A stretch of 64,000 bases of DNA, from the NCBI RefSeq assembly GCF_001314325.1, contig NZ_CP009429.1, forward strand, positions 930,501 through 994,500, in the 5' to 3' direction. Origin of the DNA: Sphingopyxis macrogoltabida. GTDB lineage: Bacteria; Pseudomonadota; Alphaproteobacteria; Sphingomonadales; Sphingomonadaceae. Position 1 is the first letter of the stretch. Each line of letters opens with the position of its first letter. The notes under the pieces were generated by a model, which saw only the letters and a program-made list of their open reading frames with translations, made no database searches and was not told where the DNA came from. The translations under genes were made by a program, and so were the position numbers. Shown one piece after another: positions 1-64,000 of the stretch.

Positions 1-114
1 GACCGCGACCTCGTTGCCGTTGGCGACTTCGCGCGCGACGAGTTTCGCCACGGTGCGAATCCGCTCGGTGCCCGCCATCGACGTGCCCCCGAATTTCATC
101 ACGATCCGCGCCAT
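1..114 (-). CDS. lysC: Aspartate kinase, N-terminal fragment (runs off window)
   Basis: The first 38 codons of an aspartate kinase read leftwards out of the window. The N-terminus MARIVMKFGGTSMAG holds the amino-acid-kinase signature KFGGTS, in which the lysine contacts ATP phosphates. The enzyme phosphorylates aspartate in the first step of the lysine, threonine and methionine pathway, in the cytosol. The ATG is at 112-114. The catalytic core and the regulatory ACT domains lie outside, so the isoform cannot be judged. Divergent from ubiG. Confidence 0.9.
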   Translation of the reverse strand, partial: MARIVMKFGGTSMAGTERIRTVAKLVAREVANGNEVAV

Positions 115-273
115 GTCGCCCCGCTTTCCTGTTCTGGTTCCGGCCGCGACTTTTCCGAGCTTTCCGCGGCGCTCGCGCTGTTAGGCAAGGGGGGCGCCGA
201 TGGCAAGCGCGGTGGCGCCCGCGCGCGGATAGATTTTCTTGCACGGACGAAGCCATAGTGCCACATCGCGGGC

Positions 274-999
274 ATGACCGCCGCGACGATCAACCCGCAC
301 GAAGCCGCCCATTTCGGGGCGCTCGCCGCCGACTGGTGGGACCCGCACGGATCGTCGGCGATGCTTCACAAGCTCAATCCCGTGCGCCTGTCGTATATCC
401 GTGACCGGATCGACGCGCATTGGCATGTCGATGCGCGCGAGCGCCATCCGCTGGCCGGGCGCACCGCGATCGACGTCGGCTGCGGCGCCGGACTGCTCGC
501 CGAGCCGCTCGCGCGGATGGGCGCGAACGTCACGGGCGTCGATGCGGCGCCCGAGAATATCGCGGCGGCGCGTGAGCATGCGGCGGGGCAGGGGCTGTCG
601 ATCCACTATCATGCCGGTGAACTCGCCGCGCTGCCGCCCGCGATGTTCGACCTCGTTACCTCGATGGAGGTCGTCGAGCATGTCACCGATCCCGCCGCCT
701 TCATCGGCGAGCTCGCGGCGCGGCTCGCGCCCGGCGGGCTGATGATCCTGTCGACGCCGAACCGCACGATGCTGTCGAAGCTGCTCCTCGTCGAGGCGGC
801 CGAGCGCGTCGGCGCGGTGCCGCGCGGTACGCACGATTGGGACCAGTTCCTGAGGCCTGACGAACTGACGTCGCTGCTCGAAGGCGCCGGGCTCGAAGTT
901 ATCGACCGCACCGGCCTGTCGCCGTCGCCGGCAAAAGGCTTCAAGCTCGGCGGCAGCGAGGCACTCAACTATCTTGTTGCGGCGAGGCACGCGGGGTGA
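274..999 (+). CDS. ubiG: Ubiquinone biosynthesis O-methyltransferase UbiG
   Basis: A 241-residue class I SAM-dependent methyltransferase. Motif I DVGCGAG is near residue 70, the acidic end of strand 2 (GVDAAPEN) near 90, and the UbiG-type motif SMEVVEHV near 133. The N-terminus (HEAAHFGALAADWWDPHG) matches UbiG, where F..LA..WWD is typical, and the length is normal for the family. It catalyses both O-methylations of ubiquinone biosynthesis at the membrane face. The next gene starts on a GTG that overlaps its stop, so the two are probably translationally coupled. Confidence 0.95.
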   Translation: MTAATINPHEAAHFGALAADWWDPHGSSAMLHKLNPVRLSYIRDRIDAHWHVDARERHPLAGRTAIDVGCGAGLLAEPLARMGANVTGVDAAPENIAAAREHAAGQGLSIHYHAGELAALPPAMFDLVTSMEVVEHVTDPAAFIGELAARLAPGGLMILSTPNRTMLSKLLLVEAAERVGAVPRGTHDWDQFLRPDELTSLLEGAGLEVIDRTGLSPSPAKGFKLGGSEALNYLVAARHAG

Positions 1000-1589
1000 A
1001 CCGCGACCCGCGCGTCGACGAATATATCGCGAAGCGCCAGCCGTTCGCGCAGCCGATCCTCAACCATTTGCGCGAACTGGTGCACAAGCATGCGCCGGGC
1101 GCCGAAGAGACGCTGAAATGGGGCGTGCCGCATTTCGTGCTGAACGGGCAGAATCTGGCCGGCATGGCGGCGTTCAAGGAACATGCGACCTTCGGCTTCT
1201 GGCGCGACGAAGAGGTGACGGGGTCGCCGCGCGACACCGGCGCAATGGGCAGCATGGGGCGGCTGGCGTCGCTCGCCGATCTGCCCGGCGACAAGGTGAT
1301 GGCGGCGTGGATCGGGAAAGCCGCGGCGCTCTGCGCCGAGGGCAAGCCCAAGCGGCCGGCGCCGAAGACGAAAGCCGCGCTCGACCTGCCGGAGGATCTG
1401 GGCGCGGCATTAAAGGCCGATGCCGCGGCGCAAGGGCATTGGGATGCCTTTTCGCCCGGCAAGCGCCGCGATTATATCGAGTGGGTGCTCGAGGCAAAGC
1501 GCGAGGAAACGCGCGTCAAACGCATCGAGACGATCGTCGCGCAGGTTGCCGAGGGCAAGGACCGGAACTGGAAATACAAGGGTTGTTGA
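996..1589 (+). CDS. YdeI/OmpD-associated (DUF1801 plus OmdA) family protein
   Basis: 197 residues. The N-terminal half resembles DUF1801 (LKWGVPHF near residue 45, a predicted small-molecule-binding fold). The C-terminal half is OmdA/YdeI-like, ending in SPGKRRDYIEWVLEAKREET and a basic tail. No catalytic role is established for these domains. The start is a GTG at 996 whose TGA overlap with the ubiG stop gives GTGA coupling; the downstream ATGs would cut into DUF1801. It shares a transcript with ubiG, but a link to quinone synthesis is not supported by sequence. Confidence 0.8.
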   Translation: MNRDPRVDEYIAKRQPFAQPILNHLRELVHKHAPGAEETLKWGVPHFVLNGQNLAGMAAFKEHATFGFWRDEEVTGSPRDTGAMGSMGRLASLADLPGDKVMAAWIGKAAALCAEGKPKRPAPKTKAALDLPEDLGAALKADAAAQGHWDAFSPGKRRDYIEWVLEAKREETRVKRIETIVAQVAEGKDRNWKYKGC

Positions 1590-1599
1590 GCAGGACGTC

Positions 1600-1681
1600 G
1601 CCCCCGCGAAGGCGGGGGCCGCTATCGGTTTATGCAGCGGTGGAGAACAAGGCCTCCAACGACCCCCGCCTGCGCGGGGGT
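1600..1681. repeat. Two GC-rich hairpins in a convergent gap
   Basis: Two similar inverted repeats fill the gap between the converging ydeI-like and GST-fold genes. The first pairs GCCCCCGC with GCGGGGGC (1600-1619), the second ACCCCCGC with GCGGGGGT (1662-1681). Neither has a clear T-run, so they may act as bidirectional RNA 3' stabilisers or be part of the dispersed intergenic palindrome family seen elsewhere in the window. Confidence 0.7.
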
Positions 1682-1715
1682 TGACGCTTCGGAACGCTTC
1701 GCATTCCGTGGCGCG

Positions 1716-2387
1716 TCAAAAATCCACATCTTCGTAATATTTCGGCGGCGTCACGATTTCCATCCGTTCCGCCAGCAGGGGGCGAAAGGAGGGGCGGGAT
1801 TTCAGTCCCGAATACCAGCCCTTCGTCTGTTCGTGCCCGGTCCAGTCGATGCCGCCCAGATAGTCGGCGACCGAAATATGCGCCGCCGCGGTCAGGTCGG
1901 CGAGTGTCATCGTCGCGCCGGCGAGCCAGGTGCGGTGGTCGATCAGATAGTCGACATAGTCGAGATGGTTGTTCGCCGCCTTCATCGCTTCGCGCAGGGC
2001 GCCGCCGTCGGGGGGCTGGCGGTGGACGATGCGCTTCTGCATCCGCTCGAACAGCAGCGGGCCGGTGACTTCATAGAAGAAATCCTGGTCGAACCAGGCG
2101 ACGAGGCGGCGGATCTCGGCGCGCTGCGCCGCGGTGCCGTTGATCATCGCCTTGCCTTCGACGGTTTCCTCGAAATATTCGGCGATCGCGTTGCTGTCGA
2201 TCAGCACCTGCCCGCGACCGCCGTCGACCATCACCGGGGTCCGCCCCGCCGGATTCAGGTCGATGAACTCGTCGCGCCGTTCCCACGGCGATTCGCGTAC
2301 CAGTTCATAACCGACGCCCTTTTCGCCGAGCAGCAGGCGGACCTTGCGCGAAAAGGGACAGAGCGGGAATTGATAGAGTTGCCACAT
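1716..2387 (-). CDS. GST-fold protein, probably FzlA (FtsZ-binding division factor)
   Basis: A 223-residue glutathione S-transferase fold. The thioredoxin-like N-domain spans about 1-80 (PLCPFSRKVRLLLGEKG, then NPAGRTPVMVD), followed by a helical C-domain. The Ser/Cys after PLCPF would be the glutathione site. The C-terminus ends in an acidic-aromatic tail, YYEDVDF. In Caulobacter the GST-like protein FzlA binds FtsZ filaments and needs its C-terminal tail; the N-domain and tail resemble that group as I recall it, so FzlA is my favoured reading, with a generic GST as the alternative. The start at MWQLYQF was chosen because the 12 residues upstream do not fit the fold. Confidence 0.7.
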   Translation of the reverse strand: MWQLYQFPLCPFSRKVRLLLGEKGVGYELVRESPWERRDEFIDLNPAGRTPVMVDGGRGQVLIDSNAIAEYFEETVEGKAMINGTAAQRAEIRRLVAWFDQDFFYEVTGPLLFERMQKRIVHRQPPDGGALREAMKAANNHLDYVDYLIDHRTWLAGATMTLADLTAAAHISVADYLGGIDWTGHEQTKGWYSGLKSRPSFRPLLAERMEIVTPPKYYEDVDF

Positions 2388-2472
2388 AAGCTTGGCATAG
2401 CGGCAGCGAGGCGTTCCGCGCAACGCCTATGGCGTGCGGAAAGTCACCTCGCTGCCAAAGCTGTGGATGGCG

Positions 2473-2916
2473 TCAGCGCTGCCGCGCGGCGTCGCGTTCG
2501 CGTTCCCACTGCGCCGCCATGTCGCGCGCCATGCTCTTGAGAACGGGCGCATAGGCTGCGAGCGCCGAGGCGGCGTGCCCCGCCATGCGCGTCGTGGCGC
2601 GGACATCGTCGCCGAGGCGTTCGGCGTAATAGGGATCGTCCTGCCCCGCGACTTCGCCGAGCGTCGCGTCGGGCGGGATATAGGCCGCATCCGAGGTCGG
2701 ATCGACGCGTGCGACAGCCTCGGCCAGCGGGCCGACGTTGAGCTTCATCAGCGCGCCGACCAGCGCAGTGACGGTATCGGCCATGCGATCCTGCGCGACC
2801 GGGTCGTTCAGCGTCGCGACGGTATCGTTCATCTGTCCGGCGGCGGCAGGCATCGGCGCCGCAAGCGCGAGCAGGGGAAGGGCGGCAAGGGCAATACGCA
2901 ACGTCGGGCGGGTCAT
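2473..2916 (-). CDS. Small exported protein of unknown function
   Basis: 147 residues. The first 25 or so form a clear Sec signal peptide (basic n-region MTRPTLR, hydrophobic ALAALPLLALAA, cleavage near PAAAG). The mature part is helical and hydrophilic with no cysteine pairs or known catalytic motif. The ATG at 2916 was preferred to 2925 because AAAGG lies 8 nt before it. No family recognised. It lies downstream of gltB on the same strand's far side and is probably an independent transcript. Confidence 0.6.
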   Translation of the reverse strand: MTRPTLRIALAALPLLALAAPMPAAAGQMNDTVATLNDPVAQDRMADTVTALVGALMKLNVGPLAEAVARVDPTSDAAYIPPDATLGEVAGQDDPYYAERLGDDVRATTRMAGHAASALAAYAPVLKSMARDMAAQWERERDAARQR

Positions 2917-3059
2917 CGGCTTCATCCTTTCGAAGGACGCAGGTTCCAGCAATGCCGCGCCTTCTAGAAACCCGACGCTTTCGCTGCGCTGAACGTCGAT
3001 CGGCCATGCGACGAAATGCGGCAAGGCTGCGACAGGCTCCTTGTCAGGGAAGCGGCCGG

Positions 3060-7589
<4,530 letters not shown>

Positions 7590-7613
7590 GTTGCAGTCCT
7601 GATTTCGTTCTTA

Positions 7614-7643
7614 CCGCCATCCCGGCGGGCACCGGGATGACGG
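7614..7643. repeat. Short CATCCCGG palindrome between DUF2059 gene and gltB
   Basis: Arms CCGCCATCCCGG and CCGGGATGACGG pair with one G-T wobble around a 6-nt loop. The TCATCCCGG/CCGGGATGA core is the same as in the longer intergenic palindromes at 34.7, 46.3 and 51.2 kb. In the gltD-to-gltB transcript it would fold directly upstream of gltB. Confidence 0.7.
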
Positions 7644-7654
7644 CAGCAGCGATG

Positions 7655-8833
7655 CTATTTCTTCTTCTTGCGGGCGTTCTCGACCGCTTCGTCGGCGGCT
7701 TGCTGCACCGCGATCGACGCATTTTCATACGCGGTTTCGAGATCCTCGACGCGCTTCAGGTCGGCGGCCGACCAGTTGCTGCGGTCGTAAGCGGGGTCTT
7801 CGACCGCAGCGTCAGCCGCCGCTGCGGCTGCGGTCGCAGCATCCGATGCCGCATCCACGGCATAATCGTCCGCGGCGGCGTCGGCGGCCGCATCGACGGC
7901 ATAATCGTCTGCCGCGACCGCGTCTGTGGCCTCCATCGTGTCGGTCTTCCACATGTCGCGCTGTTCTTTCAGCGTCTTGACGTCGACCTTCATCAGCTTG
8001 GCCAGCTTCGACAATTCGGCATCGCTCAGGTCGGCGAGCTGCTTTTCCTTGGGCAGCTCCTTCATGTCCTTCTCGATCTGCGGCGCGCGGTCGATGAACT
8101 TGCTGATCAGCGGCGGCATCGCCTTGATCACCGCCAGCATCACTTCGGGATCGGCCTGCAGCGCCATCCAGTCGCTGCCATAGGCGGTGCCGGTCGGGGT
8201 TGCGAGGAAGGCGTTGAGTTCGGTGAGCTGCGCGGCCGAGAATTTGCGCGCATAGGCCTTGGCCATGCCGGCGCGCATCGGCGGTTCCATGTCGGCGAGA
8301 ACTTCGCTGATCAGCGGCTTGATCACCTTGTTGATCTGGTCTTCGCGTTCCTGGCGGTTCGGGTCGAACACATCGGCGATCTTGCCCTTGGTCGCTTCGT
8401 CGAGTGCGGCGATCTTCTCGCTCTCGACCCCGGTCTTGATCGAGATCATCAGGTCGGACTCGCCGCCCATCTCGCCCATGATGGTCTTGAACATCTTGCC
8501 GTAGAGATTGTCCATCATCCGCTCGAGACTGCCCGAAGGGATCAGCGCCCCCATCGTCGTCTGCGCGAGCGTCAGGCGTGCGGGTTCGACCGGCGGCAGG
8601 TCGCTGGTGTCGAACATTTTTTCGACGATCGCGATCGCCGCATCCATCTCGCGTTCCATCTTCGCCTTGGATTCAGCGGCATAGGCTTCGCTGTCGACAT
8701 CGGCGCTGTCCTGGCTCGCATCGACGACCACCTCGGCGGCGGGCGCTTCCTCGGGTGCGGCATGGGCGGGCGCGGCCAGCGGCAGCAGCGCGATCGTGCC
8801 GGCGAGCAGCATCGTCTTGAACTTCGGCATCAT
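7655..8833 (-). CDS. Secreted DUF2059-containing protein
   Basis: 392 residues. A signal peptide (MMPKFKTMLLAGTIALLPLAAPAHA, cut near AHA) is followed by a charged linker. A DUF2059-like helical region comes near 190-240 (typical FSAAQLTELNAFLATPTG). A C-terminal tail contains two copies of AADDYAVDAA in an Ala/Asp-rich stretch and ends in KKKK. DUF2059 proteins are periplasmic with no settled function. It is encoded between gltD (19 bp upstream) and gltB (65 bp downstream), an unusual place. GGAA precedes the ATG by 6 nt. Confidence 0.8.
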   Translation of the reverse strand: MMPKFKTMLLAGTIALLPLAAPAHAAPEEAPAAEVVVDASQDSADVDSEAYAAESKAKMEREMDAAIAIVEKMFDTSDLPPVEPARLTLAQTTMGALIPSGSLERMMDNLYGKMFKTIMGEMGGESDLMISIKTGVESEKIAALDEATKGKIADVFDPNRQEREDQINKVIKPLISEVLADMEPPMRAGMAKAYARKFSAAQLTELNAFLATPTGTAYGSDWMALQADPEVMLAVIKAMPPLISKFIDRAPQIEKDMKELPKEKQLADLSDAELSKLAKLMKVDVKTLKEQRDMWKTDTMEATDAVAADDYAVDAAADAAADDYAVDAASDAATAAAAAADAAVEDPAYDRSNWSAADLKRVEDLETAYENASIAVQQAADEAVENARKKKK

Positions 8834-8852
8834 GAATTTCCTTCCCTGTTGG

Positions 8853-10295
8853 TCATGCTGCCTTCTTTTCGCTTTTCGCTTTCGCTTTCAACCATTTCGA
8901 CATCTGTTCGCTGACGTCGCGGCCGTCGCGGATGCCCCAGACGACCAGGCTGGCGCCGCGCACGATGTCGCCGGCGGCGAAAACGCCGGGCAGGCTGGTC
9001 ATCATCGTCTGGTGATCGACGCGCAGCGTGCCCCAGCGGGTGACGCTGAGGTCGGGCGCACCGAACAGGTGTGGTAGTTCCTCGGGATCGAAGCCCAGCG
9101 CCTTGATCACCATGTCGGCGGGCAGGTCGAACTTGCGGCCGGGGTCGACCTCGGGGCTGCGGCGGCCGCTCGCATCGGGCGCGCCGAGGCGCATCCCCGC
9201 GACCGCGACTTCCTTGACCTTCTTGTCGGCGGTGAAGCTTTCGGGGGCGGAGAGCCAGACGAACTCGACGCCCTCCTCCTCGGCGTTCGACACTTCGCGC
9301 TGCGATCCCGGCATATTCTCGCGGTCGCGGCGATAAAGGCATTTGACCGACTTGGCGCCCTGGCGGACGGCGGTGCGGACGCAATCCATCGCGGTGTCGC
9401 CGCCGCCGATGACGACGACATGCTTGCCCTTGGCATCGAGGCTGCCGTCGTCGAACGCCGGCACCGCATCGCCGAAGCCCTTGCGGTTCGAAGCAATAAG
9501 ATAGTCGAGCGCGGCGATCACGCCGTCGGCGCCATTGCCCGCGACATTGATCTCGCGGGCTTTGTAAACGCCGGTCGCGACGAGGATCGCGTCATGCTTC
9601 TGGCGCAGCGCGTCGAGCGTCGCTTCGCTGCCGACGTCGAAGCCGAGGTGGAAGTGGATGCCGCCCTGTTCGAGCCGCTCGATGCGGCGCATCACCACGT
9701 CCTTCTCCAGCTTGAAGCCGGGGATGCCATAGGTCAGCAGCCCGCCGGCGCGGTCGTGCCGGTCATAGACATGCACCTCGTGCCCTTCGGCGCGCAGATA
9801 TTCGGCGGCGGTCAGCCCGGCGGGGCCGGCGCCGATGATCCCGACCGACTGGCCGGTCGCGGCGCGGACATGCAGCGGCTCGACCCAGCCTTCGGCCCAG
9901 GCGGTGTCGGTGATATATTTCTCGACGCTGCCGATCGTCACCGCGCCATGGCCCGAGAATTCGATGACGCAATTGCCTTCGCAAAGCCGGTCCTGCGGGC
10001 AGATGCGGCCGCAGATCTCGGGCATCGTCGAGGTCGCGTTGCTGAGTTCATAGGCTTCGCGCAGCCGGCCTTCCGCGGTCAGGCGCAGCCAGTCGGGGAT
10101 ATGGTTGTGCAGCGGGCAGTGGACCGAGCAATAGGGCACGCCGCACTGCGAACAGCGCGCCGCCTGCGCGTCGGCGTCGGGCGCGGCGTAGCGTTCGGCG
10201 ATCTCGCGAAAGTCTTGCGCGCGGTCTTCGGCGGAGCGCTTGTCCGGATAGGATTGTTCACGCTCCACAAACCGGAGCATGCGATCGGCAGCCAT
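8853..10295 (-). CDS. gltD: Glutamate synthase (NADPH) small subunit
   Basis: 480 residues. The N-terminus carries the cysteines for two 4Fe-4S clusters (CSQCGVPYCSVHC near 42-54, CGRICPQDRLCEGNC near 94-108). An FAD-binding GAGPAGLTAAEYL follows near 155, and a second Rossmann motif GGGDTAMDC near 298 binds NADPH. GltD passes electrons from NADPH to GltB for ammonia assimilation in the cytosol. First gene of gltD-DUF2059-gltB; a small palindrome lies about 55 bp upstream. Confidence 0.96.
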   Translation of the reverse strand: MAADRMLRFVEREQSYPDKRSAEDRAQDFREIAERYAAPDADAQAARCSQCGVPYCSVHCPLHNHIPDWLRLTAEGRLREAYELSNATSTMPEICGRICPQDRLCEGNCVIEFSGHGAVTIGSVEKYITDTAWAEGWVEPLHVRAATGQSVGIIGAGPAGLTAAEYLRAEGHEVHVYDRHDRAGGLLTYGIPGFKLEKDVVMRRIERLEQGGIHFHLGFDVGSEATLDALRQKHDAILVATGVYKAREINVAGNGADGVIAALDYLIASNRKGFGDAVPAFDDGSLDAKGKHVVVIGGGDTAMDCVRTAVRQGAKSVKCLYRRDRENMPGSQREVSNAEEEGVEFVWLSAPESFTADKKVKEVAVAGMRLGAPDASGRRSPEVDPGRKFDLPADMVIKALGFDPEELPHLFGAPDLSVTRWGTLRVDHQTMMTSLPGVFAAGDIVRGASLVVWGIRDGRDVSEQMSKWLKAKAKSEKKAA

Positions 10296-10347
10296 GCAGT
10301 TTCCCCTTCGTTGCGGGGCAAATGCATGGCCGGACCGGGGCTGTCAC

Positions 10348-10359
10348 GACATTTATGTC
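10348..10359. promoter_or_regulatory. GACAT-TT-ATGTC palindrome upstream of gltD
   Basis: A perfect 5-bp inverted repeat with a 2-nt centre in the AT-rich gap between gltD and uppP, about 53 bp upstream of the gltD start codon. It could be an operator for the glutamate synthase genes. The short length makes chance occurrence quite possible. Confidence 0.3.
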
Positions 10360-10452
10360 GATTAGGACAGTATTACTGACATTAATTCAGGGTCCAGCGA
10401 CCGAATTTTGTTCCCTGCGCAACTATCTTTCGCAAATAGTAAAATATCGGCC

Positions 10453-11253
10453 CTATCTCATGGTGAGCCACACCAGCGCGGCGGCGCCAACGATGATTCG
10501 GTACCAGGCGAAGGGAGCGAAGCCATAACGGGTGACCACCGCGAGGAAGGCCTTGATCACCACCCACGCGACGATGAACGAGACGAAGGCGCCGAGCCCG
10601 ATCAGCCCGAGATCGTTCGAGGTGATCGCATCGCGGTGCTTGAAAAGCTGCAACGCCGTCGCACCGCTCAGCGTCGGCAGCGCAAGGAAAAAGCTGAACT
10701 CGGCGGCAGTCTTGCGGTCCACCCCGAACGACATGGCGCCGAGGATCGTTGCGCCCGACCGGCTGACCCCCGGGATCATCGCGATGCACTGGACAAGGCC
10801 GACCAGAATCGACTGACGGGTAGACATGTTCGCGACCCCGCCGACATCCTTCGTCTTGGCAAAGCGTTCGACGAGCAGGATCGCGAAACCGCCGATGATC
10901 AGCGCCCAGGCGACGACCACGGCGTTTTCAAGCAGCAGTTCGATATAGTCGCCGAAAGCCAGCCCGAGGATGACGGCCGGGAAAAAGGCGAGGAGGAGGT
11001 TGCGGACAAAGGCGATGGCGACGGGATCGCGGCGAAAAAAGCCGGTGAACATGTCCCAGAACAGCTTCCGGTAGAGCACGACGATCGCCAGGATCGCGCC
11101 CGGCTGGATCGCGATGTTGAAGATCGCCCAGCGCGACGCGTCATAGCCGAGCAATTCGGTCGCGAGGATCAGATGGCCCGTCGACGAGACGGGAAGGAAT
11201 TCGGTCAGCCCCTCGACGATGCCGAGGATGATCGCGGTCAGCCAGATGCTCAT
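10453..11253 (-). CDS. uppP: Undecaprenyl-diphosphatase UppP (BacA)
   Basis: 266 residues, an integral membrane protein with about eight hydrophobic helices. Both family signatures are present: [15 protein letters not shown] near residue 14 and PGVSRSGAT near 160, which form the active site. It dephosphorylates undecaprenyl pyrophosphate to recycle the lipid carrier of peptidoglycan synthesis and gives bacitracin tolerance. It stands alone between gltD and the VOC protein gene. The length is typical and the ATG gives the usual N-terminus. Confidence 0.96.
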
Positions 11254-11430
11254 CGTGCGTCACCCCGTAGTTCGTGGCGCGCGGCCGGGGCGGGGCGGGG
11301 AAGCAGATCGGTGCGGGTCATGGGAATCCTGCGATGGCGATGGTCGGTCATATGCGAAAGGGCGTCCGGCCGATGCCGGGCGCCCTATTCGCATACCGAC
11401 CTACGCAGGCAGGCCCGATTTTTCCAGCCG

Positions 11431-11817
11431 CTATTTCGGCGGGCTGACCAGCCGGCTCGGCCAGCCGACCCGGATCAGCGTCTGGTCGGGATCGGAGAGG
11501 ACGAATTCGTACATGCCCCACGGCTTGTGCGTCGGCGCCTTCTCGCGTTCGAGGATGATATCGCGCATCCGCTCGGCAAGCTCCGCGACGCGGTCGGTAT
11601 AGAGATAGAGCCCGAACGGATTCTGTCCGGGAATCAACCAGCCCTCGGGCGCCTCGTTCGTCAGGTGCAACTGCCAGCCCTTGCCGTCTGCGAGCAGCCG
11701 GTAGCTGCCGTGGTCGCCGACGACCGACAGGCCGAGCTGTTCGTAAAAGGCGGTGCTCGCATCGAGATCGCTGCACGGCAGGATCGCGGCGATATGGTGG
11801 GGCGGCGCGTCGGTCAT
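11431..11817 (-). CDS. VOC-fold (glyoxalase/bleomycin-resistance) protein
   Basis: 128 residues with the beta-alpha-beta-beta-beta pattern of the vicinal oxygen chelate fold. It starts [24 protein letters not shown] and closes with a typical [19 protein letters not shown]. The N-terminal His and a late acidic residue are candidate metal ligands. Substrate unknown; the family includes dioxygenases, isomerases and drug-binding proteins. Its ATG overlaps the TGA of the MerC-type gene (ATGA), so the two are probably co-translated. Confidence 0.8.
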
Positions 11818-12230
11818 GCCGCAAGCCTAGCGCCGCGATGGCGCAGCCGCCAGTTGGCGAGATGCGCACCAGCCAAGCCGAGCGCGCCGAGTGAGGTGAG
11901 CAGCCGGTCGCCCGCCGCAGGATCGGCGGCCGCGATCCATCCCTCGTGCGCCGCGAGCCCGGCCGCAAGCAGGCCGAGCCCCATCGCGGCCGCGAGGCCC
12001 GGGCCGATGTGCCGGTGCCGTTTCCAGCCGTCGTGCATCGCGACCAGCGCCGCGGGGACGGCGAGCAGCAATATCGCGGCATGCACCCCTTCGGGCAGCG
12101 CGATCCAGCGGCTGAGCGCCGGGGCCAGCAGGATGATCAGCGGCAGCGCGAGACAGTGGATCAGGCAGGTCAGCGACAGGAGGATTCCCGTCAGGTCGGC
12201 AAGACGCGGGCGCGCGGCGGGGAAGCACAT
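11814..12230 (-). CDS. MerC-domain integral membrane protein
   Basis: 138 residues, mostly hydrophobic, with about four transmembrane helices. The first helix carries a Cys-His motif, [10 protein letters not shown], as in MerC-type proteins that move mercury or other soft metals. No merA, merR or merP is nearby. In some proteobacteria MerC-domain genes sit in zinc-responsive regulons, and a perfect palindrome lies 37 bp upstream, so a metal-homeostasis role is more likely than mercury resistance. The start at 12230 was chosen since the longer frame begins inside that palindrome. Confidence 0.75.
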
Positions 12231-12266
12231 GGGATGTCTTTCGCGGGAGGGGTTCGCGTGCGAGAT

Positions 12267-12285
12267 AATGATACAATGTATCATT
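12267..12285. promoter_or_regulatory. Perfect palindrome AATGATACA-A-TGTATCATT, candidate metal operator
   Basis: Nine-bp perfect arms around one base, 37 bp upstream of the MerC-type gene and about 115 bp upstream of the divergent thrS. It is strikingly AT-rich in this GC-rich DNA. Size and symmetry suit a Fur/Zur-family dimer or a similar repressor. The regulator itself is not in the window. Confidence 0.6.
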
Positions 12286-12399
12286 GCAAGGGCGATTGTG
12301 AATCCGCCCCTTGCCGCCCATATCGCATGCTGGCAAAGGGGCGCAGTTTTGGCGCCTTTTTACCGGTGCCGTCCAACCGCCAGAAAGGCCGATTTTTCG

Positions 12400-14403
12400 A
12401 TGTCCCAGATGATCCGTGTCACCCTTCCCGATGGCTCTGCCCGAGAAGTCGTGCGCGGGACTACTCCGGCGCAGATTGCGGCGGACATCGGCCCCGGCCT
12501 CGCGAAGGCCGCGCTCGCCGCAAAGATCGACGGCGAACTGCGCGACATCATGCGTCCGCTGGAGGAGGATACCAACCTTGCGCTGGTGACGAGCCGCGAC
12601 GAGGCCGACGCGCTCGAACTCGTGCGCCACGACTATGCGCATGTGCTGGCGGAGGCGGTGCAAAACCTGTTTCCGGGCACGCAGATCACCTTCGGCCCCT
12701 CGACGGGCGACGGCTTCTATTACGACTTCGCACCGACCGCCGACCATGGCGCCTTCCGCGACGACGAACTGCCGCTGATCGAAGAGGAGATGCGCCGCAT
12801 CATCGCTGCCGACCTTCCTTTGACAAGGGAAGTGTGGGAGCGCGACAAGCTGATCGCCAAGTGGCAGGCCGAGGGCGAGACCTTCAAGGCCGAATGGGCC
12901 TCCGAACTGCCGCAGGGCGAGGAGCTCACCGTCTATCGCAGCGGCGACGGCTGGATGGACATGTGCCGCGGGCCACATCTGGCCTCGACCGGCAAGCTCG
13001 ACCCCGCGGCGTTCAAGCTGACGCGCGTGTCGGGCGCCTATTGGCGCGGCGATCAGAAAAATGCCCAGCTCAGCCGTATCTATGGCACCGGTTGGCTCAA
13101 CAAAAAGCAGCTCGCCGAGCATCTCGTCCGGCTCGAAGAGGCCGCGAAGCGCGACCATCGCAAGATCGGCCGCGAGATGGACCTCTTCCACCTGCAGGAA
13201 GAGGCGCACGGCAGCCTCTTCTGGCACCCGAAGGGCTATCGCATCTATCGCGAGCTCGAGGCGTTCATGCGCCGCGCGATCGACGGCGGCGGCTATGTCG
13301 AGGTCAAGACCCCGCAGGTGATGGACGCGCGCCAGTGGGAGCAGTCGGGTCACTGGGGCAAATATCGCGAGAATATGTTCGTCATCCCCGACGAAATCCC
13401 GAACACGGAGGATGACGGTCCGATCATCTCCGACGACGCCGAGTGGATGGCGCTGAAGCCGATGAATTGCCCGGCGCACGTCCTGATCTTCCGTCAGGGG
13501 ATCAAGTCGTACCGCGACCTGCCGCTGCGCATGGCGGAAATGGGCTGCTGCCACCGCAACGAGCCGCATGGCGCGCTGCACGGCATCCTGCGCGTCCGTC
13601 AGTTCACGCAGGACGACGGCCATATCTTTTGCCGTGAGGACCAGATCGTCGAGGAGGTGCGGACCTTTTGCGAACTGCTCGACCGCGTTTACCGCGATCT
13701 CGGCTTCGAGAAATATGCGGTGAAGCTGGCGCTGCGGCCCGAAAAGCGCTTCGGCACCGAAGAGATGTGGGACAAGGCCGAGGCCGAACTTCGCGAAGCC
13801 GTCGCGCGCGCCGGGATGGCAAACGAGGATTATGGTTGGGAGGAATTGCCGGGCGAGGGCGCCTTCTATGCGCCGAAGCTCGAATTTCACCTGACCGACG
13901 CGATCGGCCGCACCTGGCAGTGCGGGACGATCCAGTCCGACCGCGTGATGCCCGAACGCCTCGATGCCTCTTATGTCGGCGAAGACGGCGAACGCCATCG
14001 CCCGGTGATGCTCCACCGCGCAATCCTCGGCACTTACGAGCGCTTCATCGGCATCCTGATCGAGCATTTCGCCGGCCGCTTCCCGACCTGGCTCGCGCCG
14101 GTGCAGGCGGTGGTCGCGACGATCGTCAGCGATGCCGACGATTATGCGAAGGGCGCCGCCGAACAGCTCGCCGCCGCCGGCATCCGCGTCGAGACCGACC
14201 TGCGCAACGAGAAGATCAATTACAAGGTGCGCGAGCACAGCCTGCAAAAGGTTCCGTACCTGCTCGTCGTCGGCAAGCGCGAGGCCGAGGAGGGGACGGT
14301 TGCGATCCGCACTCTCGGCCAGGACGGCCAGCGGATCATGCCGCTCGCCGAAGCGATCGCGCTGCTGAAGGGCGAAGCGACCCCGCCCGACCTCAGGCAT
14401 TGA
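12400..14403 (+). CDS. thrS: Threonyl-tRNA synthetase
   Basis: 667 residues. The N-terminal TGS domain (about 1-65) is followed by the editing domain with [12 protein letters not shown] near 75-86. The class II catalytic core has MNCPAH near 355, [11 protein letters not shown] near 385 and motif 3 with [13 protein letters not shown] near 537; Cys in MNCPAH and two histidines bind the catalytic zinc. A C-terminal anticodon-binding domain completes it. The ATG at 12400 gives the normal [13 protein letters not shown] start; a much longer upstream open frame is not coding. The metallophosphoesterase start overlaps its stop by one base (TGATG). Confidence 0.97.
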
Positions 14404-15254
14404 TGACAAAGTCGCGCCGGCGGTGGCGGCGCTGGGTCGCGCTGCTGGCGCTGCTCGGCGCGGCGCTGCTCGCCAAAGGCTATTGGAACGCGACGCGCGA
14501 TCCGGTCATACGGACCGCCACCGTCGGGGTCGCCGGCTGGCCGGCTGGGCAACCTCCGCTGCGGCTGCTCCTGCTATCCGATATTCACGTCGCGGGGCCC
14601 GACATGCCGCCCGAACGGCTGGAACGGATCGTCGGCGAGCTCAACCGGCTGAAGCCCGACCTCGTGCTGATCGCGGGCGATCTCGTCAGTGAAAAGCGTA
14701 CCGCGACCCATATCTATACGGCGGGCCAGGTCGTCGCGCCGCTCGCAGGCCTGCGCGCGCCGCTCGGCGTCGTCGTCGCGCCGGGCAATCACGATCATTG
14801 GTTCAAGCCCGACGCGCTGCGCGGCGAGATGGAGAAGCTTGGGCTTCGCGTGCTTCAGAACGAAGCGATCAGGCGCGGCCCGCTGATCGTCGGCGGGGTC
14901 GACGACGATTTTTCGGGGCACGACGATATTGCCGCAACCTTTGCCGCGATGGACCGGCTCGGGCCGGGCGTGCCACTGCTGCTGACCCACAGCCCCGACA
15001 TCGTTCCCGACTTGCCGCGGCCGGTCGCCGCCGTCTTCGCCGGGCATACCCATTGCGGCCAGATTCGCTTTCCTGTCGTCGGTGCGATCAGCTATGTCTC
15101 GCGCTACGGCGACCGCTTCGCCTGCGGCGACATGGTCGACGGAAAACAGCGCGTCTTCGTCGGCGCGGGGCTGGGAACGAGTATCGTCCCGCTTCGTTAT
15201 CTGACGCCGCCCGATATATGGCTCGTCACCGTGGGTCCGAGCGGAAAGGAATGA
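14403..15254 (+). CDS. Membrane-anchored metallophosphoesterase (YkuE-like)
   Basis: 283 residues with a basic start and one N-terminal membrane helix (WVALLALLGAALLAKGY). The calcineurin-type motifs follow in order: SDIHV near residue 58, GDLVS near 88, GNHDH near 125, THSPD near 196 and GHTHCGQ near 214. These supply the two-metal site. Relatives such as YkuE and YaeI act on phospholipids or lipid intermediates outside the membrane, which fits the anchor; the true substrate is unknown. Coupled to thrS by TGATG and to the next gene by ATGA. Confidence 0.88.
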   Translation: MTKSRRRWRRWVALLALLGAALLAKGYWNATRDPVIRTATVGVAGWPAGQPPLRLLLLSDIHVAGPDMPPERLERIVGELNRLKPDLVLIAGDLVSEKRTATHIYTAGQVVAPLAGLRAPLGVVVAPGNHDHWFKPDALRGEMEKLGLRVLQNEAIRRGPLIVGGVDDDFSGHDDIAATFAAMDRLGPGVPLLLTHSPDIVPDLPRPVAAVFAGHTHCGQIRFPVVGAISYVSRYGDRFACGDMVDGKQRVFVGAGLGTSIVPLRYLTPPDIWLVTVGPSGKE

Positions 15255-15931
15255 GCGCTTTGCCCCAAATCGCCGAAATCGCCCGGCATAGGGCGCGGGA
15301 ACGCCTGCCGCGCCATCGCCACGCGCGTGCTTATGTCGCGCTGGTGCTGGGCGGCGGCTATGAGGAAGCCGGCGATCAGGGGCGGGTTGCCGCCGCTGCG
15401 GGAACGGTGGTCATCCATGGTGACTGGACCGCGCATCGCGACCTGTTCGGCATTGGCGGGGCGCGGGTGCTCAACCTGCCGATGGCCCCCGATATGGTCC
15501 CGGGCGCCGGGCATATCGACGATCCCGACGCTGCAGCGCGCTTTGCCGAACGCGACGCTGCCGCGGCCGCCGATTATGTGCGCGATCATTTTCGGCCCGG
15601 TGCCGCCCTGCAACGCGACTGGCCCGACCTGCTCGCCGCAGCGCTCGCGGACGATCCCGATATCGCGCTTGCGGACTGGGCGGACGGGGTGGGGCTCGAC
15701 CCGGCGTCGGTCAGCCGCGGTTTCATGCGCGCCTATGGCGTCACGCCGAAGCGCTTCCGGCTCGAGGCGCGGACCCGGCGCGCGTTGCTGGCGCTTGCCG
15801 GTTGGCGCGGCAGTCTCGCCGCGCTCGCCGCCGACCAGGGCTTCGCCGATCAGGCGCATCTCGCGCGGTCGGTGGCCGCGATGACCGGCATGCCGCCGGT
15901 TCGGTTCCGGGCAAAGTCCGTTCAAGCCTAG
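15251..15931 (+). CDS. AraC-family transcriptional regulator
   Basis: 226 residues. The N-terminal part is cupin-like (RERLPRHRHARAYVALVLGGG, typical of ligand-binding AraC domains). The C-terminal third holds two helix-turn-helix segments: LADWADGVGLDPASVSRGFMR, then SLAALAADQGFADQAHLARS, ending with the TGMPPVRFR signature. It presumably acts as a dimer on DNA. Its ATG overlaps the stop of the metallophosphoesterase gene. Target genes are not evident. Confidence 0.85.
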   Translation: MSALPQIAEIARHRARERLPRHRHARAYVALVLGGGYEEAGDQGRVAAAAGTVVIHGDWTAHRDLFGIGGARVLNLPMAPDMVPGAGHIDDPDAAARFAERDAAAAADYVRDHFRPGAALQRDWPDLLAAALADDPDIALADWADGVGLDPASVSRGFMRAYGVTPKRFRLEARTRRALLALAGWRGSLAALAADQGFADQAHLARSVAAMTGMPPVRFRAKSVQA

Positions 15932-15958
15932 GCCGCTGCCTTCGGGCTAGGTGGGGGT

Positions 15959-17116
15959 ATGGATCGCCGCCTCTTCCTCGCCGCCGCGCTTGCCGGCCTC
16001 GCCGCCCCCGCTCTTGCTCCCATTCGCGCCAATGCCCAGCGCCCGCCCTCGCGGACGCGCTGGAAGGTCCGCGCCTCGGAAGGCTTCGATGCGCTCGCCT
16101 TTCTTGGCCCGCTCGCCGGAGGCGAATTGTATCTGCGCTATTATCAGGCCGACGCCGATGCTTTTGCGCCGCGCCTTCCTGCGGCGGTCCGCGCCGATAT
16201 CGCGGCGCTGTGGCAGGAGGCGGAGACGGCCGACTTCGGCCTCATGGGACCGGTGCTGTCGGTGCTCTATTCGGGCGGCGACGACAGCAGTCTCGCGTCG
16301 CTGATCGCGGCATCGGCCGACCCCGAAACGCTGCTTCTGCCGGCCTATCGTGCCAGCAACAATTGGGATGAGAAGGATTGGCGCTGGTTCCTGTCGGCCG
16401 CCCCCCGGCTGAAGGCAGTGTTCGAGGCGATGGCGGACGCGGGTTTCGCGGCTTTCCGGGCCGAACGCACCGCCGGCCTCGACGCGCGTATCGCCGAACT
16501 CGGCCGCGATCTCGCCGCCTATGACGTGATCAGCCTGCACGAAAAGCTGACCGGCCGCAGTTTCGACCCGCAGATCGAGGTCGTGCTGCTGCAATTCTGC
16601 AAACCGCACGGCATCAAGGTGCAGGGCCAGACCTTCCTGCAGGCGGCCGACTGGAACACCGCGATCACCGTCCGCAACGCGGCGCACGAGATGCTCCACC
16701 CGCCGGTGCCGATGGATGGCGCGGCCGCCAAAGCCGCGCTCGCGCTGCTCGAAAAGGATGAACTCGTCATGCACATCGTGCGCGAGCATGATCCGAAATG
16801 GGGCTACACCACGCTCGACGGTCTGCTCAACGAGGATCTGGCGCAGGCACTCGACCAGCTTATCGGCGAGGCGCTGGGCGTCGGGCGCAATCCGGCCGAT
16901 CGCTGGCGGCAATCGGACGACGGCATCCATGTGCTCGCGGGCGCCTTTTACGGCATGCTGCGCGATGACAAATGGATCGAGACCGGGGGTTCGATCGAAA
17001 ACTGGCTCGCGCGGGCGGTCGACAGCGGCCGGCTGGCACCGGCGCGCCTGCACGCGATTGCGGCGCGCGTCCTCGAACGGCCCGCCGATCGCCTCTGGCC
17101 ATTGATCGCGCCCTGA
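15959..17116 (+). CDS. Exported protein with an HExxH-type zinc motif, function unknown
   Basis: 385 residues. It begins with a signal sequence of Tat-like form (MDRRLFLAAALAGLAAPALA; twin Arg but no complete SRRxFLK). A single HEMLH sits near residue 244 within RNAAHEMLHPPVP, which fits a zincin-type metalloprotease. A third ligand may be the Glu/His around ELVMHIVREH about 30 residues on. I recognise no named family. It follows the AraC-type gene by 27 bp on the same strand. Peptidase activity is an inference from one short motif. Confidence 0.65.
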   Translation: MDRRLFLAAALAGLAAPALAPIRANAQRPPSRTRWKVRASEGFDALAFLGPLAGGELYLRYYQADADAFAPRLPAAVRADIAALWQEAETADFGLMGPVLSVLYSGGDDSSLASLIAASADPETLLLPAYRASNNWDEKDWRWFLSAAPRLKAVFEAMADAGFAAFRAERTAGLDARIAELGRDLAAYDVISLHEKLTGRSFDPQIEVVLLQFCKPHGIKVQGQTFLQAADWNTAITVRNAAHEMLHPPVPMDGAAAKAALALLEKDELVMHIVREHDPKWGYTTLDGLLNEDLAQALDQLIGEALGVGRNPADRWRQSDDGIHVLAGAFYGMLRDDKWIETGGSIENWLARAVDSGRLAPARLHAIAARVLERPADRLWPLIAP

Positions 17117-17224
17117 CGCTCGGCTACGGCCACCCGCTGTAACTGGCGGGGACGAAAAATCGGCGCGAATGCTCTGCAAAACCTGATCGGGCTACCGCCG
17201 CTGACGATTGCGGGTGCCGCGGCG

Positions 17225-17926
17225 ATGACCTTTGGTGCGGCTTATGTCCGCGGGCTTACCGGCTTCGGCATGGCGATCATTCTTGTGCCGCTGCTCGGCC
17301 TGATCATCCCGCCGGGCGAGGCGGTGGTGATGGGCATATTGCTGCAATTGCTGATCGGGCCGGTGGGGATCGGGCATATCGTCGCCGACGCCGACCGTTC
17401 GACCGCCGTGCCGATCGGGCTGGCCGCGATGGCGACGACGCCGGTCGGCATGTTCGTGCTCGACATGACGCCCGCCGATATCGCGCGGCTGCTGATTACC
17501 GCGGCGGCGGTCGCCGCCTTCGTCGCAGTGCTGCTGCCGAAAAAGCCCGAAGGCCACCAGCCGGGCCGCGTGGCGGTTGCGGGGACCGGGATCGCGTCGG
17601 GTATCCTCACCGGCTTTGCCGCGATGCCGGGGCCGCCGGTCGTGCCCTTCTATCTCCGCCGCCGCGTCGACCCGAAGGTCGCACGCGCATCGATGCTGAT
17701 GATCTTCTTCATGACCGCCATCGCCGGCACGCTCGCCGCACTGTGGGTCGGGATCGCGACCTGGCGGCTGTTCGCGCTGTCGCTGCTGCTCTTCCTGCCG
17801 ATGTGGCTGGGCAACCGGGTGGGCGCGCGCCATTTCGGCCGCGTGCCGCCGCATGTCTGGCAGGCGATGGTCGCCGTCGTCCTCGGCATCGCCGCGGTGT
17901 CGGCAGTGGTGCGCCTGCTGAACTAG
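17225..17926 (+). CDS. TauE/SafE-family membrane exporter
   Basis: At least 233 residues with about seven to eight hydrophobic helices and the family motif RGLTGFGMAII near the start. TauE/SafE proteins move sulfite, organosulfonates or similar anions across the inner membrane. The ATG at 17225 trims the first helix. The frame stays open with TauE-like residues (LIGLPPLTIAGAAA) back to a stop at 17114-17116 but offers no ATG or GTG there, so a CTG near 17174 or a sequence error upstream is possible. The end overlaps the convergent ABC permease gene by 4 bp. Confidence 0.8.
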   Translation: MTFGAAYVRGLTGFGMAIILVPLLGLIIPPGEAVVMGILLQLLIGPVGIGHIVADADRSTAVPIGLAAMATTPVGMFVLDMTPADIARLLITAAAVAAFVAVLLPKKPEGHQPGRVAVAGTGIASGILTGFAAMPGPPVVPFYLRRRVDPKVARASMLMIFFMTAIAGTLAALWVGIATWRLFALSLLLFLPMWLGNRVGARHFGRVPPHVWQAMVAVVLGIAAVSAVVRLLN

Positions 17927-20424
17927 AGGCTGCGCAGCGCCTGCGCGGGCTTGGCCGAGAGCAGCGGCCAGCTTCCCGCAATCCCGATCAGGAACGACAG
18001 GCCGGCGCCGCCGATCAGCGTCGCGCCGACGATCAGCGGGTCGGGCGCGAAGCTGAAGTCGAACAGCTGCGTCACGACATACCACGCCCCTGCGAGCCCG
18101 AGCCCGAGCGCGAGCAGCGCGAGGATCGACGCGAGCACCGCATATTCGAGGCCCTGCGCCCCCAATATCTGCCCGCGCGTCGCGCCGAGCAGCTTCAGGA
18201 TGACGCTGTCATAGACGCGCCGCTCGCGGCTCGCGGCGATCGCGCCGATCAGCACCGCAATGCCGGCGAGGATCGCGATGCTCGCCGCCGCGGCAATCGC
18301 CTGGCTCATCTGGGTGAGCAAAGTCGTGACCTGCGACACGACATCGCGCACCTGGATCAGCGAGGCCGAAGGGAAGGCGCGCGGGATGCTGCGCGCGAGG
18401 TCGGTTTCCGCTTTCGGGCCGACCGCGACGGTCGCGACCATATTGTGCGGCGCTGCGTCGAACGTGCCGGGCGAGAAGACGAGCACATAGTTCAGCCCGA
18501 AATTGTCCCATTCGACGGTGCGGAAGGAGGCGACCTTGGCCTGCACCTCGACCCCCAGCACATTGACCGACAGCGTGTCGCCGAGCTTGAGGCCAAGTGA
18601 GGTCGCGACCTCCTGCTCAACGCTGACCAGCGGCGGGCCCTTGTAATCCTTGGGCCACCATGTCCCGCCGACCAGTTCGCTGCCGTTGGGCAGCGCCGGG
18701 CTATAGGTCAGCCCGCGGTCGCCGCGCAGCACCCACGCGCCTTCGGGCAGCTCGGCGAGTTCGTCGACGCGCTGGCCGCGAAATTCGGTGACACTGCCGC
18801 GCAGCGCCGGGATCATGTTGATCTGTGCGCCGGCATCGGCGCCGGTCACCAGCGCGCGGAAGCGCTGCACCCCGTCACGCGGCACATCGAGCACGAAGAA
18901 GCTCGGTGCCCGCTGCGGCACCGTGCGCGCGATTTCGGCGGTAATGCTCGTCTGGATCGCGGCGAGCGTCACGAACAGGGTGAGCCCGAGACCGAGCGCG
19001 ACGACGAGGGCGCCCGTCGCGGCGCCGGGGCGATGCAGATTGGCAAGCGCGAGGCGGAGCAGGGGGCGGCGCGGGCGCGGCACCCGGCTCGCGGTGCGGC
19101 GGACGAGCCAGCCGAGCCCGACAAGGACGATGAGCAGGCCGACCGCGGCGCCGATGAAGCCCAAGGCGAACAGCGGCTCGCGCGCTGTCGCCACCGCCAA
19201 CCCAACGATCGCGGCAAAGGCCGCAGCCACCGCCACCAAAGTCCGCCGGTCGATCCGTCCGGCACTGTCGACCGTCGCGCGGTATAGTCCCGCGGCGGGC
19301 ACATGGCGCGTCGCCGACAGCGGCGGCAGCGCAAAGGCAACGGCGATCAGCAGGCCATAGGCAGCGCTGACCGCCAGCGGCAGCGGATAGAGCGCAAAGC
19401 CCGGACGCACCGGCAGGACATCGCCCGCGATCCAGCCGATTGCCGACGGCATCAGCGCGCCGACCGCCAGTCCGAGGACGATCGATATCGCCGCAACGGC
19501 AAGAATCTGCAGGCCATAGATGCGCGCGACCGTGCCGCTGTCGGCGCCGAGCACCTTCAGGGTCGCGAGCCCCGGCCGTTTGCCCGCGAGATAGCTTGCG
19601 ACGCCATTGCCGACGCCGATCCCGGCGATGACCAGCGCGGCGAGCCCGACGAGCGACAGGAACTGCCCCATCCGTTCGATGAAGCGCCGCGTCCCCGGCG
19701 CGCCGTTGCTGCGATCGGTGACGTCCCAGCCCGCATCGGGAAATTCGGCGGTAAGCGCCTTGCCGACCGCTTCGGGATTGGCATCGCCGGCCAGGCGGAC
19801 GCGATATTTGCTTTCGTAGAGGCTGCCGGGCTGGATGAGCTGGGTCGCCGGCAGGTCGGCCAGCCCGATGATCGCCACCGGGCCGAGCGTGAAGCCTTCG
19901 CCGAGCCGGTCGGGTTCCTCAGCGATCACGCCGTCGATCAGGAACGGTTTTTCGCCGAACTTTACCCGGTCGCCGACCTTGAGGTCGAGGCGCGACGAAA
20001 GGTCTTTGCCGATCCAGATGCCGCCCGGCGGCGGCGGGCCGCGCCGCGCGCCGCTGTCGAGGCGCATCGTGCCGTAAAGCGGATAGGTGCCGTCGACCGC
20101 CTTCAGTTCGGACAGCAGCGCGTCGCCGTCGGGATCGTTCGCCATCGCGCGCAGCCGTACCGTCGCCGAAGCAGCGCCGGTGCGGCGGAAGGCCGCCATC
20201 TCGGCTGCGGTGGCCTGCCGCTGCGGCAGGCTGAATTCGACGTCGCCGCCAAGGATCGTCTGGCCGCGCACCTCGAGTTCGGAGGTGATGCCGCGCGTCA
20301 GGCTGCCGATCGCCGCGAGCGTCGCGACGCCGAGGAACAGGCAGACGGCGAGCAGGCGCAGCCCGCGGATGCGCGTCGCAAGGTCGCGCCGCGCGATGCG
20401 CCAGAGGGCGGCGAGGGAGAGCAT
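17923..20424 (-). CDS. FtsX-like ABC transporter permease (YbbP type)
   Basis: 833 residues. It has an N-terminal membrane helix, a large periplasmic MacB-PCD-like domain (about 40-230), an FtsX domain of three helices (about 250-370), a central pair of helices, a second periplasmic domain and a C-terminal FtsX repeat of three helices. This double-FtsX layout is that of E. coli YbbP. The cargo is unknown, with lipids or lipoproteins usually proposed. It lies after the ATP-binding subunit gene with an inverted repeat between, and the two should form one exporter. Confidence 0.88.
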   Translation of the reverse strand: MLSLAALWRIARRDLATRIRGLRLLAVCLFLGVATLAAIGSLTRGITSELEVRGQTILGGDVEFSLPQRQATAAEMAAFRRTGAASATVRLRAMANDPDGDALLSELKAVDGTYPLYGTMRLDSGARRGPPPPGGIWIGKDLSSRLDLKVGDRVKFGEKPFLIDGVIAEEPDRLGEGFTLGPVAIIGLADLPATQLIQPGSLYESKYRVRLAGDANPEAVGKALTAEFPDAGWDVTDRSNGAPGTRRFIERMGQFLSLVGLAALVIAGIGVGNGVASYLAGKRPGLATLKVLGADSGTVARIYGLQILAVAAISIVLGLAVGALMPSAIGWIAGDVLPVRPGFALYPLPLAVSAAYGLLIAVAFALPPLSATRHVPAAGLYRATVDSAGRIDRRTLVAVAAAFAAIVGLAVATAREPLFALGFIGAAVGLLIVLVGLGWLVRRTASRVPRPRRPLLRLALANLHRPGAATGALVVALGLGLTLFVTLAAIQTSITAEIARTVPQRAPSFFVLDVPRDGVQRFRALVTGADAGAQINMIPALRGSVTEFRGQRVDELAELPEGAWVLRGDRGLTYSPALPNGSELVGGTWWPKDYKGPPLVSVEQEVATSLGLKLGDTLSVNVLGVEVQAKVASFRTVEWDNFGLNYVLVFSPGTFDAAPHNMVATVAVGPKAETDLARSIPRAFPSASLIQVRDVVSQVTTLLTQMSQAIAAAASIAILAGIAVLIGAIAASRERRVYDSVILKLLGATRGQILGAQGLEYAVLASILALLALGLGLAGAWYVVTQLFDFSFAPDPLIVGATLIGGAGLSFLIGIAGSWPLLSAKPAQALRSL

Positions 20425-20454
20425 CAGAACCGGCGCTCCCAGTTTCCGCTCGCA

Positions 20455-20518
20455 TCGAGCGAAGTCGAGATGCCCATCGGTATGGCGCTCTCGTTCGGGG
20501 TGTCTCGACTTCGCTCGA
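20455..20518. repeat. Inverted repeat with TCGAGCGAAGTCGAGA arms
   Basis: Two perfect 16-bp arms, TCGAGCGAAGTCGAGA at 20455-20470 and its complement at 20503-20518, between the ATPase and permease genes. A single, slightly altered arm occurs at 62175-62190 upstream of thiL. This is a dispersed REP-like sphingomonad element rather than a gene. In mRNA it would form a long hairpin within the operon. Confidence 0.75.
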
Positions 20519-20542
20519 CACGAACGGGACGGGAGGGCGGCC

Positions 20543-21238
20543 TCACGCCCGTTCCTCGATCCGCCCGTCGTGCATCACGACGACACGGTCGCAATGTTCG
20601 GCAAGCTCAGGATCATGGGTGATGATCAGCAGCGTCGCGCCGAGCGCGGCCCGCCGTGCGAAGATCAGGTCGATGATCGACTGCCCCGTCGCGGTGTCGA
20701 GATTGCCCGTCGGTTCGTCGGCAAAGATGATCGCGGGCGAACTCGCCATCGCGCGCGCAATCGCGACGCGCTGTTGCTCGCCGCCCGAAAGCTGGGCGGG
20801 ATAATGCGTCAGCCGGTGGCCGAGCCCGACGGCTTCGAGTTCGGCGGCGGCGCGTCCGAACGGATCGTCGATGCCCGCAAGTTCGAGCGGCACCGCGACA
20901 TTTTCGAGCGCGGTCATCGTCGGCAGCAGGTGAAAGGCCTGCAGCACGATGCCGATCCGTCCGCGCCGTGCGCGCGCCAGATCGTCCTCGTCCATCGCCG
21001 CGAAATCGAGCCCTGCGACCCTGACCGTCCCGCCGCCGGCCCGTTCGAGCCCGGCGAGCACCGCCATCAGCGAGCTTTTGCCCGATCCCGAAGGTCCGAG
21101 CAGCGCCACCGATGTGCCCGCCGCGACCTCCAGGTCGACCCCGCGCAAAATTTCGACAGGGGCCTTGTCGCTCCCCAAAGTCAGCGTCACATTATGGGCG
21201 GCGATCGCCAGCTCAGGCGAAGGTCGGGTGTCGGGCAA
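20543..21238 (-). CDS. ABC transporter ATP-binding protein (YbbA/LolD type)
   Basis: 231 residues. Walker A GPSGSGKSSL is near residue 48, Q-loop VLQAFHLLPTMTALENV near 96, signature LSGGEQQRVAIARA near 150, Walker B IIFADEPTGNLD near 172 and H-loop THD near 206. It powers the permease encoded next. No ATG fits; the TTG at 21238 with AAGG about 8 nt upstream gives a normal N-terminus, and residues further upstream are not ABC-like. This start is only 17 bp from the divergent arylesterase start. Confidence 0.9.
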   Translation of the reverse strand: MPDTRPSPELAIAAHNVTLTLGSDKAPVEILRGVDLEVAAGTSVALLGPSGSGKSSLMAVLAGLERAGGGTVRVAGLDFAAMDEDDLARARRGRIGIVLQAFHLLPTMTALENVAVPLELAGIDDPFGRAAAELEAVGLGHRLTHYPAQLSGGEQQRVAIARAMASSPAIIFADEPTGNLDTATGQSIIDLIFARRAALGATLLIITHDPELAEHCDRVVVMHDGRIEERA

Positions 21239-21255
21239 GGAAGGACCCTTTGGAA

Positions 21256-21969
21256 ATGCGAACGGCCGGATGGCGCTCTTACGCTCTATATGGTTGCGCG
21301 ATTTTGCTTTGCCAACCACTCGCCGCCTGCGGACCCGCTGAAAAGCCGGCGGCGTCGACGAACGAAGCGGCCGCGGCGAACGCGGCGCCCGCAATCCCCG
21401 CCGACGCGCCGCTGGTCATCGCCTTCGGTGACAGCCTCTATGCGGGTTATCAGCTCGGCCCCAGGGAAGGGCTGGCGCCGCAATTGCAGGCGGCGCTGGA
21501 CGCCGACGGTGTCGTCGCACGCGTCCAAAGCGCCGGGGTTTCGGGCGACACGACCGCCGCCGGGCGGCAGCGGCTGAGCTATGTCCTCGACAATGCAAAG
21601 ACGAAGCCTGCGCTCGTCCTTCTCGGGCTCGGCGGCAACGACATGCTGCGCGGTATCGGTCCCGACCAGACGCGCGCCAATCTCGACGCGATGCTTGCCG
21701 AACTGAAGAAGCGCGAGATTCCCGTCCTGCTCACCGGCATGGTGGCCGCGCCCAATCTCGGCAGCGATTATGCCGCGAAGTTCAATCCCATCTATCCCGA
21801 ACTGGCGGCCAAATATGACGCGAGCTTCTACCCCTTCATTCTCGACAATGTCGTGGGCAAGAAGGAGTTGATGCTCGGCGACAATATCCATCCGAACGCA
21901 AAGGGCGTGACGGTCGTCGTCGACGGCCTTGCGCCGCTGGTCGAGGACGCGCTGCCCGACGCGAAATAA
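21256..21969 (+). CDS. SGNH-type arylesterase/lysophospholipase, lipoprotein (TesA-like)
   Basis: 237 residues. A lipoprotein signal ends in LAAC near residue 25, so it is probably lipid-anchored in the periplasm. The SGNH blocks are in order: GDSLYAGY near 65 (nucleophile Ser), SAGVSGDTTAAG near 98, GLGGNDMLRG near 128 and the DNIHPN pair supplying Asp/His near 217. This is the TesA arylesterase subgroup. E. coli also places tesA divergent from ybbA-ybbP, the same arrangement as here, hinting at shared lipid-related work. Confidence 0.92.
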   Translation: MRTAGWRSYALYGCAILLCQPLAACGPAEKPAASTNEAAAANAAPAIPADAPLVIAFGDSLYAGYQLGPREGLAPQLQAALDADGVVARVQSAGVSGDTTAAGRQRLSYVLDNAKTKPALVLLGLGGNDMLRGIGPDQTRANLDAMLAELKKREIPVLLTGMVAAPNLGSDYAAKFNPIYPELAAKYDASFYPFILDNVVGKKELMLGDNIHPNAKGVTVVVDGLAPLVEDALPDAK

Positions 21970-22020
21970 CTGGCGTTCCCGCGGGGGCGTTAACCTGCGT
22001 CGTCTCGCTTGCGCTGGCGG

Positions 22021-22665
22021 TCAACCGAGCAGTTTCTCCGCCCGCCCGCGCCAGGTGGTCGCCAGCACCTCCATCGCGGCCAGCAGACGGAGCGCCTCGG
22101 GCTCGCGCTTCCCCGCGCCGCCGATTAGCAGCGCGAACACCCGCTCGACGCTCCATCCGGGCAGCGGCCGCTCGACCAGTGCCAGCGCGTCGCCCGCCGC
22201 GACGGCGCCTTCTTCGATCACCCGGTAATACCAGCCGCTCCGCCGTGTCGTGACCACGGTCGCCGGCACCGTGGCCACGCCGAAACGATGGCCCAGCTTC
22301 CAGCATGGTTGCCGGCCTTGGCTGATCTCGACCAGCGCGCTGCCCAACCGGTAGCGGTCGCCGATACACGCCTCGCTTTCGATCAGGCCCGCGGTCGAAA
22401 TATTCTCGCCGAAGGCGCCCGGCGCGGCGAGCAGGACATGGTCGCCAAGTTCGCCCGACCACCAGCCATAATGATCGCGCGGATAATGGTGGATCGCCTT
22501 GTCGACCCCGCCATGCACCGTCAGGTCGGCCTGTTCGTCGCCGTCGATCCCGAGAAAGCCGACATGCAGGACGCCGTCGACCGGGGCCTTGGCGATCGCG
22601 CTCGCTTCCTCGCCGCGAAAGGCGCGCGCCTTGCCGGTCAGCACCGCATCGATCGCATAGCTCAT
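22021..22665 (-). CDS. MOSC-domain protein (YiiM-like)
   Basis: 214 residues of a MOSC beta-strand domain. Recognisable blocks are [20 protein letters not shown] near 35, [19 protein letters not shown] near 84, [20 protein letters not shown] with the conserved cysteine near 118, and a C-terminal [16 protein letters not shown] proteins move sulfur or handle molybdenum-cofactor substrates; YiiM-type members reduce N-hydroxylated compounds. The ATG at 22665 overlaps the preceding YnfA stop (ATGA), so this is the second gene of a two-gene unit. Confidence 0.88.
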
Positions 22666-22991
22666 GCCGCGGCACCCCGCGGCCCGAACAGGATGATCGC
22701 CGCGCCGCCGAGGCAGATGACGGCACCGATCAGGTCCCACCGATCAGGCTTCGCGCCTTCGACCGCCCACAGCCACAGAAGCGCGGAGACGATATAGACG
22801 CCGCCATAGGCGGCATAGGTGCGCCCCGCATGATCGGAATCGACGAGCGTCAACAGCCACGCGAACAGCGCGAGCGAGGCCATGCCCGGTACGATCCACC
22901 ACATCGATTTGTCGAGCCGCAGCCACGCCCAGAAGGCGAAGCAACCGGCGATTTCGGCAAGCGCCGCTCCGATATAGGCCAATGCGGTCAT
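22662..22991 (-). CDS. UPF0060/YnfA-family small membrane protein
   Basis: 109 residues with four predicted membrane helices. Family marks are [16 protein letters not shown] at the start, [16 protein letters not shown] in helix 3 and a closing [17 protein letters not shown]. The YnfA/UPF0060 group lies in the small multidrug resistance-like superfamily and may export small cations or drugs. First gene of a YnfA-MOSC pair. The ATG at 22991 gives the typical short N-terminus. Confidence 0.9.
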
Positions 22992-23093
22992 GCGGGCACC
23001 GTGGCGGCGGCGGGGCGGAAAGAAAAGCGGATTATGTGACGCAACCGACCGGGATAAACAAAAGCGGCGGTCTCGTTTCGTGAGCGGCGCGAC

Positions 23094-23127
23094 AAAAAAA
23101 GGGCGGCGCCGATGGCTGCCGCCCTTT
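23094..23127 (-). terminator. Rho-independent terminator, minus strand (possibly bidirectional)
   Basis: The stem GGGCGGC/GCCGCCC (23101-23107 with 23118-23124) is flanked on the left by seven A, giving a U-run for the minus-strand transcript of the 51-residue protein. Four T on the right might let it stop the plus strand as well. Confidence 0.85.
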
Positions 23128-23150
23128 TCGGTCGGAAAGCTTCGCGGCAC

Positions 23151-23306
23151 TCAGACGGCGCAGCCGCCCTGTTCGCGCGTGCGGCGCGGTGCGGCCGCGC
23201 TGCGCTTCCACGGTGCGGCGTACTGGATCGCCACCGCGGCGGCGGATGCTTCGGTAAAGGCGGTCCAGGCCCGGCCAAGCCAATTGCTTTCGTGATGATG
23301 GTTCAT
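23151..23306 (-). CDS. Small 51-residue protein, function unknown
   Basis: A short gene that is easily overlooked. A strong AGGAG lies 8 nt before the ATG at 23306, and a clean terminator follows 24 bp after the stop. The protein begins MNHHHESNWLGRAWTAF, has a mildly hydrophobic middle (ASAAAVAIQYAAPW) and a basic tail with three Arg-rich turns ending GGCAV. No signal peptide or known domain is visible. Its 5' leader folds into a long hairpin, and it is divergent from the Lrp/AsnC gene. Confidence 0.6.
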   Translation of the reverse strand: MNHHHESNWLGRAWTAFTEASAAAVAIQYAAPWKRSAAAPRRTREQGGCAV

Positions 23307-23320
23307 GTTTTTTCTCCTGC

Positions 23321-23360
23321 CGTCCGGGGCTGCAGGGGAGGGAGAGAGGCAGCCCGGACG
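23321..23360 (-). promoter_or_regulatory. Leader hairpin directly before the small-protein RBS
   Basis: CGTCCGGGGCTGC at 23321-23333 pairs with GCAGCCCGGACG at 23349-23360 with one bulged base. In the minus-strand mRNA it ends 2-3 nt before the AGGAG of the 51-residue gene. It could stabilise the mRNA or influence initiation. No known riboswitch class is recognised. Confidence 0.5.
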
Positions 23361-23422
23361 CGGTCCTTTTACGCCGCCCGGAACGGCTATTGGCGCCAAT
23401 ATTCATCGTGCGGGCGACCAAA

Positions 23423-23434
23423 TTTAGCGCTAAA
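23423..23434. promoter_or_regulatory. TTTAGCGCTAAA palindrome upstream of Lrp-type gene
   Basis: A perfect 12-bp palindrome, AT-rich at both ends, 10 bp before the Lrp/AsnC start codon and in the divergent gap with the small gene. Lrp/AsnC regulators commonly bind such sites next to their own genes, so autoregulation is plausible. Confidence 0.5.
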
Positions 23435-23443
23435 TGCGAAATC

Positions 23444-23929
23444 ATGCGAAAAATGATCGATCTCGACCGATTCGACCGGCGTTTGCTGGAAGAGGTGCGG
23501 CGCGACAATCTCCAGCCTGCCCGCATTCTTGCCGACAAGGTCGGCCTGTCGGTTTCGGCGGTGCTTCGCCGGCTCCGGCGCCTGCGCGAGGAAAAGGTGA
23601 TCGTTGCCGACATCGCGGTGGTCAACCCGGCGCTGACCGGGTCGGCGCTGACCATGCATGTGCTTGTCCAGATGCAGCAGGCGGGGCCGCAAACGATGGA
23701 CGGCTTCGCGCGCGAGATCGTCCATCATCCCGAAGTGACGGGCGCGTGGGATGTCACCGGCGACGATGATTTCCTCCTCCGGGTCCAGGTCGGGGCGATG
23801 GAGGAATATGACGCCTTCACCCGCCGCGCGCTCGGCGAGGACAAGGGCGTCCATTCGTTCACGACGCTCATCACGATCCGCAACATCATCGAAAACGACG
23901 TCGCCCGCCGCCCGCTGCGCGACCGCTGA
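23444..23929 (+). CDS. Lrp/AsnC-family transcriptional regulator
   Basis: 161 residues. The N-terminal helix-turn-helix (LDRFDRRLLEEVRRDN, then ADKVGLSVSAVLRRLRRL, residues about 5-50) is followed by the C-terminal RAM/AsnC ligand-binding domain with GAWDVTGDDDFLLRVQV near 104. Such regulators sense amino acids and act as dimers to octamers. Start at 23444 or 23453; both lack a strong Shine-Dalgarno. It converges with a PLP decarboxylase gene 4 bp away and diverges from the 51-residue gene. Confidence 0.88.
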   Translation: MRKMIDLDRFDRRLLEEVRRDNLQPARILADKVGLSVSAVLRRLRRLREEKVIVADIAVVNPALTGSALTMHVLVQMQQAGPQTMDGFAREIVHHPEVTGAWDVTGDDDFLLRVQVGAMEEYDAFTRRALGEDKGVHSFTTLITIRNIIENDVARRPLRDR

Positions 23930-23933
23930 GGAT

Positions 23934-25334
23934 TCAGGCCCGGATTGCTGCTGCGATCGCCTGCGCGCGCGTATCCAGTTCGGCGACCATCGCCCGGATG
24001 TCGTCGGCGGTCGCGTCCGGACTGATCGTGCAGGCGCGGAGGACGACGGCATCGTCGAGCCGCGTCGTCAGCGGCGCCGCGACATTGTCGTCGATCATGC
24101 GCCGCGCGATCGCCGTGTTGAGCGTGTCGAGTTCGCTGCCATCATGTCCCGGCGGCTCGTACCGGAAGGTGACGATGCCGAGCCGGGCGGGCGAAACGAT
24201 CCGCCAGTGCGGGCGCTCCCCCAACGCCGCTTCCAGCGTCTCCGCCAGCATGAAACCATGGTCGATCGCATCGCCGATCGCACGCTCGCCCATGACCTGC
24301 AGCGTGAACCACAGCTTCATCGCGCGTGCCGGGCGGGTCAGTTCGACGCCATAGTCCCAGAAGTTCGGCGTCTCGTCGCCCGCCGCCGCATCCTGCAGAT
24401 ATTCGGCGCTGGTGGCGAAGCTTTCGAGCAGGTGCCGTCGTTCGCGGACCAGTACCATGCCGCAGCCATAGGTCTGGAACAGCCATTTGTGCGCATCCCA
24501 CGACAGGCTGTCGGCGCGGCCGAGCCCGTCGACCAGCGCCCGGTGACGCCCCGACAAGGCCACCGATGCACCATAAGCGCCGTCGACATGCAGCCACAGC
24601 CGCTCGCGCGCCGCGAGGTCGGCGATGGCGTGCAGATCGTCGATGCTGCCGGTGTTCGTCGTGCCGCAGCTTGCGACCACCGCGAACGGCAGCCGGCCGG
24701 CCGCGCGATCCGCCGCGATGGCCTCGCCAAGCGCCGCGATGTCGAGCCGCCGCTCGGCATCGACCGCCACCTTGCGGATTTGCTCTGGCAGGAAACCCAG
24801 CACGCCCAGCCCCTTCGCCACCGACGAATGCGTCTGCGTCGAGACATAGGCGACGCCGCGATGGCGCTCTTCCGGCGGCAGCATGCGATCGCGCGCCAGC
24901 ATCAACCCGGTGAGGTTCGCCATCGATCCGCCCGAAACGAACAGTCCGCCCGCGCTTTCCGGCAACCCGGCGCGTTCGGCCAGCCAGGCGATCAGGCCCT
25001 GTTCGATGGCGGCAGGCCCCGAGCTCTGCATCCAGCTTCCGGCATGGGCATTGTAACCGCTGGCAAGGAGTTCGCCGACCAGCGACAGCGGCGAAGCGGG
25101 TGAGGGGATAAAGCCGTAGAAGCGCGGATGGTCCATGCGAACGCGGTGCGCGAAGATCCGTTCGGCGTCGCCCACCACTTCGGCAACTGCCCGTCCGGCC
25201 CCCGGCGCTGCCAGCGCGCGGAAGGCGGCAGCCTCGTCGGGCGAGGCGATCGACACGATCGTTTCGCGCCGCGTGCGATCGGCCGCGATCCGGTCCAGCG
25301 CTTCGCGCGCGGCGCCCCAAATATCGTCGTTCAT
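23934..25334 (-). CDS. PLP-dependent group II amino-acid decarboxylase
   Basis: 466 residues of the aromatic-L-amino-acid/glutamate decarboxylase fold. The PLP lysine lies in SWDAHKWLFQTYGCG near residue 283, the cofactor-contacting histidine in TQTHSSVAKG near 180, and DGAYGAS near 250. The N-terminal HPRFYGFIPSPASP and NAHAGSWMQSSGPAAIE match aromatic decarboxylases such as tryptophan or tyrosine types. The substrate is not decidable by eye. The start at 25334 was chosen because the 10 codons upstream overlap an operator-like palindrome. Confidence 0.85.
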   Translation of the reverse strand: MNDDIWGAAREALDRIAADRTRRETIVSIASPDEAAAFRALAAPGAGRAVAEVVGDAERIFAHRVRMDHPRFYGFIPSPASPLSLVGELLASGYNAHAGSWMQSSGPAAIEQGLIAWLAERAGLPESAGGLFVSGGSMANLTGLMLARDRMLPPEERHRGVAYVSTQTHSSVAKGLGVLGFLPEQIRKVAVDAERRLDIAALGEAIAADRAAGRLPFAVVASCGTTNTGSIDDLHAIADLAARERLWLHVDGAYGASVALSGRHRALVDGLGRADSLSWDAHKWLFQTYGCGMVLVRERRHLLESFATSAEYLQDAAAGDETPNFWDYGVELTRPARAMKLWFTLQVMGERAIGDAIDHGFMLAETLEAALGERPHWRIVSPARLGIVTFRYEPPGHDGSELDTLNTAIARRMIDDNVAAPLTTRLDDAVVLRACTISPDATADDIRAMVAELDTRAQAIAAAIRA

Positions 25335-25346
25335 CCTCGAAAACCC

Positions 25347-25363
25347 TGTATCGCATCCATACA
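25347..25363. promoter_or_regulatory. TGTAT-N7-ATACA inverted repeat upstream of decarboxylase
   Basis: Five-bp perfect arms separated by 7 nt, 13 bp upstream of the decarboxylase start. The geometry suits a GntR- or MocR-type repressor. Short arms leave room for chance. Confidence 0.35.
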
Positions 25364-25420
25364 CAAGTGTCTGTTACCGCGATATCGGGCTTTCGCGCCA
25401 CCCCGAAATGAAGCAGGCGC

Positions 25421-25449
25421 AAAAAAAGGGGCGGCCCGCAGGCCGCCCC
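25421..25449 (-). terminator. Rho-independent terminator of the outer-membrane protein gene
   Basis: The stem GGGGCGGCC (25428-25436) pairs perfectly with GGCCGCCCC (25441-25449) around CGCA. Seven A to the left give a U7 tail on the minus strand, 29 bp past the stop of the outer-membrane protein gene. Confidence 0.9.
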
Positions 25450-25477
25450 TTCCGTTTCGTATCGCTGTTCCGAAAGA

Positions 25478-25936
25478 TCAGAACGCGAAGCCGATGCCCG
25501 CGGCAAAGCTGTCGAAGTCGCTGAAGTTGCCGATGAACTGGTGGCGATATTCGACCTTGCCGTACAGGTTGGTGCCGAACTTGTGCTGGTAACCGGCGCC
25601 GATGTACGGATCGTCGATGTCGCTGAAGGTGTAACCGCCGGTGGCATAGAGCTTGCCGGCGTCACCAAGCTTGGCGCCCAGACGGCCGCCAGCCGAGAAC
25701 TGGACGTCGAAGCCGTCCTTCAGCACCTTGTCGCCAGCGACTTCCGCACCGGCGAAAGCGGTCGAACCGAGGTCGAAGTCATAACCGGCGGCAACGCCGA
25801 GCGTGGCGTCGTCGAGGCCGCTGCCGGTCACATAACCGCCGCGCACTTCGACGCGAGCTTCGCCGCCTTCGGCGGCCATGGCGGGAACGGAGACGGCGGC
25901 CGAGAGGAGAGCGGCTGCAACTGCGAATTTCTTCAT
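25478..25936 (-). CDS. Outer-membrane beta-barrel protein (porin-like, OmpA-type fold)
   Basis: 152 residues. The signal peptide MKKFAVAAALLSAAVSVPAMA is followed by a compact barrel of about eight strands. These alternate Gly/aromatic/polar residues (VEVRGGYVTGSG, AAGYDFDLG, GAGYQHKFG, GKVEYRHQF), and the chain ends with the terminal Phe needed for BAM recognition (GIGFAF). Small barrels of this type anchor the envelope or act in adhesion. A good AAGGAAA precedes the ATG and a strong terminator follows, suggesting high, independent expression. Confidence 0.88.
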   Translation of the reverse strand: MKKFAVAAALLSAAVSVPAMAAEGGEARVEVRGGYVTGSGLDDATLGVAAGYDFDLGSTAFAGAEVAGDKVLKDGFDVQFSAGGRLGAKLGDAGKLYATGGYTFSDIDDPYIGAGYQHKFGTNLYGKVEYRHQFIGNFSDFDSFAAGIGFAF

Positions 25937-26099
25937 TTTGTTTTCCTTTACTCTGGACTGGACCGCGCCTTTTGGCTCGCGGCCCGCGCCCTAAATGGCG
26001 CTGGCGGCTGTCTCGTCAATGAACAGCTCATTCAGAATATGACAATTTTCTTACCTGTGTTATTTTTACAACACGGTACAGAAAGATTGGGGGTAAGGC

Positions 26100-27350
26100 T
26101 TAGCCGAGCGCAGCCTGTTTTTCCTCGGCAATCCGGTCGAGTTCGGCACGGGTCGGCTTGGTCGCGGCGCTCTTGAGCTGGCCGCACGCGGCCATGATGT
26201 CGCGTCCGCGCGGGGTGCGCACCGGCGCCGAAATCCCCGCCTTGAAGATGAGGTTGCTGAACGCCTTGACCCGTTCAGGCGTCGAGCATTCATAGGGCGC
26301 CCCCGGCCAGGGATTGAACGGGATCAGGTTCACCTTCGCGGGCAGCTTATACTGCTTGATCAGCCGGACGAGCTCGCGCGCGTCGTCGTCGCTGTCGTTC
26401 TTGTCCTTCAGCATGACATATTCGAAGGTGATGCGCCGCGCATTGTTCGCGCCGGGATAATCGGCGCATGCCTGCAGCAGTTCCTCGATGCCATATTTGC
26501 GGTTCAGCGGCACGATCTCGTCGCGCACGTCCTTGTTCACCGCGTGGAGCGACACCGCGAGGTTGACGCCGATCTCGTCGCCGGCGCGCGCCATCATCGG
26601 GACGACACCGCTCGTCGACAAAGTGATGCGGCGCTTCGACAGCGCGAGCCCGTCGCCGTCCATGACGATCTTGAGCGCGCCCTTGACCTCGTCGAAATTA
26701 TAGAGCGGCTCGCCCATGCCCATCATCACGATGTTGGTGAGCATGCGGCCGTCGGCGGTATAGTGGCCGGCGGCATCGTCGTTGGCATCGTCGTCCTCGG
26801 GGTCGGCGCCAAAGCCCGCCATCGTCCCTTTCGGCCATTCGCCGAGCGCGTCGCGCGCCAGCAGCACCTGCCCGACGATCTCGCCCGCGCCGAGGTTGCG
26901 GACGAGGCGCATCGTTCCCGTGTGACAGAAACGGCAGTTGAGCGTGCAGCCGACCTGGCTCGATACGCACAGGGTTCCCCGATCGGCGTCGGGGATGAAG
27001 ACCATTTCATATTCTTGGCCGTCGGCGGCGGCGAGCAGCCATTTGCGCGTGCCGTCGTTCGACACCTGCGCCTCGCGCACCGTCGGCCGGCCGATGATGA
27101 ACCGGTCAGTCAGCCACGGGCGCATCGTCTTGGCGATGTCGGTCATCGCCTCGAAATCGGTGACGCCGCGGTGATAGATCCAGTGCCAGATCTGCTTGGC
27201 GCGCAGCTTCGCCGCCTTGGCGTCGAGACCCGCCTCGACCAGCACTCCGCCGATCGCGTCGCGGGTCAGCCCGACGAGGTCGATGCGGTTGCCGCCGCGC
27301 AGCGGGACGGTGCCCGTCGTGACGGGGTCGATATGGCCGGGAATCTGCAT
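26100..27350 (-). CDS. rlmN: 23S rRNA/tRNA adenine-C2 methyltransferase RlmN
   Basis: 416 residues. The radical-SAM cluster motif CTLNCRFC is near residue 134 after [14 protein letters not shown] near 220 and the C-terminal [12 protein letters not shown], with the resolving cysteine, define RlmN. The N-terminal helical domain ([13 protein letters not shown]) binds RNA. It methylates A2503 of 23S rRNA and A37 of some tRNAs, improving translational fidelity. A loop with several Asp ([11 protein letters not shown]) near 190 looks like a lineage insertion. The start at MQIPGH is preferred to an upstream ATG. Confidence 0.96.
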
Positions 27351-27423
27351 GATGGCGCGCGATATAGTCGCGATGGGCCGCGAGCGCAATCAGGCGCCGC
27401 TGCGGCCCGCCATGATGCGCCGG

Positions 27424-27768
27424 TCAGGCGCCGTTATAGCCGATGAGCGAATCCTCGAACTGGTCGAGCGGCCCGACGGGCTCCTTGGGCGGCGCACCGT
27501 CGACCTGCGGAAAGATCGCGTCGAGCCGCCGCCGCAACGTGTCGTCGAACGTCGTCCGGTTGCCGACCCGGGCATTGCAGACGGTCAGTTCCGAACGGAT
27601 CGCGCCCTTGATCCGTTCGAGCCCGTCGGGGGTCAATATGCCGGCGTTCAGCAATTCCTCGCAGAGCTGAATCAGCCCGACCGTCGTCGCATGCGCGCGC
27701 AAGCCGATAAAATCGAGCGTCCGGTGCCGTTCGCGCGCCGCCGCATCGCACTGGGTAATGGCATTCAT
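27424..27768 (-). CDS. Conserved-looking hypothetical protein
   Basis: 114 residues, soluble and largely helical (THE start MNAITQCDAAARERHRTLDF, then GLIQLCEELLNAGILTPDGLERIKGAI), with an acidic, proline-containing tail. No membrane segment, signal peptide or known motif is visible. The frame has clear codon bias, a sensible ATG and no overlapping better candidate. It lies downstream of rlmN on the same strand but is transcribed separately from a 178-bp gap with an AT-rich palindromic spot. Confidence 0.65.
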   Translation of the reverse strand: MNAITQCDAAARERHRTLDFIGLRAHATTVGLIQLCEELLNAGILTPDGLERIKGAIRSELTVCNARVGNRTTFDDTLRRRLDAIFPQVDGAPPKEPVGPLDQFEDSLIGYNGA

Positions 27769-27874
27769 GCCGGCAAGTCTCCTCTCCCACCAAATGTCGG
27801 ACGACGCGCCTCTGTGGGCACCCGATAGATCGTCCGAATCCGATCATGCGCCGACGGGCGCGTATGGGCAAGGG

Positions 27875-27894
27875 CCGATGTAATATTATGTCGG
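27875..27894. promoter_or_regulatory. AT-rich imperfect palindrome CCGA..TAATATTA..TCGG
   Basis: An 8-bp palindrome TAATATTA flanked by complementary CCGA and TCGG, about 107 bp upstream of the hypothetical gene at 27424-27768 and beyond the 3' end of the SDR gene. It is the most AT-rich point of the gap, so it may mark a promoter or operator. Confidence 0.3.
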
Positions 27895-27945
27895 ATTTGG
27901 CGGGCAGGAGGGATGCAACGTTGCCGGGTCCGGTGGCCGCGCGGC

Positions 27946-28689
27946 CTATAGCGTTTTCAGCATGGCGAGCACTTGCGGCACATTGCCGTTCGCTTCGGCA
28001 TTGCGCAGCGGCAGGACATTCTGGACGAGGATTTCGGCCGGCGTCGGCTGCTGTGCGAACAGCGCCATCACCTCGTCGGCGAAGGCATCGAGCGGCATAT
28101 AGGCCTCGCGCGTCGCCTGCCCGGGGGTCAGGTCGGTGCGCACCGCGGGCGGCGCCAGTTCGATCACCTCGACCTTGCCTTCGAGCTGGGCGCGCAGCGC
28201 GACCGAATAGCTGTGCATCGCCGCCTTGGTCGCTGAATAGGTCGGCGCCTTGGGCAGCGGCACAAAGGCAAGGCCCGAGGTGACGTTGACGATTGCCGCA
28301 TCGTCCTGCACCGCCAGATGGTTGATGAGCGCATCGATCAGCCGGATCGGGCCGAGCAGATTGGTGACCACCGTCGTCTCGGCATCGGCGAGGTCGCGTT
28401 TCGCGCCCGCCGCTTCGTACATCATCACCCCGGCATTGTTGACGAGCACATTGAGCGCCGGGAATTTTGCGACGATCTCGGCGGCGAAGGCCGCGATGGC
28501 CGTCGGATCGGTCATGTCGAGCGCCATAGCGTGCATGTCCGTGCGCCCGGCGATCGCCGCTTCCAGCTTTGCGGCGTTGCGTCCGGTGACGATGACGCTG
28601 TTACCGGCATCATGCCAGCGCTGCGCCAGCGCGAGCCCGATGCCCGAACCGCCGCCGGTGACGAGAATGGTGTTGCCCGTGGTCTTCAT
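27946..28689 (-). CDS. Short-chain dehydrogenase/reductase (DltE-like)
   Basis: 247 residues of the classical SDR fold. The cofactor motif TGGGSGIG is near residue 10, NNAG near 85, and the active-site Ser followed by YSATKAA (Tyr/Lys) lies near 155. The C-terminal part contains the APPAVRTDLTPGQ block seen in DltE/YvrD-type oxidoreductases that are usually paired with HxlR regulators, as here. NAD(P)-dependent; the substrate is unknown. Divergent from the HxlR gene with shared control region. Confidence 0.9.
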   Translation of the reverse strand: MKTTGNTILVTGGGSGIGLALAQRWHDAGNSVIVTGRNAAKLEAAIAGRTDMHAMALDMTDPTAIAAFAAEIVAKFPALNVLVNNAGVMMYEAAGAKRDLADAETTVVTNLLGPIRLIDALINHLAVQDDAAIVNVTSGLAFVPLPKAPTYSATKAAMHSYSVALRAQLEGKVEVIELAPPAVRTDLTPGQATREAYMPLDAFADEVMALFAQQPTPAEILVQNVLPLRNAEANGNVPQVLAMLKTL

Positions 28690-28761
28690 CGCTTTTCCTT
28701 TCGGGATGGTTGATGCGCACCAGATAGCGTTATACTCTCCAGAAGAAAGAAGGTACCCGAA

Positions 28762-28776
28762 AGTACTATAGTTACT
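28762..28776. promoter_or_regulatory. AGTA-N7-TACT site between SDR and HxlR genes
   Basis: The inverted half-sites AGTA and TACT are separated by 7 nt, with another GTAC 7-8 nt to the left. They lie midway between the divergent SDR and HxlR starts. HxlR proteins typically bind GTAC/GTTAC-like inverted repeats next to their targets, so this is the likely operator for both genes. Confidence 0.5.
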
Positions 28777-28802
28777 CAAAAGAAAGATTTGGATTTTCCG
28801 CC

Positions 28803-29195
28803 ATGCCGACCGCCGAAAAAATATCCTATGATCCAAATGCGCCGGTCGATCCGCGGGTGGAGACGCTGGTCAACGAGCTGATCGGCCGGGTCGCCGACAA
28901 ATGGACCTTGCTCGTGCTCGAAGAACTGGAGGATCACGGCGTCTGCCGCTTCACAGAGCTGGCGCGGCGCGTGCCGGGCATCAGCCAGAAGATGCTGACC
29001 CAGACGCTCCGGCAAATGGAACGCGACGGGCTGGTCGTGCGGACTGTCTACCCGGTCGTGCCGCCCAAGGTCGAATATTGCCTGACCGAGCTTGGACATA
29101 GCCTCGGCGAGGCCTTTTGCGGCGTCTGGGTCTGGGCCGAGGCGAATCTGGAGAAGGTCGCACGGGCGCGGATGGCATTCGACGCGCGAGGGTAG
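28803..29195 (+). CDS. HxlR-family transcriptional regulator
   Basis: 130 residues. The winged helix has the HxlR hallmarks: VADKWTLLVLEEL near 30, RFTELARRVPGISQKMLTQTLRQMERDGLV near 49-80 and YPVVPPKVEYCLTELG near 83. The cysteine at position 48 (HGVCRF) could serve redox or electrophile sensing, as in some relatives. It probably controls the divergent SDR gene and itself through the site in the 113-bp gap. Confidence 0.93.
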   Translation: MPTAEKISYDPNAPVDPRVETLVNELIGRVADKWTLLVLEELEDHGVCRFTELARRVPGISQKMLTQTLRQMERDGLVVRTVYPVVPPKVEYCLTELGHSLGEAFCGVWVWAEANLEKVARARMAFDARG

Positions 29196-29240
29196 GGCGG
29201 GGCAACGGCAGCTCACCGCTCCGAAGACGCCATACCTTAA

Positions 29241-29277
29241 AAAGACGGGGCCGCGTCGTGCCCTGATCGCGGCCCCG
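29241..29277 (-). terminator. Rho-independent terminator of the urcA-type gene
   Basis: The stem CGGGGCCGCG (29246-29255) pairs perfectly with CGCGGCCCCG (29268-29277) around a 12-nt loop. On the minus strand it is followed by CTTTTT. It ends the UrcA-family transcript. Confidence 0.8.
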
Positions 29278-29308
29278 GTTCTGGCAAGCCCCGCAGCGGG
29301 GCGCGCCG

Positions 29309-29638
29309 TCATTTCTGGATCGAACTGACCTGAATCGCCCGGTCGCGCGCCGCGCCCGCGATGACCAGTTCGGCCTGTGCCGAGGCCAGCACCCGCGTAT
29401 CCTTGCGGCACTGCCGCACGTCGTTCTTGCCTTCGATATCGAAATCGGACGCGGTGCCGCAGACGGTCGCGGCGGCGTGCCGGATGCGGTGCTGCAGCGT
29501 GCGGGCGCCGGCCTCGGTCCGCAGGTCGAGGTCGCTATGCTGAACGACCACCGTCGGGTTTGCGGGCGCGGGCCGGGCGAAGGCGGGCTGGCCAAGCGAT
29601 GCGGCGGCCAGCGTGGCGAGGATCAGAAGCTTTTTCAT
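29309..29638 (-). CDS. UrcA-family exported protein
   Basis: 109 residues. A signal peptide (MKKLLILATLAAASLGQPAFA) precedes the UrcA pattern: VVVQHSDLDLRTEAGARTLQHRI, then AAATVCGTASDFDIEGKNDVRQCRKDT with two cysteines that could form one disulfide, and a final AGAARDRAIQV. UrcA proteins are abundant in sphingomonads, with no known function; the D-L-(D/N)L..AG pattern defines them. Followed by a clean terminator and divergent from a LysR gene. Confidence 0.9.
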   Translation of the reverse strand: MKKLLILATLAAASLGQPAFARPAPANPTVVVQHSDLDLRTEAGARTLQHRIRHAAATVCGTASDFDIEGKNDVRQCRKDTRVLASAQAELVIAGAARDRAIQVSSIQK

Positions 29639-29736
29639 CTCATGTCTCCATCGGCCGGCTGAAGGGGAGGGGAGGAAGCCGGTAGACGACAAATAATCGC
29701 CAGGCGGCGGCGATAGGAGCAACGATGTTGCGCGAC

Positions 29737-29758
29737 CATTCTGCAAAATTGCAGAATG
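29737..29758. promoter_or_regulatory. 22-bp palindrome, operator of the LysR-type regulator
   Basis: Perfect 10-bp arms (CATTCTGCAA and TTGCAGAATG) flank an AA centre, 31 bp upstream of the LysR gene and 98 bp from the divergent urcA-type gene. It contains the T-N11-A geometry of LysR sites. The position and perfection make autoregulation very likely. Confidence 0.75.
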
Positions 29759-29789
29759 AGGCGAGGGCGATTATGGCGCACAAGACGCC

Positions 29790-30671
29790 ATGTACGACTG
29801 GAACGATCTCAAGGCATTTCTCGCGGTCGCGGAAACGGGCAGCACGCTGTCTGCCGCCCAAGCGCTGCGCGTCAGCCAGACCACCGTCGCCCGGCGCATC
29901 GCCGCGCTCGAGGAAGCGACGGGGCTGAGCCTGTTCGAGCGGCGTCAGGCGGGCTATGCGCTGACCCCGGTGGGCGAGGCGATGCTGGCGAGCGCGCTGG
30001 CCGTCAGGGAAGCCGCCGACCGCTTCAGCGAAGCGGCGGGCGCGCGTTCGCGCGATGCGGGCGGAACGGTCAGCGTGACGACGATGGAGATTTTCGCGGT
30101 AACCGTGCTGCCGCCGATTCTGCGCGACCTGCGAGCCGCGCATCCCGAAATCCACATCCATCTCGACACGGCGGACGAGCCGCGCGATCTTGCCGCCGGC
30201 GCCGCGGACATCGCGATCCGCAGCAGCAAGCAGCCCGCCGGCGCCGGGCTTGTCGGACGACGGATCGCCGACAATCCGTGGACGCTCTATTGCAGCCGCG
30301 ACTATGCCGACCGCCACGGCATTCCGCACACCCGCGCCGAACTCGCCGCCCACCCGTTCATCGGCGGTGGCGGCGGGGTCTGGGAACCCTATCAGGCCTG
30401 GCTGCGGCAATATGGGCTCGAGGCATCGGTGGTGATGCAATATGACAGTGCTTCGGGGCTGCTTGCCGGGGTCCGCTCGGGAATGGGGCTGACCATCCTG
30501 CCCGCCTTCCTCGCCGACCGCGAACCCGACCTCATCCGCTGCCTCCCGCCCAAGGCAGAGGACACGACCGGTCTCTGGTTGCTGACCCACGAACGGCTCC
30601 GCCATGTTCCGCGCGTGCGGATGGTGCTCGATTTCCTCGCTGCGGCGCTGACGAAACTGGGGCGGGGGTAG
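29790..30671 (+). CDS. LysR-family transcriptional regulator
   Basis: 293 residues. The N-terminal winged HTH (DWNDLKAFLAVAETGSTLSAAQALRVSQTTVARRIAALE, about 3-42) is followed by a substrate-binding domain of periplasmic-binding type (about 90-290). The length is normal. The inducer is unknown; the gene is flanked by urcA-type and IalB-like genes, neither an obvious metabolic target. It is preceded by a perfect palindrome. Confidence 0.93.
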   Translation: MYDWNDLKAFLAVAETGSTLSAAQALRVSQTTVARRIAALEEATGLSLFERRQAGYALTPVGEAMLASALAVREAADRFSEAAGARSRDAGGTVSVTTMEIFAVTVLPPILRDLRAAHPEIHIHLDTADEPRDLAAGAADIAIRSSKQPAGAGLVGRRIADNPWTLYCSRDYADRHGIPHTRAELAAHPFIGGGGGVWEPYQAWLRQYGLEASVVMQYDSASGLLAGVRSGMGLTILPAFLADREPDLIRCLPPKAEDTTGLWLLTHERLRHVPRVRMVLDFLAAALTKLGRG

Positions 30672-30703
30672 GTGCTGACCCTACCGCGTCCGGCACTATG
30701 GCC

Positions 30704-31204
30704 TCAACGCAGCCTTGCACATCCCAAGGCCGCCGCGTCGATCGCGGTCGCCGCGCCGCGCAGGCGATAGGTGTCGGCGATCGCGCGCCCGTTCGGCGTG
30801 CCGCTTTCGACGCTCATGCTCGGCGCCGACCGCATCGCGGCGATGATCGCGGCGTCCATCCTTGCGTCGCTCGCCCAGCCGTGCGCGCCGTTGCCGGTGA
30901 GGATGAAACGGCGGTTGCCGACCGTCAGCCGCAATTCGCGCTGAGGATTGCGGGCTTTCGACAGGCGGACATAGAATTGTCCGCGAATGCGCGATTTCGG
31001 CCAGTAACCGACGCTGGCATAGGCCTTGACCTGCGGTGTGCCGATCGTCGCGGCGGGGGCGGCGATCGCATAGCATCGCGGCGCCGCGGGATCGCGGAAG
31101 GCGCCCCAGCCGTCGAATATGCCGAGCGCGGTGCGGGCGGCCGCGGGGACCGCCGCTGCGATGCCGAAAAGCAGGGGGGCAAGGAGGAGGAGCGCGCGCC
31201 GCAT
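30704..31204 (-). CDS. Exported protein, possibly IalB-like
   Basis: 166 residues. The signal peptide (MRRALLLLAPLLFGIAAAVPAAA) is followed by GIFDGWGAFRDPAAPRCYAIAAPA, which resembles the start of invasion-associated locus B (IalB) proteins. A basic middle (RGQFYVRLSKARNPQREL) and a final cysteine (ALGCARLR) that could pair with the Cys near 55 follow. IalB-like proteins are periplasmic with no established enzymatic role. It ends 33 bp from the convergent LysR gene. Confidence 0.6.
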   Translation of the reverse strand: MRRALLLLAPLLFGIAAAVPAAARTALGIFDGWGAFRDPAAPRCYAIAAPAATIGTPQVKAYASVGYWPKSRIRGQFYVRLSKARNPQRELRLTVGNRRFILTGNGAHGWASDARMDAAIIAAMRSAPSMSVESGTPNGRAIADTYRLRGAATAIDAAALGCARLR

Positions 31205-31374
31205 CGGCCCTCGTTTGCGCGAAAGTGGATGCTTTGCAAGCATGGCTTGCCTCGCGCCGCGCGTGCGTTAAGGAAGGTGGACATTTTCAGGGGCCGGGAA
31301 TCGGGGCTGCGAATCGCCTCCGATGCTTGTCCCCTCGGGAAATCTCCCGCGAAACAAGGGATGGCGGAGTTAGA

Positions 31375-32490
31375 ATGAAAGCGACGATCGAACGCGCAGT
31401 GTTGTTGAAGAGCCTCGGCCACGTCCAGTCGGTGGTCGAACGGCGCAATACCATCCCCATCCTCTCGAACGTTCTCATCGAAGCCGATGCGTCGGGACAG
31501 CTCAAACTGATGGCGACCGACCTCGACCTGCAGGTCGTCGAAACCATCGCGGCGAAGGTCGAAACCCCGGGCACCACGACGGTGTCGGCGCACACGCTGT
31601 TCGAAATCGCCCGCAAACTGCCCGAAGGCACCGAGGTCAGCCTCGCCGCTGCCGAAGGCAAGATGCAGGTCAAGGCCGGCCGGTCCAACTTCAACCTGCC
31701 GACGCTGCCGCGCGACGATTTCCCGGTGATCGCCGAAGGCGACCTGCCGACCAATTTCGAACTGCCGGTTGCCGAGCTGATCCAGATCATCGACAAGACG
31801 CGCTTCGCCATCTCGACCGAGGAAACGCGCTATTATCTCAACGGCATCTTTCTGCACGTCGCCGAGGATGCATCGGGTCCGGTGCTGAAGGCCGCGGCGA
31901 CCGACGGCCACCGTCTCGCCCGTTACACGGTGACGCGCCCCGACGGCGCCTCGTCGATGCCCGACGTCATCGTGCCGCGTAAATGCGTAGGCGAGATCCG
32001 CAAGCTGCTCGACGAGGCGGAGGGCAATGTCGAGATTAGCCTGTCGGCGAGCAAGATCCGCTTCCAGCTCGGCAATGCCGTGCTCACCTCGAAGCTGATC
32101 GACGGCACTTTCCCCGATTACAGCCGCGTCATCCCGACCGCGAACGACAAGCTGCTCAAGGTCGATCCGAAGAGCCTGTTCCAGGGCGTCGACCGTGTCT
32201 CGACGATCGCCAGCGAAAAGACCCGCGCGGTCAAGGTCGGGCTCGACAAGGATCGCATCACGCTCAGCGTCACCAGCCCCGAAAACGGCACCGCGGCCGA
32301 AGAACTGGCGGCGGCCTATGACAGCGATGCGATGGAGATCGGTTTCAACGCCCGTTATCTCAGCGACATCCTCGGACAGGTCGATGGCGACAATGTCGAA
32401 CTCCACCTCGCCGACGCCAACGCGCCGACGTTGATCCGCGAGAGCGAGAAGAGCCCGGCACTTTATGTGCTGATGCCGATGCGCGTCTGA
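31375..32490 (+). CDS. dnaN: DNA polymerase III beta subunit (sliding clamp)
   Basis: 371 residues, the standard length for the three-domain clamp. It begins MKATIERAVLLKSLGHVQSV and holds the conserved RNTIPILSN near 24 and TDGHRLA near 173. It ends in the LMPMRV motif that forms the peptide-binding cleft. It encircles DNA and tethers DNA polymerase III. As in other sphingomonads it is not adjacent to dnaA here. The ATG at 31375 follows a weak GGAG. A small exported protein gene follows after 5 bp. Confidence 0.97.
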   Translation: MKATIERAVLLKSLGHVQSVVERRNTIPILSNVLIEADASGQLKLMATDLDLQVVETIAAKVETPGTTTVSAHTLFEIARKLPEGTEVSLAAAEGKMQVKAGRSNFNLPTLPRDDFPVIAEGDLPTNFELPVAELIQIIDKTRFAISTEETRYYLNGIFLHVAEDASGPVLKAAATDGHRLARYTVTRPDGASSMPDVIVPRKCVGEIRKLLDEAEGNVEISLSASKIRFQLGNAVLTSKLIDGTFPDYSRVIPTANDKLLKVDPKSLFQGVDRVSTIASEKTRAVKVGLDKDRITLSVTSPENGTAAEELAAAYDSDAMEIGFNARYLSDILGQVDGDNVELHLADANAPTLIRESEKSPALYVLMPMRV

Positions 32491-32495
32491 CCGCG

Positions 32496-32885
32496 ATGCA
32501 GATGCGGGGCTATGCGGCCGCCCTTGCGGCCGCGGCGCTGACGATCGCCGGGCCGGCAACGGCGCAGGTTCCCTCCAGTGCGGACTATAGCGACGCGCGC
32601 TGCTTTCTGGTGTTCACCATCTTGCCGGAGCGTCTGGTCGACGGGAAACCGGTCTCGCAGGAACAGCGCGCGGCGATGGATTCGGTCGCCAGCTATTTCC
32701 TCGGAAGGCTTGCGGCGCGAAGCCCGTCGCTCGATCTCGGGACCGTCATGACGCCCGCCATTATCCGCGACGTGCAAGGCAATCTGCCCGCCCAGTTCGA
32801 AAGCTGTGTTGCCGGTACCGATGCGTTGATGGCTGCGATGACCCGGTCGGGGACGTTGATGGAGGAAGCGATGAAGGCGCCCTGA
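32496..32885 (+). CDS. Small exported protein following dnaN
   Basis: 129 residues. A signal peptide (MQMRGYAAALAAAALTIAGPATA) is cut near ATAQ. The mature part is helical and has two cysteines (DARCFLVF and FESCVAG) that could form a disulfide. No known domain. The start lies 5 bp after the dnaN stop, so it is co-transcribed, although no functional link to replication is evident. Confidence 0.7.
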   Translation: MQMRGYAAALAAAALTIAGPATAQVPSSADYSDARCFLVFTILPERLVDGKPVSQEQRAAMDSVASYFLGRLAARSPSLDLGTVMTPAIIRDVQGNLPAQFESCVAGTDALMAAMTRSGTLMEEAMKAP

Positions 32886-32903
32886 CCGGGCGGCTTCCGT
32901 TCC

Positions 32904-34244
32904 TTACCCCGCCTTCGCCACCCGCCAGATCGTGTTGCCCGCATCGTCGGCGACCAGTGCGCTGCCGTCCTTCGCGACCTTGACATCGGCGGGGCGGCCG
33001 CGCGTCGTCTTGCCGTCCTTCGCCAGAAACTGGTCGAGCAGCGTGACGGGGAGCGCATTGACCGGCTTGCCGTTGGCGCCGAACTTGACGAACACGACGT
33101 CATAGCCCGCAACGGGTTCGCGGTTCCACGATCCGTGCCGGGCGATCAGCGCACCGTTCGTCCAGCCCTCGCCGAGGTCGAGACCGGCGGTGAAGGTGAA
33201 GCCGAGCGGCGCGGTGTGGGCGCCGAGGCCATAGTCGGGACGCTTGACATATTGCCGGCGATCCTCGGCCTCGGGCTCGACGCGCGGATCGATGAAACCG
33301 CCCCAATAATACCAGGGCCAGCCATAGAAATCGCCCTCGGTGACGTCGGTCAGATAGTCGGGGACGAGGTCGCTGCCGAGCATGTCGCGCTCGTTGACGA
33401 CGGTCCACAGCCGGTCGCTGCCGGGGTAGAAGGCGACGCCGACGGGGTTGCGGATGCCCGCGGCAAAGGTGCGCGTATATTTGTTTTCGGGGCGCACCTC
33501 GAGGATGCTGGCGCGGCGGAATTCGCGGTTCATCCCCGCTTCGCCGATATTGCTGTCGGCGCCGACGCCGATATAGAGCCAGCCGTTGGGCGCTGCGGCA
33601 AGGCTTTTGGTCCAGTGGCGGTTGGTGCCCTTGGCGGGCAGGTCGACCAGCTTTTCACCCTTGCCGCTCATCTTCGTTTCGCCCTCGACATAGGGAAAGG
33701 CGAGCAGCGCGTCGGTGTTCGCGACGTAGAGCGTCTTGCCGACCAGCGCCATGCCATAGGGCGAGTTGAGGCCCGTGATATAGGCGGTTTTCACTTCGGC
33801 CTTGCCGTCGCCGTCGGCGTCGCGGAGCAGGGTGATGCGGTTCGCCGATTTGCCGCCGGCGCCGGCCTTGCCCATCAGCGCGCCCATGATCTTGCCCTCG
33901 ACCCCCGAGGTATCGCGCGGCGGGCTTTGCGATTCCGCGACGAGCACGTCGCCGTTGGGCAGCACGAGCATGTTGCGCGGATGATCGAGCCCTTCGGCAA
34001 AGCGCGTCACCGCCAGCCCCGCGGCGGCGCGCGGCGCCTGCCCGGCGGGCCAACTCGTCGCTTCGGGCACGTTCATCGTCGGGAAGCTCTCGGTCTTCTG
34101 CGAGGCCATCACCGGCACCCGGCCGCTGAGTTCGGCGGTCGAGAAGCGCGCAACATCGGGGCGCGACATGATGTACAGGGCGATCCCGCCGACGATCACA
34201 AGGACCAGCAGGGCGAGGGCGGCATATTTCAGGATCTTGCGCAT
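32904..34244 (-). CDS. Sorbosone dehydrogenase-family (PQQ-type beta-propeller) protein
   Basis: 446 residues. One N-terminal membrane helix (ILKYAALALLVLVIVGGIALYIM) anchors a six-bladed-type beta-propeller of the glucose/sorbosone dehydrogenase superfamily. Typical blade motifs are LDHPRNMLVLPNGDVLVAE near 86, GLNSPYGMALVG near 157, NRHWTKSLAAAPNGWLYIGVG near 208 and GIRNPVGVAFYPG near 265. PQQ dependence is inferred from the family; the electrons would go to the respiratory chain, and the substrate (aldose or related) is unknown. Divergent from a 79-residue gene. Confidence 0.85.
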   Translation of the reverse strand: MRKILKYAALALLVLVIVGGIALYIMSRPDVARFSTAELSGRVPVMASQKTESFPTMNVPEATSWPAGQAPRAAAGLAVTRFAEGLDHPRNMLVLPNGDVLVAESQSPPRDTSGVEGKIMGALMGKAGAGGKSANRITLLRDADGDGKAEVKTAYITGLNSPYGMALVGKTLYVANTDALLAFPYVEGETKMSGKGEKLVDLPAKGTNRHWTKSLAAAPNGWLYIGVGADSNIGEAGMNREFRRASILEVRPENKYTRTFAAGIRNPVGVAFYPGSDRLWTVVNERDMLGSDLVPDYLTDVTEGDFYGWPWYYWGGFIDPRVEPEAEDRRQYVKRPDYGLGAHTAPLGFTFTAGLDLGEGWTNGALIARHGSWNREPVAGYDVVFVKFGANGKPVNALPVTLLDQFLAKDGKTTRGRPADVKVAKDGSALVADDAGNTIWRVAKAG

Positions 34245-34309
34245 GGCCCATGTCTACACGGGCGAAGCGCGGCGGCAAAGGTCGAAACGCGGTTCGTCCG
34301 CACGGTGCA

Positions 34310-34342
34310 AAGGTTAACTGCACCGCCGCTGGAATTAACCTT
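34310..34342. promoter_or_regulatory. AAGGTTAA / TTAACCTT inverted pair
   Basis: Perfect 8-bp arms 17 nt apart in the gap between the divergent sorbosone dehydrogenase-like gene and the 79-residue gene. Each arm carries TTAACC, the half-site of the cell-cycle regulator CtrA, but in opposite orientation, unlike the usual direct TTAA-N7-TTAA. It may be a promoter element of either gene. Confidence 0.4.
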
Positions 34343-34402
34343 ACCCGTTTGTTCATCACGGTTGGGAACGGGGCAGTGATCGCCCCGCGCTAGGAGAAAG
34401 GC

Positions 34403-34642
34403 GTGACGCAACCGACCGGGAACCCGATGCAACTGCCAGCTCCATTTCTTGCCGATCGCGCCGCGGTCGACGATGCCCATGCGCTGATCGCCCAGCATGG
34501 CGAGGAAGCGGGCTATGCGGCGGCGGCGCGCGCCGAGCAATATCGCGTGCTCGGCAACCACATCCATTTCGCGCGCTGGCGCCAGATCGAACGGCTCATC
34601 ACCTATTTGTCGGTCGAGGATGTGCTCGACACGGTGCACTGA
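34403..34642 (+). CDS. Small hypothetical protein (79 residues)
   Basis: Starts with GTG 10 nt after a strong AGGAG; an in-frame ATG 24 nt downstream is the alternative. The protein is soluble, helical and histidine-rich (ADDAHALIAQHGEEAGYAA-like start, NHIHFARWRQIERLI centre). No known motif, though small helical proteins of this shape are common in sphingomonads. Followed by an intergenic palindrome in a convergent gap with argC. Confidence 0.6.
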   Translation: MTQPTGNPMQLPAPFLADRAAVDDAHALIAQHGEEAGYAAAARAEQYRVLGNHIHFARWRQIERLITYLSVEDVLDTVH

Positions 34643-34666
34643 GGGTTGATCATCATCGTCACCCCG

Positions 34667-34734
34667 GCGCAGGCCGGGGTCTCGACCTAACGTGATAACG
34701 CACCGGCGAGATCCCGGCCTGCGCCGGGATGACG
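34667..34734. repeat. Long inverted repeat (CCCGGC-type) in a convergent gap
   Basis: Arms of about 27 nt, CGTCACCCCGGCGCAGGCCG on the left and its near-complement CGGCCTGCGCCGGGATGACG on the right, pair with a few mismatches around a ~25-nt loop. It shares the outer TCA-C-CCGG/CCGGGATGACG ends of the repeat family at 46.3 and 51.2 kb. It sits between the converging 79-residue gene and argC, where it may help termination. Confidence 0.85.
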
Positions 34735-34741
34735 AACAAAA

Positions 34742-35668
34742 TTAAAGCCGCAGGCCCGCCGTTTCGGGCAACCCCGCCATGATGTTGAGGTTCTGGACGC
34801 AGGCGCCGCTGGCGCCCTTGCCGAGATTGTCGAGCCGGGCGACGAGGCGCGCCTGGCTGCCGCCCGAATTGCCGAACACAAACAATTCGATCCGGTCGTC
34901 ACCGCCCTGCGACCAGCGCAGCAGCATCTCGCCGTCCGCAGGTGTGCTGCCCATCGCGACGACGGGGCTGTCAGCGTAAAATTCCGCCAGCGCCGAGCGT
35001 AGCGCGTCGGGCGTCGCGGCGCCGGGCATCGCGGCGAGGGGCAGAGGCACTTCGACGACCATTCCGCGATGCGCCGCGATCACGGCGGGCGAAAAGAGCG
35101 GCTCGACCGACAGGCCGCAGTTCGACTGCATTTCGGGCACATGTTTGTGGCCGAGGGCAAGGGCATAGCCGCGCCACGCGATATCGGTGTCCTGCTCGAA
35201 GCGCTCGATCAGCGCCTTGCCGCCACCCGAATAGCCGCTGACCGCGTTGCAGCTATAGGGCCAGTCGGCGGGGAGCAGGCCGGCACGCACCAGCGGTGCG
35301 ACCAGCGCGATGAAGCCGGTCGAATAGCAGCCGGGATTGCTGACACGCGCCGCTGCGGCGACGGCGTCGTGTCCGCTGACTTCGGGAAAACCATAGACCC
35401 AGCCGGGCGCGACGCGATGCGCGGTCGACGCGTCGATCACCCGCGTCGTGTCGTTTTCGATCATCGCGACGGATTCGCGCGCTGCATCGTCGGGCAGGCA
35501 GAGGATGACGAAGTCGGCGTCGTTCAAGGCTTCGCGCCGCGCCGATGCATCCTTGCGGCGCGCGTCGTCGAGCGTGACGAGGGTGAATTCGCTGCGCCCG
35601 GCCAGCCGCTCGGCGATTTCCAGGCCCGTCGTTCCCGCCGCGCCGTCGATGAAGACCGTCTGTGTCAT
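34742..35668 (-). CDS. argC: N-acetyl-gamma-glutamyl-phosphate reductase (short type)
   Basis: 308 residues, the length of the shorter ArgC type 2. GAAGTTGLEIAERL near 8 binds NADP. The catalytic cysteine is in NPGCYSTGFIALV near 118, and NAVSGYSGGGKALIE near 143, with GLSVEPLFSP following, completes the active site. It reduces N-acetylglutamyl phosphate to the semialdehyde in arginine synthesis. The ATG lies 5 bp after the NlpC gene stop; no other arg gene is in the window. Confidence 0.95.
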   Translation of the reverse strand: MTQTVFIDGAAGTTGLEIAERLAGRSEFTLVTLDDARRKDASARREALNDADFVILCLPDDAARESVAMIENDTTRVIDASTAHRVAPGWVYGFPEVSGHDAVAAAARVSNPGCYSTGFIALVAPLVRAGLLPADWPYSCNAVSGYSGGGKALIERFEQDTDIAWRGYALALGHKHVPEMQSNCGLSVEPLFSPAVIAAHRGMVVEVPLPLAAMPGAATPDALRSALAEFYADSPVVAMGSTPADGEMLLRWSQGGDDRIELFVFGNSGGSQARLVARLDNLGKGASGACVQNLNIMAGLPETAGLRL

Positions 35669-35672
35669 GATT

Positions 35673-36617
35673 TTACCGCAATCGTTTATAGCCGGAGACC
35701 GGCACATCATTCCCTTTCGCCGCCGAACGCGCGATGACGTCGGCCAGCGGTTCGCTGTTCACCGCCATCCATCGTCGGCTGGCGTGGATGATGTTGGCGT
35801 CGTCGGCCATGATCCCGACATGGCCGGGAAAGAAGACGAGGTCGCCGCGCGCCAGCGCCGCGGGTTCGACATCCTTGTCCGCACCCAGCGATGCAAGTTG
35901 CAGGTCGCTGTCGCGCGGCAACTGGACACCCGCCATGCTCCACGCGAGCTGGACGAGCCCCGAGCAGTCGATGCCCTTTGCGGTGCGGCCGCCCCACACA
36001 TAAGGGGTGCCGGTGAGCGCTTCGGCGATCGCCGCCGGGTCATCGTCCCGGGCGTCGACGTCGACCAGCGCCGCAAGCGGCAGGAAGCCATGCGAGGTCG
36101 CGAGCCATTCGTCCGCGGCTTCGCCCATGACGAGCGCACCGCGCGGCAGGATCGCCGAGCCGCCGGCCGCGGCGTCGGGGGCGCTGTGCAGGATCGCTTC
36201 GGCGGCGTGGACACGGTGGGTCGGCGCGATCGGGACGCCGAGCGCATCGGCGGCGAGATAACCGACATAATGGTCGGCGAGGCTGTAACCCCACGCCCAG
36301 CCGCCGGTCAGGTCGAGCAGCGCAAAGCCCTCGCCGAACAGCAACTCGCTCGTCTGTTCGGCATCGAGCGAGGGGGCGGCGCGCATCGTCGCGGCAGGTA
36401 GCACCCCGCTGCGCATCATCGGCGCGGCATAGTGCGGCGCGAAATGCTGTCCGGCGACGGCGATATCGGCCAGATCGGGGCGGATTGCGACGACGCGCGG
36501 ATCGAACGTCTGCGACGTGCCGGTCAGGCCGAAGCGGTCACGCCCGGCGCCGACGACGCCGGGGCGTCCCATGCGCACGCGGTTCGCCGCTATACTGTCG
36601 CCATTCTTCGCTGTCAC
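35673..36617 (-). CDS. NlpC/P60 cysteine peptidase with SH3 domains (YkfC-like)
   Basis: 314 residues. The N-terminal two thirds resemble bacterial SH3 domains (about 60-185). The C-terminal NlpC/P60 domain has the triad Cys218 in DCSGLVQ, His266 in PGHVGIM and His278 in IIHAS. Relatives cut gamma-D-Glu/diamino-acid bonds in peptidoglycan peptides. No signal peptide is seen, so the likely role is cytosolic recycling of cell-wall peptides. The start is GTG with AGGA 7 nt upstream. It lies between an M17 aminopeptidase gene and argC. Confidence 0.88.
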   Translation of the reverse strand: MTAKNGDSIAANRVRMGRPGVVGAGRDRFGLTGTSQTFDPRVVAIRPDLADIAVAGQHFAPHYAAPMMRSGVLPAATMRAAPSLDAEQTSELLFGEGFALLDLTGGWAWGYSLADHYVGYLAADALGVPIAPTHRVHAAEAILHSAPDAAAGGSAILPRGALVMGEAADEWLATSHGFLPLAALVDVDARDDDPAAIAEALTGTPYVWGGRTAKGIDCSGLVQLAWSMAGVQLPRDSDLQLASLGADKDVEPAALARGDLVFFPGHVGIMADDANIIHASRRWMAVNSEPLADVIARSAAKGNDVPVSGYKRLR

Positions 36618-36691
36618 ATGCCGTCCTGTAGAAGTCGTCGCCCGCCCGCGGCGGACAATCGCGGCGCATTAGACCAGCAGGCCCGCCTTTA

Positions 36692-38116
36692 TCAAGACGC
36701 TTCGCCCACCGGACCGCGCTGGCTCCGGCGGTCGTAGCGCACCTGCAACATCGCCCATGCGGCGCGCAGTCCGAGCGCGGCGCCGCCCTTTGGCCGGCCG
36801 GGTTTCGCCGAGGGCCGCCAGGCGAAGGTGTCGAAATGCGCCCAGGCGGTATTGTCAGGAATGAAGCGCTTGAGAAACAGCGCCGCGGTGATCGTCCCGG
36901 CGAAAGCCGAACTCCCGGCATTGCCGATATCGGCGATGTCGGTTTCGAGGAGGTCGGCATAACTGTCCCACAGCGGCATCCGCCACAGCGGATCGTCGCG
37001 TTCGCTGCCGCCTTTCAGCAAATCGTCGGCGAGACTGTCGTCGTTCGCGAACAGCGCTGGCAGGTCGGGGCCCAGCGCGACGCGCGCGGCGCCGGTCAGC
37101 GTTGCGAAATCGAGGATCAGTTCGGGCTTGTCCTCGCCCGCCTTGGCGAGCGCGTCGCCGAGCACGAGCCGCCCCTCGGCATCGGTGTTGCCGATCTCGA
37201 CCGTCAGCCCAAGCCGACTCTTGAGGACGTCGCCGGGGCGAAAAGCGTCGGCGGAAATCGCGTTCTCCGCCGCGGCGACGAGGCAGTGCAGGCGCACCGG
37301 CAGCCCCGCTGCCATCACCAGTTCGGCGAGCGCGAGCACATGCGCGGCGCCGCCCATATCCTTCTTCATCAGCCGCATGCCCGCCGACGGCTTGATGTCG
37401 AGCCCGCCGCTGTCGAAGCTGATGCCCTTGCCGACCAGCGCGACGCGCGGATGATCTTCCTTGCCCCAGACGATCTCGATCAGCCGCGGCGCATGATGCT
37501 TTGCCGCCGCCCGCCCGACCGCGTGGATCATCGGATAGCCCTGCTCGAGCGCTTCGCCCTTGGTGACGCTGAGCTTGCCGCCGTGCGCCTTGGCGATACG
37601 CTCGGCCGCCTTCTCGATGCTCGCCGGGCCCATGTCGGCGGCAGGCGTGTTGACGAGGTCGCGGACGAGCGCGGTTGCGCGCGCCTCGGCGACCATCGGC
37701 GCGATCGCGCCGACATCGTTGGTCAGCAGCACGCGGGCGCCCTTGGTCTCCACCTTCTTCCGATAAGCATCGAAGCGATATTGCGCGCTCATCCAGCCGA
37801 AAAGCGCCTTGCCCGGCTGCCGCCCTTCGACGCGATAGCGGCCCTCGGGCAATATCTGAGCCAGCTTGGCGAGGCACCAGGCCGAGAGGTTTTCGACATC
37901 GGCGACGGTCGTCACCACGCCCCAGCGTTCGGGGTCGTCGCCGGGCAGGATCGCGTGGACGAACGCATCGGGCTTGAACCCGACGGCGGCGAGGTGCGCG
38001 CGCTCGCGCGCGCTGCGGTCCTTCAGCCAGCCGTCATAGCTTTTCTTGTCGACGAGGTGGATGGCGCGGGCGTCCTGCCCCTGGTCGGGCTGGATCATGT
38101 CGGAATAGTCGATCAT
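36692..38116 (-). CDS. M17-family leucyl aminopeptidase
   Basis: 474 residues. The C-terminal catalytic domain carries the metal-binding signature NTDAEGRLVLGDAL near 310 and the preceding GKGISFDSGGLDIKP near 226. These supply the Lys, Asp and Glu ligands of the di-metal site. The N-terminal part is longer and divergent from PepA. It releases N-terminal residues from peptides in the cytosol. With the downstream NlpC/P60 gene it could handle murein peptides. The first gene of a run ending with argC; M7 is an alternative start. Confidence 0.93.
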   Translation of the reverse strand: MIDYSDMIQPDQGQDARAIHLVDKKSYDGWLKDRSARERAHLAAVGFKPDAFVHAILPGDDPERWGVVTTVADVENLSAWCLAKLAQILPEGRYRVEGRQPGKALFGWMSAQYRFDAYRKKVETKGARVLLTNDVGAIAPMVAEARATALVRDLVNTPAADMGPASIEKAAERIAKAHGGKLSVTKGEALEQGYPMIHAVGRAAAKHHAPRLIEIVWGKEDHPRVALVGKGISFDSGGLDIKPSAGMRLMKKDMGGAAHVLALAELVMAAGLPVRLHCLVAAAENAISADAFRPGDVLKSRLGLTVEIGNTDAEGRLVLGDALAKAGEDKPELILDFATLTGAARVALGPDLPALFANDDSLADDLLKGGSERDDPLWRMPLWDSYADLLETDIADIGNAGSSAFAGTITAALFLKRFIPDNTAWAHFDTFAWRPSAKPGRPKGGAALGLRAAWAMLQVRYDRRSQRGPVGEAS

Positions 38117-38170
38117 GCCAGCGTGCTAGGCCTGCAAGGAAACTTTGTCGATTCCCGGCGTTGTTCGGGG

Positions 38171-39001
38171 ATGACGAACCTTCGACACTATCCTTCCGCT
38201 GCGCTGCTCCTGTCGGGCGCGCTGATCCTGACCGCCTGTTCGGAGAAGCCCGATACGCCCGCCGAAAAGGCGGCCGCCGCCGCCGTCCCCGGCGCACCGC
38301 CGGGCGGGCCGGCGGACGTCGCGGCGAAAAATGCGCCAGCATCCGACGTCAAGGAGAAGAACGAGCTTGTCGAGTTTGCTTATAGCTATCCCGCCGAAGC
38401 GGCGCAGATTCCCGGGCTGGCGGCATGGCTCGACAACGATCGGGCAACGCAGCGCGACGCGCTGGTAAGCGCCGCGCGCCGCGATCAGGCGGCCGCAGAT
38501 AAGGAGGGCTTTCCCTATTATGCGCACAGTCACCTTCAGAAATGGCAGCGGATAACCAGCACGCCGCGCTTTCTCAGCCTGTCGGCGGAGATCGAGACCT
38601 ATATGGGCGGCGCGCATGGCATGCAGACCTTCGACACGCTGGTCTGGGACCGCAATCGCGCGAAGCGGCTCAAGCCGCTCGACATGTTCGCCAGCGGCGA
38701 AGCGTTCGACAAGGCGGTGAACGACGACCTGTGCGCGGCAATCGAACGCGCAAAGGCGGCGCGCGGCGTCGAATGGGTCCGCGACGGCAGCCCCTTCGGC
38801 AAATGCCCGTCCGCTGCGGCGCAGACGGTGTGGCTCGGTTCGTCCGACGGCCGCTATCTCGACCGGCTGACGATCGCGATCGCTCCCTATGAGATCGGCG
38901 CCTATGCCGAGGGCAGCTACAAGATCAACCTGCCGATGTCGCAGGCGATCGTGCACGCGGTGAAGCCCGAATACGCCCGCGATTTCCTGCCGACGAAGTG
39001 A
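38171..39001 (+). CDS. DUF4163/DUF3298-type lipoprotein
   Basis: 276 residues. A lipoprotein signal with LTAC near residue 20 is followed by a Pro/Ala-rich linker. A DUF4163-like domain (about 60-160, FAYSYPAEAAQIPGLAAWLD and the YMGGAHGMQTFDTLVWD block) and a DUF3298-like C-terminal domain (about 160-276, KRLKPLDMFA... YEIGAYAEGSYKINLP) follow. These domains occur in sugar- or anion-binding envelope proteins such as RsiV relatives; the role here is unknown. It is divergent from the aminopeptidase gene. Confidence 0.82.
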   Translation: MTNLRHYPSAALLLSGALILTACSEKPDTPAEKAAAAAVPGAPPGGPADVAAKNAPASDVKEKNELVEFAYSYPAEAAQIPGLAAWLDNDRATQRDALVSAARRDQAAADKEGFPYYAHSHLQKWQRITSTPRFLSLSAEIETYMGGAHGMQTFDTLVWDRNRAKRLKPLDMFASGEAFDKAVNDDLCAAIERAKAARGVEWVRDGSPFGKCPSAAAQTVWLGSSDGRYLDRLTIAIAPYEIGAYAEGSYKINLPMSQAIVHAVKPEYARDFLPTK

Positions 39002-39014
39002 AGGAACCGTAGCA

Positions 39015-39950
39015 ATGGCGAAGCAGTCCAAGGCCGGCAAGGTCGGCGAGACGCCAAAGGAGAAGAAGGGCAAGGCGCGTGCGGCCGCCAAGCTGCGCAA
39101 GGCGGTCGGACCCGCCAATTCGATCGCGAAGCCGCCGTCGGACCGCGAGGCCGATCTCGACCGGGCGCCGAAATGGCAACCGCGTTATCCGGGATCGGGC
39201 CGTCTCGACGGCAAGGTCGCGATCGTCACCGGCGGCGACAGCGGCATCGGCCGCGCGGTGTGCGCCCTGTTCGCGCGCGAGGGTGCCGACATTGCGCTCG
39301 TCTATCACAGCAACAAGGACGACGCCGCCGATACGGTGGCGATCGTCGAGGCCGAAGGGCGCCGTGCGATCGCGATCAAGGCCGATGTCGGCAAGCACGA
39401 CGCGGGCGAGCGGATCGTCGAGCGCACCCTCGATAAGCTCGGCCGGCTCGATATCGTCGTCAACAACGCCGGCGAGCAGCATCCCGCCGCCGATATCCGC
39501 GACATTAGCGCCGAGCAGTTGCAGCGCACCTTCGCCACCAATATCTTCGGCATGTTCTATCTGGTGCAAGCGGCGCTGCCGCACCTCGGCAAGGGCGCCG
39601 CGATCGTGAATTGCACCAGCGTCACCATGTATCAGGGGTCGCAAGGCCTGCTCGATTACAGCGCCACCAAGGGCGCGATCACCGCTTTCACCCGTTCGCT
39701 CAGCGAAAATCTGGTGGGCAAGGGCATTCGCGTCAACGCGGTCGCGCCGGGCCCGATCTGGACCCCGCTCAACCCGCGCGGCGGCGCGCCGGCGAAGAAG
39801 GTCGAGAGCTTCGGCGAAGGCACGCCGATGAAACGCCCCGGCGAACCGAACGAGGTCGCGCCGGCGTTTCTTTTCCTCGCCTGCGACGACAGCAGCTATA
39901 TGTCGGGTCAGGTGCTGCATCCCAACGGCGGCACGATCGTTAATGGGTAG
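39015..39950 (+). CDS. SDR oxidoreductase with a lysine-rich N-terminal extension (YghA-like)
   Basis: 311 residues. The first 50 or so are strongly basic (MAKQSKAGKVGETPKEKKGK), absent from most SDRs. The catalytic domain follows: VTGGDSGIGRAV near 74, NNAGEQHPA near 152, and the active-site Ser with YSATKGA near 215. QGSQGLLDYSATKGAI and PNGGTIVNG end are typical of YghA/YdaD general-stress dehydrogenases. Substrate unknown. The SD GAAGGA is 10 nt upstream. The basic tail resembles the DUF3008 protein encoded 40 bp downstream. Confidence 0.9.
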   Translation: MAKQSKAGKVGETPKEKKGKARAAAKLRKAVGPANSIAKPPSDREADLDRAPKWQPRYPGSGRLDGKVAIVTGGDSGIGRAVCALFAREGADIALVYHSNKDDAADTVAIVEAEGRRAIAIKADVGKHDAGERIVERTLDKLGRLDIVVNNAGEQHPAADIRDISAEQLQRTFATNIFGMFYLVQAALPHLGKGAAIVNCTSVTMYQGSQGLLDYSATKGAITAFTRSLSENLVGKGIRVNAVAPGPIWTPLNPRGGAPAKKVESFGEGTPMKRPGEPNEVAPAFLFLACDDSSYMSGQVLHPNGGTIVNG

Positions 39951-39990
39951 AGGGTGTTAAGGGACAGCGGGGGCAGACAGGAGACTTGTC

Positions 39991-40173
39991 ATGCCAGCCA
40001 AATCGAAAGCGCAGCAGAAGGCGGCCGGCGCCGCATTGAGCGCGAAACGCGGCGATACGCCCAAATCGAAACTCAAGGGCGCGTCGAAACAGATGGTCGA
40101 CAGCATGAGTGAAAAGCAGCTTGAGGATTTTGCCAAGGGGTCGACCAAGGGCAAGCCCGAACACGTCGATTAA
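39991..40173 (+). CDS. DUF3008 small basic protein
   Basis: 60 residues. MPAKSKAQQKAAGAALSAKR is the classic DUF3008 start, followed by PKSKLKGASKQMVDSMS and a charged end. It is highly basic, predicted helical or disordered, without hydrophobic core. The family is small and uncharacterised. A good AGGAG is 7-8 nt upstream. The pairing with the Lys-rich SDR suggests a common, perhaps stress-related, unit. Confidence 0.85.
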   Translation: MPAKSKAQQKAAGAALSAKRGDTPKSKLKGASKQMVDSMSEKQLEDFAKGSTKGKPEHVD

Positions 40174-40185
40174 TATGAACGCTGT

Positions 40186-40257
40186 CCTTGCGAGCTGAAC
40201 GAAGCAATTCAGAGCAGTTTAGGCCACCCTTGGATTGCTTGGCCGGGCTCGCAAAGG
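40186..40257. repeat. Imperfect inverted repeat CCTTGCGAGC/GCTCGCAAAGG
   Basis: Arms CCTTGCGAGC...GAAGCAATTCAGAG and the counterpart TGGATTGCTT...GCTCGCAAAGG pair with mismatches around a short AT-containing loop. GAAGCAAT(TC)/GGATTGCTT is a recurrent intergenic element in sphingomonads. It lies between the convergent DUF3008 and monooxygenase genes and may serve as a shared 3' end. Confidence 0.7.
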
Positions 40258-40262
40258 TGATA

Positions 40263-41807
<1,545 letters not shown>

Positions 41808-41917
41808 CCTGTCTCCCGACTATGTTTGAAGGGGAGATTACGCGCCGCGTTTCATTTTGCAATCGAATTGACAGGGGTGAAAGTAGGGGGGGTAGGGGGT
41901 GTGAAGCATCCTTGTCG

Positions 41918-41957
41918 CTGTCACATTATTGTCATAGGGGCGTAACGCTTTTGTCAC
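41918..41957 (+). promoter_or_regulatory. PHO-box-like array (PhoB site) upstream of Nudix-DUF47-pit
   Basis: Half-sites CTGTCAC (41918), TTGTCAT (41929) and TTGTCAC (41951) lie in 11-nt phase, with a weaker GCGTAAC at 41940 filling the fourth slot. The first two are 4 nt apart, exactly the CTGTCAT-N4-CTGTCAT pattern bound by PhoB. The array ends 54 bp before the start codon of the Nudix-DUF47 gene and lies 110 bp from the divergent monooxygenase gene. Confidence 0.8.
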
Positions 41958-42011
41958 CTGGGCGTCCCGCGCCTTGAATCTTCGCCCGAATCTTTGGAAA
42001 GGATCGAGCAT

Positions 42012-43136
42012 ATGCGCCAGATTGCCGTCCTTCCCTATCGATTCGGCGGCCCCGCGCAGGACGGACCGACCGAAATCCTGCTGATCACCTCGCGCGAGAC
42101 GAAGCGCTGGGTGGTGCCGAAGGGCAATCCGCTGACCGGAATGGAACGCCATGCCGCCGCGGCGATCGAGGCCGAGGAGGAGGCGGGCGTGATCGGCGCC
42201 GTCTGCCCGACGCCGATCGGCAGTTATGAATATCGCAAGCGCCGGGCGAACGGCGCATCGATCATGTACAACGTCGAAGTGTTTCCGCTCGCCGTGACCA
42301 ACGAGCTCGACGACTGGAAGGAAATGGACGAACGCGACCGCAAATGGTTCTCGTTCCGCGATGCCGCGTCGGCGGTCGAGGAACCCGATTTGCAGGCGCT
42401 GATCCGCTCGTTCGGCGATGGCGGTTTTCGTGCCGTCGCCCAGCCGCGCGGGGTCGTCCAGAATGTTGCAGACAAAACAGGGGTTAGCTGGATGTTCGCA
42501 TGGTTTCAGCGTTTGCTGCCGCGACAGGGAAATTTCTTCGAATTGTTCGAAAGCCACGCCGCGACGCTGGTCGCCGGGGCGAACGCCTTGTCGCGCATGC
42601 TGCAGGGCGGCGAGGGCATGGCCGACCACGTCCAGGAAATCATCGAGCGCGAGCATGACGCCGATGCGATCACTCGCGAAGTGTTGCAGACAGTTCGCCG
42701 CACCTTCCTGACTCCGTTCGACCGCAGCGCGATCACCGACCTGATCGCCTCGATGGATGATGCGATCGACGAGATGCAGAAGACCGCGGGCGCCGTCGAC
42801 CTCTATGACGTCACCGAATTCGAACCCGAAATGCGCGATATCGGCGGCATCATCGTCGACGCCGCGCGCCTGACAGCCGAGGCGCTGCCGCTGCTGCGCA
42901 ACATTTCGGCCAATGCCGTGCGCCTGCACGAACTGACCGAACGGCTGGTGCGGATGGAAGGCCATGCCGACGAAATCCACGCCGCGGGCCTCAAGCGCCT
43001 GTTTAAGGAACATGGGCAGTCGAACAGCGTCCGCTTCCTGATCGGGCGCGAACTCTACCGTCATCTCGAGCGCGTCACCGACAGTTTCGAGGATGTCGCG
43101 AACGAGATCGACGGTCTGGTTATCGACCACGCATAA
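42012..43136 (+). CDS. Nudix hydrolase fused to a DUF47 (PhoU-like) domain
   Basis: 374 residues in one open frame. Residues 1-135 form a Nudix fold: KRWVVPKGNPLTGMERH then EAEEEAGV; key glutamates E53, E56 and E57 of the box are kept, but two usual positions are M and I. Residues 136-160 are a linker and 161-374 a DUF47/PhoU-like helical bundle. DUF47 proteins bind and regulate Pit-type phosphate transporters. The ATG follows AAAGGA; a TTG at 41994 is less likely. An internal ATG at 42492 could give DUF47 alone. Pit follows by 15 bp. Confidence 0.85.
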   Translation: MRQIAVLPYRFGGPAQDGPTEILLITSRETKRWVVPKGNPLTGMERHAAAAIEAEEEAGVIGAVCPTPIGSYEYRKRRANGASIMYNVEVFPLAVTNELDDWKEMDERDRKWFSFRDAASAVEEPDLQALIRSFGDGGFRAVAQPRGVVQNVADKTGVSWMFAWFQRLLPRQGNFFELFESHAATLVAGANALSRMLQGGEGMADHVQEIIEREHDADAITREVLQTVRRTFLTPFDRSAITDLIASMDDAIDEMQKTAGAVDLYDVTEFEPEMRDIGGIIVDAARLTAEALPLLRNISANAVRLHELTERLVRMEGHADEIHAAGLKRLFKEHGQSNSVRFLIGRELYRHLERVTDSFEDVANEIDGLVIDHA

Positions 43137-43151
43137 GCGGGGGCGTCCACC

Positions 43152-44165
43152 ATGCACGAACTCGCTTTTCCGCTCCTCGTCGGCCTTGTCATCCTCGCGC
43201 TGGCGTTCGATTTTCTCAACGGGCTGCACGATGCGGCGAACAGCATCGCGACGGTTGTCGCGACCCGGCTGCTGCGGCCGGTGCAGGCAGTGCTCTTTGC
43301 GGCCTTTTTCAACTTTGCCGCCTATTTCCTGTCGATCATTTTCCCCGAACTGCACAAGGTTGCCGAGACGATCGGCAAGGGGATCATCGACAAGGATCTG
43401 GTGACGCCCGCCGTCGTGTTCGGGGCGCTCGTCGGCGCGATGTTCTGGAACGTCGTCACCTGGCTCAAGGGCATTCCGTCGTCGTCGAGCCACGCGCTGG
43501 TGGGCGGCATCGTCGGCGCCGGCGTTGCGCACGCCGGGTTCGAAGGGATCGAGTGGACCGGGCTCAACAAGACGGTCATCGCGATTTTCCTGTCGCCCCT
43601 GCTCGGCATGCTGCTCGCGATGCTGGTGATGCTGGTCAGCAGCTGGGCGCTGCGCCGCGCGACCGCCAGCTTTGCCGAGAAGACCTTCCGCCATCTCCAC
43701 CTCCTGTCGTCGGCCGCCTATTCGATCAGCCACGGTCTCAACGACGCGCAGAAGACGATGGGGATCATCACCGTCCTCCTCTATTCGACCGGCTATCTCG
43801 GCGGCGAGTTCCACGTTCCGCACTGGGTCGCGTTCAGCTGCTACATCGCCATCGCGCTCGGTACGCTGTCGGGCGGGTGGAAGATCATCGAGACGATGGG
43901 CGGCCGGATCACCAAGCTGTCGCATCATCAGGGCTTCGCCGCCTCGACCGGCGGGTCGATCATGGTGTTCACCGCCAGCCTGCTGGGCATCCCCGTGTCG
44001 ACGACGCACACGATCACCGGTAGCATCATCGGCGCCGGCATTGCGCGCCGTGCGAGTGCGGTGCGCTGGGGGGTTGCCGGCAACGTCGTCGCGGCATGGT
44101 TCATCACCATCCCGGCGAGCGCGATCGTCGCCGCGATATTTTACGCGATCACCCGCCTGTTCTGA
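43152..44165 (+). CDS. Pit-family inorganic phosphate transporter
   Basis: 337 residues with about ten hydrophobic segments. The PiT repeats are clear: GLHDAANSIATVVAT near 22 and the mirrored GLNDAQKTMGIITV near 196, each with the ND/HD motif. PSSSSHALVGG near 115 and PVSTTHTITGSIIGAG near 282 are typical too. It moves phosphate, usually with H+ or divalent metal, across the inner membrane. It is preceded by the DUF47 fusion on the same transcript and probably shares its PHO-box control. Confidence 0.93.
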   Translation: MHELAFPLLVGLVILALAFDFLNGLHDAANSIATVVATRLLRPVQAVLFAAFFNFAAYFLSIIFPELHKVAETIGKGIIDKDLVTPAVVFGALVGAMFWNVVTWLKGIPSSSSHALVGGIVGAGVAHAGFEGIEWTGLNKTVIAIFLSPLLGMLLAMLVMLVSSWALRRATASFAEKTFRHLHLLSSAAYSISHGLNDAQKTMGIITVLLYSTGYLGGEFHVPHWVAFSCYIAIALGTLSGGWKIIETMGGRITKLSHHQGFAASTGGSIMVFTASLLGIPVSTTHTITGSIIGAGIARRASAVRWGVAGNVVAAWFITIPASAIVAAIFYAITRLF

Positions 44166-44191
44166 CCCTGCCGGGGGTTGCGTTCGGATGA

Positions 44192-44206
44192 GAACGTAAT
44201 AGGAAC
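44192..44206 (-). promoter_or_regulatory. GTTC-N7-GTTC candidate LexA (SOS) box
   Basis: Read on the minus strand, GTTCCTATTACGTTC matches the direct-repeat LexA site GTTC-N7-GTTC used by alphaproteobacteria. It lies 29 bp upstream of the DUF1579-like gene, just after pit. Only eight bases are fixed, so a chance match in a 64-kb window is possible. Confidence 0.45.
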
Positions 44207-44228
44207 ACTCCGCTGAAGAAGCGGAGTG
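44206..44228 (+). promoter_or_regulatory. Hairpin enclosing the Shine-Dalgarno of the DUF1579-like gene
   Basis: CACTCCGCT pairs perfectly with AGCGGAGTG around a GAAGA loop. The GGAG ribosome-binding site lies inside the right arm, 8 nt before the ATG at 44235. Its 9-bp stem could hold back translation and open by heat or helicase, like a simple RNA thermometer. Confidence 0.5.
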
Positions 44229-44234
44229 CAGGCG

Positions 44235-44696
44235 ATGACGAGCGATTTCGATTTCGAGTTCGGCAGCTGGCGGGTGAAGCATCGCCGCCTGAAAGCGCGG
44301 CTGGTCGGCTGCGACGAATGGGAAGAATTCGAGGGGAGCTGCGAGACGCGGCCGATCCTCGGCGGCCATGGCAATGTCGAGGATAATGTCATCCACCTTC
44401 CCGGCGGCACCTATCGCGCCATCGCGCTCCGTTCATACGATCCGGCGCAGGATAGCTGGGCGATCTGGTGGCTCGATGCCCGCAGTCCGCACGCGCTCGA
44501 CGTCCCGGTCGTCGGCGGTTTCAGGGACGGGATCGGCCATTTCCATGCCGACGACAGCCACGAGGGGCAGCCGGTCCGGCTGCGTTTCATCTGGAGCCAA
44601 ACCGACACCGCGTCGCCGCGCTGGGAGCAGGCGATGTCGGTTGACGGCGGCGAGACGTGGGAGCTGAACTGGACGATGGATTTCGAGCGGGCCTAG
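44235..44696 (+). CDS. DUF1579-like cytosolic protein
   Basis: 153 residues, no signal peptide. The sequence FDFEFGSWRVKHRRLKARLVG, then NVEDNVIHLPGGTYRAIALRSYDPAQDSWAIWWLD, and QAMSVDGGETWELNWTMDF resembles DUF1579-type beta-rich proteins of lipocalin-like shape. Ligand unknown. The GTG at 44226 is a weaker start than the ATG at 44235. The leader contains an SOS-like box and a hairpin over the RBS, so control may be stress-linked. Same strand as pit but probably separate. Confidence 0.7.
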   Translation: MTSDFDFEFGSWRVKHRRLKARLVGCDEWEEFEGSCETRPILGGHGNVEDNVIHLPGGTYRAIALRSYDPAQDSWAIWWLDARSPHALDVPVVGGFRDGIGHFHADDSHEGQPVRLRFIWSQTDTASPRWEQAMSVDGGETWELNWTMDFERA

Positions 44697-44705
44697 CGCC
44701 CTGAT

Positions 44706-46184
44706 CTATTTACCGGGTCGATAATCGACGCTCGCGCCGCCGACCATGCGCACCGGCAGATAGAGGCCGTTGCCATAGGCGGTGATCTCGCCGGTCTCGA
44801 AGCTGTCGATGCGGGTGCGGATGACGAAGGCGCCCTCGCGCCGCTGGTCGATTGCGCGCCGGATCTTGCCCTGTAATTCCGCGAGGTCGCGGGTGAAATT
44901 CTGCGTCAGCGCGTCGGCGATCAGCGGCGCGAAGCCCTCGCTCTCGGCGATGCCCAGCAACAGGTCGCCCTTCAGTCCGTTGGTGTCGCCATCGACTTTC
45001 AGGTCGATGAAGCTCACCTTGGCTGAACCGGGGGCGTTCACCGGGCGCGCGGTGACCCAGACGCGGCCGCGCGTCGGCTCGCGCTTTGCCCCCTGGACCA
45101 GCGCCTCCAGTTCGATCCCGACCGCGATCCGGTTGTCGGGGGCGCCATAGGCGGTCACCTTGCCGAACTTTGCCATCACCGGCCCGATCGCGGGCAGGAC
45201 GAAGGGGCGGGCCGAGCGCTTGACCAGCGCCCGGTGGATTACCGGCTCGAGCTGGGCATAATCGGCGAGCACCGGCACCCGGACGTCGAAATGCGGCTTG
45301 GGCGTTTCGCGTACCAGCCGGGGCAGCGGGGTCGGCACGGGGTCACGCGGGCGGCCCGAAACGAAGGTTTCGGTGATCGCCTCCAGCCCGAGGTTGAGGC
45401 GCATCTGCTGGCCGTCGAGGCGGTACCCGCCATAGAGGATGCGCTGTGGCGTCACGCGCATCCACACCGGCGGGTTTTCGCGGTTGAGTTCGAGCGTGGT
45501 GAAGCTCTGCCGCCAGACTTCGGCCGCCTGTTTGCGGATATCGATCTTCGCGATCTCGCGGTTCACCTCGCGCTCGACGTCGCGGACGACGGGTTTCAGC
45601 TTGGCGTCGGCCTCGTCGGTGAAGGTGATCCGCCGCCCGAGGAAATCGATGCCCGGCGCGTTGGTCCAGCCATAGCTGATCCGCGCCTTGCCCTGCGTGC
45701 GCCAGTCGGGGGTCAGTTCGATCCGTACCCGCGCGTGCGCCATCGCGGCGCCGGTCGCGGTCTCGCCCTTCAATACGCCGCCGACATCGCGCGCGCTGAT
45801 CGTCGCATGGATCGGCACATCGACGACGATCTCGCTGCCTTCGCCGCGCAGCCTAAGCGGCCCGCGCGTTACCCGCCCGACGATCGTGCAGGCGATCGGC
45901 GGGGTGACCTTGACCTTCTTGCCGAAGACCTTGACCCGCTGCGGTTTCACGCATGCGCGTTCGCGCTGGTTGATCGTCCACAGCGTCTTCGGCACCGCGC
46001 GTTCGAGCGCGGTTTTCAGCGATGCGGTGCTGGCGTTGATCGGCACCGCGATCAGCGATGTCTGGGTAGGCGAAGGCGCCTTGTCGGTCGCGCGCGGCGG
46101 TGGCTCGACTTCGGTTTTGCGCTCGCAGGCGGTGAGAGATGCGGTTAGCAGCAATGCGACGGTCGTCAGTCGAATTAGACGCAT
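44706..46184 (-). CDS. DUF4403-family lipoprotein
   Basis: 492 residues. The lipoprotein signal ends LTAC near residue 20 (MRLIRLTTVALLLTASLTAC). The long mature region is beta-rich, with repeats of the PVWMRVTPQRILYGG kind and several R/D pairs, as in DUF4403 proteins. They resemble tubular lipid-binding SMP/BPI-like folds, but no function is established. The end is 10 bp from the converging DUF1579-like gene. The gap upstream to rimO contains a long palindrome. Confidence 0.8.
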   Translation of the reverse strand: MRLIRLTTVALLLTASLTACERKTEVEPPPRATDKAPSPTQTSLIAVPINASTASLKTALERAVPKTLWTINQRERACVKPQRVKVFGKKVKVTPPIACTIVGRVTRGPLRLRGEGSEIVVDVPIHATISARDVGGVLKGETATGAAMAHARVRIELTPDWRTQGKARISYGWTNAPGIDFLGRRITFTDEADAKLKPVVRDVEREVNREIAKIDIRKQAAEVWRQSFTTLELNRENPPVWMRVTPQRILYGGYRLDGQQMRLNLGLEAITETFVSGRPRDPVPTPLPRLVRETPKPHFDVRVPVLADYAQLEPVIHRALVKRSARPFVLPAIGPVMAKFGKVTAYGAPDNRIAVGIELEALVQGAKREPTRGRVWVTARPVNAPGSAKVSFIDLKVDGDTNGLKGDLLLGIAESEGFAPLIADALTQNFTRDLAELQGKIRRAIDQRREGAFVIRTRIDSFETGEITAYGNGLYLPVRMVGGASVDYRPGK

Positions 46185-46295
46185 ATGGTGCCCCTGATGC
46201 GGTCTCTATCGCCTATAACATCGGAAGGTGCAAAGCTGTTCCATCGGTATGGAAGAGGGAAATAACTACTTTCGGCCGGTTGTGGACCTTTTCCA

Positions 46296-46372
46296 TTCGT
46301 CATCCCGGACTTGATCCGGGATCCATAGCTGCACCGTCGTCATGGATCCCGGATCAAGTCCGGGATGACGAA
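46296..46372. repeat. Perfect 31-bp inverted repeat (TCATCCCGG family)
   Basis: Left arm starts TTCGTCATCCCGGACTTGAT (46296-46326) and the right arm (46342-46372) is its exact reverse complement, with 15 nt between. Each arm is itself nearly symmetrical around CCGGACTTGATCCGG. The same sequence occurs at 51238-51311. It lies between the rimO 3' end and the DUF4403 gene. The 272-bp gap otherwise holds no gene that I can see. Confidence 0.95.
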
Positions 46373-46455
46373 AGCGGGGGGAGGTAACGACAGCTTTCCA
46401 CCCCAAAACCGCCATTCGCCCCTCAGGTCTGCAGGCCCTGCTTTACAGCGCTGCT

Positions 46456-47823
46456 TTACGCCACGACCCCGAACAGGTCGTGCTCGTCGGCGTCTTCGAT
46501 CTCGACATCGACGATATCGCCGGCCTTCAGCGTCGCGGCCACGTCGCGGAGGTAGACATGACCATCGATTTCGGGGGCGTCGGCCTGTGAGCGGCCCGTT
46601 GCGCCGATGCTGCCGTCTTCATCCGCCTCGCCGACCTCGTCGATGATCACCGGCAGCGTGCGGCCGATCTTGGCCTCCAGCTTGGCGGCGCTGATCGCGG
46701 CGGTCTTGGCCATGATGCGCTGGTAGCGTTCTTCCTTGACCTCTTCGGGCACCGGATTGTCGAGCGCATTGGCCTGCGCCCCCGCGACGGGTTCGAAACG
46801 GAAAGCGCCGACGCGGTCGAGCTGCGCTTCGTCGAGCCAGTCGAGGAGATACTGGAAATCGGCCTCGGTCTCGCCGGGGAAGCCGACGACGAAGCTCGAG
46901 CGGATCGAAATGTCGGGCGCGATCGCGCGCCAGCTCTTCAGCCGTTCGAGCACCTTCGCTTCGTTCGCGGGGCGCTTCATGCGCTTGAGGACGCTCGGGG
47001 CCGCGTGCTGGAAGGGGATGTCGAGATAGGGCGTGAGCAGCCCCTCGGCCATCAGCGGGATGACCGCGTCGACGTGCGGATAGGGATAGACATAGTGGAG
47101 GCGCACCCACGGGGCGCGGCCTTCGCTGGTCTTGAGCTGGCCGAGTTCGCGCGCGAGGTCGGTCATATGCGCGCGCACCTCGCGGCCATGCCACTGGCGC
47201 GGGTCGTGCTTGATGTCGACGCCGTAAGCCGACGTGTCCTGGCTGATCACCAGCAGTTCCCTGGTGCCAGCGGCGACGAGCTTTTCCGCCTCGCGCAGCA
47301 CCGCGTCGATGCGGCGGCTGACGAGTTTGCCGCGGAGGTCGGGGATGATGCAGAAGGAGCAGCTGTGGTTGCAGCCCTCCGAAATCTTCAGATAGCTGTA
47401 GTGGCGCGGGGTCAGCTTCAGCCCACCCTCGGGGACAAGATCGATGAACGGTCCCTGCGTCGGCGGCGCCGCGTCGTGGACGGCGTCGACGACCTGTTCG
47501 TACTGATGCGCGCCGGTGACCGCGAGGACGTTGGGGAAGCGGGCGCGGATGACCTCGGCCTCGTTGCCCATGCAGCCGGTGACGATGACGCGGCCATTCT
47601 CGGCCATCGCTTCGCCGATCGCCTCGAGGCTTTCTTCCTTCGCCGAGTCGAGGAAGCCGCAGGTGTTGACGAGCACGACGTCGGCGCCCGCATAGTCGGG
47701 CGACAGGCCATAGCCGTCGGCGCGCAGCTTGGTCAGAATCCGTTCGCTGTCGACGAGCGCCTTCGGGCAGCCGAGCGACACCATGCCGACTTTCGGCTGG
47801 GCGGGAAGAGTCTTGGTTGTCAT
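46456..47823 (-). CDS. rimO: Ribosomal protein S12 methylthiotransferase RimO
   Basis: 455 residues. The N-terminal UPF0004 domain has [13 protein letters not shown] near 18, CGFLDSAK near 55 and GCMGNEAEV near 89, with cysteines for the auxiliary cluster. Radical-SAM motif CNHSCSFC is near 150, and a C-terminal TRAM domain (about 385-455) binds RNA or protein. It adds a methylthio group to Asp88/89 of S12. The start at [18 protein letters not shown] is preferred to a longer frame with an upstream ATG. Confidence 0.96.
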
Positions 47824-47916
47824 GATTGGCCGCGCCTTTAATCGATTTTGCGGCACTTGTCACGCCCGGCGCGCGGCGGCATGGATGATGCCCGGCAGAC
47901 GAAGGATGGACGCAGG

Positions 47917-48243
47917 ATGATCGGCCTATTTGCAGCAGTTTCGGCGGCGCTTGCCGTTGCGGCCGGGGCGTTCGGCGCCCATGGCGCGGCGGGGCAGCAG
48001 GAGGCCGAATGGCTGCGCACCGGCGGGCTGTACCAGTTGATCCACGCCGTCGGCGCGCTCGCGATCATGGGTTTTGCGCGCGGGCCGGCGATCATGCTGC
48101 TGGTCGGCGGCGCGATCTTTGCCGTCACCCTCTATGCGATGGCGCTCGGCGGACCGCGCTGGCTCGGCGCCGTGACCCCGATCGGCGGCAGCCTGCTGAT
48201 CATCGGCTGGCTGTGGGCCGGCTGGCTGTTCTGGCGGGGCTAA
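47917..48243 (+). CDS. DUF423-family small membrane protein (YgdD-like)
   Basis: 108 residues with about four hydrophobic helices. The start GLFAAVSAALAVAAGAFGAHG and the RTGGLYQLIHAVGALAI block are the DUF423/YgdD signature. Function is unknown. The ATG at 47917 gives the normal N-terminus. It overlaps the convergent K+ channel gene by 4 bp and diverges from rimO. Confidence 0.9.
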   Translation: MIGLFAAVSAALAVAAGAFGAHGAAGQQEAEWLRTGGLYQLIHAVGALAIMGFARGPAIMLLVGGAIFAVTLYAMALGGPRWLGAVTPIGGSLLIIGWLWAGWLFWRG

Positions 48244-49301
48244 CCGCCCGGAACGCTCGCTTCGCATTCCTCGCAGTTGATCACCTCGACGATCAGGTCG
48301 CCGGGTTCGAGGCGCTTGGTTTCCGCTTCCCAGAAACCATAGGGCTTGCCGCCGCGATAGATGCGCAAGCCGCGGCCGCCGCTGGCGAGCTGGTCGATGC
48401 TCCGCCCGATTTCCTCGCCGCTGACGGGGCGTTCGCGGAGCTGGACGCGGCCGCCGACGCTGGCGAGGTCGGCCATATAGTCGGCGACATGCGCGCCCTG
48501 CGCCGACCCGGCGAGCAGCAGGCCGGTGAAGCTGACCGGATTGATGACATTGTTCGCACCGGCTTGCCGCGCGAGCAGTTCATTGTCCTGGGCGCGAATG
48601 ACGACGCTGATCGGCACCTTGGGAGCAAGGTGGCGGACGGTCAAAACCATCAGGATCGAGGCGTCGTCGCGCCCCGCCGAGACAAGGACCGACTGCGCCT
48701 TTGCGATCTGGACGTCGATCAACGTGTCGTCGTTCGATGCATCGCCCTGCAACACGTTGCAGCCGGCGGCTTCGGCTTCGGCAATCCGCGATCCCGACTG
48801 GTCGATCACGACGATGCAGGCGGGATCGGTGCCGCGTGCGATCAGTTCCCTGACCGCTTCGCTGCCGCTGATGCCATAGCCGAGCACGACGATATGGTTG
48901 GTGAGCTTTGCCTGGATGCGGGCCATACGCCATTTTTCCCATGTGCGTTTGATTGCGAATTGATACGCCGTTCCGACGAAGATGAAGAGTACCGCGACGC
49001 GTATTGGCGTGACGATGACCGATTCGATCAGCCGCGAACGGTCGGATACGGGGGCGATGTCGCCAAAGCCGGTCGTGGTGACCGATATCATGGTGAAATA
49101 GACGACGTCGAGGAAGCTGATCTCTCCGTCATGACTGTCGCGCAGCCCGGCCCGGTCGATCCAGTGAACGAGGACGACGAAGGCGATCAGCAGGAAGGCG
49201 ACGCCCAGCCGCGTCACCACATCGGCCCAGATCGGCCATTTGCTCATGCGGCGCAGCGGATTGAACCGGTGCTCGAAAGGACTGCGGCGGGGCTTGGCCA
49301 T
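48240..49301 (-). CDS. Potassium channel with RCK/TrkA-N domain
   Basis: 353 residues. Two membrane helices (about 30-47 and 97-115) flank a pore loop with a TTTGFGD filter at 75-81; GFG replaces the common GYG. A cytosolic RCK domain follows with the Rossmann start VLGYGISGSEAV at 139-150. A TrkA-C-like tail rich in Gly/Arg ends in CEECEASVPGG, where two cysteines might sense redox or metal. It resembles Kch/MthK-type channels. The stop of the LysM/M23 gene is 5 bp upstream, so they may share a transcript. Confidence 0.9.
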   Translation of the reverse strand: MAKPRRSPFEHRFNPLRRMSKWPIWADVVTRLGVAFLLIAFVVLVHWIDRAGLRDSHDGEISFLDVVYFTMISVTTTGFGDIAPVSDRSRLIESVIVTPIRVAVLFIFVGTAYQFAIKRTWEKWRMARIQAKLTNHIVVLGYGISGSEAVRELIARGTDPACIVVIDQSGSRIAEAEAAGCNVLQGDASNDDTLIDVQIAKAQSVLVSAGRDDASILMVLTVRHLAPKVPISVVIRAQDNELLARQAGANNVINPVSFTGLLLAGSAQGAHVADYMADLASVGGRVQLRERPVSGEEIGRSIDQLASGGRGLRIYRGGKPYGFWEAETKRLEPGDLIVEVINCEECEASVPGG

Positions 49302-49306
49302 CGCCG

Positions 49307-50380
49307 CTATCTTGGCGGCAATTGCTTCAGCGGGTCAATCGGAATGCGATTCTTGCGGAGCTGGAAATGGAGCTGCGGCGACTGGACCTGGCCGCTCGCC
49401 CCGGCGCGGCCGATGATGTCGCCGGCCTTGACCGCCTGCCCGCGCTGGACGTCGATCCGCCCCGCATGGCCATAGGCGCTGACCCAGCCGCCGCCATGGT
49501 TGATCAGGATCAGCCCGCCATAGACGCCGATTTGGTCGCCGGCATAGGCGACGACGCCCGGCGCGGCGGCGTGAATCGGGGTGCCGGTTGCGGCGGCGAT
49601 GTTGATCCCGTCGTTGACCTTACCCGGCGCGAGCGGACCGAATTTCGCGATGATCTTTCCGGTGAGCGGCCACTGGAACCGCCCCGCGAAGGCGGCGGGC
49701 GCGGCGATCGCGGTGGTGACGGGTTTCGTCGGTGCAGCGCTGGCGGCGGTCGGCCGCGCGCTTTCGGCCAGCGCGGGCTGGCTGCCGGTCGCGATATCGT
49801 CGATGTCGAGGTTGAAGGCAGCGGCGCGCGCGGCGACGTCGACCGCCTTCGGCGGCAGCGCCTTGGCGTGCGCGGGCAGCCGTAGCCGCTGCCCGACGCG
49901 CAGAATATAGGGCTCGGCGAGTGCGTTGATCGTGATGACCTCGCCCCAGTCGACGCCATAGGCGGCCGCGATGCCGATCCCCGTCTCACCGGTCGCGACG
50001 CGGTGATACAGGCCTGCCGGAACGCGGAGCTGTTGTCCGGGTAACAGCGTGTAGGGCGGCGCGAGATCATTCTCCATCGCCAGCGCTTCGGAGCCGACGC
50101 CCGTCATCTCGCCGATTGCGCGCAATGTGTCGCCGCGGCGCACAATATAAAGGCTACCCCCGACCCATCGCGCGTTGGTCGCGACCGGTTTCAGCGTCCA
50201 GGTCGGCCGGGCGTCGCCGCCCATGACGTCCTGCCGCATATAGCTGTCGGGTTCGGGTTCGGGACTTGCGCTCGCCGGCGGCGGGGCGGGGCGGCTCGGC
50301 GCACTGGCCGCAGGAATGCATCCGGCGAGCAGCAGCACGCCGGGCAGCAACAGCCCATTACGGTGTCGGACACCCCCCAT
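49307..50380 (-). CDS. LysM/M23 lipoprotein (NlpD-like)
   Basis: 357 residues. The lipobox LLAGC is near residue 20. Two LysM motifs follow (YIVRRGDTLRAIGEMTGV near 78 and HRVATGETGIGIAAAYGV near 125). The C-terminal M23 domain (about 230-357) has GINIAAATGTPIHAA, where the usual GxxxHxGxD His is replaced by N-I-N. The last HxH site is represented only by LHFQL, so zinc catalysis is probably lost. Such NlpD/EnvC-type proteins activate amidases at the septum. It lies after surE. Confidence 0.88.
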   Translation of the reverse strand: MGGVRHRNGLLLPGVLLLAGCIPAASAPSRPAPPPASASPEPEPDSYMRQDVMGGDARPTWTLKPVATNARWVGGSLYIVRRGDTLRAIGEMTGVGSEALAMENDLAPPYTLLPGQQLRVPAGLYHRVATGETGIGIAAAYGVDWGEVITINALAEPYILRVGQRLRLPAHAKALPPKAVDVAARAAAFNLDIDDIATGSQPALAESARPTAASAAPTKPVTTAIAAPAAFAGRFQWPLTGKIIAKFGPLAPGKVNDGINIAAATGTPIHAAAPGVVAYAGDQIGVYGGLILINHGGGWVSAYGHAGRIDVQRGQAVKAGDIIGRAGASGQVQSPQLHFQLRKNRIPIDPLKQLPPR

Positions 50381-50454
50381 GCGCCCCCTTTTGCCAAAGC
50401 TTGGGCGCGATGGCTAGGCTTCTGTGCCGCTATGGTACAGAAAATGCAAAAGGA

Positions 50455-51219
50455 TCAGGCGGCGTAAGCGCTCCGCAGTCCGGCGAGCGAGGCGTCGTGA
50501 GTGAGGTCGAGCTGGAGCGGGGTGACCGAGATATATTTGTCGTCGATCGCCTCGAGGTCGCTGTCGTGGCCGAGGCTATGCTCGATGCCATGCAGGCCGA
50601 ACCAGAAATAGGGATAGCCGCGCGGATCGGTGCCCTCGACGATCGAGCCGCGGCCATAGTCGTGGAAACCCTGCCGCGTCACCCGGATGCCCTGCACCTC
50701 GGCGGCGGGGATCGCGGGAAAGTTGATGTTGATCAGCGTGCGCGGTGCCATTTCCATGTCGAGCAGCGGGCGCAGCACTTTTGCGCCCCACGCTTCGGCC
50801 GCCTCGAACGGCACGCTGTCGCCCATGCCTTCGCGCGCGTAGACCTGGCTGAGCGCGATCGAGCGGATGCCGGCGAGGGCGCCTTCGATCGCGGCGGAGA
50901 CCGTGCCCGAATAGGTGACGTCGTCGCCGAGGTTGGCGCCGCGGTTGACCCCCGACAGGATCAGGTCGGGCTTTTCGGGCATCAGCTTGCCGATCGCCAT
51001 CATCACCGAGTCGGTCGGGGTGCCGCTGCACGACCAGCGCCGTTCGTCGTGACGGCGGATGCGCACCGGGCGCGACAGGGTGAGCGAATGGCCGGCGCCC
51101 GACTGTTCCTCGGACGGTGCGCAAACCCAGATGTCGTCCGAAAGCTGGCGCGCGATCGCCTCCAGCACCGCCATGCCGGGCGCGTGATAGCCATCGTCGT
51201 TGGTGAGGAGGATGCGCAC
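50455..51219 (-). CDS. surE: 5'/3'-nucleotidase SurE
   Basis: 254 residues. The N-terminus RILLTNDDGYHAPGM carries the metal-binding NDD, and LILSGVNRGANLGDDVTYSGTVSAA near 84-110 contains the second metal site. The GVQGIR-like ILV region and the C-terminal YISVTPLQLDLT are typical. It removes phosphate from nucleoside monophosphates. The start is GTG at 51219. In many proteobacteria surE is followed by pcm and nlpD; here pcm is missing and surE leads directly to the NlpD-like gene. serS precedes it. Confidence 0.96.
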   Translation of the reverse strand: MRILLTNDDGYHAPGMAVLEAIARQLSDDIWVCAPSEEQSGAGHSLTLSRPVRIRRHDERRWSCSGTPTDSVMMAIGKLMPEKPDLILSGVNRGANLGDDVTYSGTVSAAIEGALAGIRSIALSQVYAREGMGDSVPFEAAEAWGAKVLRPLLDMEMAPRTLININFPAIPAAEVQGIRVTRQGFHDYGRGSIVEGTDPRGYPYFWFGLHGIEHSLGHDSDLEAIDDKYISVTPLQLDLTHDASLAGLRSAYAA

Positions 51220-51237
51220 GTTTCGGTCTTTCTTTCT

Positions 51238-51311
51238 TCGTCATCCCGGACTTGATCCGGGATCCATTCAGCGACGGCGTCGTGGATCCCGGATCAAGTC
51301 CGGGATGACGA
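51238..51311. repeat. Second copy of the TCATCCCGG inverted repeat
   Basis: The 29-nt arms starting TCGTCATCCCGGACTTGATC and ending GATCAAGTCCGGGATGACGA are the same as at 46296-46372, with a spacer of about 16 nt. It lies between serS and surE, both on the minus strand, so the mRNA would form a very stable hairpin between the cistrons. Confidence 0.95.
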
Positions 51312-51317
51312 TAGGGG

Positions 51318-52598
51318 TTAGGCGGCAGGTTCCAGCTTCGTGATCCCGCCCATATAGGGCAGCAGCACCTGCGGAATGTCGACGCTGCCGTCGGCCTGCT
51401 GGTAATTTTCGAGGATCGCCACCAGCGTCCGCCCGACCGCAAGGCCCGACCCGTTCAGCGTGTGGACGAACTCATTGCCCTTTGCGCCGTCGCGGCGGAA
51501 GCGGGTGTTCATCCGCCGTGCCTGGAAATCGCCGCAGTTCGAACAGCTCGAAATCTCGCGATAGGCATTCTGGCCGGGAAGCCAGACTTCGAGGTCATAG
51601 GTCTTGCGTGCGCCGAAACCCATGTCGCCGGCGCAGAGCAGCATCCGGCGATACGGCAGCTCGAGCGCTTCGAGGATCGCCTCGGCGGCGCGCGTCTTGC
51701 GTTCGAGCTCGGCATCCGAGTCCTCGGGGCGGGTGATCGAGACCAGCTCGACCTTCCAGAACTGGTGCTGGCGGATATAGCCGCGCGTGTCGCGCCCCGC
51801 AGACCCGGCTTCGGACCGGAAGCAGGGGGTCAGCGCGGTCATGCGGACCGGCAGTTCCGCTTCCGGCAAAATCTCCTCGCGCACCGCATTGGTCAGGCTC
51901 ATCTCCGACGTCGAGATCAGCCAGCGGCCGTCGGTGGTCTGGAACAGATCCTCGCGGAACTTGGGGAGCTGCGCGGTGCCATAGGCCGCCTCGTCGCGGA
52001 CCATCAGCGGGCTCGCGCATTCGGTATAGCCGGCCTCGATCGTCTGGCGGTCGATCATATATTGGCCGAGCGCGCGTTCGAGCCGCGCCATCTGGCCCTT
52101 CAGGAAGGCGAAGCGCGCGCCCGACATCTTTGCCGCAGTTTCGAAATCGAGCCCGAGCGCGGGCGCGAAATCGGCATGTTCCTGCGGCGCGAAATCGAAG
52201 CTGCGCGGGGTGCCCCAGCGCGAAATCTCGACATTGCCCGCTTCGTCCTCGCCCTCGGGGACGTCGGCGGCGGGCAGGTTGGGGAGGGCGGCAAGCTTGT
52301 CGTGCAGCGCGGCGAGCTGCTCGCGCTCGGCCTCTTCCTTGGCGGGGAGCGCGGTCTTGAGGTCGGCGACCTCGGCCTTCAGCGCCTCGGCGCCGTCCTT
52401 GTCGCCCTTCGCCATCGCCTGGCCGATGAGCTTCGAGGCTTCGTTGCGGCGCGCGAGCGACGACTGGATATCGGTCTGCAGCGCGCGCAGCGATGCGTCG
52501 GCGGCGAGGATTTCGGCAGACAGGGGTTCGAGACCGCGGCGTGCGAGACCGGCGTCGAAAGCTTGCGGGTTATCCCGGATCAGGCGGATATCGTGCAT
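51318..52598 (-). CDS. serS: Seryl-tRNA synthetase
   Basis: 426 residues. The N-terminal coiled-coil arm (about 25-105) binds the long variable arm of tRNA-Ser. The class II core has [23 protein letters not shown] (motif 2) near 258 and [18 protein letters not shown] (motif 3) near 383. It charges tRNA-Ser and tRNA-Sec with serine. The start at [12 protein letters not shown] is preferred to an upstream ATG. It heads the serS-surE-NlpD-like run and is 43 bp downstream of the AHSA1 gene. Confidence 0.97.
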
Positions 52599-52641
52599 GC
52601 GCCGCGCTATGGCGGCGTGGCGCGGGCGGTGCAAGCCCGCT

Positions 52642-53106
52642 TTATCGCTCGGTCAGTTCAGCCAGTTGAGCGATCGCCGTTCCCCAGCCCTCGTGGAAGC
52701 CAAGCTCGAGATGCTTGCTGCTGTCGTCGGGATTCTTGTGGAGCACGCGCGCGGCGTAAAGCGTGCCGCCGTCCTGCGGTTCGAAGGTCAGGATAGCGGT
52801 CAGCGCGAGCCATGGTTCGGCGGGCTGCCAGCCTTCGGTCAGCACGGTGGTGAAGACGATCTTCTTTTCCGGCACCACGTCGAGGAAGCAGCCATCGACA
52901 TGCGGCTGGAAATCGGCGGCGCCCTCTTCGCGCATGCGCGTGACGAAGCCGCCCCCGGGGCGCAGGTCGAGCATGTCGACCCGGCACTCGATCGGCGCGG
53001 GAATCCACCATTTCTCAAGGTTTTCGGGGATGCTCCACGCATTCCATACGGCAGCCGGCGGCGCGGCGATCAGGCGCGAGATGGTGAGTTCGCTTTCATT
53101 GGTCAT
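52642..53106 (-). CDS. SRPBCC/AHSA1-type protein
   Basis: 154 residues of the SRPBCC ligand-binding fold. It starts [31 protein letters not shown], the AHSA1 hallmark, and has a [14 protein letters not shown] strand and a final helix ([20 protein letters not shown]). Such proteins bind hydrophobic ligands and are commonly paired with an ArsR regulator, as here. The ligand is unknown. It lies 16 bp downstream of the ArsR gene, so the two form an operon. Confidence 0.9.
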
Positions 53107-53122
53107 GCTGCTTGCTCCGCTG

Positions 53123-53461
53123 TCATTTCGTGGGGGGATTTTGCGATTCGACGAAGGCGGCGAGGCGGTCGGTGCGCCCCTGCCAGACCGCCCGCTGCTC
53201 CGAGAGCCAGTCCTCGGCCGCGGCCAGCCGGTCGGCGTTGAGGTGGCAGGTCCGGACGCGGCCCGCCTTTTCGGAGCGGATCAGCCCCGATGTTTCGAGC
53301 ACCGACAAATGCTTCATGAACGCAGGCAGACCCATCGCAAAGGGTTCGGCCAGCCGCTTCACCGGCGCCGCGCCGCCGAGCAGGCGGCCGATCACCGCGC
53401 GCCGCGTCGGATCGGCAAGCGCGTGGAAGACGGTGTCGAGCGAGGTTTGTTGGTTCGCCAT
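53123..53461 (-). CDS. ArsR/SmtB-family transcriptional regulator
   Basis: 112 residues. The winged helix begins LDTVFHALADPTRRAVIGRLLGG and carries the recognition helix in MGLPAFMKHLSVLETSGLI near 45. The end RLAAAEDWLSEQRAVWQGRTDRLAAFVE matches the ArsR subgroup coupled to AHSA1 proteins. No CxC metal site is present, so it is probably not a metal sensor. A perfect palindrome overlaps its 5' leader. First gene of an ArsR-AHSA1 operon. Confidence 0.92.
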   Translation of the reverse strand: MANQQTSLDTVFHALADPTRRAVIGRLLGGAAPVKRLAEPFAMGLPAFMKHLSVLETSGLIRSEKAGRVRTCHLNADRLAAAEDWLSEQRAVWQGRTDRLAAFVESQNPPTK

Positions 53462-53467
53462 ATGGTG

Positions 53468-53483
53468 AACTATATCGATAGTT
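53468..53483. promoter_or_regulatory. AACTAT-N4-ATAGTT operator of the ArsR-type gene
   Basis: Perfect 6-bp arms with 4 nt between, 6 bp upstream of the ArsR start codon. The site fits the inverted repeats used by ArsR-family repressors for autoregulation, and the surrounding AT-rich DNA could be the promoter. Confidence 0.7.
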
Positions 53484-53580
53484 TTCCAGATAGCAAACTG
53501 TTTTGCGCGTGCGTAAGCCGGCAATGCCCGCCGTGGATGGATGGTAGCTTTGGGGTGGGAAGCGGACGTTTCCAACTTTT

Positions 53581-53651
53581 GTCATCCCCGCGAAAGCGGG
53601 GACCCAGAGTAGTGTAAACCCGCCCTGGGTTCCCGCTTTCGCGGGAATGAC
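53581..53651. repeat. Long inverted repeat with GTCATCCCCGC arms
   Basis: The 27-nt arms GTCATCCCCGCGAAAGCGGG... (53581-53607) and its complement ending CTTTCGCGGGAATGAC (53625-53651) pair with one mismatch. The outer GTCAT.CCC matches the family seen at 34.7, 46.3 and 51.2 kb, but the inner part differs. This 337-bp gap (53462-53797) holds only the ArsR operator, this repeat and a terminator; no gene is visible. Confidence 0.9.
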
Positions 53652-53731
53652 ACAATTGAGGAATTCCAAACGACTTACGTCCACTCCCGGCCGAAACCGC
53701 CCGAAACCAGCCGGCGCCCGACACCACGCAC

Positions 53732-53759
53732 AAAAAAGGGCCGCCCCGCGGGGCGGCCC
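53732..53759 (-). terminator. Rho-independent terminator of the Ser-rich gene
   Basis: The palindrome GGGCCGCCCC-GC-GGGGCGGCCC (53738-53759) with six A to its left gives a U6 tail on the minus strand, 38 bp past the stop of the Ser-rich protein. Confidence 0.88.
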
Positions 53760-53797
53760 GAATTTGGTGGCCGGTATGCCGGCCGCCAGTGGATGGC

Positions 53798-54946
53798 TTA
53801 TGCCGCGTCCTGATCCTCGGCGTTGCGGTTGGCGGCGCGGCGACGCGCGACGAGCGCGGCGGCGGCGGCACCGAACAGGAGCATCATCGGCGGTGCCGGG
53901 ACGGGGGTCGGGTCGCCCGACGAACCGCCATGGCTGCTGCTGCCGCCCGAGCTCGACGAGGACGAGCTGGACGAGGAACTGCTGCTCGACGACGAAGACG
54001 ACGAGCTGCTCGTTGCGCCGAAGCTGCTGCTGCCACCGGTCGCGCCCGACGAGGTCGCGCCGCTCGACGTGCTGCTGCTCGACGACGAGGAGGAGGACGA
54101 GGAAGAGCTCGACGAGGAGCTACTCGAACCACCCTTCGACGAGCCGCCCCAGCCCGAGCTGCCGTGCGACGAACCGTGCGAACTGCCGCCATGGCCGTGC
54201 GAGCTGCCGCCCTTCGACGAGCCGCCCGACGAGGACGAGCTCGACGAGGAGGAGGACGAAGACGAGGACGAACTCGACGACGAACTGCTGCTCGACGACG
54301 AGGTGCTGACGTTGCCGGACGAGGTCGAAACGTTGCCCGACGAGGTGCTGACATTGCCCGACGAGGTCGAGACGCCGCCGGTCGAGGTGCTGACGCCGCC
54401 CGTCGACGTCGAGACGCCGCCGGTCGAGGTGCTGACACCGCCGGTCGAGGTCGATACGCCCGACGAGGTGCTGGTGGTCGAGCTGAGGCCGCCGGTTGTG
54501 GTCGAGGTGACCACGACGCTGCCGCTGCTGCCGCCGCCGCTCGAACCGCCGAAGAAGCCGCCGAAGAAGCCGCCGCCGAAACCGCCGCCAAAGCCGCCGC
54601 CGATCACGGTCACGCCGCCGCCACCGCCGCCGCCTTCAAAACCGCCGCGCTGCGGGAAGGGTGCATAGGGGATCGGGGGAAGCGGGATCGTCTGCGTCAC
54701 CACCTGCGTTTGCGGGGTCGCGGTGCGGATCACCTTCTTGGTCGTTACGACGCGGCGCACGCGCTTGACCGGCTTGCGTGCCGCATGACGCTTGCGGACG
54801 ACTTTCTTGGCCGGTCCTGCGCAGGGCGAACAGGACTGGGCTGCACGTGCCTTCGGAACGTCGGCGATCTGCATCGCGCCGGTTCCGATGATCGCGCCGC
54901 CGCAGGTGCAGGCGCAAAGCTTGGCGAGGGCCATTCGGACAGACAT
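53798..54946 (-). CDS. Serine/glycine-rich low-complexity protein with PEP-CTERM-like C-terminus
   Basis: 382 residues. After an N-terminal export-like region (ALAKLCACTCGGAIIGTGA) and a basic KKVVRKRHAARK stretch come a Pro/Gly zone, five VSTSTGG-type heptads, three VSTSSGN heptads and long serine runs. The C-terminus DPTPVPAPPMMLLFGAAAAAL is followed by VARRRAANR. This is the shape of PEP-CTERM proteins sorted by exosortase; the usual V-P-E-P is here V-P-A-P. Likely surface or matrix protein. The start at MSVRMALAK was taken because of AGAGAG upstream. A long Asp/Glu-rich frame on the other strand is a shadow. Confidence 0.78.
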   Translation of the reverse strand: MSVRMALAKLCACTCGGAIIGTGAMQIADVPKARAAQSCSPCAGPAKKVVRKRHAARKPVKRVRRVVTTKKVIRTATPQTQVVTQTIPLPPIPYAPFPQRGGFEGGGGGGGVTVIGGGFGGGFGGGFFGGFFGGSSGGGSSGSVVVTSTTTGGLSSTTSTSSGVSTSTGGVSTSTGGVSTSTGGVSTSTGGVSTSSGNVSTSSGNVSTSSGNVSTSSSSSSSSSSSSSSSSSSSSSSSSSGGSSKGGSSHGHGGSSHGSSHGSSGWGGSSKGGSSSSSSSSSSSSSSSSSSSTSSGATSSGATGGSSSFGATSSSSSSSSSSSSSSSSSSSSSGGSSSHGGSSGDPTPVPAPPMMLLFGAAAAALVARRRAANRNAEDQDAA

Positions 54947-55378
54947 AGGTTTCTCTCTTCTTTCCCGTTGCAGGTGCGTTGGCGCCTCCGCCCACACCCC
55001 CATGCACCTTCTACTGAAGCCAAAAGGCCAAAGCTTTATGAACGCCGCAATTGCGTTAACCGCGTTTGTCCGTCCGCCATCGGGAATTGAGGGGCGGAAT
55101 CAACCAAAATGACGACTTCTGTCCCAAAAAAGCACAAAATATGCGGCAATTCTATGCGGATAGTTAACTTCCGGCCCTATTCGGGCGAGTCCGGGCGCGC
55201 AGGAGGGGGCGTCCAGAATCGCCCTTGCCGGCACTGGTTCAGCCGCGCTTCACCGGACGCGGGGCATGGCCATGCTTCGGCGCTTGTGTCCTAACCGGTG
55301 GCTGGTTATAGGCGCGGCGCAATCCTTGGATCGTCATCCTCGGCGACCAGGCGACAGGAAAGGACGCGGAAGGCCCTT
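54947..55378. other. Gene-free gap between the Ser-rich gene and dksA
   Basis: 432 bp with no convincing gene on either strand. It contains two GTTAAC sites (near 55055 and 55164) in AT-rich surroundings that could be promoters for the divergent Ser-rich and DksA genes. A GC-rich stretch follows near 55190-55260 with no clear hairpin. I see no RNA family. Confidence 0.6.
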
Positions 55379-55840
55379 ATGCCAACCCAGATCGCCGACG
55401 TTGGTGCCGACGCGCTCCGCGAAGCCAAATCGAACCTCGATTCGGACTATATTCCCCGCGACGACGAAGAGTTCATGAACGAGCGGCAGCAGGAATATTT
55501 CCGCGGCCTGTTGCTCGCATGGAAAAAGTCGATCCTGACCGAGGCGGAATCGACCCTCGCCCATCTGCAGGACGGGCCGCTGCGCGAGCCGGACCTCGCC
55601 GACCGCGCGTCGAGCGAGACCGACTGGGCGATCGAACTCCGCACTCGCGACCGCCAGCGCAAGCTGATCGCCAAGATCGATTCGGCGATCCGCCGCATCG
55701 ACGAGGGCGAATATGGCTATTGCGCCGTGACGGGCGAACCGATTTCGCTCGCCCGGCTGCAGGCGCGTCCGATCGCGACCATGACGCTCGAGGCGCAGGA
55801 ACGTCACGAGCGGAACGAGCGGATTTCGCGCGAGGATTGA
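55379..55840 (+). CDS. DksA-family RNA polymerase-binding protein, zinc-poor type
   Basis: 153 residues. The coiled-coil tip region is DEEFMNERQQEYFRGLLLAWKKSI near 30-53, followed by the DxxDxA-like DLADRASSE near 73. The C-terminal zinc-finger position reads YGYCAVTGEPISLARLQARP, with only one of the four usual cysteines, as in many alphaproteobacterial DksA proteins. It binds the RNA polymerase secondary channel with ppGpp in the stringent response. The ATG at 55379 was preferred over a longer upstream frame. Confidence 0.9.
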   Translation: MPTQIADVGADALREAKSNLDSDYIPRDDEEFMNERQQEYFRGLLLAWKKSILTEAESTLAHLQDGPLREPDLADRASSETDWAIELRTRDRQRKLIAKIDSAIRRIDEGEYGYCAVTGEPISLARLQARPIATMTLEAQERHERNERISRED

Positions 55841-55956
55841 CGCGCGGCTGCGCGATGCCGGATTTCGGTCCGGCGTTTTCCGCAACGCCCCTTTACGTTT
55901 CGGCAATGGCTCCATTTTAGATTCGTCGCCTCACGCTAGCGAGGAACGGGTTGCAG

Positions 55957-56346
55957 ATGGATTCGCGCGGACCAGTATCTTTGGATGAAGAAGTCGCTGC
56001 ATTGTCGCGCGGCGCCGATCGCGACAGCCTGTTCATGCAGGCGGCGCTGACGATTCCGGGACATGCCGAGCCGGTGCTTGTCCGCGTCCGCAACCTGTCG
56101 GCGGGCGGCATGCTCGCGGAAAGTCCGGCGCGGGTCGCCGAAGGCGCGACGGTCGAGGTCGAGCTGCGCAACGTCGGCGCGGTGCCGGGGCGCATCGTCT
56201 GGGTCGGCGAAGGCAAGTTCGGCGTCGCGTTCGACCGGGCGGTCAATCCGCAGGCGGTACGTCGTCAGGTGGTTCAGAAACAGGATTTGCCGCCGCATCT
56301 TTCCCGGCTCGGCAAGCCTGACAAGGCCATCTACCGCCGACGCTGA
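55957..56346 (+). CDS. PilZ-domain protein
   Basis: 129 residues. A PilZ-like barrel spans about 25-105: RDSLFMQAALTIPGHAEPVLVRVRNLSAGGMLAE, then GKFGVAFDRAVNP. The c-di-GMP RxxxR motif should precede it; RGADRD is only a partial match, while the second motif N/D-x-S-x-x-G is kept as NLSAGG. It may be a degenerate PilZ receptor. The ATG at 55957 and TTG at 55951 are both possible. Downstream of DksA by 116 bp. Confidence 0.8.
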   Translation: MDSRGPVSLDEEVAALSRGADRDSLFMQAALTIPGHAEPVLVRVRNLSAGGMLAESPARVAEGATVEVELRNVGAVPGRIVWVGEGKFGVAFDRAVNPQAVRRQVVQKQDLPPHLSRLGKPDKAIYRRR

Positions 56347-56381
56347 TCGTGACCAGCGGGCGGTAGCGGCCGGACGATCGA

Positions 56382-56540
56382 TCAGGCGATCGTCACCATC
56401 TCTTCCTTGATTCTCAATTTCTGCTTTTTCATCTGCGCCAGCACGGCCATGTCGGGGGCGGGTCGGCGCTCTTCATTCGCAATTTTCTCGTCGAGGTCCG
56501 CGTGACGGGACTTCAGGGCGGAAAGGTGCGAGCTGCTCAT
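56382..56540 (-). CDS. DUF465/YdcH-family small protein
   Basis: A 52-residue gene on the minus strand. The protein begins MSSSHLSALKSRHADLDEKI, then NEERRPAPDMAVLAQMKKQKLRIKEEM, the two-helix pattern of DUF465 (YdcH). These small helical hairpins are common in alphaproteobacteria with no defined function. GGAGAA lies upstream of the ATG at 56540. A second member lies divergent at 56666-56863. Confidence 0.88.
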   Translation of the reverse strand: MSSSHLSALKSRHADLDEKIANEERRPAPDMAVLAQMKKQKLRIKEEMVTIA

Positions 56541-56665
56541 TGGCCATTCTCCTTTTCGACTCGATTGGCAGGGCCGAGTAAATCACGAATCGCGCCGAAT
56601 GTCGTGGCGATTCGCCGAGGCGGTCCCCGTTGCGGACGGGCCGTGATCATGGCAGGAGGGCGGGC

Positions 56666-56863
56666 GTGAACCCCGAAGAAATCACCCAGCGCCTCGAACT
56701 GCTTCGCATCGAACATCGCGACCTCGATGCCGCGATCATCGCGCTCGGCGATGCGACCGTTCCCGATCAACTGCAACTCGCACGGCTCAAGAAACGCAAG
56801 CTGCGCCTGCGCGACGAAATCGCGTGGTGCGAGGACCAACTGCTTCCCGACATCATCGCCTGA
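56666..56863 (+). CDS. Second DUF465/YdcH-like small protein
   Basis: 65 residues from a GTG at 56666 preceded by a strong AGGAGGG at 5-6 nt. NPEEITQRLELLRIEHRDLD then QLQLARLKKRKLRLRDEIAW shows the same helical hairpin as the protein encoded divergently at 56382-56540, including the LxxLKxxKLxLRDEI end. A tail of DQLLPDIIA is extra. The two genes probably share the 125-bp control region. Confidence 0.85.
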   Translation: MNPEEITQRLELLRIEHRDLDAAIIALGDATVPDQLQLARLKKRKLRLRDEIAWCEDQLLPDIIA

Positions 56864-56997
56864 TCGGCCGGGCGGGCGTAACGGAAGCATCCGTGACGCG
56901 AAACGGGACATCGGGCGAACCGAAAGATGGTTAGCGCCATTGCTCCCGGCGGGGGCGCCATGGCATCTCCTGTTCGGCAAGTCGGGGACAAGGGAAG

Positions 56998-57468
56998 ATG
57001 ATGGCGTTCGGTCTGCCGGTACAACGGGCCCAGGTTGAGAATCTCTATGTCGAGGCGATGCTGCTTGCCGACGAGGCGCATGCGGCGTTTGCGGTGCAGC
57101 GCGATCTTGGCCGGATCGACGGGGGGCGGATCGAAGGTAGGCGCGACAGCCTGCACCTCGTCGGCCTTGCTTGCGAATCGTTGAAGACGACGACGCGGCT
57201 GATGCACATCATCGCTTGGCTGCTCCACCGCCGCGCGATGATCGCGGGCGATCCGGGGGCCGGCCCGAACGACAGCGCGGCGCGGATCGGCGAGCCTGTT
57301 GCCGCCGACTGGAGCGTGTGCCTCGGCTTCGACTCCGCGATCCGGCGTATCATCGCAGCGAGCGAGCGCCTGTTCGAGCGCGTCGCGGCGCTGGAAGCGG
57401 GGTGGGACACGCCGCAGGCGGTCACCCCGGTGCAGGAACTGCTCGCGCAGCTCGAAGCCCGGCTCTAG
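56998..57468 (+). CDS. DUF1465 protein, homologue of cell-cycle factor RcdA
   Basis: 156 residues, helical. QVENLYVEAMLLADEAHAAF opens the domain, followed by GRRDSLHLVGLACESLKTTTRLMHIIAWLL near 45-80 and an acidic-basic end. In Caulobacter, RcdA (DUF1465) helps deliver CtrA to ClpXP at the G1-S change, and PopA and CpdR act with it. This protein is probably the sphingomonad RcdA, although the divergence means the role should be considered likely rather than proven. AGGGAAG lies upstream of the ATG. Confidence 0.85.
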   Translation: MMAFGLPVQRAQVENLYVEAMLLADEAHAAFAVQRDLGRIDGGRIEGRRDSLHLVGLACESLKTTTRLMHIIAWLLHRRAMIAGDPGAGPNDSAARIGEPVAADWSVCLGFDSAIRRIIAASERLFERVAALEAGWDTPQAVTPVQELLAQLEARL

Positions 57469-57470
57469 GT

Positions 57471-58541
57471 CTAACCGGCGATAAACCCGCGCCGGGCCAG
57501 CCAGGCCGTAAGCACCGCAATATATTCGGGCGAGTCCGCCTGTTCGGTCCCGTCATATTTCGGGTCGAGCGAAATTTTCTCGTCGGCCGAGACCTGCATC
57601 GCATGGTCGGCGGCGGCGACGACATGGACCTCCATTTCGGGCATCCGTCCGGCAACGGACTTCAGCCGTTCGACCGACTCGGCGACCGGCACCACCGCAT
57701 CGTTCGCGCCATAGAGGACGAGCGTCGGCACGGTGACGGCGGTCAAATTGGTCAGCGGATCATTCTCGATCTCCTTGCGCCAGCCCGAAACCGCGCGGTC
57801 GCGAACCGTTTCGCCCATGTAGAGATATTTGAACCATGGCTTTATCTTCGCGGCGTCGACCCGGCGCTGCGCGGCCTCCCGGCTCGCGGTGCCGCGCATA
57901 TAATCGTCGACCGCCTTGCGCGTCGCGACCATCTGGTCGATGTCCGCCTGCGGATAGCCGTTGGCGCGCAAATGGTTGGTCGAGGAGAAGATCATCTGGA
58001 CGTCGGCGGTGACGACGGGAGCCGACACCGAAATCACGAAAGCGATATCGCCGCTGCGCGACGCCGCCAACGGAGAGATCCAGCCGCCCTGGCTCAATCC
58101 CCATGTCCCGATCCGTTTCGCGTCGATGCGCGGGTCGCTCTTCAGACTTTGGACGGCGGCGATGGCATCGTCGGCAAGCGTGGTGAAATTGCCGCCCGCA
58201 TCCTTGGTTCCCGACCGTCCCGAACCCCGCCGGTCATAGGTGAAGACGGCGATGCCGAGCGCGGGCAGCGTTGCTTTCAGATGATCGTAGAGCGACGCAT
58301 TGCCGAGCGGCGACGAGGCGCTGTGGGTGACGACGATCGCGGCCACGGGCTTGTCGCTGCGCGGCAGGATCAGCGTTCCCGCCAGTTCGGCGTCGCCGCT
58401 CGTGAAACGGCGCTCCTCGGTTACGACCTGTGTGGTCGCAGCCGCGCTCCACGGTACGTCGGGCGCAGCCTCCGCCGCCGCGACCGGCCGGGCAAGGCAC
58501 AGGGCGGCAGCAAGGACAGACAAGCCGGCAACAACACGCAT
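57471..58541 (-). CDS. Exported alpha/beta hydrolase (S9-like esterase)
   Basis: 356 residues with a signal peptide ([25 protein letters not shown]). The nucleophile elbow GLSQGG near residue 150, oxyanion region THSASSPLG near 75, and catalytic Asp/His likely at YGANDAVV near 275 and ADHAMQ near 308, give the triad. The [21 protein letters not shown] start is typical of secreted S9/DLH-type esterases. Substrate unknown. It ends 3 bp from the convergent rcdA. Confidence 0.85.
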
Positions 58542-58639
58542 CGAACGACCTCCAGCGCAAGGAGGCGATACCCTATCCGCCGCGAACGGCGCCCGTCAAA
58601 TTTCCAGCGAACCAATGGCTTGCGATGCCGAACCGGCCC

Positions 58640-59725
58640 TCATGGATTTGCCAGCCACTCGATCCACGCGCCATGCGCATGCGCATGGCCGAGCATCTGC
58701 GGGGCGTCGCCGCCGGGCCAGTAGCGCAGCACCAGTTCGTGGCGATGCAGCGTCCGGTTCGCCTCGAGCGCGATCCAGGCGAGCGGCCGGTCGGGGGTGG
58801 CGGCGCTGCCCGCCGCCTCCATCGCGGCGGTCACCCGCGCCTGCTGGTCGGCGGGAACATATTGCCAGACGATCGAATGCATCAGCACGCGCGTCGTCCC
58901 CGCCGCCTGCGGCTTCGCCAGCTCGGCCTCGACGAAGTCGGCGGCGTTCCTATGGACGAGATCGGGCTTCTTCTCGCGGGCCGCTGCGACCGCAGCCTCC
59001 ATACGGGCGAAACGGACTTCATGCTCGGGCCAGATATAGGCCTTGAGCCGCAGCGCCTGCGCCGGATCGGTCAGGTCGACGGGCGCGACGTCGCAGCCCT
59101 TGAGACTCTCGAACGCGATCCGGTGCTGCGGCGGATGCATGCCGCGCCATTCGGGGGTGAAGGCCATCACGCCCGGCTGCGGCCCGACCTGCACGCCGGC
59201 AAGATCATAATGATAGCGATCGAGCATCAGGTTGATCCCGGCGCTCGATCCGATCTCCAGACATTGAAAGCGCGGCGGCAGGCCCTGCTCGACCAGCCAC
59301 AGCATCGCCGCAACGAAGTTCGACGAGCGGCCCGCCTCGTTGGTCTGCGGCGGGCCGTCGAGCCAGGGCAGCAGCGCCGCTTCGTGCCGCCGCACGACCC
59401 CCGCGACGATCGCGGCGTCGTTGATGTCGTCGGCATTGGCATAGATCGGTGCGAGCTCGCTCGCCGCGCCCGACAGGTGCAGCGCGTGGATGCCGCCGGC
59501 GGCGCGCAGCGGCAGCGCGTCGGCGAGCGGCATGCCGTCCCAGTCGGCGATCCGCCGCGCGAAATCCGTCGCCGGCTGGTCGAGCAGCGCGCCGAGCGCC
59601 GCGACGACGCGCGCGGTCACCGGGGCGTCGTTGGCGCGGCAATAGGCGACCTGATTGGCAAAGGCGGTGCGCACCGCCGCGGGGCCGGTCTCCGCCATGT
59701 CGACCATTTGATAGCGCTCGCTCAT
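58640..59725 (-). CDS. DUF2332-family protein
   Basis: 361 residues. It has a conserved YCRAN near 28, an [31 protein letters not shown] block near 140-168 resembling a SAM-binding strand, and [18 protein letters not shown] near 270. DUF2332 members look methyltransferase-like but no reaction is known. The length is normal for the family. Its start lies 39 bp from the divergent hisG. Confidence 0.88.
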
Positions 59726-59764
59726 TGCCCTTTCTCCCGCCGCCGCTTATGGGCTGGCGCGCTT

Positions 59765-60421
59765 ATGCCCGAACCGATCATCTTTGCCATCCCGAAAGGG
59801 AGGATTCTCGACGAGGCGCTGCCGCTGCTGGCAGCGGCCGGCATCGAGCCTGCGGCGGATTTCTTCGACAAGAAAAGCCGCGCGCTGGTGTTCGCGACGA
59901 ACCAGCCGCACATCTCGCTGATCCGGGTGCGCGCGTTCGACGTCGCCACGTTTGTGGCGCATGGCGCGGCGCAGCTCGGCATCGTCGGTTCGGACGTCAT
60001 CGACGAGTTCGACTATTCGGAGCTTTATGCGCCGGTCGACCTCGGCATCGGCCATTGCCGCCTGTCGCTCGCCGGACCCGAAGGCAGCGCCCCGCCGGGG
60101 CTCGGCGCCAGCCACATTCGCGTCGCGACCAAATATCCCGCGATCACCCGCCGCTGGTTCGAGGGTCAGGGCATCCAGGCCGAGTGCATCAAATTGAACG
60201 GCGCGATGGAGATCGCCCCGAAGCTCGGACTCGCGTCGCACATCGTCGACCTTGTTTCGACCGGGCGCACGCTCGTCGAAAATGCGCTCGCCGAGCAGAC
60301 GGTGATCAGCGAGGTGTCGGCGCGGCTGATCGTCAACCGCGCCGCCTTCAAGCTGCGTTCGACCGAGGTTCCGGCGCTGGTCGAGAAATTCCGGCAGGCG
60401 GCGGGCAATGCGGCGGCTTGA
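59765..60421 (+). CDS. hisG: ATP phosphoribosyltransferase, short HisG
   Basis: 218 residues, the short HisG form that lacks the regulatory domain and needs HisZ, which is not in this window. [16 protein letters not shown] opens it; [24 protein letters not shown] is near 56 and [12 protein letters not shown] near 164. It makes PR-ATP, the first step of histidine synthesis. A 14-bp overlap with hisD suggests translational coupling. The long upstream frame is not coding. Confidence 0.95.
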
Positions 60422-61700
60422 CGCCTCGACGCCCGGCTTTGCGGCCGCGTTCGACGCGCTGGTGAACGACCGGCGCGAGAGCGCGTCCGACGTTTCGGCC
60501 GATGTCGCGGCGATCATCGCGCGGGTGAAGGCCGAGGGCGATGCGGCGCTTGCCGATTACACCGCGAAGTTCGATCGCTTCGATTTGGACGCGAGCGGCT
60601 GGAGCATCTCGAAAGACGAATGCGCCGCGGCCTATGACGCGCTGGCGCCCGAGCTGCGCGACGCGCTGAACCTCGCCGCCGCACGCATCCGCGCCTATCA
60701 CGCGGCGCAGCTTCCCGAAAACCGCGACTATCGCGACGACAGCGGCGCGCGTCTCGGCGCGCGGTGGAACGCCGTCGATGCGGCGGGGGTCTATGTGCCG
60801 GGCGGCCGCGCCGCCTATCCCTCGTCGGTGCTGATGAACATCCTGCCCGCCAAGGTCGCGGGGGTCGAACGCATCGTGATGATGACGCCGACCCCGGGCG
60901 GCGAGACTAACCCGGTCGTGATGGCGGCGGCGCATCTTGGCGGGGTCGACGAGATCTGGCGCGTCGGCGGGGCACAGGCAGTCGCCGCGCTCGCTTATGG
61001 CACCGGCCGCATCGCGCCGGTCGATGTCGTCACCGGCCCCGGCAATGCCTGGGTCGCCGAGGCGAAACGCCAGCTTTACGGTGTCGTGGGCATCGACATG
61101 GTCGCGGGGCCGAGCGAGATCGTCGTGATCGCCGACGCGCAGAACGACGCGCGCCGGATCGCCGCCGACCTTTTGAGTCAGGCCGAGCATGATCCGACCA
61201 GCCAGTCGATCCTGTTCACCGACGATGCAGCGTTTGCCGATGCGGTCGCCGACGCCGTCGATGCGATCATCCCGACGCTGTCGACCGCGGCGACGATGCG
61301 CGAAAGCTGGGATGCCAACGGTGCGATCATCGTCGTCCCGACGCTCGCCGATGCAATCCCGCTCAGCGATCGCCTCGCGCCCGAACATCTCGAGCTTGCG
61401 GTCGATGCGGTCGAAGCCGACACGCTATTCGCCAAGGTTCGCCACGCCGGCTCGGTGTTCCTCGGCCGCCACACGCCCGAAGCGATCGGCGATTATGTCG
61501 CGGGTCCCAACCATGTGCTGCCGACCGGCCGCCGCGCGCGTTTTTCGAGCGGGCTGTCGGTCACCGACTTCATGAAGCGCACCAGCTTCCTCGCGCTCGA
61601 CGAAGCGAGCCTCGCCGCGATCGGCCCGGCCGCGGTCGCGCTCGCCGAGGCCGAGGGGCTTCCCGCACATGCGCTTTCGGTCAGCCAGCGTCTCAGCTAA
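60408..61700 (+). CDS. hisD: Histidinol dehydrogenase
   Basis: 430 residues. It contains [16 protein letters not shown] near 125, the [14 protein letters not shown] and [13 protein letters not shown] blocks near 188-220, [10 protein letters not shown] near 236, and the C-terminal APEHLEL and [12 protein letters not shown] with metal-binding histidines. It oxidises histidinol to histidine in two NAD-dependent steps. It starts 14 bp before the end of hisG and is followed by nusB after 10 bp. Confidence 0.96.
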
Positions 61701-61710
61701 GAAAAGAACG

Positions 61711-62166
61711 ATGAATAAACGCGCCCAGTCCCGCTCCGCCGCCCGCCTCGCCGCCGTGCAGGCGCTTTACCAGCACGAGATGGAAGCGACGCCGGTCGCC
61801 AAGCTGATCCACGAATTTCACCAGCACCGTATCGGCGCGATCATCGAGGACGCCGAATATGCCGATGCCGATCTGCCCTTCTTCGACGACATCGTGAAGG
61901 GCGCGCTCGCACGGCTGCCCGAAGTCGACGCGGCGATCACCGCCCGGCTCGCCAGCGGCTGGACGATGGAGCGGCTCGACCGCACGATGAAGGCGATCCT
62001 GCGCGCCGGCACCTATGAACTGATCGCGCGCGGCGACGTGCCGATCGGTGCGGTGGTCAGCGAATATGTCGACGTTGCCAAGGCGTTTTTCGACACGCGC
62101 GAGGCGGGGTTCGCGAACGGGCTGCTCGACGCCATCGGGAAGTCGGTGCGGGGAACCGCCGCTTAG
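61711..62166 (+). CDS. nusB: Transcription antitermination factor NusB
   Basis: 151 residues, all helical. The N-terminus QSRSAARLAAVQALYQHEM is the RNA-binding NusB signature. LDRTMKAILRAGTYELIARGD near 90 and ISEYVDVAKAF-like sequence near 115 complete it. NusB binds BoxA RNA with NusE (S10) during rRNA antitermination. It sits between hisD and thiL. The ATG at 61711 follows GAAAAGAA. Confidence 0.95.
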   Translation: MNKRAQSRSAARLAAVQALYQHEMEATPVAKLIHEFHQHRIGAIIEDAEYADADLPFFDDIVKGALARLPEVDAAITARLASGWTMERLDRTMKAILRAGTYELIARGDVPIGAVVSEYVDVAKAFFDTREAGFANGLLDAIGKSVRGTAA

Positions 62167-62174
62167 GCTATCCG

Positions 62175-62190
62175 TTCGCATCGAGCGAAG
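62175..62190. repeat. Single arm of a dispersed repeat (CGCATCGAGCGAAG)
   Basis: CGCATCGAGCGAAGCCGA, just after nusB, is a slightly altered single arm of the inverted repeat seen at 20455-20518. No pairing partner is near. It lies 40 bp before thiL. Confidence 0.6.
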
Positions 62191-62230
62191 CCGAATGGAC
62201 AAGGCGCCCGCATCGAAACGAGAGGGTGAT

Positions 62231-63160
62231 ATGAGCGAAGCCGATTTCATCGCCCGCCTGCGCGCCATCGCGACCGACCCCGCCGCGCGCGGCCTCGCCG
62301 ACGATGCGGCGGAGTGGGAGGGTCTGGTCCTCACCCACGACATGATCGTCGAGGGTATCCATTTTCTTCCCGACGACACGCCGCAGGACGTTGCGTGGAA
62401 ACTGGTGGCGGTGAACCTGTCCGATCTCGCCGCGAAAGGCGCTGCGCCGGTCGGCATACTCGTCGGCTACAGCCTCGGCGACGACGCGTGGGATGCTGCC
62501 TTCGTCGAGGGACTCGACGTGGCGCTGCGCCGTTTCGGGATCATCCTGCTTGGCGGCGACACGGTGCGGGTGCCCGCCGGGGCACCGCGCAGCTTCGGCC
62601 TCACCGCGATTGGCCGGGCGCCCGCGGGCGGCGCGCCGTCGCGCGCCGGGATGCGGCCGGGCGACCAGCTCTGGGTGACGGGGACGATCGGCAACGCCGG
62701 GCTCGGCCTCGCGATGCGGCTGGGGCAGGTCGAACCGAACGAGACCTGCCTTGCCGCCTATCGCCGCCCGCAGCCGCAACTGACCTTCGGTCGGGCGGTC
62801 GTGCCACATGTCCATGCGATGATGGACGTGTCCGACGGCCTGCTGATCGATGCCGAGCGCATGGCGACGGCGAGCGGCTGTCAGCTTGTCTTGATGCTCG
62901 AATCGCTGCCGCTGTCGGCGGCGCTGCTCGCGGTGCGGCCCGATGTGCTCGACACGCGGCTCGCCGCGGCGACCGCGGGTGATGATTATCAGCTTCTCTT
63001 TGCCGCCGATCCGGCCGCGACGGCGAGCATTCGCGAGATCGCTGCCGGGCTCGATATTGCCGCGACGCCGATCGGCCATGCCGGGGTGGGGGAGGGAATC
63101 GTCCTGACCCATCGCGCGCAGTGGATCGCGCTGCCCGAGCGTCTCGGTTTCATGCATTGA
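62231..63160 (+). CDS. thiL: Thiamine-monophosphate kinase
   Basis: 309 residues. The short start MSEADFIARLRAIATDP is followed by the PurM-like ATP-binding blocks: DDAAEWEG near 28, VLTHDMIVEGIHF near 36, AVNLSDLAAKGA near 60, GGDTVRV near 108 and MDVSDGLLIDAER near 200. It phosphorylates thiamine monophosphate to the active pyrophosphate. The ATG at 62231 lies 8 nt after GAGAGGG and is preferred over an in-frame M 36 bp upstream. Confidence 0.95.
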   Translation: MSEADFIARLRAIATDPAARGLADDAAEWEGLVLTHDMIVEGIHFLPDDTPQDVAWKLVAVNLSDLAAKGAAPVGILVGYSLGDDAWDAAFVEGLDVALRRFGIILLGGDTVRVPAGAPRSFGLTAIGRAPAGGAPSRAGMRPGDQLWVTGTIGNAGLGLAMRLGQVEPNETCLAAYRRPQPQLTFGRAVVPHVHAMMDVSDGLLIDAERMATASGCQLVLMLESLPLSAALLAVRPDVLDTRLAAATAGDDYQLLFAADPAATASIREIAAGLDIAATPIGHAGVGEGIVLTHRAQWIALPERLGFMH

Positions 63161-63343
63161 GCGCAAACCCTGATAAAATTGCCGAATAACCGGGGTTGCG
63201 TGTCGCTTTCTTTCTTCCCATAACTCGGCGTCCAAATTTGGGGCGGTCGCATCAGGGGAGAGAGCGAACCGGCAACAATACGTCGGACGTGCTCGACTGC
63301 TAACTTCTGCGTCGCCCTTCTCATGGGGAAGGAACAGTCACGC

Positions 63344-64000
63344 ATGAATCCGGTTTTGATCGCGATAGCGTGCGGCCTTTTGGCCGTGCTCTATGGATTC
63401 ATTACCTCGCGGCAGGTGCTCAGCGCATCGGCGGGTAATGAAAAGATGCAGGAAATCGCCGGCGCCATCCAGGAAGGCGCCAAGGCCTATCTGGGCCGCC
63501 AATATCGTACCATCGCCATCGTCGGCGTCGTCGTCGCCGTGCTGGTCGGGGTCTTCCTCGGCCCGATCTCGGCGACCGGCTTCGTCATCGGCGCCGTCCT
63601 GTCGGGGGTTGCCGGCTTCGTCGGCATGAACATCTCGGTGAAGGCGAACGTCCGCACCGCGGCCGCGGCGCAGACGGGCCTGCAGGCGGGCCTGACCATG
63701 GCGTTCCGCGCCGGCGCGATCACCGGCATGCTCGTGGCGGGCCTCGCGCTCCTCGCGATCTCGGTCTTCTTCTGGTACCTCGTCGGTCCCGGCGGCTACA
63801 CCGTCGGCGGTGAGGATCGCACCGTGGTCGACGCGCTTGTCGCGCTGGCGTTCGGCGCCTCGCTGATCTCGATCTTCGCGCGCCTCGGCGGCGGTATCTT
63901 CACCAAGGCGGCCGATGTCGGCGCCGACCTCGTCGGCAAGGTCGAGGCCGGGATTCCCGAAGACGATCCGCGCAACCCCGCGGTGATCGCCGACAATGTC
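63344..64000 (+). CDS. hppA: Proton-pumping pyrophosphatase HppA, N-terminal part (runs off window)
   Basis: 219 codons are visible. Several hydrophobic helices are seen ([29 protein letters not shown] and [21 protein letters not shown]). The catalytic region starts at [20 protein letters not shown] and stops at VIADNV, part of the conserved [27 protein letters not shown] motif. The pump uses the hydrolysis of PPi to move H+ out of the cytosol. The potassium-dependence residue lies beyond the window. GGAAGGA precedes the ATG; an upstream in-frame ATG at 63323 is less likely. Confidence 0.95.

Follow-up and report, generated by a model that had tools for sequence, protein, structure and literature searches.

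A conserved Nudix-DUF47 fusion upstream of a Pit phosphate transporter gene in Sphingomonadaceae

The window, a stretch of 64,000 nucleotides from Sphingopyxis macrogoltabida, carries on its forward strand a gene of 374 codons (42012..43136) that encodes a Nudix domain followed by a DUF47 domain in one frame, as judged from the ORF list, Pfam and homologues. Both NUDIX PF00293 (28.7-30.9 bits, cut-off 21.1) and PhoU_div/DUF47 PF01865 (145.5-147.9 bits, cut-off 24.4) exceed their cut-offs in a Pfam scan of the protein. A gene for a Pit phosphate transporter (PHO4/Pit PF01384, 312.9 bits; 43152..44165, same strand) begins 15 nt after the stop codon of the fusion. This order of Nudix, DUF47 and Pit is the one that the first-pass annotation had read from the DNA, and it holds. 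A Shine-Dalgarno-like GGAAAGGA (41996..42003) can be read ahead of the ATG at 42012; the TTG at 41994, given as the start in the ORF list, seems a less likely start. The window genome (5.75 Mb) has a second, longer Pit-family gene (G000:C1:3674542-3675894), with no DIPP-type Nudix match beside it.

The DIPP-type Nudix domain occupies residues 1-140 (42012..42431), as defined by Pfam, profile search, fold and an AlphaFold2 model. A linker that is predicted to be disordered (residues 141-172, 42432..42527) leads to the DUF47/PhoU_div part, which is of the PitR type by Pfam, model and Foldseek and which, from residue 161 to 374 (42492..43136), is also the predicted second product of the gene. The model, built from 48 sequences, is mostly confident over each of two domains (about residues 1-140 and 173-374), and pLDDT drops below 50 between them, at residues 141-172. 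Its pTM is 0.57, and the relative placement of the two domains is therefore not predicted. In a Foldseek search with the model, the first hit was the PhoU-like structure 3l39 (TM 0.91 on the target), and ranks 2-6, which match the Nudix part, were structures of human DIPPs. By a simple pairwise count, dN/dS is 0.25 in the Nudix domain, 0.22 in DUF47 and 0.54 in the linker (residues 136-153). Both domains are under purifying selection, and on this ground and that of the conserved length a chance open frame in a GC-rich genome is rejected.

The fusion is widespread among relatives. The homologues examined were the best 120 of 4963 (E up to 1e-3), and each of these 120 covers at least 94% of the query. 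In the 80 loci kept out of 205, the match spans at least residues 3-372. The family was sampled evenly with 298 genomes, of which 116 had a match and were sorted by hand count: 91 carry the full fusion, 12 a DUF47 gene without Nudix in the fetched stretch, 9 a Nudix domain alone and 2 a DUF47 match that is weak; one has the halves as split adjacent genes (G625) and one has a fusion with frameshifted DUF47 (G723). An even sample of the order (147 genomes) gave 29 genomes with a match, comprising 19 full fusions, 6 with DUF47 but no Nudix in the match, 1 with Nudix only and 3 with weak DUF47. With the fusion present in 91 of 298 family genomes, an origin in sequencing or assembly, named earlier as what would undo the finding, is rejected. 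Fusion length is nearly constant (374 aa in 72 of 99 fusion loci), and within the family sample the fusion persists down to 46% protein identity. In 179 of 180 fused loci the next gene downstream is Pit, and the remaining locus (L037) ends near its contig end; the 180 comprise 80 contigs and 100 genome stretches, and some loci are counted twice (for example, L176-L178 and L111-L113). The genomes are related, and none of the genome and locus counts given here is a count of independent cases. Damaged copies were also seen: in L194 (G723) the DUF47 part of the fusion is frameshifted, and in L018 Pit is split over two frames, through either sequencing error or decay.

A sample of 385 genomes of the class contained three fusions besides that of the window, all in another family, f46. 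The complete fusion-Pit unit is found there in G184, G311 and G407 (L111-L113, L176-L178). In the DUF47 tree, both f46 fusion rows that were included fall among rows of Sphingomonadaceae (f1), which suggests transfer; horizontal transfer of the fusion-Pit unit is therefore probable on this placement. Many forks of this tree are weak. The label ‘fused’ needs 7 changes on it, 3 of them forced by starred branches, and stand-alone DUF47 genes are nested among fused ones at several places. L199, L200 and L250 form a clade (support 84) with L181, whose genes are split, and L188, which lacks Nudix, beside the other loci of the family. In the Nudix tree, two stand-alone Nudix genes (L195 and L196, from G616 and G647) lie among fused ones (support 83), with DUF47 and Pit not found in the stretch. 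They are possibly fusions that lost the DUF47 half.

Upstream of the fusion gene lies a 7-4-7 direct repeat that resembles a PHO box, with half-sites CTGTCAC and TTGTCAT separated by ATTA (CTGTCACATTATTGTCAT; 41918..41935, forward strand). The repeat begins 94 nt ahead of the ATG, and a third half-site, TTGTCAC (41951-41957), follows in phase, 22 nt after the second. In the PHO box consensus, a 4-nt A/T-rich spacer separates two CTGTCAT repeats (PMC3131613). Among 67 dereplicated fusions, the best upstream PHO-box score is at least 11 in 26, at least 10 in 35 and below 10 in 32, and the box is thus conserved in only part of the loci. For comparison, shuffled sequences reach 11 in 0.3% and 10 in 2.3% of cases, and in-gene stretches in 0 of 67. 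A related arrangement is known from S. meliloti, whose OrfA we take to be a member of the PitR/DUF47 (PF01865) family. In that species pit is described as repressed on Pi starvation, and the PHO box of orfA-pit lies just before the start (PMC3131613).

The DUF47 half has a start signature of its own. At its N-terminus the window gene has an in-frame ATG (M161; 42492..42494) with a Shine-Dalgarno-like AGGGG (42479..42483) 8 nt before it, both on the forward strand. A start codon at this position is conserved in 177 of 180 fused loci (ATG 157, GTG 14, TTG 6), and three have none (L199, L200 and L228). After dereplication, 64 of 67 fusions retain a start-type codon, and 57 of these 64 have a Shine-Dalgarno-like 4-mer at -17 to -5, compared with 229 of 1314 other in-frame ATG, GTG and TTG codons of the same genes (41 of 64 and 165 of 1314 for a stricter motif); this comparison, like that of GC3 at codons 156-161, was chosen after the sequences had been seen. 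In 62 dereplicated fusions, GC3 falls to 0.47 at codons 156-161 (0.81 overall), lower than in any other window of six codons; apart from the junction, the lowest windows start at codons 4-6, close to the known start. In 55 dereplicated fusions with a nearby ATG, GC3 of the six codons before the site is 0.58 against 0.83 for the gene. The 12 without a nearby ATG show a smaller dip (0.70 against 0.83) that is not clearly different from the rest. With synonymous codons as the null, the signal of Shine-Dalgarno duplex energy at M161 is weak: -7.0 kcal/mol is only a modest gain on the null value of -5.5, and a value below 0.05 was reached in 12% of 123 genes. In L100, a stand-alone DUF47 gene, an in-frame stop is followed by CACAGGGGTAAGCCG-ATGTTTGCA, and this start region is nearly identical to the window counterpart ACAGGGGTTAGCTGG-ATGTTCGCA.

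Because the DUF47 half has its own conserved start signature, both the fusion and free DUF47 are expected, and on these sequence grounds free DUF47 is probably made in addition to the fusion, giving two predicted products from one gene. Separate translation of the two halves had been put forward by the first-pass annotation as an observation against the fusion. It probably applies in part, to the DUF47 half with its own start signature, and falls short in that the fusion product is expected as well. In L199 and L200 the linker is proline-rich and the start codon absent. The fusion appears obligate there and in L228, which also lacks the codon, and the obligate-looking fusions of L199 and L200 would argue that the covalent form matters.

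The association between Nudix and Pit extends beyond the fusion. Our survey of this link covered Alphaproteobacteria. With the window protein as the query, there were 59 non-fused Nudix places in the class sample of 385 genomes, and for 50 of them a surrounding stretch of about 7 kb was analyzed. The nine left out were G188, G205, G285, G319, G383 and G463:C47, already fetched beside DUF47-Pit; G328, where Pit is 2.7 kb distant; G450, where Nudix and Pit share one frame; and G294, a weak case. A Pit gene lies near the stand-alone Nudix gene in 26 of the 50 loci, and the HMM found no DUF47 in the stretch analyzed at any of them. Among loci of Nudix paralogues in Sphingomonadaceae, linkage to Pit was 0 of 10. 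A profile search of the same 385 genomes gave 65 Nudix loci in 58 genomes; 37 of the 65 have a listed Pit no more than 2.5 kb away and 28 do not, a count that leans upward because most profile (A2) rows were chosen as Pit neighbours, so that 26 of 50 is the less biased figure. The Pit places among the matches listed numbered 146 as used, with the last four, short fragments of which G166 has two and G218 and G175 one each, left off. The largest gap in the 37 linked pairs is 956 bp. They represent 37 of the 45 genomes with both matches listed and 21 of 30 families, whereas random placement would give about 0.1 pairs, assuming a 4.2-Mb genome and uniform placement. Six arrangements occur: Nudix then Pit on one strand (15, in G450 in one frame), convergent (11), with DUF47 between (5, of which 4 fused and 1 split), Nudix after DUF47-Pit (4), divergent with DUF47 (1) and Pit then Nudix (1). 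The 11 convergent pairs are therefore not one operon; adjacent convergent genes were seen in several families (L285, L291, L296, L299, L300, L303-L305 and L307-L309). Where DUF47 is present, Nudix may be fused to it, lie upstream on the same strand (L171, L181), be divergent (L172) or lie 3' of Pit (L163, L165, L166, L168); in the class sample, Nudix is absent from the stretch at 9 of 15 DUF47 loci (L161-L175). In the Nudix tree, which has few columns and was used here only for this point, Pit-linked genes sit at several places. A shared partner was not found near eight Pit-less Nudix loci, where 10 proteins were scanned.

The long Pit proteins of these Nudix-Pit loci look Pit-type. That of L262 matches the solved phosphate transporter 6l85 (3.5e-71); four such proteins scanned against NCBIfam were below the cut-offs for both PitA and sulfate permease, with the higher scores for sulfate permease. 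In the draft genome G450, one frame (L321:1769-3112, G450:C336) joins the first half of a DIPP-type Nudix to Pit minus its N-terminus. The contig ends inside Pit, and this frame reflects a deletion, a misassembly or a fusion of Nudix with Pit. Taken together, the gene neighbourhoods suggest that Nudix is a recurrent neighbour of Pit in Alphaproteobacteria and that the fusion is one form of this wider association.

Such a link could reflect housekeeping rather than regulation of the transporter. The Nudix enzyme would clear a toxic or side-product phosphoanhydride at plentiful phosphate, or supply Pi, and would lie beside Pit for co-regulation only; the fusion would be a neutral merger that the internal start renders harmless. 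The linkage in loci where no DUF47 was found nearby and in convergent orientation agrees with this explanation, as do the free DUF47 that the internal start would keep available and the stand-alone DUF47 genes nested among fused ones. A neutral merger is harder to reconcile with the near-constant length of the fusion, its retention down to 46% identity and the three loci in which it appears obligate. We regard the housekeeping explanation as possible but doubtful, and a role of the fusion in regulating Pit as the better account.

The nature of the Nudix domain bears on what that role might be. The canonical Nudix box is GX5EX7REUXEEXGU. As noted in the first-pass annotation, the window protein retains the catalytic glutamates E53, E56 and E57 (42168..42182, forward strand) and has two altered box positions, which are M44 for the box Glu and I52 for the box Arg. 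All 99 fusion loci compared have the three glutamates. Nearly all fusions have other residues in place of the box Arg and Glu (Arg at position 52 in 2 of 99). Across 48 rows that include 24 database proteins, the glutamates are kept in 47. The exception is the database protein P0095, which has V and T for E56 and E57 and a changed G38, representing a sequencing error or a dead Nudix domain. In a wider Nudix group of 34 rows, E53 and E57 are kept in 34 and E56 in 33, and the altered positions also vary, with Glu in 10 and Arg in 16. A degenerate or dead Nudix domain in the fusion is thus unsupported by the altered box, P0095 aside, since the glutamates are invariant in the fusions and the box changes are group-wide. 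Loss of the box Arg and Glu could nevertheless mean weak catalysis.

DIPPs are the best solved relatives of the Nudix part by both sequence profile and fold. In the profile search, yeast DDP1 (1.9e-19) and human DIPP1 (8.3e-19) scored well ahead of the best Ap4A hydrolase (1.6e-10). Several basic positions of DIPP1 have counterparts in the fusion. R28, which aligns with Arg41 of the DIPP1 ligand loop L1, is invariant in 99 of 99 fusions and is Arg in 26 of the 34 wider rows. R32, R108, R110 and W112, aligned with DIPP1 R45, R115, R117 and W119, are likewise invariant in the 99 fusions. R77, aligned with DIPP1 R89, is Arg in just 15 of the 34 rows. For the DIPP1 ligand loops (S39-S40-R41, R89-H91 and K133), the Ser/Arg loop is kept as T-S-R, and H91 and K133 are without a clear match.

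The analogy to eukaryotic diphosphoinositol enzymes, which had been called ‘only suggestive’, is therefore stronger as far as relationship is concerned. The part of it that concerns the substrate does not carry over as well, and inositol pyrophosphates are an unlikely substrate in bacteria. Characterized DIPP-type enzymes are described as cleaving phosphoanhydrides of polyphosphate, Ap5A/Ap6A and inositol pyrophosphates (PP-InsPs) (PMC8064635). Polyphosphate or a nucleotide is the likelier ligand, since the authors of a Nudix review state that they knew of no evidence of PP-InsP5 use in bacteria or archaea (PMC5389931).

The Nudix domain might also act purely as a ligand sensor with little or no hydrolase activity, binding a polyphosphorylated ligand and telling DUF47 to open or close Pit. 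The replacement of the box Arg and Glu in nearly all fusions, the tethering of Nudix to a regulator and the conserved basic positions aligned with ligand-loop residues of DIPP1 would all fit. Pure sensing appears unlikely given the three glutamates, which are invariant in the fusions and nearly so in the wider set (exception P0095), and given that stand-alone relatives share the same box changes. The idea of two separate proteins in a shared frame, with the released Nudix and free DUF47 as the functional forms and the long product as a by-product, is improbable: the internal-start signature is strong and some close relatives have the two halves as neighbouring but separate genes (L181, L171), but the Nudix start region is also low in GC3, the split arrangement occurs in only 1 of 298 family genomes, and with no stop between the halves (by definition of the fused set) any ribosome starting at 42012 makes the fusion.

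We therefore lean, with modest confidence, towards a Pit accessory regulator that carries a tethered enzyme or sensor module and is made as two products from a PhoB-controlled operon. S. aureus PitR, together with its transporter, is reported to control the phosphate two-component system (PMC13170248). It is because of this role and of the substrates of DIPP-type enzymes that we read the fusion as a Pit regulator with a hydrolase or sensor for stored phosphate. By analogy to PitR, the DUF47 part may act on the Pit transporter encoded by the next gene. The DIPP-type Nudix part, held on a flexible linker of about 30 residues, would bind and probably hydrolyze a phosphoanhydride-rich metabolite near the importer. 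By analogy to the characterized enzymes, the most likely candidates for this ligand would be inorganic polyphosphate and polyphosphorylated nucleotides, Ap5A/Ap6A for instance. The stored-phosphate state of the cell could thereby be followed by phosphate uptake or by the signalling of uptake. One mRNA would probably yield both the fusion and free DUF47, so that only part of the DUF47 assemblies would carry the enzyme. The PHO box may place the operon under PhoB, whose control could run in either direction.

A broader proposal, which we offer only tentatively, is that DIPP-type Nudix proteins constitute an unnamed class of alphaproteobacterial Pit accessories that couples import to a diffusible phosphoanhydride signal, either polyphosphate or a polyphosphorylated nucleotide. 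In sphingomonads the class would have been fused to PitR, and the internal start would set the ratio of enzyme-bearing to plain regulator. If true, this would be a bacterial counterpart, in logic, to eukaryotic inositol-pyrophosphate/SPX control. A conserved enzyme linked to an importer, whether by fusion or by genome position, indicates a concrete class of ligand and offers simple point mutants. The Nudix-Pit association could also help in annotating alphaproteobacterial Nudix genes without an assigned role. The parts of the fusion are known families. In the titles and abstracts that we searched (most subscription papers and all bioRxiv preprints were outside the coverage), neither a Nudix-DUF47 fusion, of which the first-pass annotation had known no description, nor a Nudix-Pit gene link was found to be described.

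Several known systems share elements with this locus. The fusion resembles the PitR/DUF47 regulators of Pit, such as S. aureus PitR, in its PF01865 match over the cut-off, its PhoU-like fold (3l39) and its position adjoining Pit; on NCBIfam TIGR00153 it scores 51.9-54.1 bits, under the cut-off of 104.3. It differs from PitR in bearing an N-terminal Nudix domain and is thus not a single-domain protein. The tree of a PitR survey took single-domain PF01865 proteins only, and the word ‘nudix’ is absent from its main text (PMC13170248). Another non-PhoU neighbour of pitA is the small membrane protein SCO1846, described as often occurring in genomes without PitR; nothing in that description suggests a relation to Nudix (PMC13170248). 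In actinobacteria, a NUDIX gene lies beside the polyphosphate kinase gene ppk (SCO4145/SCO4143, and EV45_RS33230/RS33235 in P. rosea) and is marked ‘Activation’ in a table of phosphate genes that also contains a Pit-DUF47 pair (PMC8269224). Unlike the halves of the fusion, ppk and NUDIX are separate genes there. Finally, the fusion resembles the DIPP-type Nudix enzymes human DIPP1/NUDT3 and yeast DDP1 in keeping the catalytic glutamates and in that T26-S27-R28 occupies the place of the Ser-Arg ligand loop; for the R89/H91 and Lys133 loops of DIPP1, conservation is not clear. In contrast to DIPP1/NUDT3 and DDP1, it is bacterial, has the box Glu and Arg replaced and is joined to a regulator of Pi transport.
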